Positions 1 to 33,586 of a stretch of 33,586 nt of DNA are shown here, in pieces. This DNA comes from a virus. The notes under the pieces were generated by a model. That model worked only from the letters and a program-made list of their open reading frames with translations, did not search any database and was not told the DNA's origin. Position 1 is the stretch's first letter. Every line of letters begins with the position of its first letter. The stretch lies in the IMG/VR virus record IMGVR_UViG_3300022871_000063, positions 1-33,586 of that record; one strand, given 5' to 3'. The translations under genes were made by a program, and so were the position numbers.

Positions 1-782
1 CCGTCAGTATGAGAGGCTGCGTGAGCTGTTGGAGCATCTCCGTCATAAGTTATGTTGCCGTCTGTTACTGCGGTGTCGAATTCTGCTTTAGTTCCTGTAA
101 TTCCTACTATAGTGGTTTGATCGCCAGGGTAGGAAACTTTGTTGTTGAATGTGTCCCAGTCTGTATCTGATAAAGCTCCAGTGGTTGAAGTCGAAGATAA
201 AGCTAAACTTAAAGCCTGAGTTGAAAGTGAAAGTCCGTTGGCTGTTCCGATTGTTACGTCAGTTGAGTTATCATCAACATATTTCTTAGTAGCTGCATCT
301 TGGTCTAGTGTTGGGTCAGCAACCTCATTAATCTGATGGCTGTTCATGTTCAAAACATTATCCTCTATACTTACAATTCCATCATCAAAAACTATTAATC
401 GTTCCTGTGGGTCATTTGCACCAGTCATAAAGACTAAGTCATTTTTACCATTTCCTAAAGTACTTCTTCTACCTACTATTTTAGAACCATATCCTAATGA
501 CGTGCTTGATGGAAAAAATATAAATGAACCTCTGCCAGCAAGAGCATGTCCAGCTCCAACAGTTAATCCTTTTGTATAAGGAGCAGTCGTGGCAACTGAA
601 TTTATTACAGACGATAAAGAAGTTATTTCGCCATTAACATCTAATTCAGTTGCAGGTGTAGCTGTTCCTATACCTACTTTATCAGTAAGAGTCGATGGAT
701 AAATATATCCGTTGGTAGCATCTCTTTTCCAATTATTAGGAAAGACTTCGTGGGTTTTAATGTGGTCTGTGTATATGCTCAT
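1..782 (-). CDS. Tail fibre protein, N-terminal part, cut by window edge
   Basis: The reading frame is open from an ATG at 780-782 to the left edge, giving 260 residues without a stop. It begins MSIYTDHIKTHEVFPNNW. Around residue 36 it has VGIGTATPATELDVNG, the motif that typically opens fibre regions in phage tail fibres ending in an intramolecular chaperone. Near residue 150 it has HQINEVADPTLDQDAATKKY, another common fibre repeat, and just before the edge YDGDAPTAHAASHTDG, typical of beta-rich fibre stalks. It starts three bases after the stop of the upstream gene. The role, inferred from these motifs and from its place at the end of the tail block, is host recognition. The C-terminus and any chaperone or depolymerase domain lie outside the window. 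Confidence 0.8.
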   Translation of the reverse strand, partial: MSIYTDHIKTHEVFPNNWKRDATNGYIYPSTLTDKVGIGTATPATELDVNGEITSLSSVINSVATTAPYTKGLTVGAGHALAGRGSFIFFPSSTSLGYGSKIVGRRSTLGNGKNDLVFMTGANDPQERLIVFDDGIVSIEDNVLNMNSHQINEVADPTLDQDAATKKYVDDNSTDVTIGTANGLSLSTQALSLALSSTSTTGALSDTDWDTFNNKVSYPGDQTTIVGITGTKAEFDTAVTDGNITYDGDAPTAHAASHTD

Positions 783-785
783 AAT

Positions 786-1106
786 TTAGCTCCAAGTTTC
801 AATTATATCAAAGTCGTTAGGGTCTGTTTTGTCTATTACTGTGGTTTGAGTTTTAGTTCCATTAGTTGCAGTTAGGGTTGTAACAACTCCAACTATGCTT
901 ACATTAGTTGTTACATCATCATCTGGGTCAAAGCCATCAGAAACATCAACTAGAAGCTTACCATCAGTATTAACTTTAATTCTTTGCAAATTAGCTCCGT
1001 CATAGCCAACAATTTCCCTAGTAGCTATATCAAACTCAGCGTCAAATGATCTATTTTGAATTGCTTGTTCTGTATGTTTAGTTGAGCCGATTGTATTATT
1101 TGACAT
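786..1106 (-). CDS. Small virion-associated protein, unknown
   Basis: 106 residues, acidic and rich in Asp and Thr. The centre reads as beta-structure (IVGYDGANLQRIKVNTDGKL, then a Val/Thr-rich tract), a composition seen in small phage structural proteins placed before fibre genes. No family was recognised. Its start lies 11 bases inside the end of the zinc-ribbon gene upstream and its stop is three bases before the fibre gene, so the genes are probably translated together. A role as a fibre linker or tail accessory protein is inference from position only. Confidence 0.65.
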   Translation of the reverse strand: MSNNTIGSTKHTEQAIQNRSFDAEFDIATREIVGYDGANLQRIKVNTDGKLLVDVSDGFDPDDDVTTNVSIVGVVTTLTATNGTKTQTTVIDKTDPNDFDIIETWS

Positions 1107-1287
1107 ATAGTTTCATATCTTTAGGGTTTATTAAAGCACCAGACTGACACACAGGGCAATATAGCTCGTTCTCAGCCAGTTTCTCCCACTTATGCTCTTT
1201 GCATTGGGTAACTCTCGTCTGAGCCATCTCAGCGTTAGTAGCTCTGAATACTTCTTGTGGGTCTAATTCGTTTGTTTCTTCTTCCAT
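1096..1287 (-). CDS. Small zinc-ribbon-like protein
   Basis: 63 residues. One Cys and a His lie near the middle (TQCKEHKWEKL) and a CPVC pair follows about 15 residues later, so a single zinc site of Cys-x2-His plus Cys-x2-Cys type is plausible. The N-terminus is acidic. The ATG overlaps the stop of the 1000-residue protein gene by one base (TAATG), which suggests translational coupling. Small ribbons of this kind are frequent among phage structural genes but have no assigned function. Confidence 0.65.
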   Translation of the reverse strand: MEEETNELDPQEVFRATNAEMAQTRVTQCKEHKWEKLAENELYCPVCQSGALINPKDMKLYVK

Positions 1288-4200
1288 TAGTTTGAATAAA
1301 ATGGGTTAGGACTTCTTAATTCTATTTGTTTTTGTAATTGTTCTTTGAGTTGTTCTTGCGTGTTATCTAGCGTTCCTACATTCTTTAGATTCCAAACCTC
1401 TCTTACTTTACCAATTATATTATTTATTGCTTTTGATCTATCGTAATCACTCATAGTTTCATAAGCAGGAGCTGCTACTACTTTCTCTAAAGCTCCCTTA
1501 ATAACACCACCAGTTTGTTGCATCATTCCTCTGTATTCTTCTGGTGTCATATCTATCTTAATACCAGTTCCTGAAATACTAGCTGTCTTACTAGGGTCTC
1601 CTAAAGCTAGTCCTGAATAGTTTTGAAATAATCTATCGAGTTCTGCGTTGAGTGGAGAGTCTTTTGCTTCTCTTGGATTTACTGGATTGAAGAATGGGTT
1701 TAAGCCTGTTCCTAATCCTACATCTGAATATTGCATATCTTCTCCAAATACATCTTGTCTTGGAAGTAAGTTCTGACTCATTCCAGGTATTCTTGATTGG
1801 ATAGCTTCTCCCATTGTATTCTTTTGTCTTACTACTGGGTCTAAAGCTCTAGCACCAGCTCCAGATATTGAAGGTATCATAGAACCAGCTAAACGATTTG
1901 AGAAACTTCCTCCATATCTTTTAGGGTCTTGAAAGGCATTAAGCATTCCAGAAACCCCTTGCAAGTATGTCTGTCCTAATAAATTTTTACCAACTGCACC
2001 TGCAGCAGCAAAAGGAATATTCTCTGGTTTCATTCTTCCTAGGTCTGACATAGCAGCACCAGTTGATAAAACATTACCAGCAGGGGATAACCTATTAAGT
2101 GAATACGAATTGTCTCCTAGTCTTATTGAATTTGCTTGTTTACCTTGTAATTCCCATAGATTTCGTTCTGTTGGGTTTGTTGGATAATTTCCAGTCATCA
2201 TTCCAGCCTTTCCTAATCCATATCCTGCAGCACCTATTCCTGTTCCTACTGTTGCCCTACCTAAAGCGTCTACTACTGACCTCTGTCCTTGTCCACTAAA
2301 CCCTTTTGAACCTGCTTTAACAAAACCAGCAGGGGAATAGTCTATAATTGTAGAAGCAATATTTGCTGGAGTTCTACCGAATGGAGCTACAAACTCAGTA
2401 AAAGCTCTTACAGATTGATTGGGGTTAGATTTAAGTTTATTTAATGCGTCTGATAACACATTCTGGTCATTAAAAGTTCCATACAGAGCGTCTTCTGTGG
2501 CTATCTTAACCATCTCTGTAGTTGGTTTATTATAAATTTTGTCTACGTGAGCCTTTAATGCTTTTCCTTTTAGTCCACTATTTATTCCATCTACAACTGC
2601 TAGTTCTCTTAATGCCTTTTGCATTAGCCCACCTTTAAATACCTTATCACCTGCACCCAAAGCTCTAAAAATAGTTTCTGCATATTGCTTTGCTACTGGT
2701 GGTAAGTTTACTTGTTTAAAATCATATTTACTTAATGTGTTATCTATATCAACTCCTGTCTTCATAAATACCCAAGCCTTTCTTGATCCTTTACCCATAC
2801 CTCTTAAATAAGAAAGTATATTAGGAGTAGTCTTTGTTCTTTTCCCTGTGAACATAGCAGCTACTCTATCAAATACTGTTGCTGGAACATCTTTCATCAT
2901 TTCCATTCCACCCATAGCAGTATTACCAGTTAGATTAGCAATGTGAGTTGTTGGATTTGTTAGAAGTCCTGCTTTCCACAAAGTAGTTATTTGGTCTCCT
3001 AATTTAGAAGGTATCATTTCTCCAACACCTTTAAGCATTTGAGCATTAGCTAGTGCCTGAGCTTCTGGAGTCTTAGCTTTCTGAGCATCATAAGCTAAAT
3101 TTTCTAAAGTCCAAGATTGGTCTTTTGTAAGAGTAAGTCCTTCTTTACCTAATTCTTTTTGAGCAAACATCTTAATCCCCTCTGGACTAAGCTTATTATA
3201 AAGTGAAGCAGCTTGTATTGCCCTTCCGTGTTCAGTAAGTTTTTGAGCTACTGTCTTTGTTATTTCAGCAGCTTGGTCGAAATCTCCTGTATTCTGATAA
3301 TGCTTAATAAGTTCCGAAGCTGTTGCTACTGCAAGGTTATCGTCTCCTTTCATAGCCTTAGCTTTGGCTTTGTTTATATCATCTAGGATAAGATTGGTAG
3401 CGTGAGCAGATAGTTCATCATTAGGTTGTGGCGTATATTCATTATCAATAAGCATTTTAAGTTTTGCGTCTGTATTTCTTCCACCCTTAACTGTTTCAGT
3501 AAAACCTGTTTTTTTAGTTCCTTTTGTTTTTGGTGCGATAGCTTCTGGTATTGATGGTTCTGCTTTAGATACAAATGCTTTTGATTCAGCATCCATTCCT
3601 TGCGAAGCTTTGTTTAGTTTTCTACCAGCAGAATATTTACTTAAACTCTTACCAGCTACTCCTAGACCGCCACCTAATACTCCACCTGCTGCAGCACCGC
3701 CTAAAGCACCTTTACCAGTTGATTTCAATAAGTCTCCAGCTCCTTGACCTTGGCTAGCACCTCCAGCTAAACCATAACCTGCTCCTATTTGAGAACCTGT
3801 TGCAGCTCCTTGTAAAGCACCTTTCAATGCACCAGCACCTTTAAACGCCTTAATACCCTTTGCAGGTGCATAGAATGTAGAAGCTATATCTAGTCCAGCC
3901 ATTCCTAACTCTCCTGCTGCTTTCTTGTATTCTCCTTTTCTTGCTAGTTGTCCTGATTTTAGACCTCTTGAGCTAGGAGTTTGGTATTCGTTTCCTAGAA
4001 ACTTAATACTTTTAACTCTGTCTTTTTCTTTTCTCCAAGGTTGAATAACATTTCCACCTAAATCAGCTAATACAGCTAGGGGAGTTCCTATAATATCTTT
4101 ACCTACATTTTTCAAGGTATCCTTAAAGCCTCCACTAGAAACTGGCTTATAACTACCTTTGGGTAGATTTTTAACATTTAAAGTCTGCTGTTTTTGAACA

Positions 4201-4289
4201 GGCTTATAACTTCCTTTTGGTAAGTTTTTTACGTTTAACTTAGTGGAAACATTTTTATAGCTTCCTTTCTTTAGGTCTTTGATATTCAT
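1287..4289 (-). CDS. Large internal virion or DNA-ejection-type protein
   Basis: 1000 residues. The N-terminus has three copies of a 14-residue repeat (positions 1-14, 18-31, 37-50) with core NxKxLxKGSYKxV. A Gly/Ala-rich, poorly charged stretch follows at about residues 150-215, able to act as membrane-inserting helices. The middle is helical (TPR-like pattern around residues 290-370), and a second Gly/Ala-rich patch lies near residue 680. Large proteins with this composition placed after the tail-hub genes of podoviruses are usually internal virion proteins ejected with the DNA. No lysozyme or protease motif was seen. The assignment rests on size, composition and position, not on a recognised domain. 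Confidence 0.6.
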   Translation of the reverse strand: MNIKDLKKGSYKNVSTKLNVKNLPKGSYKPVQKQQTLNVKNLPKGSYKPVSSGGFKDTLKNVGKDIIGTPLAVLADLGGNVIQPWRKEKDRVKSIKFLGNEYQTPSSRGLKSGQLARKGEYKKAAGELGMAGLDIASTFYAPAKGIKAFKGAGALKGALQGAATGSQIGAGYGLAGGASQGQGAGDLLKSTGKGALGGAAAGGVLGGGLGVAGKSLSKYSAGRKLNKASQGMDAESKAFVSKAEPSIPEAIAPKTKGTKKTGFTETVKGGRNTDAKLKMLIDNEYTPQPNDELSAHATNLILDDINKAKAKAMKGDDNLAVATASELIKHYQNTGDFDQAAEITKTVAQKLTEHGRAIQAASLYNKLSPEGIKMFAQKELGKEGLTLTKDQSWTLENLAYDAQKAKTPEAQALANAQMLKGVGEMIPSKLGDQITTLWKAGLLTNPTTHIANLTGNTAMGGMEMMKDVPATVFDRVAAMFTGKRTKTTPNILSYLRGMGKGSRKAWVFMKTGVDIDNTLSKYDFKQVNLPPVAKQYAETIFRALGAGDKVFKGGLMQKALRELAVVDGINSGLKGKALKAHVDKIYNKPTTEMVKIATEDALYGTFNDQNVLSDALNKLKSNPNQSVRAFTEFVAPFGRTPANIASTIIDYSPAGFVKAGSKGFSGQGQRSVVDALGRATVGTGIGAAGYGLGKAGMMTGNYPTNPTERNLWELQGKQANSIRLGDNSYSLNRLSPAGNVLSTGAAMSDLGRMKPENIPFAAAGAVGKNLLGQTYLQGVSGMLNAFQDPKRYGGSFSNRLAGSMIPSISGAGARALDPVVRQKNTMGEAIQSRIPGMSQNLLPRQDVFGEDMQYSDVGLGTGLNPFFNPVNPREAKDSPLNAELDRLFQNYSGLALGDPSKTASISGTGIKIDMTPEEYRGMMQQTGGVIKGALEKVVAAPAYETMSDYDRSKAINNIIGKVREVWNLKNVGTLDNTQEQLKEQLQKQIELRSPNPFYSN

Positions 4290-4296
4290 ACATTTT

Positions 4297-6354
4297 TTAA
4301 GCTGGCGACATATTTCCGATAGAGTCTACATTATAAAGTTTACCTTCAAATTCTATTTGACTATTTCCTTGTCCTACTGGCTGTCCTGTAAATCCTCCTT
4401 CAGCTCCTAATCCTAATAAGGCTGATAGAGGATCTTGACTTACTAAACCATTTTTTTGGTTATAGATTTTTCTAGCTGTTGTTGCATCTACTCCATATTG
4501 TTTCATTATACCATCAAGTGCTGTTCCATAACTTTTTGGAGTTGATCCTCCACTCCTAGCCTTAGCTTGTGCAGTCTGAAAATCTCTTTGATTTCCTTGA
4601 GCTGTTGAACGAGCTTGTCGTTGTTGATTCATTAAGTTCTGCATATTTGTAGAACCTTGATTTCTAGCTGATAGAATGTCTTGACCTTTAGCAGCTTGAA
4701 GTGAACTTAGCAATTCAGCTAAATTTCTACCTTGATCGTTTTGTAGTCTTTGTTGGTATTGGATTCTCTGTTCGTCATTAGGGTCTGAGTTTCCAAAACT
4801 AAACTGTGAGTTTAATTGATTCAAGTTTTGTCTTCCTTGTCTTTCAAGGTCTCCAGTTTGTTTAGTCTGAGCAGTAGCGTATTGAGATTCTATTCCCTTA
4901 ATCATATCAGCTAGTTGTCTTTTTTGTTCTGAGTATTGGTCGTCATAAGAGTCGTCTCCTGCGTAGCCAAAGTCTCCTAAGCCTCCAGATGGATCCCATT
5001 CTTGTCCATATTTAGCTGCATACTCTCTTTTACTTAAACCTCCTCTGTCTGCTGGTGCGTTCATATTACCACCTCCTCCTGTATAGTCTTGTTCATAATT
5101 TTGATTGTTAGTTTGATTATATTCTATTGGTTCTTCTTCTTGTGGTTGTATTATAGGTGCTGGTCCTTCAGGGTTTTCTGCTTGATACCCATAATTTGTA
5201 GGGATAGTTGCTGAATTATAGCTATAATCTTTTTGTCCACTAAATCCTCCATTGTCTCGAGGCACTTGAGAAGCCTGTGCAGAATTAATCATTCCAGTAG
5301 AAGCTAATATCTTTTGGAGTATATTCATTTCATCATCTTCTCCACCTAATCCTAGTCCTCCACCTCCGACTAATCCTTGTTCGCTGTTATATCCTAGTCC
5401 ACGAGCATAGTTTCCTTTACCAGCTATTCTTGAAACAGTAGGGTTATCGTATTGGATAGCTCCACCATCAGCAGGTTCAGGTTCTACAAATTGTTGTTCA
5501 GGTTGGAATTGTTCTAATGCACTTTCTAATGGAGATTGTGGTTCTGATATAGAGCTTCCATTATCATCTGTTTGTCTTGGTGCTGGTCTATTCGTTCTTC
5601 CTGCAAAATCTTCTATACTTTCGTCAGCATATTGAATATATGGTCTTCGTTCTTGAGCATTTATATCATACCCTGTTTCCTCTCTCCTTCTGTCTAATAT
5701 GCTTTGGTCAGCGTCAGCTATATTTTGGCTAACATCTAATTGTGGTGTAACTCCTCTAAGTGCTTGGGATATAGCATCACCAGCTCCTTCTTCTGATTGA
5801 TAAATCTTATTACCTAATCCTAGACCACTCATAAATGAACGACCTCTAGGCTCTAAACCTAATGGATCTTTTAAAATTTCAAGTCCTCTTTCAAATACAC
5901 CTTTCCTTCTACCTTGTGTAATTGTAGGTTCTCCTCTGCCTTGTGCGTTAGCTGTTTTAGTTCCAGTTAGTTTATTAAAAACTCTAGAAGCTGAACTTCT
6001 TTGAGAAGGTTTAGAACTAGACGAACTTTTAGATTTACTCTTAGACTTAGATTTAGTGTCTGTATCGTAATCAGATGTTCCTATTTGAGCTTGTCTAGTG
6101 TAAGGATTATAGTATCCACTACTAACTTCACCAGCCCTACTTGGACCACTTTGTAATCCACTTTGTGTTGGACCATACGACTTATTACCTACTCCTCCTC
6201 TTGAATTAATCTTAGTAGAAGCTTGTTTAGCTGAATATTCCCTTTTCGATAACCCTCCTCTACTTTTAGAAGATGACTTTGAAGATGGTGCTGATTTACC
6301 ATACTTCTTTTTATATTCCCTTTTACTTAAACCTCCTCTTGATTTGCTACTCAT
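4297..6354 (-). CDS. Large low-complexity virion protein with RGGLSKREY repeats
   Basis: 685 residues rich in Ser, Gly, Gln and Asn. The element RGGLSKREY occurs at residues 6-14, 32-40 and again near 440, the first and last copies extended by xxKYG. A Ser/Lys-rich tract (SKSKSKSKSSSSSK) lies near residue 105. A glutamine-rich, probably coiled-coil region covers about 480-620. No enzyme motif was found. It lies seven bases upstream of the 1000-residue protein and shares its repeat-bearing N-terminus style, so the two may be packaged together as internal proteins. Role inferred from context only. Confidence 0.6.
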   Translation of the reverse strand: MSSKSRGGLSKREYKKKYGKSAPSSKSSSKSRGGLSKREYSAKQASTKINSRGGVGNKSYGPTQSGLQSGPSRAGEVSSGYYNPYTRQAQIGTSDYDTDTKSKSKSKSKSSSSSKPSQRSSASRVFNKLTGTKTANAQGRGEPTITQGRRKGVFERGLEILKDPLGLEPRGRSFMSGLGLGNKIYQSEEGAGDAISQALRGVTPQLDVSQNIADADQSILDRRREETGYDINAQERRPYIQYADESIEDFAGRTNRPAPRQTDDNGSSISEPQSPLESALEQFQPEQQFVEPEPADGGAIQYDNPTVSRIAGKGNYARGLGYNSEQGLVGGGGLGLGGEDDEMNILQKILASTGMINSAQASQVPRDNGGFSGQKDYSYNSATIPTNYGYQAENPEGPAPIIQPQEEEPIEYNQTNNQNYEQDYTGGGGNMNAPADRGGLSKREYAAKYGQEWDPSGGLGDFGYAGDDSYDDQYSEQKRQLADMIKGIESQYATAQTKQTGDLERQGRQNLNQLNSQFSFGNSDPNDEQRIQYQQRLQNDQGRNLAELLSSLQAAKGQDILSARNQGSTNMQNLMNQQRQARSTAQGNQRDFQTAQAKARSGGSTPKSYGTALDGIMKQYGVDATTARKIYNQKNGLVSQDPLSALLGLGAEGGFTGQPVGQGNSQIEFEGKLYNVDSIGNMSPA

Positions 6355-6394
6355 AATTTTTTAGAGAGTTTTTAATTATTTTTATAATGAATTA

Positions 6395-6925
6395 TTATTT
6401 AAAATGTTTATTTAGATAGGAATCTGTTGTTTTATGACATTCATTGCATAGTGTTCTCCCATTATCTATTGCAAATCTTAATTCAGGATATAATGCAAAT
6501 GTCTTGATGTGGTCTGCTTCTATTTTTTCTTCACTACCACACCATACACATTTATAGTCATCTCTCTTAAATACCGCTTCTTTCCATAACCTATATTCTA
6601 TTGAATTTCTTATCTTTGCATTTATTTTAGTCAAACCACCTTTCCAAAAATGACTTTTCTTTACTTTATGAGAATTACTCATTTTTAATCTTGTTTTTAA
6701 ACTACACTTTCTTCCAGTATGCAATTTTCTCATCATTTCTATAAATTCTTTAGGTCTTTTTTTCCCAAGCATTCCCATTGAACTTGGTTTTCCCTTTCTC
6801 CCCAAACTCATTTTCTTTTTTGTTTCATCAGTAAATGGTTTTCTTTTTCTTCCCAGTTTGGCTTTCCTAAGTTTCTCAATAGTTTCTGATGAATGCTTAT
6901 ATCCTTTTTTTCTTCCTGAAGCCAT
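6395..6925 (-). CDS. HNH homing endonuclease with NUMOD3 repeats
   Basis: 176 residues. The N-terminal half carries several Lys/Arg-rich NUMOD3-type DNA-binding repeats (SSETIEKLRKAKLGRK, TDETKKKMSLGRKGK, SLKTRLKMSNSH). The C-terminal half is an HNH domain: CVWC, then ADHIKTFALYPELRF, then NGRTLCNECH, giving paired zinc cysteines and catalytic histidine. It sits alone between the lectin-domain gene and the 685-residue protein, neither of which looks broken. It is clearly related to the HNH gene at 16940-17503, sharing TRLK, FWKGG/KWKGG and HIKxFAxYPxLRF. This fits a free-standing mobile endonuclease. Confidence 0.9.
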   Translation of the reverse strand: MASGRKKGYKHSSETIEKLRKAKLGRKRKPFTDETKKKMSLGRKGKPSSMGMLGKKRPKEFIEMMRKLHTGRKCSLKTRLKMSNSHKVKKSHFWKGGLTKINAKIRNSIEYRLWKEAVFKRDDYKCVWCGSEEKIEADHIKTFALYPELRFAIDNGRTLCNECHKTTDSYLNKHFK

Positions 6926-6926
6926 A

Positions 6927-7643
6927 CTAATTATTCTTATAGGAGATGAGATTATTTAAAAATGCTGGTGATGTTGTTGTATATAGTTTCGTTACCTCTG
7001 CATCAGTTAAAGCTCTATTAAATACGAAAGCGTCGTCTATGATTCCATCAAAGTAATTTTGTAAACTTCCAGAATTTCCATAATCAGCTCCTATTGCGAA
7101 ATTACCATTGGTATCAGATACACTTCCAGTAGTTGAAGCTTCTTTTTTTGTTCCATTTATCCATAATCTATACTGATTGATAGAAGATTCCCATATTCCA
7201 CATATAAAATACCATTTTCCAGTAGTTATTTTAATATCAGAACTTATATTAGTTGATATAAGTCCAGTTTGTTGAAATCTAACAGTTCCATCGGATGTAA
7301 TATCTAATTTCTGACCAACATTTGCACCTGCGATTTTTGAAAGAACTGAATTTGCAGCAGACAAACTCTCAGCTTTCACCCAAGCTCCCCAAGTCTTACT
7401 TCCACTTATCTCAAGATTAGGACAACTTGCGTCAGCAATAGCTAAGTATTGAGAACTAGAGGCTTCAAAATCTCCTCCATTACCGAATTTTGCTGAAACA
7501 TAGCTAGGTACTGTTCCTGCAACTACATCGTATCCATTAGGCGAGTCATCTGTTCCGTCTGCTTCTAGTCTGTAATAAGCCTGTAAGTTTGCGTCAGCTA
7601 GTAATGCTGTTCCTTTTAATTCCATATTATAAGTTTTGTCCAA
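6927..7643 (-). CDS. LamG / concanavalin A-like lectin domain protein
   Basis: 238 residues. The body is a laminin-G type jellyroll: ANLQAYYRLEADGTDDSPNG, SYVSAKFGNGGDF, YLAIADA, TWGAWVKAESL, GKWYFICGIWE, YRLWINGTKK, YFDGIIDDAFVFNRALTDAE. This is the usual strand order of the LamG_3 family, which binds glycans. The start overlaps the end of the upstream tail gene by 17 bases. In a phage this domain normally sits on the outside of the particle, so a receptor-binding or decoration role is likely. It could act in contact with the glycans implied by the sugar cassette, but that is only a guess. Confidence 0.85.
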   Translation of the reverse strand: MDKTYNMELKGTALLADANLQAYYRLEADGTDDSPNGYDVVAGTVPSYVSAKFGNGGDFEASSSQYLAIADASCPNLEISGSKTWGAWVKAESLSAANSVLSKIAGANVGQKLDITSDGTVRFQQTGLISTNISSDIKITTGKWYFICGIWESSINQYRLWINGTKKEASTTGSVSDTNGNFAIGADYGNSGSLQNYFDGIIDDAFVFNRALTDAEVTKLYTTTSPAFLNNLISYKNN

Positions 7644-8193
7644 TTATAAATCCATCGTAGTTTCCAGCACTTGTGCAGATAAATCCGAATACATCAGTCT
7701 TAGAAGCAGTTGTTGTTAATGTAGGAGTTACTCCTTCTGCCCACTTAATAGTCGTAAAGAAAGTTATTAACCTACTTCCAGTTCCATCTTGAGTAATTCT
7801 AATTGTAAATGCTTGTCCTACTGTTTCATTTTCTAAAGCTAGAGTTCTGTCATCTGTTATAGTTGTTTGATGAAGTGAAGTAGATAAATCTAATGTTATT
7901 GTAGCTGCGTCTGCGTCTGTTGTTAAAGCAGGGTTAATTTCTTCAGCTGGAAATACCATTCGGACTTCTTCTGCGACTGTGTGATCGTTATCACAAGCAG
8001 CAAAAGTAATTGCAGGTGTTGCAGCTGTTAAGACTTTAATTACTTCGTAGTTTCCATTGTCATTAGCAGCGTCTAGTGCTAAGTAAAATGGTGCGTCTAC
8101 TGTTGGAAAGTCAGTTAAGTTAGCTGACGTGTCAGTAGCAGATATTGCAGTTGCTAGAGTTGTTGCAAAGTTGTTTTGATGTTTTATGCTCAT
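7627..8193 (-). CDS. Tail or receptor-binding beta protein
   Basis: 188 residues, almost all beta. The C-terminal 70 residues contain FTIRITQDGTGSRLITF, then IKWAEGVTPTLTTTASKTDV and a closing GNYDGFIIGQ. This pattern recurs in the tips of phage tail proteins and fibres (a Q-DGTGSR strand followed by KW-xG-xxPTLT). The N-terminus (ATAISATDTSANLTDFP) resembles modules that appear in front of such domains. It precedes the LamG gene and follows the tail hub gene. A structural role in the tail tip is well supported; the ligand is unknown. Confidence 0.75.
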   Translation of the reverse strand: MSIKHQNNFATTLATAISATDTSANLTDFPTVDAPFYLALDAANDNGNYEVIKVLTAATPAITFAACDNDHTVAEEVRMVFPAEEINPALTTDADAATITLDLSTSLHQTTITDDRTLALENETVGQAFTIRITQDGTGSRLITFFTTIKWAEGVTPTLTTTASKTDVFGFICTSAGNYDGFIIGQNL

Positions 8194-8224
8194 ATTATAA
8201 AATTATTTATTACGTTTTAATTGC

Positions 8225-9838
8225 TTATGTCTTCACGGATGGCTGATATAATTCGTTCAAAGGTTTATAGTGAGCCACTATCGCATTTAGCTCCCAACTC
8301 TTTGTAGAATTAGTATCAGTTATTTCTATTTCAATGTTTCTTCCTTGTTTATTGATAGGTATCTTTACCCAGTCCCCTCCCCCACTATCGGCTACATTAA
8401 GTGAACCACCTTCTACACCGATAGAGTAAGTTCCTATTGCACTTCCACCAATACCAGCTAGTCCAGTGTTTCCTATTTGAACTCTTAGTGTTTCTGTTAA
8501 TTCTCCGTCTATCTTAATCTTAATATTTACGTCTCCAGCAGTTTTACCAAAGTATAGTTCTGCGTCTAAGAAGAATTTAACTTGTGAAAGGTTTTTCTCT
8601 ATTCCATATTTCTTAGAAATAAAGCTAGTAGTTATATTATATCCTGGGTCTTGTTTTATATTTTCATCAAAGTAATAAATCTTTCCATCAACTGGTGAGC
8701 CGAAATAAAGTTTTGTTTCTCCAGCAGGGTTTTTCCATTCACAGAAACAATTAGCTCCTATGTAAGTTCCAGTTCCTCCAGCTACTTGAAATTCCCACCA
8801 ACCTAATCGTTGTCTGTCGTATACTAGGAAAGTATCATTGTAAGTTCCGCCTGCTGAAGTATAAGAAAGATAATAATGATTTTCAAAGAAAATTCCTTCT
8901 ACATCATCTAGTCTGTCTTTTTGAATTGCTTTTAGTTTTGGGTCTACTCTTAGAGAAACTATATTAGTTCTAATCTGGTCTAAGATGTTTGGCTCATATC
9001 CAGTAGCGAATACTCCAACCTCATTGAACATAAAGTTATCGTTTTCTACTGTGTCAATAGAATGATGAGAGTCTGTTCCCCTAGAAGGGTCTACTAATTC
9101 TAATGAGATTGCTTGAGCTGCGTCTGAGCCTACTGTGGCTCTCCATAAAGACCTTTCCTTAACAGGATATAAATAATCTTGATGTTTAAAAAATCCATTC
9201 AAAGTTTGTCCGTCTGATTGTGATACATATTTAGAAGTTGCTAACGGATTAGTTGTAGCGTGATAAGTAAAGTTTCCTATTGCGTCTGGTGGAGTTCCTG
9301 TTGCTCCGTCTCCACTTCTATAAAGTTTAGTTTCATTTCCTGAAGTTGTGTTTCCAGTAGCCCATAAACAAGACTTATAGAAGATAAGGTATCTAGCTTT
9401 AATAGAACCAGTTTCCTCTCTCATTGTAGTTCCGTCAAAGTATCTAATGTTTTCTACTCCATTTCCTACGAAAGTCTTACCACCAGCTTGAGAGAAATCT
9501 GCTCTCTGTGCTGTTGAGAAAACATTACTAGAAGCAGGAACAGCCGATAAAGCGACAGAAGTTCCAGTAGACATATCTGTCAAAGAACCATTACTCATTG
9601 CTAAAAGCTTACGAGTTGAGCCACTATAATAAGTTCCCAGTCCGTCAATAGGTTTATCTCCTGCTACTTCTCCAAAGAGAACTACACCAGGTCTTTTTGC
9701 AATAGAGTTTTTACCAACAGCCCAAACATTCCAACCATCCATACATTCGTTGTCGGCTATCATTGTGTCTCTTGTAAATAAGTTTATACCTTTTCCTAGG
9801 TCGTCTTGGTGAAAAGTTTTAATTCCTTTTGTTGCCAT
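8225..9838 (-). CDS. Tail hub / DNA-stabilisation protein, P22 gp10-like
   Basis: 537 residues. The layout is that of the beta-propeller tail hub (nozzle) of podoviruses: an N-terminal GKGINLF and AKRPGVVLF, repeated strands reading FVGNGVENIRYFDGT, YLYPVKERSLWRA, FMFNEVGVFATGY, HYYLSYTSAGGTYNDTFLVY, WWEF and KLYFGSPVDGKIYYFDE, then a C-terminal beta-sandwich. The same organisation is known for P22 gp10-type packaged-DNA stabilisation proteins. It lies four bases downstream of the adaptor gene, which is the order expected of a short-tailed phage. Family assignment is by pattern, so the exact family could differ. Confidence 0.75.
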   Translation of the reverse strand: MATKGIKTFHQDDLGKGINLFTRDTMIADNECMDGWNVWAVGKNSIAKRPGVVLFGEVAGDKPIDGLGTYYSGSTRKLLAMSNGSLTDMSTGTSVALSAVPASSNVFSTAQRADFSQAGGKTFVGNGVENIRYFDGTTMREETGSIKARYLIFYKSCLWATGNTTSGNETKLYRSGDGATGTPPDAIGNFTYHATTNPLATSKYVSQSDGQTLNGFFKHQDYLYPVKERSLWRATVGSDAAQAISLELVDPSRGTDSHHSIDTVENDNFMFNEVGVFATGYEPNILDQIRTNIVSLRVDPKLKAIQKDRLDDVEGIFFENHYYLSYTSAGGTYNDTFLVYDRQRLGWWEFQVAGGTGTYIGANCFCEWKNPAGETKLYFGSPVDGKIYYFDENIKQDPGYNITTSFISKKYGIEKNLSQVKFFLDAELYFGKTAGDVNIKIKIDGELTETLRVQIGNTGLAGIGGSAIGTYSIGVEGGSLNVADSGGGDWVKIPINKQGRNIEIEITDTNSTKSWELNAIVAHYKPLNELYQPSVKT

Positions 9839-9842
9839 ATTA

Positions 9843-10436
9843 TTATGATCCTTGAACCATTAAAAAATCTAAATTATCGTCATTCTTCATTTTATCGCTA
9901 TTCATTTCTACTATTCTTGAGTCTACTTCTTGTAGTGAGCGTTCAGCGTCTTCAAATGGGTCTGATTCACTCCTACGAAGCATTGCATAAGCATAAGCGA
10001 CTGGTGCTTCTGGGTCAGTTACAAAACATTCGTCAGTGTCTAAAGACATAGGTGAAGGATAGTAGTAGTATTGAATATCGTATTCTTGGTCTGAATCTGT
10101 ATTTAAGTAGAATCCATTAAAATGGTCTCCACTTATCCAATAAACATATCCATTTTGTTGGTCTAGGTCGTCTTGTCCTACTTGAACCATCTCTGTATCG
10201 TCTAAAAACACTCTAAATATGCTTTTAAAGTTCTCTGGTAGAGCTATTGTTCCATTTACTGTTGTAAGCGAGGTGGTTGCTTGTATGTTAGTTTTCCTTG
10301 CACAATAGTTTTGACCTTTATTTAAAAGTCTTGTCCATAGTGATAGAGTTGTTGCTTTAGTTGGTAGAGTCCCAGAGTTATGTCTGTCAGCTAAACTTTG
10401 TTTTAAATCTGCTAGGGTTTGTTTTACGAATGCCAT
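9843..10436 (-). CDS. Head-to-tail adaptor (gp4-like)
   Basis: 197 residues, helix-rich at both ends with a beta core. The features are ALPENFKSIFRVFLDD near residue 70, YVYWISGD, an EYDIQYYYYPSPMSLDTD strand, and a C-terminal helix beginning DPEAPVAYAYAMLRRSE. This arrangement matches the head-completion adaptors that dock under the portal in podoviruses. It sits directly before the tail hub. The start ATG has AAAAACT immediately upstream and no Shine-Dalgarno sequence. Just upstream is a 10-bp hairpin (10456-10490) in an otherwise empty 60-base gap. Confidence 0.75.
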   Translation of the reverse strand: MAFVKQTLADLKQSLADRHNSGTLPTKATTLSLWTRLLNKGQNYCARKTNIQATTSLTTVNGTIALPENFKSIFRVFLDDTEMVQVGQDDLDQQNGYVYWISGDHFNGFYLNTDSDQEYDIQYYYYPSPMSLDTDECFVTDPEAPVAYAYAMLRRSESDPFEDAERSLQEVDSRIVEMNSDKMKNDDNLDFLMVQGS

Positions 10437-10455
10437 AGTTTTTATAAATTACTTA

Positions 10456-10490
10456 ATTCTGGAAGCGAACTCTACAAACACTCCCAGAAT
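10456..10490 (-). promoter_or_regulatory. Intergenic RNA hairpin upstream of the adaptor gene
   Basis: On the transcribed strand ATTCTGGGAG pairs with CTTCCAGAAT across a 15-base loop, giving 10 pairs including one G-U. It fills the gap between the 157-residue gene and the adaptor. No U-run follows it, so it is not a normal intrinsic terminator. A processing site or transcript stabiliser at the junction of the sugar cassette and the tail genes is possible. Confidence 0.45.
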
Positions 10491-10498
10491 AAAACAAT

Positions 10499-10972
10499 CT
10501 ATCCGTCAAGTAGAGTTTTAAATGATGCCTTTTTTTCTTTTAAGGCGTTAAATTTGTTTAAGACTTTAATATACTCAGATATTCTTTTAAGTCTTGTAAA
10601 AGTTTCGAGCCTTTCCGAGCCAGCTTCTTCTTCAATTTCTTGTAGAACTTTTTCGTAGTTTTCAATGTTATTTTCATACTGTTTTTCTGCTATTTGACTT
10701 TTTATATATTTATCTATATGAGAGACTTGCATCTTTAATGGAAACTCTCCTGCGAACTCTTTTATCTTAAAATGACTCTCAATAAACTTTGTTCGGTGTA
10801 ATCCTTCCCAAACTTCAATATTCTTTTCGTCTGCTGTAAGCTCGTCTGTGGCAGGACTTTCATTACCCTGCAGTTTATCCCCTTCTGGTAGTGCAACTGC
10901 TTGTGGGGCTTCCTGTGGCGTCTCAGTGGCTACTGGAGCTTCTACAACTGGTTCTCTGAAAGAATCCGACAT
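10499..10972 (-). CDS. Acidic helical protein, unknown
   Basis: 157 residues. The first 50 are Pro/Ala/Glu-rich and probably disordered (ETPQEAPQAVALPEGDK). From about residue 60 the rest is predicted to be helical and partly coiled-coil. No domain was recognised. Its start lies 31 bases inside the end of the aminotransferase gene. It is the last gene before the adaptor, and its build (disordered acidic start, helical end) resembles scaffold-like or internal head proteins. This resemblance is compositional only. Confidence 0.6.
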   Translation of the reverse strand: MSDSFREPVVEAPVATETPQEAPQAVALPEGDKLQGNESPATDELTADEKNIEVWEGLHRTKFIESHFKIKEFAGEFPLKMQVSHIDKYIKSQIAEKQYENNIENYEKVLQEIEEEAGSERLETFTRLKRISEYIKVLNKFNALKEKKASFKTLLDG

Positions 10973-11898
10973 ATCTTTTTACTTATTTTAATTACTTCCT
11001 TTTCTGTTAGATCTTTGAGTGGTAAGTAGAGTCCTCGCTTTGACCACTTGAAAGCATTTAACTTTTTATACTTTCCTTTATACATTGGTTGCATACTCAT
11101 CGGCTTGAAGAAATATCTAGTCATCGGTATCTTTTTTATTTCCTCCTGCTTATCACCACAATCTATATCATACATCCATACTGTATCTCTTTTTGGCATC
11201 TTAACTTCTTCTGGTAAGTATTTATCCCACCATTTTTCTATTCTTCGCCTATCTTTTATTATCTTTTTAAATTTCTTTACTTGTTCTAGTCCTTTTTCAG
11301 CCTGCATATTGGTCATTCTGAAATTATATCCCATTTTGGGGTGGATTAGAGTTCTTTCTTCGTCAAAATACATATTTGCCAGTAATCTAATCTCATCTGC
11401 GACTCTTTTGTCGTTTGTAAGGCACATTCCACCTTCTTCGGTCTCTATAATCTTGTTGGCGTAGAAAGAATAGCAAGCTATGTCTCCTGTTGGCGATATT
11501 CCGTGAGCTTCTGCCATATCTTCAATTATATAGAGTTTGTGTTTGAATCTATCCACTATTTCAGTCATATCGCATTGTCTTCCGTATATATGAACTGGGA
11601 TTATTGCTTTTGTCTTCTTTGTAATCTTTATTTTGTCTAAATCTATATTCAAATCGTCTTTGCAGTCTACGAATATAGGTGTTGCTCCTGTATAACTTAC
11701 AGCCCAAGCTGTTGCTATCATTGTAAATTCAGGAACAATAACTTCGTCTCCCTTTCCTATTCCACAGGCTTTAAGGGCAAGAAACAAAGAATTAGTGCCA
11801 CTATTACAACATATACCATAATCATAAGAGTTATGTTTAGCCCAAGCTTTTTCAAACTTATTAACTGATGAGTTCGCACTTATAAGTGTCTTTAGCAT
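10942..11898 (-). CDS. DegT/DnrJ/EryC1/StrS sugar aminotransferase
   Basis: 318 residues. PLP-fold type I sugar aminotransferase: SGTNSLFLALKACGIGKGDE, VIVPEFTMIATAWAV, IFVDCKDDLNIDLDKI, IIPVHIYGRQCDM, IIEDMAEAHG, and CYSFYANKIIETEEGGM, whose Lys should form the Schiff base with PLP. The family transfers an amino group to a 4-keto (or 3-keto) nucleotide sugar, for instance GDP-4-keto-6-deoxymannose to GDP-perosamine. The protein is shorter than the usual 360-370 residues. The N-terminal segment that normally precedes the first helix is missing and the start lies 38 bases inside the cupin gene. The catalytic core looks intact. With the dehydratase upstream, a GDP-linked amino-deoxysugar is the likely product. 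Confidence 0.85.
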   Translation of the reverse strand: MLKTLISANSSVNKFEKAWAKHNSYDYGICCNSGTNSLFLALKACGIGKGDEVIVPEFTMIATAWAVSYTGATPIFVDCKDDLNIDLDKIKITKKTKAIIPVHIYGRQCDMTEIVDRFKHKLYIIEDMAEAHGISPTGDIACYSFYANKIIETEEGGMCLTNDKRVADEIRLLANMYFDEERTLIHPKMGYNFRMTNMQAEKGLEQVKKFKKIIKDRRRIEKWWDKYLPEEVKMPKRDTVWMYDIDCGDKQEEIKKIPMTRYFFKPMSMQPMYKGKYKKLNAFKWSKRGLYLPLKDLTEKEVIKISKKICRILSENQL

Positions 11899-12247
11899 AA
11901 TTTTTTCCTATTCTTTTACCTATACATATTGATACCATTTCACTATCTTCTAACGCTTTATAAGCGTGTGCTGATTTTTCGTAATGAATTGTTATATCAC
12001 CTTTTTTTTTAACATCAATTTCTATTCCATTTTCAATGTAATAATGTCCGAGTGGATGAAGTTCTCTAGTTTGATGATGACACTCTACTTTTCCTTTTAA
12101 TATTACATCTATCTGCTTTGTCTTCTTATGATAGTGGTTTCCTCTTATAACTCCTTTCTTAAACGTTATATGAGTTATCGAGAAATCCTCCCCAACCATT
12201 AAGTCCTTTATCGTTCCCCTTTTGTCCTTGTGTGTTTCTAACTTCAT
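11861..12247 (-). CDS. Cupin, sugar-modifying (FdtA/WxcM-like or related)
   Basis: 128 residues, one double-stranded beta-helix. It opens KDKRGTIKDLM, as do nucleotide-sugar cupins that act on keto sugars, and carries the metal/acid-base motif GNHYHKKTKQI followed by VILKGKVE. Relatives include 3,4-ketoisomerases (FdtA type) and other sugar epimerase-like cupins. Placed between a C-methyltransferase and an aminotransferase, an isomerase or epimerase step on a 4-keto sugar is the best guess. The start context is AAAACTCTATG, with no Shine-Dalgarno sequence. The first 89 bases overlap the 3' end of the methyltransferase gene. Confidence 0.75.
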   Translation of the reverse strand: MKLETHKDKRGTIKDLMVGEDFSITHITFKKGVIRGNHYHKKTKQIDVILKGKVECHHQTRELHPLGHYYIENGIEIDVKKKGDITIHYEKSAHAYKALEDSEMVSICIGKRIGKNYAKDTYKCELIS

Positions 12248-13427
12248 AGAGTTTTACTTCTGGTAAAGGTACTATCCAAGTGCCTTTATACTCAGAGTTA
12301 TTTTTAATTATCTCGTCTTTAAAATTCCAAGCTAGGATTAAAGCATAATCAGGTTGTCTTTTGATTAGCTCATCATCTCCAACTATCTTTATTTTTGTTC
12401 CTGGGGTATATCTTCCAATTTTTAATTTACTTTTCTCTGTTATGAAATCTATAAACTTTCCTATTCCTGTGTAATTCAGCAGAGTCATTCCTTTAGCTGG
12501 GCTACTTACACAGCATATTGTCTTTCCTTGTTGGTGAATCCAATGACACATATCAAATAGATTTTCTGCGTGTTGCTTTGCCATCTCTCCCCAAGCTAGT
12601 AGTTCTTTCTTTGACCAGTCTTCTTTATCAGCCATATCTTTAACTACTGGCATAACTGTATGAACTCCTTTGTTTGCGATATAACATCTGAAAGCTCCTC
12701 CGTGTAATTCACTAAACGATACATTAAATACTTCTAGGTCATACTTCTCTAGGAACTTCATTACTGGTTTCAGCGATAAGTAGAGTAGGTGTTGGTGATA
12801 CACAGTATCGTATTCTAATCCTTTTAGAAATTCTCCAAAATAAGGAGATTCAAATACAAATACGCTCTTTGTCTTCATTATCTTCTTTAGACCTTTCACA
12901 AAGTCATCGTGATCGTGTACGTGAGCAAACACATTCGTTCCAGTAATGATGTCAGCTTTTTTAATTCTATCTGACTTCTCTACTAATTCGCTTGAAAAGA
13001 AATCTACTATTGTAGGTACTCCTCTATCTCCTGATATTTCTCCTACTTCTTTACAGGGGTCTATATTTAAAACTTCAAATCCTCTTTCTTTAAATTTAAG
13101 TGATAGTGTTCCATCGTTTCCTCCAATATCAATCGCTTTTCCTGATTTAATCCCTGATACTCTTATCACATCATCTGCTAGTTCTCCCCAATGTTCTCCT
13201 GCTGTATCTGTTATTGAGGCTTCATATAAATAATCTTCTGTATACATTACTTCTTTCTCAACATTGTAAGATAGTTGAGCTAGTCCACAATCGGGACACA
13301 TCATTAGAACTAATGGATACCTTGTTTCTGGTTCGTCGTTTGTCTTTCTAAATTGGTCCGAATGAGGATGATAACCTAAGTCCAGAAACTTATATAAATT
13401 ATCACTTTTGCAGAGTCTACATTTCAT
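12159..13427 (-). CDS. SAM-dependent sugar C-methyltransferase
   Basis: 422 residues in the order known for C-methyltransferases of deoxysugar pathways (TylCIII/NovU type). An N-terminal zinc-binding module has CRLC at residues 3-6 and CPDCGLAQL near 49. A Rossmann SAM-binding domain has AIDIGGNDGTLSLKFKERGF and a following acidic strand end. HQHLLYLSL and ELHGGAFRCYI mark the family-specific middle, and a C-terminal domain ends with DYALILAWNFKDEI and IVPLPEVKLYE. Relatives usually stop about there. The last 29 residues here lie inside the cupin gene and look like a stop-loss extension. The substrate is expected to be a keto-deoxysugar nucleotide. Confidence 0.85.
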   Translation of the reverse strand: MKCRLCKSDNLYKFLDLGYHPHSDQFRKTNDEPETRYPLVLMMCPDCGLAQLSYNVEKEVMYTEDYLYEASITDTAGEHWGELADDVIRVSGIKSGKAIDIGGNDGTLSLKFKERGFEVLNIDPCKEVGEISGDRGVPTIVDFFSSELVEKSDRIKKADIITGTNVFAHVHDHDDFVKGLKKIMKTKSVFVFESPYFGEFLKGLEYDTVYHQHLLYLSLKPVMKFLEKYDLEVFNVSFSELHGGAFRCYIANKGVHTVMPVVKDMADKEDWSKKELLAWGEMAKQHAENLFDMCHWIHQQGKTICCVSSPAKGMTLLNYTGIGKFIDFITEKSKLKIGRYTPGTKIKIVGDDELIKRQPDYALILAWNFKDEIIKNNSEYKGTWIVPLPEVKLYEVRNTQGQKGNDKGLNGWGGFLDNSYNV

Positions 13428-13428
13428 A

Positions 13429-14334
13429 TTATTTTATCATTTTATTAACTAAATCTTTTCCTCTTGTTTTTGCTACCCATCCTAGCTTCTCTTTAGCCTT
13501 AGCGGGGTTGCCCTTTAGTATTGGCACGTCTGTTGGTCTATTGTAATCATCTTGATGAATTATCTTAATTGGTTTCCCAGTAACTTCCTCTACCCATCCA
13601 ACGAACTCCTTAACTGTGTTGGTTTGTCCTGTGGCTAGAATGTAGTCGTCAGGTTTTTCTTGTTGGAGCATCCTCCACATTCCTTCTACGTATTCAGGTG
13701 CATATCCCCAATCTCTTGAAGCGTCTACATTCCCTAGTGCTACCTTTCCTGTTGGTGCTTCGTTTATAATCTTCTTAGTTACGAAGTTGTCTCCTCTTCT
13801 CTTGCTTTCGTGATTAAATAAAATTCCATTGCAGATAAACATTCCGTAAGCTTCTCGGTAATTCTTGCATATCTGGTAGGCATAGAGTTTTGCTGTTCCA
13901 TAAGGACTTACTGGATTCATTCTTGATTCTTCTGTGTATGTCTCCTTACTTAGTCCATCAAACAATTCGCTTGTTGAGGCTTGGTAAATCTTTGGACTTA
14001 TTCCGAGTACCCTGATTGCCTCTAAGAGGTTCAGAACTCCAATGCCAGTCGTCTGTGCTGTATACCAAGGTGTTTCCCAACTAACTTGAACGTGTGATTG
14101 AGCAGCTAGATTGTAAACTTCATCAGGCTTGCTTTCCTTTAACGCCCAGAGTAGTGAGTATGGATCAGTCATATCTCCGTAGTGGAGTTTAATATCTAGT
14201 CCTTCTATTTTCTCTCTATTAAATGTACTAGCTCTCCTAACTAATCCGTGGACTTCATATCCTTTCTCTAATAAGAGTTCAGCCAGATAGCTTCCGTCTT
14301 GTCCATTTATTCCTGTTATTAGTGCTGTTTTCAT
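13429..14334 (-). CDS. gmd: GDP-mannose 4,6-dehydratase
   Basis: 301 residues from the ATG at 14332-14334, which begins [20 protein letters not shown], the NAD(P)-binding GxxGxxG start of Gmd. Other family marks are [37 protein letters not shown], the catalytic [11 protein letters not shown] (Tyr and Lys), [36 protein letters not shown] and [20 protein letters not shown]. It converts GDP-mannose to GDP-4-keto-6-deoxymannose, the entry point to GDP-fucose, GDP-rhamnose and GDP-perosamine. A GTG 21 bases upstream is an alternative start but adds residues not seen in the family. One base separates it from the methyltransferase gene downstream. Confidence 0.93.
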
Positions 14335-14443
14335 ATTTTTTGGCACACTTCTCACAAAGTAAGGTGTAGTAGTTTTCGTTATCTCTTACAATATATACTA
14401 GGTTTTCATCTTTCTCACATTCTAAACACAATTTTCTTTCCAT
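14279..14443 (-). CDS. Two-CxxC mini zinc-finger protein, overlapping gmd
   Basis: 54 residues from ATG 14441-14443 to a TGA. It contains CLEC at residues 6-9 and CEKC about 25 residues later, a spacing suited to one treble-clef or ribbon zinc site. It overlaps the last 22 bases of the glycosyltransferase gene and the first 56 bases of gmd. The second half ([16 protein letters not shown]) runs in the gmd overlap and is less family-like. The real protein may therefore be functional only in its first 40 residues. Function unknown. Confidence 0.5.
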
Positions 14444-15267
14444 ATTTTTAAATGTTTAAGAGTATAGTTTTCCCAAGTCCAGTCCTTTACCTCGTTCTTC
14501 TCAAAGTCTGCGAATATCTTATTCAACTCCTTTTGGTTATTAAATGGTAGTTCTATTTCTAAGTCTGGGTTAGGTCTTGAGATTATCCTTAGTCCAGCGT
14601 TCTTAGCGTCTACTTGGCTCTGTGCTAGTGAATCTTCGTCTCCTGTATATAGTAAGTAATCTGAGGTGTTGAGTATCTGTTGGTATAAGTCCATTGAGAA
14701 TTGGTCTGTATATTGAACTTGTATAACCTTTTCTAGTTTCTTTAATACTTTGAACCAACCTGCTCCCATTATCCTAAAGATAACACTTTTCTTATCCTTT
14801 AAACTTTTAACTAATTCAGTAAACATTTCAGGATTCTTTCTGTCGTCTTCATAGTTCTTAGAAACAACTGCTACAATCTTTGGTCTTCTTATGTGTTCAT
14901 CGTGTGCGTGCATTACATAGTCTAGTTTCTTTGGGTCGCATCCTTCTTTTATTAAGTCTTTCATTATTCCAGGATTCATAGCTATTCCGTGAGCAGTCTT
15001 TAGTCCTTTCTTAATCTGTTTTATCTTTACTTCCTTAGTTTGTTTCTTGTCTCCTGATATGTGAGCTATCATCATCGAGTCTTTTCCACCACTAGGTTTG
15101 TAAGAGTTGAAATTGATATGATGGTTAATGTCAGCCTTTTCTGCTTTACCTGATACAGATACAACGTGTCCTAAGTCTATAAGTTCTCTTTCTAACATTC
15201 GTGCATACTTTGATAGGATTGAATCTATACCATAGTTCATTTCGTAATTAATTATGTGTATTTTCAT
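14422..15267 (-). CDS. Glycosyltransferase, GT-B fold
   Basis: 281 residues. It begins MKIHIINYEMNYGIDSILSK, the first beta-alpha unit of a GT-B N-domain, and the second domain has KIVAVVSKNYEDDRKNPEMF, VIFRIMGAGW and YTGDEDSLAQSQVDAKNAGL, the region where GT4-type enzymes hold the nucleotide sugar. It is short for the family, with a reduced N-domain. Its ATG overlaps the stop of the upstream bifunctional glycosyltransferase (TAATG). It probably transfers the sugar made by the genes downstream. The acceptor cannot be read from the sequence. Confidence 0.75.
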   Translation of the reverse strand: MKIHIINYEMNYGIDSILSKYARMLERELIDLGHVVSVSGKAEKADINHHINFNSYKPSGGKDSMMIAHISGDKKQTKEVKIKQIKKGLKTAHGIAMNPGIMKDLIKEGCDPKKLDYVMHAHDEHIRRPKIVAVVSKNYEDDRKNPEMFTELVKSLKDKKSVIFRIMGAGWFKVLKKLEKVIQVQYTDQFSMDLYQQILNTSDYLLYTGDEDSLAQSQVDAKNAGLRIISRPNPDLEIELPFNNQKELNKIFADFEKNEVKDWTWENYTLKHLKIWKENCV

Positions 15268-16997
15268 TAGAGTTTCTTATGTTTTTTATAATCGAAGTAG
15301 TCGTTACCTACAAAGTGCTTCTCTCCTTCTAAGAAAGCTACACTTCCAGGTATTACATTCCACTTCTCGTCTTTAAATATTTTAGGAAAACTTACTTGAT
15401 CTCTGTGTGAGTATCTACATATATCAGCCCACCATTGTTCAAATAACTTATTAGTCTTTTCATTGTTTCTTCTAACAAAGCAAGTCATTTCACTTAGCCC
15501 TTCTCCTTCTGGGAATCCTTCTTTAGCATACTCCTTTACTTGTTCAGCTACTACTCGTGGGTCTACTTTTCCGTATTCTACACAAGCTTCTGCTTCTTGA
15601 TATAAACAAGTCCTATAAGGATGTTTAAAGAAAGCAAAGTCTTTTTCTTTCATAACCTTAACCAATTCGTGTGGGTCTGCCTTTAGTGTTAGGTTTCCGT
15701 CTATCCAAACTATATATTCAGCATCTGTGTATTTGTGGGTTAGTATCTTATGTATCTTTGCGTTCATTACTCCTTTCTTGAATATCTCACAAGGTTTCTC
15801 TGTCTTCCAAGTCTCTGACTTCTGTTTAGTAAATGCTAGGTATTCAACTCCTTGATATTGAGGTTGTTCTATCAGTTTATCTTTGTTAGCTGTGATAGCT
15901 GTTACTACTGCGATACTTTTAGTGTCTGATAACTTATCAAATAGCTTAATGTATTCAGGTAGAAACTTATCAATGTGCCAATCTCTTAGTACTGATTCTT
16001 TTGCATTTTTACCTACCTCTATTCGTCTCTGCTTGTCTTCTATTAGTAACGATAGGTACTTAACCCATTGGTCAGTAGTCGAGGCTAGGAAGCCATCTGT
16101 TCCGTGTTTTATGCACTTATAAGGGGTAACATCACTTGCTACACAAGGTATTTCCAACATAGCTGCTTCCATCCACTTAATATTAGACTTACAGCGATTA
16201 AACTGTGTGTCTTTTAGTGGTGCAATAGCTATATCATATCCTTGGTTAGCATACCATTTAGGGAAGTCTTTATAAGCTCTTACTCCTACGTGGTGATAAT
16301 ATCCATTCTCCTTTACTTCATCCCAAGTCATACCTGCGAAGTGAAATTCTACATTAGGGTATTTCTTTAGGATTATGTCCATTACTGGTTGAATAACTGG
16401 AACGTCTGCAAAATGTGAGCCTGAACTAATCCATCCTATCTTAATCTTCTTTCCTTTTATGTTGTTCTTGAAATCCCATATCTTAGGGTTCATTGCGTTT
16501 GGTATAACAGTCGCATAAGGGTTTATGTGTTTGATAGATTCTTTTATCTGTTCTGTTGAGCATACTACGTGGTCAGCCATCTTTACCATTCTAAGTCTCA
16601 TTTCTTTTCTATCATCTAATGCCTTTAGGTCTGGGTGATCGTAATTAACGTGGTCTGGGTCATCATCTAGGTCTAGAACAAACTTCGCTCCTGAGAACTC
16701 TTTGTGAGCTGCATAGATGTTGTCTATTCCTTCATTGTCTGACATCTTACTGAACCAAATGTCTCCTCTCTTTTTAAGAGCGATAGCATCTTCAGCTTTA
16801 GCCTTTAGTTTCATTCCTACTTGAGTTTCGTATCCTAATTCCCCTAGAGGACTCATAACACGATACCAACCAATAGCACCACACTGTCTCTTACCTTTAT
16901 CAAGGACTATCTTTCCATCCTTTATAATTGTATCAGTTGTTATACCGAGGACTGAGACTCTATTTTTTTGTGTATATTTTTGTGACATTGTTCGCAT
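15267..16997 (-). CDS. Two-domain glycosyltransferase: GT-B plus TOD1/MUCI70-like domain
   Basis: 576 residues. Residues about 30-350 form a GT-B enzyme: GAIGWYRVMSPLGEL, FVLDLDDDPDHVNYD, VVCSTEQIKESI, IKIGWISSGSHFADV, VEFHFAGMTWDEV, YDIAIAPLKDTQFNRCKSNI, EIPCVASDVTPYKCIKHGTD. From about 363 a second domain begins SIAVVTAITANKDKL and continues YLAFTKQ, NAKIHKILTHKYTDAEYIVW, IDGNLTL, FFKHPYRTCLYQEAEACVEY. This second part matches the TOD1/MUCI70 (former DUF616) glycosyltransferase-like family. The fusion suggests two successive transfers. The start context is AACTCTATG, and the first 58 bases overlap the HNH gene. Confidence 0.82.
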   Translation of the reverse strand: MRTMSQKYTQKNRVSVLGITTDTIIKDGKIVLDKGKRQCGAIGWYRVMSPLGELGYETQVGMKLKAKAEDAIALKKRGDIWFSKMSDNEGIDNIYAAHKEFSGAKFVLDLDDDPDHVNYDHPDLKALDDRKEMRLRMVKMADHVVCSTEQIKESIKHINPYATVIPNAMNPKIWDFKNNIKGKKIKIGWISSGSHFADVPVIQPVMDIILKKYPNVEFHFAGMTWDEVKENGYYHHVGVRAYKDFPKWYANQGYDIAIAPLKDTQFNRCKSNIKWMEAAMLEIPCVASDVTPYKCIKHGTDGFLASTTDQWVKYLSLLIEDKQRRIEVGKNAKESVLRDWHIDKFLPEYIKLFDKLSDTKSIAVVTAITANKDKLIEQPQYQGVEYLAFTKQKSETWKTEKPCEIFKKGVMNAKIHKILTHKYTDAEYIVWIDGNLTLKADPHELVKVMKEKDFAFFKHPYRTCLYQEAEACVEYGKVDPRVVAEQVKEYAKEGFPEGEGLSEMTCFVRRNNEKTNKLFEQWWADICRYSHRDQVSFPKIFKDEKWNVIPGSVAFLEGEKHFVGNDYFDYKKHKKL

Positions 16998-17503
16998 AGA
17001 GTTATTCCATTGTTTAAATTAAATCTTAATTTAGGATAATGAGCAAAGCTTTTTATATGATGAGAATTTAGATAAGTCCTATCTTTTCCACATTTTTTAC
17101 AAGTGTAGTTATCTCTATCAAACACAGCTTTCCTCCACTTCTTCATTTTAGCAGAACCTCTGATTATATTATTTTCAGTTGATACTCCTCCTTTCCATTT
17201 GTTATTCTTTTCTTTCTTTCTTCCTTTTCTCTTATTTACTTCATCAGAATATTTTTTACCAGTTTTTGAACACGAATTACATACATTTTTATTCTTTCCT
17301 GAATATATCTTAAAAGCTGTATCATAGCTTAGATTTCTTTTCTTACCACATTTTGAGCATATTGCTAATCCACAATTACCCCAATATGATATTTCTATAA
17401 TTCCATTTTTTGGTAGCTTAATACTTTGGTTAGCTTTAGATATTTTCAGTCTTGTTTTAATAGAATGTTTCCTTCCTTCAAACAATGATTTTCCTTTTTT
17501 CAT
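16940..17503 (-). CDS. HNH homing endonuclease with zinc fingers
   Basis: 187 residues. It opens with a NUMOD3-like repeat (SIKTRLKISKANQ), then a zinc module with CSKCGKKRNL and CNSCSKTGKKYSDEV, then a KWKGGVSTE linker and a C-terminal HNH domain: FDRDNYTCKKCG, NSHHIKSFAHYPKLRF, NNGITLCEQCH. It is related to the HNH gene at 6395-6925. Its end overlaps the start of the glycosyltransferase gene by 58 bases, as if it had been inserted just ahead of it. It is the first gene after the promoter at 17531-17559. Confidence 0.9.
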   Translation of the reverse strand: MKKGKSLFEGRKHSIKTRLKISKANQSIKLPKNGIIEISYWGNCGLAICSKCGKKRNLSYDTAFKIYSGKNKNVCNSCSKTGKKYSDEVNKRKGRKKEKNNKWKGGVSTENNIIRGSAKMKKWRKAVFDRDNYTCKKCGKDRTYLNSHHIKSFAHYPKLRFNLNNGITLCEQCHKNIHKKIESQSSV

Positions 17504-17530
17504 ATAATTAAATTAGTTTATTACTACCTA

Positions 17531-17559
17531 ATTATATATTATTATACTAGGAAAGTCAA
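17531..17559 (-). promoter_or_regulatory. Sigma-70-type promoter
   Basis: On the minus strand TTGACT (17554-17559) is followed after 17 bases by TATAAT (17531-17536), a perfect -10. Transcription would start near 17524, about 20 bases before the HNH ATG. It lies in the gap after the 84-residue gene, so it could drive the HNH gene and the sugar cassette separately from the head genes. Confidence 0.7.
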
Positions 17560-17580
17560 GCAGTAGTGATACCTAACACT

Positions 17581-17835
17581 TTAGGCTTTAAACTTCTTGA
17601 AATAAAGTTGTCTTTCACATTCATAGTAATCTGGGTGAACATTGTTGATTAGATCTCTATGCCCTAGATTTGGTAAGGCATACATCTTAGTGGGTATAGT
17701 AACTAAGTGGTGTCCGTGGTCGTTTACAGATAAAATATCTGGTCGTCTGCTGATAGTTCCATTTATCCAACAAGAAACTGGAGTAACTTTATATCCAAAC
17801 TTCTTAGCTAGTTTTTTGAATCTATTTAATAGCAT
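17581..17835 (-). CDS. Hypothetical protein downstream of the GroES-like gene
   Basis: 84 residues, basic start (LLNRFKKLAKKFGYKV), then a His/Asp-containing middle (VNDHGHHLVTIP) and a C-terminus LGHRDLINNVHPDYYECERQ. No domain was recognised. It overlaps the end of the GroES-like gene by 14 bases and is the last gene of the head block before a promoter. The conserved look of the final 30 residues suggests a real protein. Confidence 0.6.
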   Translation of the reverse strand: MLLNRFKKLAKKFGYKVTPVSCWINGTISRRPDILSVNDHGHHLVTIPTKMYALPNLGHRDLINNVHPDYYECERQLYFKKFKA

Positions 17836-18088
17836 ATATTTCTTCAGCGTCTAATACGACTACTAGATACTTCTTAGTCTCCTCGCTTGTGATTGGTACT
17901 CCACCTCTTAGAAGTGGTACTACCTTGTCGCCTTTCTTAATCCCTTCAATGTTAGAACTCATAACCTTAGCTATTTGTTCTGGTTCATAGACTGCGTTTC
18001 CACTGTCATCTACTAATACTTTTCCGTCTTCTTTCGGTGGGTAGATTTTGTCTACCTTCACAATACATCTTTCTAAAAATGGTTTCAT
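17822..18088 (-). CDS. GroES-like co-chaperonin
   Basis: 88 residues from the ATG at 18086-18088, close to the 95 of bacterial GroES. The start MKPFLERCIVKVDKI matches the xRPLxDRVIVK opening of GroES. DGKVLVDDSGNAVYEPEQIA stands where GroES has its mobile loop (GGIVLTG...). IKKGDKVVPLLRGGVPI aligns with VKVGDIVIF plus the following turn, and the last strand KYLVVVLDAEEIYAIK matches the conserved LIMSESDILAI end. GroES caps GroEL; phage versions such as T4 gp31 adapt the host chaperonin to fold the capsid protein. Its place just after the capsid gene supports that role. A TTG at 18103 is a less likely start, as it lies within a hairpin. Confidence 0.72.
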   Translation of the reverse strand: MKPFLERCIVKVDKIYPPKEDGKVLVDDSGNAVYEPEQIAKVMSSNIEGIKKGDKVVPLLRGGVPITSEETKKYLVVVLDAEEIYAIK

Positions 18089-18102
18089 TTGTTTAATTTT
18101 CA

Positions 18103-18122
18103 ACGAACTGATAAGAGTTCGT
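18103..18122 (-). promoter_or_regulatory. Hairpin upstream of the GroES-like gene
   Basis: ACGAACT and AGTTCGT form a perfect 7-bp stem with a 6-base loop on the transcript, 14 bases ahead of the GroES-like ATG. It follows directly after the pseudoknot-like element. No U-run follows, so termination is unlikely. It may shield or position the start region, or stabilise the capsid message. Confidence 0.5.
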
Positions 18123-18131
18123 AGAGTTAAT

Positions 18132-18181
18132 AATTATTTGCTCGATTTAGAAGGCTTTTCGAGCTTGCCTTCCAAATAATT
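18132..18181 (-). ncRNA. Pseudoknot-forming RNA element after the capsid gene
   Basis: Three perfect complementary pairs are packed into 50 bases, beginning 9 bases after the capsid stop. The outer arms AATTATTTG and CAAATAATT (9 bp) enclose GAAGGC/GCCTTC (6 bp) and GCTCGA/TCGAGC (6 bp). The last two are interleaved, not nested. Their connecting loops are 2, 3 and 4 bases, which is geometrically reasonable for an H-type pseudoknot. If they do not fold together, they form two mutually exclusive hairpins, that is, a switch. No known family was recognised. Confidence 0.6.
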
Positions 18182-18190
18182 CTACTTGAA

Positions 18191-19168
18191 TTAACCTACA
18201 CCATAAGCTTGCATATTGATTACCCAATCGGCATTCAATACTTTAGCAGCGTAAGCATCAACTTTCCAACCAATTGTTGAGAAAGTATCCAAAGGATTTC
18301 CTGTGTCATAAGAGCTAGGTTTCTTGTAGATGATTCGAGCATCTTTAGAACCAACAGCAACTTCTGCAACAGCACCTTTACCAGCAATGAAGTTAGAACG
18401 TCCAGAAACAGCAGCAGCAGTATCTACACCAGAAGCACTAAATGCTTGATTGGTTTCAACAATGTCTACTCCATACAAACTTCCGATAACACCTTTCTTA
18501 AGCATATCAGCATTTTCCTTACTATTGTAAGTACCAATGTTGATCCAGTTACCAGCAGCAGTATCTCCTTGTAGTCCATAAGCACCATCTACATTAACAA
18601 CAGCACGATAGTTACCATTGTCAAATTTAGGAGCTTTGTTCTTCTTAAGGGTAGAAACAGCTTTTCGTATGCTAGATACTGATAGATTATCAGAAGCAGC
18701 AAGAGCTGTAGCTTGAGCAGCGAATGTAGCACCACCACATTGAGTAGTAGCAGATGCGTTTAATTCAGTTCCAAGGATTATATCCATGGAGTCTCCAGCA
18801 TTCTGTCCCATAAGTTCAGAGTGTTCCTTCAAACCTGAATCCATAGTTGTCATTTCATACAAAGTTCCTATTCTCTCAAATGCACCATAAGGTTTAGCAG
18901 TTGCGATAATACGTGAAGAACTTGTGTTAATACCAGTTGGGCTTGCACCATCAGTCAAAGCTGTAGTGTTAGCAGTCATTTGGTTATAACGTGTGAAGTA
19001 AACTACTTCTCCAGAGTTTTTAGGGATAGATTTAGGAATAGTTAGAAAGTCATACTTTCTAGTATTCTGTAGTCTTTCAAGAAATACCTTATCATAGAAG
19101 ATTTGCATTGAACTAGCTAAACCTCCTGTTGAGATTGCAGGTGTTCCTTGAGGATTAAAATTTGTCAT
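18191..19168 (-). CDS. Major capsid protein, N4-gp56 family
   Basis: 325 residues. Family marks are MQIFYDKVFLERLQNTRKYD near residue 22, IPKNSGEVVYFTRYNQM, TALTDGASPTG, ATAKPYGAFERIGTLYEMTT, LMGQNAGDSMDIILGTEL, a central Asn-Val-Asp strand (YRAVVNVDGAYGL), YGVDIVETNQAF and a C-terminal ARIIYKKPSSYDTGNPLDTF. This is the HK97-fold coat protein type named after coliphage N4 gp56 and found across podoviruses. It follows the scaffold gene by 8 bases. The upstream context is A-rich without a Shine-Dalgarno sequence, surprising for the most abundant virion protein. Confidence 0.9.
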   Translation of the reverse strand: MTNFNPQGTPAISTGGLASSMQIFYDKVFLERLQNTRKYDFLTIPKSIPKNSGEVVYFTRYNQMTANTTALTDGASPTGINTSSSRIIATAKPYGAFERIGTLYEMTTMDSGLKEHSELMGQNAGDSMDIILGTELNASATTQCGGATFAAQATALAASDNLSVSSIRKAVSTLKKNKAPKFDNGNYRAVVNVDGAYGLQGDTAAGNWINIGTYNSKENADMLKKGVIGSLYGVDIVETNQAFSASGVDTAAAVSGRSNFIAGKGAVAEVAVGSKDARIIYKKPSSYDTGNPLDTFSTIGWKVDAYAAKVLNADWVINMQAYGVG

Positions 19169-19176
19169 TTTAATTG

Positions 19177-19893
19177 TTAGACTCGGTTTGAAATATCAGC
19201 TTTAGGCAATATTGCTTCCATTTCGGCAGCAGTCATATTAGCCATATCATCTTCTGTAAATTTCTTTGCAGGTGTGCTTAATACTCCAGTAGCCTGAGTC
19301 TTTTGTTTTTGGTCAATCTTTTTGTAAGCGTCTTGTTGACCTTGTGCTCTAGTTTCTCCAAAGTATTCTTTTGCAATATCTGCATAAGATTTATCCCTTT
19401 CAAGATTTAATCCTAGTTTTAGGATCTTATCCCTTTGGGGAGCATACTCAGGATTTTCCTTTAAGAATGAATCCAATTCCTTTTCTTCATTGTTTAAGGC
19501 TAGTTGCTGTTTAAGAGTTTGAACTTCTTGGTAAGCAGCAGCTCCAGGATTATCCTGAATTTGCTGAGCCATCTTTTCTTGCTCTTGGCGTTCTATGAAG
19601 TCTGAGATTTCCTGAGAGTTCATACCAGTCTGTTTTTCTAACTTATTAACGAGTTCGGATTTTTGCCCTTGCTCTCCTAATTTAGATTCCAGTTCCTTGT
19701 AAGCCTTCTCAAGTTCTTCAGGCGTTTCATATTTGCCTGCCAACTTGACTTTCTCTGTCTCTTCGACAACTTCTGCTTCGTTAGTAGCGTCTGTTGTTTC
19801 TTCGACAGGTTGGGTATCGTTTTCTTGAGAAGTATCCTGAGAGGAAGTAACGTCTTCGCCCCCTACGGGTTCACTATTTTCGATAGTATCCAT
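19177..19893 (-). CDS. Capsid scaffolding protein
   Basis: 238 residues. Residues 1-48 are acidic and disordered. LAGKYETPEELEKAYKELES near residue 51 is a recurring phage scaffold motif. Coiled-coil rich in Gln and Glu follows to about residue 150, then FLKENPEYAPQRDKILKLGL and a basic C-terminal patch (KKIDQKQKTQATG) that in scaffolds contacts the coat protein. It lies between the portal block and the capsid gene, where scaffolds are normally found. No protease domain was seen. Confidence 0.85.
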   Translation of the reverse strand: MDTIENSEPVGGEDVTSSQDTSQENDTQPVEETTDATNEAEVVEETEKVKLAGKYETPEELEKAYKELESKLGEQGQKSELVNKLEKQTGMNSQEISDFIERQEQEKMAQQIQDNPGAAAYQEVQTLKQQLALNNEEKELDSFLKENPEYAPQRDKILKLGLNLERDKSYADIAKEYFGETRAQGQQDAYKKIDQKQKTQATGVLSTPAKKFTEDDMANMTAAEMEAILPKADISNRV

Positions 19894-19967
19894 AATTTGT
19901 GATTGATTATTGATTTGTTAATGAGCTTCCTTTCGACCTTATATCAGAAGCACAGGATGGCAGAGTT

Positions 19968-20186
19968 TTATTCACCTGTGGTTTTGATCTCTCCAAATTC
20001 TATTATCTCTTTTATGGGTTTTACATAACAACATCTTCCTACTAATCTTCCGTTTAAATGTCCTCTTAATAAATAACATTTCCCAGCTAAGTCTTTACCA
20101 CATATACAGCATTGGTTGTTCTTCTTTCTTTTATCAGCTCGTCTGTTTCTTTTAAATCTATCCCACCATCTATAGAGTTTATTCAT
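19968..20186 (-). CDS. Small basic zinc-finger protein
   Basis: 72 residues. A strongly basic N-terminus (RFKRNRRADKRKKNN) leads into CCICGKDLAGKCYLL and, some 12 residues later, GRCC, giving four or five cysteines for one zinc site. Likely to bind nucleic acid, which is an inference from charge. The start overlaps the upstream gene by 8 bases. It lies between portal and scaffold, a position often used by small accessory genes. Confidence 0.65.
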   Translation of the reverse strand: MNKLYRWWDRFKRNRRADKRKKNNQCCICGKDLAGKCYLLRGHLNGRLVGRCCYVKPIKEIIEFGEIKTTGE

Positions 20187-20415
20187 CTTCTTTGTTCTTA
20201 AATTCTATACTAATTCTTTTAAGTATATTGAAAAATTCATCGCTTCCATGTTTCTTTCCTTTAAGGCTATACAATTCCATTAAGTCATCACAATCATAAG
20301 CCTTTGCTAGTTTCTCTTGGTATTCTCTCATTGGCTTTACTATCATCTCTTGAAAGGTTTTCCTTTGAATTATATCTCTTATCTCAACTAGATTGTCTAT
20401 TTCTTCTTGTTCCAT
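20179..20415 (-). CDS. Small helical protein, unknown
   Basis: 78 residues, helical with alternating charge (MEQEEIDNLVEIRDIIQRKT to the end), no cysteines and no recognised family. The start ATG has the recurrent AAAACTCTATG context and lies 19 bases inside the preceding zinc-ribbon gene, while its own stop overlaps the next gene by 8 bases. The chain of overlaps supports it being translated. Confidence 0.6.
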   Translation of the reverse strand: MEQEEIDNLVEIRDIIQRKTFQEMIVKPMREYQEKLAKAYDCDDLMELYSLKGKKHGSDEFFNILKRISIEFKNKEDE

Positions 20416-20609
20416 AGAGTTTTATCTAATTTATATATATCTTTTACCTTAGTTCCTTCAAAGGTCATAATCCTTTTACATTCCATACATTGCCACCAAT
20501 CTCCAACTTTACGTGTATTCATTCCTTTCTGTGTGAATACTTCTAGGACTATATCATCGGCTACTACATCACTTATACTACTTCCACATTTACATTTTAT
20601 TGAACCCAT
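20397..20609 (-). CDS. Zinc-ribbon protein downstream of the portal gene
   Basis: 70 residues with KCKCGSS at the N-terminus and WWQCMECKRIM near residue 40: two CxC/CxxC knuckles that make a classic zinc ribbon. The start context is AAACTCTATGG. It is 14 bases from the end of the portal gene. Ribbons of this type are common in phage head operons; no function is assigned. Confidence 0.68.
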   Translation of the reverse strand: MGSIKCKCGSSISDVVADDIVLEVFTQKGMNTRKVGDWWQCMECKRIMTFEGTKVKDIYKLDKTLWNKKK

Positions 20610-20623
20610 AGAGTTTAATTAAC

Positions 20624-22354
20624 TTATAATTGTTGTTGAGGTGTTTGTATGCCTGTTCCTCCTTGAGGCATTGCTTGTCCATCTATTGCTTGTTGCTCCA
20701 TTTGCATTTGCTGTTGTTGTTGAGCGTATTGTTGTGGATCAGGGACTAATGTATCTAATTCATCTATTCCTCTAAGTTCTAGTATCTTTCTAGCCCAAGC
20801 CATTTGATTCTCTGGTGGTAAGATAGCACCGAATATGTTATAAGCATCTATTAACTGTTTAATCTGAATGTCTTTATTCTTTGCGATTGTAGTGTCTCCT
20901 TTAACCTTAACATTATATTCAGCGTTCTTTGCATCTTCACTTATAAGTAATTGATATATTTGAGGTCTTAGTTCGGCAGGAAAGATACGTAGGATAGCTG
21001 AGTCGGGACTCTGTAAGTTCTTAAGTTCCATTTCAATTAAAATCTTAGCTAAGTCTGCTAGTGCTTCCTTAAACCTACGAGTAATAAGCTCAAACCTATT
21101 AGAACTGTAAGATGAAGCTAACTCGTCTTGTCCTAGAGTCTTGTTAGAAGCAGCACCTTGAACTAAATCATTTGCTCCACTAGCTCTCTTATGTTCGTCA
21201 TCTAGTCTACCAATGAAGTCTAATGCTCCATTCTTAATGTCTGCGAAATCTACTTGAACTATATTGTTATTAAGTGGTCCATCTCCGTCTACTTCTATTC
21301 CACTACCAGGAGTTGATACTAATTGTTTCTTATCAATATTAGCTCCCTTGTTATACATAAACCTTGGGTTATTAGCCAAAGTAATGTTTTGTTTTGTTTG
21401 ATTTATAATTGAATAAAATCCTTTACCTAGTCCTAAAGTGTTTTGTCCGACTCCCATACCTCCGAAACGATTAGGGATGCAATTAGGTTCGTGTATAAGT
21501 TTAACTACATTTAACCCATAATGATTTTCTACATCTCTTAGGACATATCTTTCTTTACCTACGCATACTGTTTGAAGTCTATCTTTACTAATACGTTCAT
21601 ATACCTCTACTGTGCCTTCTGAAGCAGTTTGTAGTGTTATTTTATCACCTTCTACTTGTTGAGATGAATCATACTGATTAGCTTGGACATTTCCTTGCAT
21701 AGCCTTCTCTCGGTTTAAGTTTCCTTCATTGTCTACAAAGTCATAAGCTGGGTTCTTCTTTACTTCTTCCACCGGTAAAACACTCCTAAATATTAGGGAG
21801 TCTTGTTGTTCAACGTCTGAGATTATAGGGTTATAGAAGCAGTCTAAGATATTAGGCACTTCTAATTGTGGTTCATCCTTTATAGGAGTTTGTGTTCCGT
21901 CTTCATTGTCTTGGACTTCAAACTTCCAATTAACTTTAAGTAAAGATGTTCCAAAGGTTACTGATTGTTTTACCCAAGCTTCTATCTTCTCATAGGCTTG
22001 TGGTATTGATTGAGAGATTCGGTAGTTTACTATCTTCTCTAATACTTGTGAGATAGCTTTATCTTCTTCTCCTACTGGCTCGATCTCTATCTCAGGTTGT
22101 CCTGAATAGATAAAGGGAACAATGTAAGATACCTCTGTTCTTAGCTTAGGTATAGAGATAGGCTCAAAGTAAGGAACTTTCTTAACGTCATCCATTCTGC
22201 CCATATAGGCATTGTAAATGTCGTTTACTTCATTCCTTGAGTCTTCGTTGGTCTTTTGGTAATTGTCTTTTTCTTTAAAGAGTTGGTCAATGATTTTCTT
22301 CTCATCAACTTCTTCTTCTGTAGAGGTTTCTGCTTCTTGGTATTCTTGTTCCAT
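20624..22354 (-). CDS. Portal protein
   Basis: 576 residues, a usual size for podovirus portals. The acidic first 30 residues are followed by YMGRMDDVKKVPYFEPISIP, SYIVPFIYSGQPEIEIEPVG and WVKQSVTFGTSLLKVNWKFE, then the wing/crown region with PNRFGGMGVGQNTLGLGKGF, YSIINQTKQNITLANNPRFM and ELASSYSSNRFELITRRFKE (stem helix region), and a C-terminal Gln-rich tail (QQYAQQQQQMQMEQQ). The portal is the dodecameric ring through which DNA enters and leaves the head. The gene follows the terminase gene by 11 bases. The Gln-rich end may be disordered or form the barrel. Confidence 0.88.
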   Translation of the reverse strand: MEQEYQEAETSTEEEVDEKKIIDQLFKEKDNYQKTNEDSRNEVNDIYNAYMGRMDDVKKVPYFEPISIPKLRTEVSYIVPFIYSGQPEIEIEPVGEEDKAISQVLEKIVNYRISQSIPQAYEKIEAWVKQSVTFGTSLLKVNWKFEVQDNEDGTQTPIKDEPQLEVPNILDCFYNPIISDVEQQDSLIFRSVLPVEEVKKNPAYDFVDNEGNLNREKAMQGNVQANQYDSSQQVEGDKITLQTASEGTVEVYERISKDRLQTVCVGKERYVLRDVENHYGLNVVKLIHEPNCIPNRFGGMGVGQNTLGLGKGFYSIINQTKQNITLANNPRFMYNKGANIDKKQLVSTPGSGIEVDGDGPLNNNIVQVDFADIKNGALDFIGRLDDEHKRASGANDLVQGAASNKTLGQDELASSYSSNRFELITRRFKEALADLAKILIEMELKNLQSPDSAILRIFPAELRPQIYQLLISEDAKNAEYNVKVKGDTTIAKNKDIQIKQLIDAYNIFGAILPPENQMAWARKILELRGIDELDTLVPDPQQYAQQQQQMQMEQQAIDGQAMPQGGTGIQTPQQQL

Positions 22355-22365
22355 TTTATTTTTAT

Positions 22366-23559
22366 TTAAGTGTCTATATAGTACGATACTGTTGGGTCTG
22401 TTTGTCTTATAGTAGGCTTGTGAGTGTAGAGAGCATATCTTAATGCGTCTAATGCGTGATCGTTTTCTTTAATAGGTTTCTCATCTTCATTCTTTTCAGG
22501 TTTCTTATCAGGGTATCTATATGTTTCTAGTTCGTGTATTAAGTTCTTACAGTCAGGGCTTATATGTATTCTTCCCTGTTTAAATAGTTCTCTAACGTGA
22601 TCTACTCCTGCGATTATATCTTTACTGACTTGTCTGACATTGAGTCCTGCTTTTTTAAGGATTTCAATCCTGTCTGGTTCAGCTGAGTCGGCATAGACCT
22701 TCGTTGATTTGTATAGGTTCGCTTGTTCAGCGATTTGGTCTGTTGTTTGTTTTGTTTTATACCATTCTTCTTTAATCCAGTAATGGCTGTCGCTATCAAT
22801 CTCAATCGAGATAATGGACGCTGGATTCGTGTAGCCAAAGTCGATACCGAGGATTTTATCAATTGTTTCGGAAGGCTTCTCTTTTGTAACATCTTTTTCT
22901 CTATTAAATTCTTTATATACTAATCCTTGTGTCTTTCTGAAGTCAGCTAAGTATTCCTGTGCGAATCTATCGTCTGTTAGTTGAGCCTTAGCTTTGTCTA
23001 TCTCGTCTTTAGGTATAAACGGGTTATCGTAACTTGTATAATGAAATGATTTAAAGTCAGGGTCTTCGTCTTGTTGATTGAATAGATCGTAGAAGTGATT
23101 GAATCCTTTAGGTGTTGAGATAAACATTACCTCTCCTCTAGTATCTGTAAGTGTAGGTCTTATTACTTCTTCCCAGTTAATGTTAAAGTTTCTCATCATT
23201 GCGACCTCATCTATTACAATGAAATCAAAATGCTGTCCTCTTAGAGTTTCTACTGCTTCCCATCCTCTTAACTGAATGAGTGATGTTCCTTTTACTAAGT
23301 TATTAACTGTTAGTTCTAGTCTGCTTTCGTTTACTTTCTTTATGATTGGCTTTAATTCCTTTACTAAAGTTTGCCAAGCTATATCTCTTGCCTGTTGGTA
23401 AGTAGGTGCTATGTAACAGATCCGAGTATTCTTATAAAGAGCTTTACCTTTTATTTCTTCACAGGCTAATATCGTTTTCCCAAATCTTCTACCACAGTTT
23501 ATCACTCTAAACCTAGATGTGTCTTTAGCTATTACTGATTGGCTCTCGTGAAGTTTCAC
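22366..23559 (-). CDS. terL: Terminase large subunit
   Basis: 397 residues. ATPase domain: Walker A GRRFGKT at residues 23-29, Walker B FIVIDE near 113, coupling motif STPKG near 150. Nuclease domain: GIDFGYTNPASII near 238, YADSAEP near 290 and ENDHALDALRYAL near the end, giving the three acidic metal ligands. The frame starts with GTG at 23557-23559; no ATG lies upstream before an in-frame stop, and the next plausible start would remove Walker A. The protein is compact for the family (often 420-550). The start lies 35 bases inside the small gene upstream. It powers DNA packaging with the portal encoded next. Confidence 0.93.
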   Translation of the reverse strand: MKLHESQSVIAKDTSRFRVINCGRRFGKTILACEEIKGKALYKNTRICYIAPTYQQARDIAWQTLVKELKPIIKKVNESRLELTVNNLVKGTSLIQLRGWEAVETLRGQHFDFIVIDEVAMMRNFNINWEEVIRPTLTDTRGEVMFISTPKGFNHFYDLFNQQDEDPDFKSFHYTSYDNPFIPKDEIDKAKAQLTDDRFAQEYLADFRKTQGLVYKEFNREKDVTKEKPSETIDKILGIDFGYTNPASIISIEIDSDSHYWIKEEWYKTKQTTDQIAEQANLYKSTKVYADSAEPDRIEILKKAGLNVRQVSKDIIAGVDHVRELFKQGRIHISPDCKNLIHELETYRYPDKKPEKNEDEKPIKENDHALDALRYALYTHKPTIRQTDPTVSYYIDT

Positions 23560-23650
23560 ATTGTTTAACTAATTTCATTATTACTTCCTTCTCTTGTTTC
23601 GCTGTGGCTATCTTAATTACTTTATATTTTTTTGGTTTATTTATCTTCAT
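23525..23650 (-). CDS. Basic 41-residue peptide before terL
   Basis: ATG at 23648-23650 in the recurring AAAACTCTAATG context. The product MKINKPKKYKVIKIATAKQ... is lysine-rich, then turns into a helix with a single Cys. It overlaps the gene upstream by 14 bases and terL by 35, so its translation may deliver ribosomes to the GTG start of terL. No family recognised. Confidence 0.45.
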   Translation of the reverse strand: MKINKPKKYKVIKIATAKQEKEVIMKLVKQCETSREPISNS

Positions 23651-23876
23651 TAGAGTTTTTATCCTTAATCTCGCTAGCTACTTGAATTATAATTGCTTTT
23701 CCATCTTCTCCACTATGTTCATTTATTCTAGGTAACACAGTTGAAGCTAGTTTTAATATAACTGATTCTTTAAACTTACCCATTCCTTCCTCAAGTAAAA
23801 TCTTCCTAATTTGTTTTAAGGTTAGTCTTCTAACTTCTCTACCTAAGTCCATATCTGGTTTTATTGGTCCTGCCAT
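23637..23876 (-). CDS. Small conserved phage protein, possible terminase small-subunit role
   Basis: 79 residues. It begins MAGPIKPDMDLGREVRRLTL and ends with LASTVLPRINEHSGEDGKAI, IIQVASEI. The LPRxNEHxGxDGxxI segment recurs in short phage proteins encoded just before terL. Whether it is the small terminase subunit is unproven: it is small and has no clear helix-turn-helix. The 103-residue HTH/coiled-coil protein at 24174-24485 is a rival candidate for that role, but lies before the promoter. Confidence 0.6.
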   Translation of the reverse strand: MAGPIKPDMDLGREVRRLTLKQIRKILLEEGMGKFKESVILKLASTVLPRINEHSGEDGKAIIIQVASEIKDKNSNEDK

Positions 23877-23905
23877 ATTTGTAATCGTTTCTAGTTTAGG
23901 CTTAT

Positions 23906-23995
23906 TTAAGCCATTATTAGTACAACAGTCATAGCGATTAGTCCTCCCATTAGGATACCAATTGCTAAACCATCTTTGTATGCTACTTCATTCAT
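23906..23995 (-). CDS. 29-residue single-pass membrane peptide
   Basis: Product MNEVAYKDGLAIGILMGGL followed by IAMTVVLIMA: a short polar start and about 20 hydrophobic residues, enough for one membrane span. The start context AAACTCTATG matches the motif seen at other genes of this phage. It is the first gene of note after the promoter at 24140-24169. Such peptides can act as holins, antiholins or superinfection-exclusion factors; nothing in the sequence decides between them. Confidence 0.5.
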   Translation of the reverse strand: MNEVAYKDGLAIGILMGGLIAMTVVLIMA

Positions 23996-24139
23996 AGAGT
24001 TTATTTACAACACAAAAATTTCACATCTTCAATCTGTTTGTTTATTTGTTCAAATCAATTTTAAACTTATTTTCCTTATCCAAGATTATTGTGTTTTCCC
24101 TCATTTAAGAGAGGATATATTAACTTGAATTGTACTACA

Positions 24140-24169
24140 AGTATAGCACGATTACAGACCACGAGTCAA
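24140..24169 (-). promoter_or_regulatory. Promoter for the packaging and head genes
   Basis: On the minus strand TTGACT (24164-24169), an 18-base spacer and TATACT (24140-24145), preceded by TG one base away (extended -10). Start near 24133 leaves a leader of about 140 bases before the membrane peptide gene. The leader contains one 20-codon ORF (24042-24104) without a recognisable ribosome site. The -35 box sits just beyond the stop of the HTH gene. It likely opens the head operon. Confidence 0.68.
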
Positions 24170-24173
24170 GGGT

Positions 24174-24485
24174 TTATTTTACTCTTTCTAAATAACAGTA
24201 TTCTAACCTTAATGTGGTTAGCTCTTTCTCTAGCTTTTTAAACTCTATTCTAGCCTGTTCATTCTCATAAGGGATTAGATCTCTTAGTCTCTTTTGCATC
24301 TTTTCCATCTCTACTCTTTTGTCTTCTTTAGCTTGTCCTATATCAGTATCTCCTCTTTTTTTTTGGTTTTCTATATCACTTAATACCCTTATTGTATAAC
24401 CTGAGTCCATACCTAATTCATTAGTTATCTCTTTAGGAGTTAGTCCTTGTCTATGTAAATTTTCTATTTTTGTTTTTTTGTCCAT
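24174..24485 (-). CDS. Helix-turn-helix plus coiled-coil protein
   Basis: 103 residues. Residues 1-40 form a helix-turn-helix (LHRQGLTPKEITNELGMDSG, YTIRVLSDIE). Residues 50-103 are a charged coiled coil (VEMEKMQKRLRDLIPYENEQ and onward). The same build is found in small terminase subunits and in small phage regulators. It is the last gene before the head-operon promoter, so it may recognise DNA there, or a packaging site. Both ideas are inference from position. Confidence 0.65.
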   Translation of the reverse strand: MDKKTKIENLHRQGLTPKEITNELGMDSGYTIRVLSDIENQKKRGDTDIGQAKEDKRVEMEKMQKRLRDLIPYENEQARIEFKKLEKELTTLRLEYCYLERVK

Positions 24486-24486
24486 C

Positions 24487-24558
24487 TTATTTAGTTTTTA
24501 AGAATAAGTAAAACATAGCTAATACCCACATAGTTAAGAAGAATAATATTGTCTTCAT
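24487..24558 (-). CDS. 23-residue membrane peptide
   Basis: Product MKTILFFLTMWVLAMFYLFL then KTK: an almost wholly hydrophobic span with a basic end. Its ATG overlaps the TGA of the upstream gene (ATGA), good evidence for coupled translation. It stops just before the HTH gene. Function unknown. Confidence 0.45.
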   Translation of the reverse strand: MKTILFFLTMWVLAMFYLFLKTK

Positions 24559-25142
24559 AGTTTTTTTCTTTTAATTATCCAATTATGCATTTTTTCTTTT
24601 GATGCACTCTCCGCCGCACTCGCCGCATTCTCCTCCGCATTCTCCGCCGCATTCTCCGCCGCACTCCACGCCGCACTCCACGCCGCACTCGCCGCCGCAC
24701 TCGCCGCCGCATTCGCCGCCGCACTCCACGCCGCTGCTCTGTTTTTCTTTGTATCATTCTCTAAAACTTTTTTGGCTGCTTGAATCGCTTTTCTAGGTCG
24801 CAAATTGTTAGGGTATTCTTTTTCAAAGTTTTCCGAAACTAATTCAGCCGAATAAATAGCTAAAGAAAGAGAGTCTTTTCTGGTCCACTTTTTCCAGTCT
24901 ATAATTCTCATTTCTTCCCAGCATTGTTTATCACTTCCAATTTTTGATTTTCCTCTAACTTCAACCTTAGCTAACCAAAAACAATTAACATACCTTATTG
25001 CGTCAATAATATTTTCAGAAGCGTGAAAGCCATTTTTGCAAATGTCTAATTTTCCTTTGATTTTATACCATTTGCCTTTAATGAATTTGTGTCCGTGCGG
25101 AGCTTTATCTTCTGGTAATGATTTGTATAATATTTTATTCAT
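24555..25142 (-). CDS. DUF7666-like protein with Ala-rich tetrapeptide repeats
   Basis: 195 residues from the ATG at 25140-25142, whose ATGA overlap with the upstream TGA fixes the start (an upstream start at 25199 would run through the previous gene). Residues 1-90 have APHGHKFIKGKWYKIKGKLD, ICKNGFHASENIIDAI and FWLAKVEVRG, the pattern of the DUF7666 group (GxxFxxGxxY, CxxGFHxxxN). The middle is helical. From about residue 130 comes a run of AA[W/A/E][S/N] tetrapeptides encoded by GC-rich 12-base repeats. Such Ala/Trp/Ser tails follow this domain in other phages and bacteria. Function unknown. Confidence 0.68.
   Translation of the reverse strand: MNKILYKSLPEDKAPHGHKFIKGKWYKIKGKLDICKNGFHASENIIDAIRYVNCFWLAKVEVRGKSKIGSDKQCWEEMRIIDWKKWTRKDSLSLAIYSAELVSENFEKEYPNNLRPRKAIQAAKKVLENDTKKNRAAAWSAAANAAASAAASAAWSAAWSAAENAAENAEENAASAAESASKEKMHNWIIKRKKL
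24604..24735. repeat. GC-rich 12-base tandem repeat inside a gene
   Basis: Roughly 11 imperfect copies of a 12-base unit of the form CCGCCGCAC/TTCC in an otherwise AT-rich genome. On the coding strand each unit spells GCG GCG, then TGG, GCG or GAG, then AGT or AAT, so the variation is mostly confined to one codon per unit while Ala is almost always GCG. This codon choice is unlike the neighbouring genes. Confidence 0.85.
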
Positions 25143-25468
25143 ATTATTTTTATTATTTCTTTTATATCTTCTAATCCTTTTATATTTCCTTCGTGCCAAT
25201 CTATTGGTAAAGAAGAATGTGTCGCTATTATCTCTTTATGAATTTTAATCTTCTCCTCTATCTTTTCTAGTAAAACTTTTCTTTCTTCTTTAACCATTTC
25301 TTCGCTAATATGTATTATTTCTTCATAACACTTCTTCTTTTCTTCTTTCAAATAAAACTCTACATCATTCTCTATTTCTTTACATATATCTGGGGAGATA
25401 TTATTTAAGCAACAAGTGTCAGCTAGGTTTGTTTCAAACCCCCACTTTGCATCTATTTCTTTACTCAT
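25139..25468 (-). CDS. Charged helical protein, unknown
   Basis: 109 residues. The N-terminal 30 residues include a Cys-Cys pair (ADTCCLNNISPD). The rest is a Glu/Lys-rich coiled coil (YLKEEKKKCYEEIIHISEEM). Similar layouts occur in small phage proteins of unknown role. Both ends overlap neighbours by four bases in the ATGA manner, so it belongs to the coupled run of small genes from 26449 to 24487. Confidence 0.6.
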   Translation of the reverse strand: MSKEIDAKWGFETNLADTCCLNNISPDICKEIENDVEFYLKEEKKKCYEEIIHISEEMVKEERKVLLEKIEEKIKIHKEIIATHSSLPIDWHEGNIKGLEDIKEIIKII

Positions 25469-25665
25469 ATTTTTACTTTTGCTTTATTTTCTGGTTTAGC
25501 TTTCCATTCTCTTTGACCTACTCTTACCTTTTTTCTGTTGTTATTTCTCCAATCTGAATGGTATTTCTTTAGACATTTGCTACATCTAAATACCTTCTTC
25601 GCCTTGTCTTCGCTTACTTCAAAGCCAATCCCACAATTACAGCATATCTTTTTTACATTGTTCAT
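25465..25665 (-). CDS. Small zinc-knuckle protein
   Basis: 66 residues from the ATG at 25663-25665. A GTG 18 bases upstream would lengthen it by six residues. It has CCNCGIGFEV and, about 18 residues later, FRCSKCLKKYH, a two-CxxC zinc knuckle, then a basic tail (WRNNNRKKVRVGQREWKAKP). Probably nucleic-acid binding, judged by charge. Its TGA overlaps the next ATG. Confidence 0.62.
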   Translation of the reverse strand: MNNVKKICCNCGIGFEVSEDKAKKVFRCSKCLKKYHSDWRNNNRKKVRVGQREWKAKPENKAKVKI

Positions 25666-25888
25666 ATCCTTTTTTATACTCACTTTTTATAGTTTCTTCT
25701 ATGAAGGTTATTATATTTTCATAAGCACGATTATTATAACCAAAGACATCCCAATTAAATCTTTCCTTTAATCGCTCTCTCCAGTCTAAACGTTCTTTGT
25801 CTATCGCTGCATTTATTATTTTATCTACTTTATCTAGATACTTGCCATAAGCATCATATACAAATTCTTTTTTGTTGTTTTCTTTCAT
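25637..25888 (-). CDS. Small helical protein, unknown
   Basis: 83 residues, charged and helical, ending EYKKGYEQCKKDML, a tail seen on many small phage proteins. Its ATG overlaps the TGA of the upstream gene (ATGA). It overlaps the zinc-knuckle gene by about 29 bases. No function assigned. Confidence 0.55.
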   Translation of the reverse strand: MKENNKKEFVYDAYGKYLDKVDKIINAAIDKERLDWRERLKERFNWDVFGYNNRAYENIITFIEETIKSEYKKGYEQCKKDML

Positions 25889-26064
25889 TTACTTTCTATT
25901 AAGATTTTATTTAGCTTTCCTTTTAAATTATTGAAATAAGCTTTTTTGTCCTGTTCTTCTCGATTAGGTTTTCTAAATCCTCTTAGTAAGTCTATCGTTG
26001 ATTTTTCTGCATCAATTAAAGCACATAAATAACTTACCTCTTGTCTGGTTAGTTCTTTGTTCAT
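25885..26064 (-). CDS. 59-residue helical protein, unknown
   Basis: ATG at 26062-26064 overlaps the TGA of the preceding gene; the stop TGA overlaps the next ATG. The product starts MNKELTRQEVSYLCALIDAE and is helical, with a basic second half (RGFRKPNREEQDKKAYF). The first ten residues resemble those of several neighbours (MNKE...), hinting that these small genes share an origin or a start region. No family recognised. Confidence 0.55.
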   Translation of the reverse strand: MNKELTRQEVSYLCALIDAEKSTIDLLRGFRKPNREEQDKKAYFNNLKGKLNKILIESK

Positions 26065-26255
26065 AAAGTTGATTTATAATTCATTTCTATTATTTGTGGA
26101 TATTTAGTTTCTATTTTTTCATATAGCCCGTCTTTTCTTCTTTTAAATTCAATGGTCTTAATTGAACAGCTTCTATGCTCATAGGCAGAAATCGGCTCAC
26201 TACTTCTAGTTCCACTATTTTGTAAATAATCTTCTAGTGTAATTTCTTTGTTCAT
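26061..26255 (-). CDS. Small hypothetical protein
   Basis: 64 residues, MNKEITLEDYLQNSGTRSSE at the start, then mixed charge with no motif recognised. The start context TAACCCTTATGAACAAAG is identical to that of the gene at 29863-30222 over 18 bases. Stop overlaps the next start (ATGA). Confidence 0.52.
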   Translation of the reverse strand: MNKEITLEDYLQNSGTRSSEPISAYEHRSCSIKTIEFKRRKDGLYEKIETKYPQIIEMNYKSTL

Positions 26256-26260
26256 AAGGG

Positions 26261-26449
26261 TTATTTAAGATCTGTTTTATACACAGTAACATTTAATTCT
26301 CTCCCTCCGATTGTAACAGTTGTATTCATCTTCTTAGTTTCCTCAACTTGTGGTGGCTCATCTTTTTCCCATAACTTAACTATTGGGTTTGGTAACCATT
26401 TGTTAAAATTTCTTATTCTTCTTTCTTCTTTCTCAAAATTCTTACTCAT
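26261..26449 (-). CDS. Small hypothetical protein
   Basis: 62 residues. N-terminal half is basic and helical (FEKEERRIRNFNKWLPNP); the C-terminal third is beta-like (MNTTVTIGGRELNVTVYKTD). No family recognised. The start context is TAAACTTTATG, and it is five bases from the preceding gene. Confidence 0.52.
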   Translation of the reverse strand: MSKNFEKEERRIRNFNKWLPNPIVKLWEKDEPPQVEETKKMNTTVTIGGRELNVTVYKTDLK

Positions 26450-26454
26450 AAAGT

Positions 26455-26763
26455 TTAGGGGGTTAATTTAATATTATTTTCTTTTATAAATTTTAGAGCT
26501 TCTTCTCTAGTATGGTCTTTCCTCCAACATCTTGCTCCCATATAAGCAGGAGTAAATCCAATAAGGACTGCCGAAGTGTCAGGACAAGCAGTAGTGTGTA
26601 TAGATGTTTTTTTTCCACAAACTTCACAATGACCCTTAACTTTCTCCCACCAACCACCTTGCTCGTTTATATCACTAGCTGTTATTTTATCTACTTTCTG
26701 CCACCAAAATGCACAATCAAACCATCCGTATTTTTTATGTAAATATTTTTTTAATTTTTCCAT
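26455..26763 (-). CDS. Small zinc-binding protein, unknown
   Basis: 102 residues. A Trp-rich start (YGWFDCAFWWQKVDK), then GHCEVCGKKTSIHTTACPDT, giving a CxxC pair plus further Cys and His, then ARCWRKDHTREEALKF. The Cys/His layout suggests one zinc site. No family recognised. It directly follows the lysis genes, five bases after the 30-residue membrane peptide gene. Confidence 0.6.
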   Translation of the reverse strand: MEKLKKYLHKKYGWFDCAFWWQKVDKITASDINEQGGWWEKVKGHCEVCGKKTSIHTTACPDTSAVLIGFTPAYMGARCWRKDHTREEALKFIKENNIKLTP

Positions 26764-26767
26764 ATAC

Positions 26768-26860
26768 TTATTTTATTTTGTCTATTGATTCACATACTTG
26801 GATAATCCAAGCCCAATAGATAATTATAATTATTAAGATTGTTCCTATAAGATATTTCAT
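26768..26860 (-). CDS. 30-residue membrane peptide, possible holin
   Basis: Product MKYLIGTILIIIIIYWAWII followed by a short polar end (QVCESIDKIK): one membrane span. Its ATG overlaps the TGA of the transglycosylase frame (ATGA), so the two are likely translated together. A small membrane peptide beside an endolysin is a reasonable holin or holin partner. This is inference; real holins are usually 60 residues or more. Confidence 0.5.
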   Translation of the reverse strand: MKYLIGTILIIIIIYWAWIIQVCESIDKIK

Positions 26861-27216
26861 ATTCCCCAACAATGTTTAGATGCGTTCCAAGCATTTAAGC
26901 CACCTTTGTTTATTTTATTAATAGTCCAACGAGTTGCTATTTCAGGATTACAGCGTTCTTCTACTGATAACCCGTGCATATCTAGGATTTGATAAAGCCC
27001 TGTTGCACTTGATACTCCATTTTTAGCACAAGCATTAAAGCTTGATTCACACTTAGCTATTCTTAGTAATAGATCAACGTCTTCAAAACCTTCTTCTTTA
27101 GCTACCTTTCTTATTACCCCTTGAGGCTGAAGTGGAGAATCTTGCGAAACTCCAGCTTCAATAATCTCAAGAGTGTCCTGTTTAGAAGCCTCGTTAGAGA
27201 CAACACCACCGACTAT
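26857..27216 (-). CDS. Lytic transglycosylase domain (endolysin), reached by a -1 frame change
   Basis: 119 residues in a frame that has no ATG, GTG or TTG ahead of the domain. The domain is LLRIAKCESSFNACAKNGVS, then SATGLYQIL, then NAWNASKHCWGI: catalytic Glu in CESSF, the GLxQI strand and the final Trp helix of SLT-type lysozyme-fold enzymes. The preceding 45 residues are a linker (SNEASKQDTLEIIEAG). Upstream, in the zero frame, a membrane anchor gene ends in AAA TAG. A -1 slip on AAAATAG would join anchor and enzyme into one 172-residue protein. A missing A in the run, real or from sequencing, would explain it equally well. Confidence 0.75.
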   Translation of the reverse strand: MVGGVVSNEASKQDTLEIIEAGVSQDSPLQPQGVIRKVAKEEGFEDVDLLLRIAKCESSFNACAKNGVSSATGLYQILDMHGLSVEERCNPEIATRWTINKINKGGLNAWNASKHCWGI

Positions 27217-27374
27217 TTTATAAAATCCTGTAATTGAATGTAAGTTTGGTCGCTGAATAGAAAACTTGTTCCTATGATTGCTCCCAATCCAATTAAGGCT
27301 AATACTCTAATGTTCTTTCCTACGCCTGTAAATCTCTTTTTTCGTGCTTTTGGCACATTGTTGATGTTTTCCAT
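27213..27374 (-). CDS. Membrane anchor of the endolysin (zero-frame product)
   Basis: 53 residues. The basic N-terminus (VPKARKKRFTGVGKNIR) leads to one hydrophobic segment (VLALIGLGAIIGTSFLF) and a short outer tail ending at TAG. This is the layout of a signal anchor. On its own it could be a small holin-like peptide. Joined by a -1 shift to the following frame it becomes the anchor of the lytic transglycosylase. It is the first gene after the promoter at 27474-27502. Confidence 0.65.
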   Translation of the reverse strand: MENINNVPKARKKRFTGVGKNIRVLALIGLGAIIGTSFLFSDQTYIQLQDFIK

Positions 27375-27429
27375 CTTTTTGTTTTTATTTGATTAAGCTT
27401 TTACCACCCAATCACCCTGATACTTTGCG

Positions 27430-27451
27430 GAGTTCGATTTAATCGCAACTC
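27430..27451 (-). promoter_or_regulatory. Imperfect palindrome in the lysis leader
   Basis: On the plus strand GAGTT-CGATT-TAATCG-C-AACTC: arms GAGTT/AACTC and CGATT/AATCG with one extra base. It covers about +15 to +36 of the transcript from the promoter just upstream. It could be a repressor operator or a leader hairpin controlling lysis timing. Confidence 0.4.
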
Positions 27452-27473
27452 GTCGCTTCTGTATCGTATCTCC

Positions 27474-27502
27474 ATTCTAGCATGATATGAATTACTTGTC
27501 AA
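27474..27502 (-). promoter_or_regulatory. Promoter for the lysis module
   Basis: TTGACA (27497-27502), 17-base spacer, TAGAAT (27474-27479), with TG one base before the -10. Start near 27467. The -35 lies inside the last codons and stop (TTGACAAGTAA) of the methyltransferase C-terminal part. The best-formed promoter of the window alongside the one at 28430-28458. Confidence 0.75.
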
Positions 27503-28015
27503 GCAACCTGTGGATAACTTCTTCTACTACATTCACTACAACCCCATTACCACAGAGCTTATATCTTTGTGTGTCAGATATTTTTCCGTCAACTCCTTCT
27601 GCTGTCCAGTCATCTTTTAATCCCATTAGTCTTTCACACTCTCTTGGAGTTAATCTTCTAATTCTTCCATCCAATACCATTTGCCTTCTTCCTTTTTCTA
27701 GCGTGTTTGTTCCTTTATGATAGTTGGCGTCTATTGCGTAGCTTTCTTTTCGCCCAAGTGTATAGGTTTTATTGGAATATCCTCCTCCATAGTTTGTCCG
27801 TATGGTATTGCTAATTTGTTCTGGAAGTTTTTTGTCCTGCTCATTATTAGTTTCTCCTGTGTTTCCGATAGGAAATACTTTTCGTCCACCGAATCCTCCA
27901 AGATGTCGCTTAGCGAAGTCGTAAGCCCAGTATCTTGTGGGAAATTGAACGCCATCATTTTTATTTTTGGATTGCATAATAGTTTTTTTTTAAGTTTATC
28001 TATTGTTTTTGCCAT
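27492..28015 (-). pseudogene. Cytosine-5 DNA methyltransferase, C-terminal half, two frames
   Basis: The second half of the methyltransferase begun at 29059. From an ATG at 28013-28015 one frame reads FNFPQDTGLTTSLSDILEDS, then VDEKYFLSETQEKLI, the segment that follows motif VIII in these enzymes. That frame runs on to a stop near 27731 with no sense. The continuation is in the -1 frame from about 27827: NTIRTNYGGGYSNKTY, SYAIDANYHKGTN, then motif IX/X IRRLTPRECERLMGLKDDW and QRYKLCGNGVVVNVVEE. Both parts together give 174 residues; with the 207 upstream the total of 381 is normal for the family. It may be a working split enzyme using -1 frameshifting or a decaying gene. Confidence 0.75.
27827..27833 (-). 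promoter_or_regulatory. Candidate -1 ribosomal frameshift site A_AAA_AAC
   Basis: In the frame of the upstream methyltransferase segment the codons read ACA AAA AAC, giving the X_XXY_YYZ heptamer A AAA AAC. A -1 slip here continues directly in the frame carrying motifs IX and X. A weak 5-bp stem (CCATA/TATGG) lies about 25 bases downstream. The 6-A run is also a place for sequencing deletions. Confidence 0.5.
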
Positions 28016-28403
28016 ATTGATTATTGCCTGTCGCAAATTTCTTTGCGTGTTCGGCTTTAGTATATAATTCCAAATTATTTATATTATTATTTTCCTTGTT
28101 ATGGTCTATATGGTGAATATCGTGTCCTTTAGGTATTTTACCATTAAAATGTTCCCACACTACTCTATGCATAAGCTCTCTCTTTCCTGTTGTTTTTCCA
28201 TAATAGCCTGTCTTTCTAAGTGTAAATTTATTTCCTTCCCAATATAAGTAAGGTAACTGTTCTTTTTTTCTTAACTTATATCCCCTTCTTTTAAATCCTA
28301 TAAAAACTGATTGCCTAGTCATAAACCATATTTTTCCTACTTCTGCTAACGAATACCCTTCTTTATACGTTTTATACATCAACTTGTAAAGATTATTTTT
28401 CAT
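27996..28403 (-). CDS. HNH homing endonuclease inside the methyltransferase
   Basis: 135 residues from the ATG at 28401-28403, in an AAAACTATG context. N-terminal helix-turn-helix (YKEGYSLAEVGKIWFMTRQS, then VFIGFKRRGYKLRKKE). C-terminal HNH_3-type domain: ELMHRVVWEHFNGKIPKGHD, IHHIDHNKENNNINNLELY, TKAEHAKKF. It lies exactly where the methyltransferase should pass from motif VIII to its next segment, and it has its own promoter just upstream. It differs in family from the NUMOD3-type HNH genes elsewhere in the window. It is most simply a mobile endonuclease that split its target. Confidence 0.9.
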   Translation of the reverse strand: MKNNLYKLMYKTYKEGYSLAEVGKIWFMTRQSVFIGFKRRGYKLRKKEQLPYLYWEGNKFTLRKTGYYGKTTGKRELMHRVVWEHFNGKIPKGHDIHHIDHNKENNNINNLELYTKAEHAKKFATGNNQYGKNNR

Positions 28404-28429
28404 AGTTTTAAGATTATAATTATATCTTA

Positions 28430-28458
28430 ATTCTATCAAAATATCTGACACTTGTCAA
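28430..28458 (-). promoter_or_regulatory. Promoter in front of the HNH gene
   Basis: TTGACA (28453-28458), 17-base spacer, TAGAAT (28430-28435), TG one base before the -10. Start near 28423, about 20 bases before the HNH ATG. The -35 overlaps the last codons (LLDKCQIF) of the methyltransferase N-terminal part, so it may have arrived with the HNH gene. Confidence 0.75.
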
Positions 28459-29059
28459 GCAAATCTAATTTTATACCAACAATAAACACTCTCTCTCTGT
28501 TTTGTGGAACTCCAAAGTTTTTAGCATTTAAAACTTCAAAGTCGATTGCGTATCCACAGTCACAAAGTTCTTCACATATTCTTTCCATAGATTTGCCTCC
28601 ATCGTGGGAGAGTAATCCTTTAACATTCTCAGCAATAAAGTATTTTGGTTGTTTTGCTCTAAGTATGCGAGAAAATTGAAACCACATATTCCCACGCTCA
28701 TCTTCAAACCCTCCACGATTTCCTGCGATACTCCAGCTTTGACAAGGAACTCCGCCCACAAGCAAGTCGAAGTCTTCAAGTTCTTTTGGGTTGATTTTTG
28801 TAATGTCTCCATAGTTTTTGTGGTTAAAATGTTTTTTATAGACTTGGATTGCGTATTTGTCGATTTCGGAGAAACCAATACATAGTGGGGCTGTCCTGCT
28901 TGAAGGCAAAACATCATCTCCCATTTCGTTAGCAATCCTGTTCCCCCCTTCCCTGTCTTGCTCGATCGAGGTAAGTTGTTTATTGCTAATGTTTTCATAC
29001 GCTTGTTGTATTCCTAGCTCAAATCCTCCCATTCCAGAGAATAGTGATAGATATCTCAT
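28436..29059 (-). CDS. Cytosine-5 DNA methyltransferase, N-terminal half
   Basis: 207 residues ending in TGA. Motif I LSLFSGMGGFELGI (SAM binding), EIDKYAIQVYKKHF (motif II region), GDITKI, motif IV GGVPCQSWSIAG with the catalytic Cys, GFEDERGNMWF, motif VI FIAENVKGL, and motif VIII NFGVPQNRERVFIVGI. Between motifs I and II there is an extra stretch of about 40 residues (SNKQLTSIEQDREGGNRIAN). The target-recognition part and motifs IX-X are missing here but are found after the HNH gene. Phage enzymes of this kind usually shield DNA from restriction. Whether the two halves still assemble is open. Confidence 0.85.
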   Translation of the reverse strand: MRYLSLFSGMGGFELGIQQAYENISNKQLTSIEQDREGGNRIANEMGDDVLPSSRTAPLCIGFSEIDKYAIQVYKKHFNHKNYGDITKINPKELEDFDLLVGGVPCQSWSIAGNRGGFEDERGNMWFQFSRILRAKQPKYFIAENVKGLLSHDGGKSMERICEELCDCGYAIDFEVLNAKNFGVPQNRERVFIVGIKLDLLDKCQIF

Positions 29060-29061
29060 AA

Positions 29062-29247
29062 TTATTTTTCTAATACTTGTCTTATATATTCTCTTGAAAC
29101 TGAAAAGATTTTAGCTAGTCTAGCAGGGTAATACCTCTTAGGGTCATCTTTAAATAGACCTATAATTAAGTTCTTCTTTTCTTCTGATACATACTTCTTA
29201 TCGTTAAGTCTGCATCTTTCCCATCTCTTTGTGTGATTCACACTCAT
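29062..29247 (-). CDS. Small helix-turn-helix protein
   Basis: 61 residues. Basic start, then a predicted helix-turn-helix in the second half (YPARLAKIFSVSREYIRQVL) in which SVSREYI is the recognition-helix region. The N-terminal WERCRLNDKKYVSEEKKNLI is helical. It sits two bases ahead of the methyltransferase gene. It could be a small regulator or a resolvase/terminase partner; no family recognised. Confidence 0.6.
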   Translation of the reverse strand: MSVNHTKRWERCRLNDKKYVSEEKKNLIIGLFKDDPKRYYPARLAKIFSVSREYIRQVLEK

Positions 29248-29257
29248 AATACTTTTA

Positions 29258-29608
29258 TTAAATCATTATAGTTATTTCTATTCTTGGATTTTCCTTGTCA
29301 TAAAACTTTTCTACTTCTGCCTTTTGTATTTGGCTATCATCTTCCCATACAATTCCAGTTAGAGCATCCATTGAGAGTTTATGGTAGTTATCCCAATCTC
29401 TTTTTCTCTTATCACCAAAGTATAGCTTAACCTTTACGTCTATATCTATATCTAAAGGGTCTGACTGCCATTGTTCTTCTGCTTGTTCTTGATAGTCATT
29501 CTTAATATCCTTAGCCTTTTTGCTCATAAATCTCAACCCTAACTTCTTTGGAGATGAGAAATATATATTATTACTTGATAATGGCTTTCCTTTCAGTATT
29601 ATTTTCAT
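29258..29608 (-). CDS. rusA: Holliday junction resolvase, RusA family
   Basis: 116 residues, the normal RusA size. The start KIILKGKPLSSNNIYFSS matches the opening strand of the family. The catalytic core is KVKLYFGDKRKRDWDNYHKL then SMDALTGIVWEDDSQIQ, with the paired aspartates (DWDN and EDDSQ) that bind magnesium. RusA cuts four-way junctions made during phage recombination and before packaging. Ten bases separate it from the helix-turn-helix gene downstream. Confidence 0.9.
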   Translation of the reverse strand: MKIILKGKPLSSNNIYFSSPKKLGLRFMSKKAKDIKNDYQEQAEEQWQSDPLDIDIDVKVKLYFGDKRKRDWDNYHKLSMDALTGIVWEDDSQIQKAEVEKFYDKENPRIEITIMI

Positions 29609-29609
29609 C

Positions 29610-29906
29610 TTATGGTCTTAGTTGATTAAATATTTCATCTTTTTCTTCTTCGGTTGTTTTACTTCTATCATCTAGAATTTGATGGCAATACTGACATCCA
29701 ATAATCCACTGGTGATAGTCTGATAACAACTCAGGCTTACTTCTATACCATTCTCTAGGATATTTATGAGCTGGTGCAACTCCGAATGTTCTCATACAAC
29801 CTTTAAAATTCAACTCACAATAATTGATATTCATGTCCTCAGCTATTTCAGCGATCTTCTTTCTAGCCTCTATGTTTATCTTTCCTATTTTTCCTATCTT
29901 TTTCAT
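29610..29906 (-). CDS. Small HNH-like / zinc-binding nuclease-type protein
   Basis: 98 residues. CELNFKGCMRTFG, then APAHKYPREWYR, then WIIGCQYCHQILDD: four cysteines and conserved His arranged as in small phage HNH proteins (C-x4-C, AH, C-x2-CH). It lies between a conserved recombination-region gene and rusA, where NinG-type nucleases are found in other phages. The first 44 bases overlap the preceding gene. A later ATG (MNINYCEL) is an alternative start that would remove the overlap. Confidence 0.68.
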   Translation of the reverse strand: MKKIGKIGKINIEARKKIAEIAEDMNINYCELNFKGCMRTFGVAPAHKYPREWYRSKPELLSDYHQWIIGCQYCHQILDDRSKTTEEEKDEIFNQLRP

Positions 29907-30222
29907 TATATTCTTTTTGTTGTTGTTTACTAGGGAAAAGGATGTTAATCTCTAACCTTTCTCCTATAAGTTTTTCAAATACCTTTATGACCTTATCAAT
30001 TTCTTCTTTAGTAAGGTCTGCTGTGCTTTCTTTTCCATACATTACTTTTCCTATTAAGCGAAATGTATCTTTTAATAGGTATCTAGTGATAGGAACTTCT
30101 GTGGGATTTTTAATAAGCATATCCATAGTTTGCCCTAATGAGGTACATTCTTGTTCTATGATTTCAAACCATTTATGAATAGAGCTGTTCTGCGGAGTTG
30201 TTCTTTGGTCTTCTTTGTTCAT
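29863..30222 (-). CDS. Conserved phage protein of the recombination region
   Basis: 119 residues. RTTPQNSSIHKWFEIIEQEC, TMDMLIKNPTEVPITRYLLK, GKVMYGKESTADLTKEEIDK and ERLEINILFPS make up a pattern found in many phages near recombination and replication genes (QxxxxHxxxxxL...EVPxTxxxxK...GKESTxxLTxxExxxV...PFPS). The family has no assigned role that can be stated with confidence; NinB-like function is one possibility. Start context TAACCCTTATGAACAAAG repeats that of the gene at 26061-26255. The C-terminal tail is highly charged. Confidence 0.65.
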   Translation of the reverse strand: MNKEDQRTTPQNSSIHKWFEIIEQECTSLGQTMDMLIKNPTEVPITRYLLKDTFRLIGKVMYGKESTADLTKEEIDKVIKVFEKLIGERLEINILFPSKQQQKEYNEKDRKNRKDKHRG

Positions 30223-30231
30223 AAGGGTTAT

Positions 30232-30462
30232 TTAAAAATTAAATTTAACTTCCCAACCATTAGGATATAACTCATCAAATTTTTTTGAATGATAATTAGA
30301 TACGGAGTCTTGTTTTACCCATCTAGGTGATGATGAAGTTCCTTTAATAATTACTTCTCCATTTTTATCATAAACCTCGTAATTATAGTTAGGAGTTTCA
30401 AATCCAGTTTCAGATGTTGGATTTATATTTACGATTCTACATATTAAAATTGTTTTACTCAT
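30232..30462 (-). CDS. Small hypothetical beta protein
   Basis: 76 residues from the ATG at 30460-30462, context AAACTATATG. The longer open frame upstream overlaps the Cys-rich gene and is not needed. Mostly beta (ILICRIVNINPTSETGFETP, YEVYDKNGEVIIKGTSSS) with a C-terminal DELYPNGWEVKF. No family recognised. Confidence 0.55.
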   Translation of the reverse strand: MSKTILICRIVNINPTSETGFETPNYNYEVYDKNGEVIIKGTSSSPRWVKQDSVSNYHSKKFDELYPNGWEVKFNF

Positions 30463-30475
30463 ATAGTTTAGGGGG

Positions 30476-30622
30476 TTAGTTAATTTCAATAAATTCTTTG
30501 CACTCTTCTCCACCTTCAAATTCTGCGTAACATTGGCAAAATTCATTAGGTTCTGCTTTATACCGATAACATTCTTCTTTTTTAGGGCAATCTTCTTTTG
30601 CACACATTGATATATCAGGCAT
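30476..30622 (-). CDS. Cys-rich 48-residue phage peptide
   Basis: ATG at 30620-30622. The product begins MPDISMCAKEDCPKKEECYR and continues FCQCYAEFEGGEECKEF. Six cysteines. The MPDISMC..CP...CYR pattern is a recurrent small phage protein, usually near recombination genes, with no known role. It follows the structured RNA region directly. Confidence 0.65.
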   Translation of the reverse strand: MPDISMCAKEDCPKKEECYRYKAEPNEFCQCYAEFEGGEECKEFIEIN

Positions 30623-30652
30623 ATACTTATTTTTAATTATAATTTACTTTCG

Positions 30653-30799
30653 CCAGTGTTATACATATAGTCGACTACCCTATGGATTTCTACCATACTC
30701 GCTTTAGGAGATAGGCTTCTTGTATAACATCTGGTGGAAATAAACTATCTTAGATAGCCCTACGAGCTCACACAATGCCCGTAGAGCTGTTTATACTCC
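30653..30799 (-). ncRNA. Two-domain structured RNA candidate
   Basis: On the minus-strand transcript, the 5' domain (30799-30736) is a three-way junction: the outer stem GGAG(U)AUAAAC/GUUUAUUUCC encloses a 12-bp hairpin AGCUCUACGGGC/GCUCGUAGGGCU with a 9-base loop and a second short hairpin UAUC/GAUA. One base later the 3' domain (30734-30653) is closed by CCAG(A)UGUUAUAC/GUAUAACACUGG, with smaller helices inside (UAUGG/CCAUA). The G-U pairs make sense on the minus strand only. No protein frame longer than about 20 codons with an ATG is present. No RNA family recognised. Confidence 0.6.
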
Positions 30800-30816
30800 T
30801 TTTAGGTAGTTATGTA

Positions 30817-31371
30817 TTAAAAGGGTACTTCGTCTACGTTTACCTCACTTTCCTCAACTTTTCCTTCTGTGCTTTCTTCTTTCTTTTTAACAGAGGATTT
30901 TTCTTTTTCTTCTGCGGTTAGTGGAGTAAGTTCATCAGTAATAGAAAGATAATTTGCGATATTATCGTAAGTCTTATCTCCAACTTGATTAGGCTCAATC
31001 ATAATTCTAATCTGCTTTCCAATCATGTCATTCATAAAGTCCTTGTTGAATGTTGCTTCTTCTTCTGGTTCAAGTTCTCTCTTTAAGATTGCTTCAATAA
31101 TGTTGTATAGGTCATTCTTCCCTTTCTTACTAATGTAAAGAAAAGTAGGAATAAAATTAGCCCATACGCTTCTACCTCTTAAATCATTCTCTCCGTCTTT
31201 ACCATTAAGTAAAGTGAATTGAACAGCGAAGTTCTTATCTCCTGGTTCTGCAAACTTTCCCTTAGCGTCTACTAAGTTAATATCCAAGATTTGAGCTTGG
31301 TAAATATCCTTTGGAATTGGAGGATATTCTTTTTTCTCTTTTTTCTCTATCACGATTTCTTCATTAATCAT
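30817..31371 (-). CDS. Single-stranded DNA-binding-type protein
   Basis: 184 residues from the ATG at 31369-31371; a GTG 21 bases upstream is possible. KEYPPIPKDIYQAQILDINL and NFAVQFTLLNGKDGENDLRG form an OB-type beta barrel as in phage ssDNA-binding or DUF669-like proteins. After residue 140 it is charged and disordered and ends EVNVDEVPF, resembling the acidic DDIPF tip through which SSB recruits partner proteins. It lies after the Gp157 gene, as in many phage recombination operons. It is followed by the structured RNA. Confidence 0.7.
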   Translation of the reverse strand: MINEEIVIEKKEKKEYPPIPKDIYQAQILDINLVDAKGKFAEPGDKNFAVQFTLLNGKDGENDLRGRSVWANFIPTFLYISKKGKNDLYNIIEAILKRELEPEEEATFNKDFMNDMIGKQIRIMIEPNQVGDKTYDNIANYLSITDELTPLTAEEKEKSSVKKKEESTEGKVEESEVNVDEVPF

Positions 31372-31399
31372 ATTATTTTTAGGCTTAAACACCTTTTAA

Positions 31400-31882
31400 T
31401 TATTTAATTTGTAGATTTTGTTTAACAATTAATTCTGCACCATCTATTGATCGACCTTCTTTGATGGCTTTTTTAATTGCAGTCTTATCTACTGAGACAC
31501 TTACTATTTCTTTAGTAAACTCTTCTGGGATAATAGAGTCATCAAGAATTGAAACTGCTTCTGATTTTCTAAATGACAATTTAGCTACTTCCGTTTCTAG
31601 TTCTTTTGTCTCTGTTTTCAGTAAAGTGTAAGAAAGGTAATTCTTCATTTTTTCGCCTCTAAGGTCATATCCCTTCTTCAAAGCAGTCAATCTATCAATC
31701 TCGCTCTTAATCGCCTCAGAAGTCAATTCTAGGCTTCTGCGATACCTTACAATGTTATTAGCTTTCTCTTTAAAGTCCATTTTAATAGAATCGAGATATT
31801 CTGTGAGTGTTTCGTCATCTTGTTCCATCTCTTCAACTTTCATTAAAGCCTCCGAGATTTCATATAAGCTTATTTTATCCAT
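31400..31882 (-). CDS. Gp157-family protein
   Basis: 160 residues. The pattern of the Siphovirus Gp157 family is clear: MDKISLYEISEALMKVEEME, a helical middle containing KANNIVRYRRSLELTSEAIK and SEIDRLTALKKGYDLRGEKM, KNYLSYTLL, then a beta segment KLSFRKSEAV and PEEFTKEIVSVSVDKTAIK, ending AELIVKQNLQIK. Members of the family sit by ssDNA-binding and annealing proteins in many phages and were linked to phage resistance in Streptococcus. The biochemical role is not settled. No recombinase was seen next to it; it may lie beyond the right edge. Confidence 0.88.
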   Translation of the reverse strand: MDKISLYEISEALMKVEEMEQDDETLTEYLDSIKMDFKEKANNIVRYRRSLELTSEAIKSEIDRLTALKKGYDLRGEKMKNYLSYTLLKTETKELETEVAKLSFRKSEAVSILDDSIIPEEFTKEIVSVSVDKTAIKKAIKEGRSIDGAELIVKQNLQIK

Positions 31883-31891
31883 GTTTTTAAT

Positions 31892-32128
31892 TTAATTTAT
31901 TAGTTCAAATGCACTTATTGGAATCACAGTTAGCTTGGGCGTGTTTCCAAATTTCTTACTTGGATAGTTTAATGCTCGACCTTTAGACATTTTATATATC
32001 CCTGGAAATGTTCTCTCTCCGTTTAGGTTTTCATATAGGATTTCTACTTCTAGGTCTTCCTTTATTAATGAAGTTTTTATTCCTACGCTTTGGGTGTTAA
32101 ATATAGGGACTCTAATTTGTACTTTCAT
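31892..32128 (-). CDS. Small beta-rich hypothetical protein
   Basis: 78 residues. Alternating strands (KVQIRVPIFNTQSVGIKTSL, DLEVEILYENLNGERTFPGI) and a basic loop (KGRALNYPSKKFGNTPK). No family recognised. The start lies 17 bases inside the zinc-protein gene, the stop ten bases before the Gp157 gene. Confidence 0.58.
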   Translation of the reverse strand: MKVQIRVPIFNTQSVGIKTSLIKEDLEVEILYENLNGERTFPGIYKMSKGRALNYPSKKFGNTPKLTVIPISAFELIN

Positions 32129-32309
32129 CTTTTTTTTCTAATTCAATTAAAGTTTGTTCTTCTACTACATTAGCCCATCTTTCGTTTTGTTCGTGTTCTA
32201 TTTCTTCTGGGTCAAATTCTTCTATTCCACAATGTTCTTTACAGTCTGGGCATATCATTAGGTCTTCTGCTTCGCCCATATCTGCTCCACAACAATTTGA
32301 TATTTTCAT
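32112..32309 (-). CDS. Small zinc-ribbon protein with acidic tail
   Basis: 65 residues. SNCCGADMGEAEDLMICPDC followed by KEHCG gives a typical zinc ribbon (NCCGA...CPDCxxHC), common in small phage and cellular proteins. The second half is strongly acidic and helical (EEFDPEEIEHEQNERW). No function assigned. Confidence 0.7.
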   Translation of the reverse strand: MKISNCCGADMGEAEDLMICPDCKEHCGIEEFDPEEIEHEQNERWANVVEEQTLIELEKKDESTN

Positions 32310-32365
32310 ATAATTTTATTTTATCCATTTTAAATCCACCAAACTCATCATATTCTACTTTCATA

Positions 32366-32644
32366 TTATTTCTTTAACAATTTAGCAATATGAGCTTCAG
32401 AGTCTTGGATAACCTTAACAACATCTTTTAGCACTTTCATTTTGTTGTCTTTTTGTCGGCTAGGAGCGTTTTGAACCCAATCATTGAGCATTGACTCCAA
32501 TGAAGCGAAGTATCCATTGATTTCCCACTTAAAACCTATCCCTTTTTTTCCTTGGAAATCTCCTTTAGGAACTTTAAGCTCAAGTGTGTAGTTATTGTCT
32601 TCACATTTGAATCTTGTTTCTTCATCTATTTTTATATAATTCAT
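32366..32644 (-). CDS. Early-region hypothetical protein
   Basis: 92 residues from the ATG at 32642-32644; a longer frame to 32680 would run into the hairpin. NYIKIDEETRFKCEDNNYTL and GIGFKWEINGYFASLESMLN form a beta half that resembles a family of small phage proteins (DUF5405-like opening NYIxID). The end is a helix (VLKDVVKVIQDSEAHIAKLL). Function unknown. Confidence 0.6.
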   Translation of the reverse strand: MNYIKIDEETRFKCEDNNYTLELKVPKGDFQGKKGIGFKWEINGYFASLESMLNDWVQNAPSRQKDNKMKVLKDVVKVIQDSEAHIAKLLKK

Positions 32645-32659
32645 AATTTTTTTTATCGG

Positions 32660-32707
32660 AGACAACGACACTCTATCCAAAGGGCTTCAAATAAAGTGTC
32701 TGTGTCT
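32660..32707 (-). promoter_or_regulatory. Long hairpin in an early intergenic gap
   Basis: GACACTTTAT pairs with ATAGAGTGTC (10 bp, one G-U), extended outward by AGACA/TGTCT, with a 14-base loop. It fills most of the 70-base gap between two small genes, 16 bases before the downstream ATG. No U-run, so not a standard terminator; an attenuator or RNase III-type processing site is possible. Confidence 0.5.
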
Positions 32708-32714
32708 TACCCTT

Positions 32715-32909
32715 TTAATTAAGTTCTTCTTCTTGTGCTGAGATAAAAGCGTTTGGATATTTGTTTATATCTCTTAGCTCTAGGTCTTCTTTCTTCTCCC
32801 ATTGTTTCATTGATCCTATCCATTCTAGTCTTCCGTTAGGAGTCTCCCCACAGATTTGAAGTCCTGCTTTGAAGTTGTCTTGTAAATCTCTTGCTTTTGT
32901 TATTTTCAT
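32715..32909 (-). CDS. Small early protein, first gene after the right-hand promoter
   Basis: 64 residues (KITKARDLQDNFKAGLQICG, then WIGSMKQWEKKEDLELRDIN). No family recognised. Its ATG is preceded by AGAAAGGAACAATT, one of the few good Shine-Dalgarno sequences in the window, and it is the first gene downstream of the promoter at 32957-32985. This makes its start unusually secure. Confidence 0.6.
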   Translation of the reverse strand: MKITKARDLQDNFKAGLQICGETPNGRLEWIGSMKQWEKKEDLELRDINKYPNAFISAQEEELN

Positions 32910-32956
32910 AATTGTTCCTTTCTAGCTTTAGTTTGTTATATTATTACTACTATTAG

Positions 32957-32985
32957 ATACTATCAAATATTTCATTACTTGTCAA
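32957..32985 (-). promoter_or_regulatory. Promoter for the early replication genes
   Basis: TTGACA (32980-32985), 17-base spacer, TAGTAT (32957-32962), with TG one base before the -10. Start near 32950, 40 bases before the first ATG. As in the promoters at 27474 and 28430, the -35 is embedded in ACTTGACAAG/GCTTGACAAG and overlaps the 3' end of the gene upstream. Confidence 0.72.
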
Positions 32986-33097
32986 GTCCTTCTGTGGATA
33001 GCTTTTTAAACCTATCTCCTAGAGAGCCTATAGACTTTCTTTTAAGGTTAGTATGATCCATTACTGATTTAATGTTTTTTATTTCTTGTGTTTCCAT
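32975..33097 (-). CDS. 40-residue basic peptide
   Basis: ATG at 33095-33097 overlaps the stop of the YopX-family gene by one base (TAATG). The product METQEIKNIKSVMDHTNLKR then KSIGSLGDRFKKLSTEGLDK is basic and helical. Its last codons contain the -35 box of the next promoter. No family recognised. Confidence 0.48.
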   Translation of the reverse strand: METQEIKNIKSVMDHTNLKRKSIGSLGDRFKKLSTEGLDK

Positions 33098-33438
33098 TAT
33101 AAGAGTTCTTTATTTTTATAAATATTTCCCATAATTTCAACATTATCTCCAATACAGAAAGTATCAATTAAATCTTCTTCTGTTGCATCTAAAAACTTTC
33201 CTTTAAACCCTCCATCTCTGAAAATTACTTCCCCAGACACTGTGGCATAAACTCCTCTAACCAAATCCCCCTCAAATATTTCTTCTCCTTTAGCATCCTT
33301 CATCCCTGTGGACATAAAAATATCCTCTGCGTTTCTAACTCTTCTTTGCATTTTAGGGTCATCCACTAATCTAGTCAATGAAAAGTATGCAAATATTTTT
33401 AAATCTTCATCCCAAATTCTAAATGTTGGTGTCTTCAT
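33097..33438 (-). CDS. YopX-family protein
   Basis: 113 residues. TFRIWDEDLKIFAYFS opens the YopX pattern, followed by FMSTGMKDAKGEEIFEGDLV (the signature xxTGLKDKxGKxIYEGDIV), the beta barrel (SGEVIFRDGGFKGKF) and the closing NVEIMGNIYKNKELL. The family is frequent in phages of Gram-positive and other bacteria; its function is unknown. It lies just before the early promoter. Confidence 0.88.
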   Translation of the reverse strand: MKTPTFRIWDEDLKIFAYFSLTRLVDDPKMQRRVRNAEDIFMSTGMKDAKGEEIFEGDLVRGVYATVSGEVIFRDGGFKGKFLDATEEDLIDTFCIGDNVEIMGNIYKNKELL

Positions 33439-33448
33439 TTTTTTATTT

Positions 33449-33586
33449 TTAATATTTTAATTTTTCTTTTAACTCCTTTAACTTTTCCTGTCCTTTTTTT
33501 CTATCCTCTGGTGTCAATTTTTCTTTCCACACTATTTGAGGATTTTCTAATTGCAAAGCTTTCCTTTCTTGTAATTGAACAAGTTT
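33449..33586 (-). CDS. C-terminal end of a gene cut by the right edge
   Basis: Open from the edge for 45 residues to a TAA at 33449-33451. The tail is charged and helical (WKEKLTPEDRKKGQEKLKEL). The beginning lies outside the window, so the protein cannot be named. Ten bases separate it from the YopX-family gene. Confidence 0.55.
   Translation of the reverse strand, partial: KLVQLQERKALQLENPQIVWKEKLTPEDRKKGQEKLKELKEKLKY

Follow-up and report, generated by a model that had tools for sequence, protein, structure and literature searches.

The virus record IMGVR_UViG_3300022871_000063 of IMG/VR is linear and comprises 33,586 bases, and the window analysed here is this whole stretch at its full length. 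Almost all of its genes are located on the minus strand. The identified structural genes code for the terminase, the portal and the major head protein, an SU10-adaptor-like protein is also encoded (Pfam SU10_adaptor, E 1.6e-14), and the early genes include those for a Gp157-like protein, RusA and a DNA methylase. According to the terminase, the closest relatives holding the region of interest are G002 (L004), G004 (L006) and the fragment G005 (L007), with terminase proteins 92-97% identical to that of the window. The structural genes share ~77-95% DNA identity with those of the relatives; in the early region, homology comes in short pieces arranged as a mosaic. The orthologues that we compared are few and closely related, and the three relatives with the region represent two lineages.

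The region of interest is an intergenic gap of 194 nt in the early part of the genome (Table 1). It contains no open reading frame (ORF) of at least 30 aa on the transcribed strand and no peptide common to all relatives, in line with the initial annotation, which had seen no convincing ORF there. The same annotation placed the gap between a gene for a single-stranded DNA-binding protein (SSB) and a gene for a Cys-rich peptide. The window protein is only weakly assigned as an SSB and its AlphaFold model (pLDDT 42) was uninterpretable, whereas the proteins at the same place in L006 and L004 have strong matches to SSB PHROGs (E 1e-10 to 1e-12). The latter two are 60% identical to each other, and no similarity was found between them and the window candidate. 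In L006, a gene for an NLKNANLEYA-repeat protein (3861-4439, pentapeptide-repeat-like) is located immediately 5' of the SSB gene. The Cys-rich peptide has a 59% identical relative in L006, which is encoded farther downstream of its hairpin than in the window.

On the minus (transcribed) strand, positions 30653-30799 fold with -48.7 kcal/mol (z -4.56), and none of 200 shuffles was as good. The earlier claim that this stretch folds as RNA is thereby supported, as is the claim that its wobble pairs suit the transcribed strand: the G-U pairs fit the minus strand, and the plus strand folds more weakly (z -3.86). Tiling of the window's minus strand yielded z -5.8 for the best tiles and about -4.0 for the tile aligned on this region, which is among the strongest folds of the window and not unique.

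The architecture proposed in the initial annotation, a three-way junction with a 12-bp hairpin next to a long closed domain, was recovered only in part. The 12-bp hairpin was found and folds well on its own (module A; Table 1). The second domain (module B) likewise exists and has an inner stem of ~13 bp with one bulge (30721-30734 with 30653-30665), close to the 12-bp one-bulge stem that had been described, but the boundaries 30653-30799 clip this domain, which reaches 30639. No three-way junction was seen. The minimum free energy structure has only the 12-bp hairpin within an AU-rich stem, and once the flanks are added this stem is displaced by a better one, the 11-bp, AU-rich closing stem of module B, AUAGUUUAUUU (30738-30748) paired with AAGUAAAUUAU (30639-30649). 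The junction stem is also absent in L006 and L004. Because the 12-bp hairpin occurs in L004 without the second domain, the predicted structure is that of two independent hairpin modules and not of one RNA.

Known families do not account for the fold. None of the families of Rfam 15 matched at gathering score in the window, G002, G004, L003 or L005, a permissive Rfam search of 30400-31000 returned no more than two matches, both at chance level (E 1.6 and 2.1), and a tRNA search found none. The proposal of a new structured RNA thus holds in so far as there is no Rfam 15 match and the relatives keep structure at the site; it fails for a single RNA, as two modules are present.

Table 1. Genes and hairpins discussed in the text; positions refer to the window unless another record is named.
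Feature	Position	Strand	Remarks
Upstream gene, probable SSB with acidic VPF tail	30817-31371	-	weak PHROG SSB match (E 0.03-0.05)
Module A, 12-bp hairpin with 9-nt loop	30756-30788	-	~30 nt past the SSB stop codon; z -4.59
Module B, putative leader hairpin of the Cys-rich gene	30639-30748	-	z -4.0
Downstream gene, 48-aa Cys-rich peptide	30476-30622	-	from the ORF list; ATG 16 nt past module B
Adaptor leader, best-supported class member	10444-10502 (wider 10437-10502)	-	precedes the SU10-adaptor-like gene 9843-10436
Adaptor-leader orthologue	L217 9759-9817
Adaptor-leader orthologue	L219 11260-11318
Adaptor-leader orthologue	L252 1428-1500
Adaptor-leader orthologue	L253 1428-1493
Further long hairpin, 20-22 bp	32658-32711	-	just 5' of ATG 32644; z -3.6 to -5.1; without the shared closing-stem sequence

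On the plain reading, module A is the 3'-UTR hairpin of the SSB message. In L006 and L007 it belongs to a 92% identical island (30737-30836) right after the SSB stop codon, and in L004 to a 90% identical island of 51 bases (30746-30796), again after the SSB stop codon. Module A is consequently found behind two unrelated SSB-type genes, that of the window and that of L006 and L004. Among 46 records and 85 loci, a covariance model of module A (R2) matched only these genomes, and pattern scans of the collections viral_contigs and genome_contigs recovered the same three relatives, all other hits being at chance level and falling in coding or low-complexity sequence. Ten of the 12 pairs are invariant across three distinct sequences, one C-G pair is changed to U-G and one terminal pair is broken in L006; compensatory changes were absent from these three sequences. 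Two fixed wobbles and the change from C to U opposite G in L004 preserve pairing only on the transcribed strand, the other strand having A-C mismatches, and this pattern mildly favours an RNA over a DNA palindrome. As a candidate intrinsic terminator module A was rejected: it did not appear in the terminator scan, it lacks a U tract and its stem is followed by ATCTAAGATAG. Another hairpin of the phage group (L218, ~6586-6657) does end with a run of T. The 5' arm of module A in L004 (4463-4498) reads ATG GGC TTC GTG TAA; in the window and in L006 this ATG is ACG, and the stop at the same codon is retained (TGA).

The closing stem of module B is shared between the window and L006 (5092-5161), where the inner part of 48 bases is unrelated to the 88 bases of the window and a hairpin is formed regardless. 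At this site, module B is common only to the window and L006 and the inner parts cannot be aligned, so that covariation is not countable there. A 15-mer of module B used as a search probe returned chance hits only.

Hairpins of the same kind recur elsewhere in these genomes. We searched the transcribed strands of the window and of the G002 and G004 stretches for arms of the form AAGTwAnwwAw that have an upstream partner pairing with them at no fewer than 10 of 11 positions. This search found 10 paired sites against ~0.5 expected in shuffles, a count which includes orthologues and hence corresponds to ~5-7 independent sites, two of the ten being weak; the opposite strands searched had 0 sites against ~0.7 expected. 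An ATG follows within 30 nt at nine of the ten sites, and the 3' arm ends 0-16 nt from the start codon. The inner stems differ in sequence and always keep their pairing, and with the closing stem removed the inner segments remain able to fold over their full length (z -2.4 to -3.8). There is thus a class of leader hairpins that is strand-specific, lies just 5' of an ATG, keeps an AU-rich closing stem, has its inner stems replaced and covaries at one orthologous site. Module B conforms to the pattern AUAGnUUnUUU/AAGUAAwUUAU with an ATG within 30 nt, all 11 positions of its arms being paired. At three sites, the gene upstream ends with a UAG stop codon that lies within the AUAG of the 5' arm (window 10499-10502, stop 10499-10501; L004 4760-4763, stop 4761-4763; L004 5235-5238, stop 5236-5238). 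AUAG is also present at 30748, yet no gene ends on its UAG. The leader motif AAGTAARTAATATAAATATA was associated with no hairpin beyond G002. In the L218 record of G002 (~6230-6520), a promoter-like TTGACA-N16-TAAGAT precedes a tandem of two B-type hairpins that flank a 4-codon ORF, and a second promoter-like sequence lies past them.

The class member with the best support is the leader of the adaptor gene, which starts on the UAG stop of the gene 10499-10972. A hairpin precedes the adaptor-gene homologue in five out of five records found, down to 53% protein identity, and two records found later (L254 and L256) have it as well. Compensatory changes affect eight of the 23 pairs among four distinct sequences. 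Standard pairs fill 95.7% of cells, compared with 42-54% in slid controls, and 13 cells are changed on both sides against 5.0 in shuffles, none of 500 shuffles reaching 13. The loop UAGAGUU is conserved. Covariation among homologues, by which the RNA of the initial annotation was to be judged, is therefore seen at the best member of the leader class and not in the three sequences of module A, and the adaptor leader is a better structured-RNA candidate than 30653-30799. The adaptor leader and module B share their architecture and closing stem, not the loop. A covariance model of the adaptor leader (R3) had no match at 30639-30748, so that it is by architecture and closing stem that module B is related to this covarying member.

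From these comparisons we posit, with middling confidence, that the region forms a segment of two parts between cistrons of an early mRNA, in which module A would be the 3'-UTR hairpin of the SSB gene and module B would serve the Cys-rich gene as a leader hairpin acting in cis and belonging to the class described above. The B hairpins probably act on translation initiation, by gating or by coupling. Once folded, the closing stem would put the stretch just 5' of the AUG in double strand and thereby lower initiation. At the three sites where the upstream gene ends within the 5' arm, a ribosome ending on this UAG could open the closing stem; such coupling cannot act likewise at 30748, because no gene ends on that UAG. 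Alternatively, the long helix (at least 20 bp) might be opened by a cut, for example by RNase III. The outcome would be that expression of the downstream gene is set relative to its neighbour. The suggestion of a riboregulator of the neighbouring genes thus gains partial support, as module B falls into a recurring class whose best member covaries. A guess about a single site has in this way turned into a testable class, with a closing stem reused before several genes, a swapped inner stem and covariation at one orthologous site. Hairpins reaching from stop codon to start codon would let a compact phage set expression ratios without extra promoters.

The early RNA of phage T7 is a polycistronic mRNA with RNase III sites between its genes, and the B hairpins, perhaps also module A, might be processing sites of this type, at which a cut would free the downstream message and leave the upstream one protected by a hairpin at its 3' end. 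We consider this unlikely, though by no means negligible. The helices total ~20-34 bp, have internal mismatches and are located in intergenic gaps of the transcript, 5' of start codons, as do the long imperfect hairpins of the T7 early region, and their inner sequence is free to vary with pairing retained. Three features would go unexplained by RNase III alone, however: the invariant AAGUAA arm near the AUG, the 5' arm with its stop codon, and the loop UAGAGUU conserved in the adaptor leader. In contrast to T7, a shared AU-rich closing stem here abuts the AUG and, at three sites, starts on the upstream stop, and one loop is conserved; a T7-type site is matched by helix length and position only. 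Processing and translational gating can work together, and the B hairpins are perhaps also cut by RNase III. For module A, a role as DNA has to be weighed as well, either as an operator palindrome or as a hairpin extruded from ssDNA near replication genes, as has been proposed for STAXI. Both of its arms and the flank AUCUAAG are highly conserved, without compensatory change, and it adjoins SSB genes; against this, the wobbles noted above pair only on the transcribed strand, and we regard the DNA reading as rather improbable. STAXI is a structured motif near SSB genes with a role as RNA or ssDNA (PMC2864571) and is the nearest precedent, with the same question of RNA versus ssDNA nature. It is a tandem pseudoknot with UUCG loops, whereas module A is a single 12-bp hairpin. 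The L17 downstream element, a structured RNA that occupies the 3' UTR of a single gene (PMC2864571), resembles module A in its location behind a gene but differs in gene, host and sequence, and module A had no Rfam hit to either.

If the phage SSB, or another protein of the phage, bound the region as a translational operator, the arrangement would resemble that of T4 gene 32, in which a pseudoknot is followed by a leader with UUAAA/UAAA repeats (PMC535899). Here too, a structured element lies 5' of an unstructured, UUAAA-rich leader with the start codon, as the hairpin is followed by AAUUAAAAAUAAGUAUAUG, and an SSB gene adjoins. The T4 pseudoknot is, however, located upstream of the SSB gene, whereas the present hairpins lie downstream of it and before unrelated genes. 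This operator becomes less likely because unrelated SSBs share module A and because B hairpins precede a structural gene too, and we give it very little weight. Two further readings brought up in the initial annotation, a phage small RNA standing on its own and a host-defence decoy, found no support and are the least probable of all. The gap of 194 nt with its strong fold and without an ORF would suit such an RNA, but its two domains come apart in the relatives, and the second is coupled in position to the next gene's start codon. Moreover, no promoter (limit at least 9 of 12 matches) and no terminator that could delimit a small transcript were found in a scan of the minus strand, and there was neither an Rfam nor a tRNA match. 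A promoter candidate within module A (TTGTGT, 17 nt, TAAGAT) reached seven of 12 matches and was rejected under this limit.

The intercistronic reading with a leader hairpin might be extended to an RNA-RNA control network, in which the loop UAGAGUU of the adaptor leader would pair with AACUCUA, often AAACUCUAUG, at the start codons of other genes. We hold this to be quite improbable; if true, many late genes could be under the control of a structured leader, acting both in cis and in trans. On the transcribed strand of the window, AACTCTA occurs 18 times against 4.8 expected, between 7840 and 24001 (for example at 12253, 15274, 17003, 20421, 20615 and 23657) and with none at 25-33 kb, and six of the 18 copies lie right at the ATG of an ORF. 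It is also enriched in L003, L006, L008 and L023. In L254, L256, L257 and L258, a loop-pairing AACUCUAC, AACUCUAU or AGCUCUAC is found ~20-60 nt 5' of the adaptor hairpin; these copies fall where the preceding gene ends, and their reading frames differ. In L259, the loop-pairing sequence lies much farther upstream of the hairpin.

Some further features of the window were recorded. On the minus strand, CTAACCCCCTAAAC and a one-mismatch copy occupy two intergenic gaps (30466-30479 and 26453-26466), two copies at this mismatch level being within chance, and the same string is present in the L006 gap. The minus-strand gene 24555-25199 encodes a protein with an Ala/Trp/Asn-rich repeat tail, and its DNA contains the heptamer TGCGGCG nine times in an otherwise AT-rich genome. 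Behind the major head protein gene, the gap contains a strong minus-strand hairpin (18104-18190), and the tile 18137-18286 has the window's best z (-5.8).
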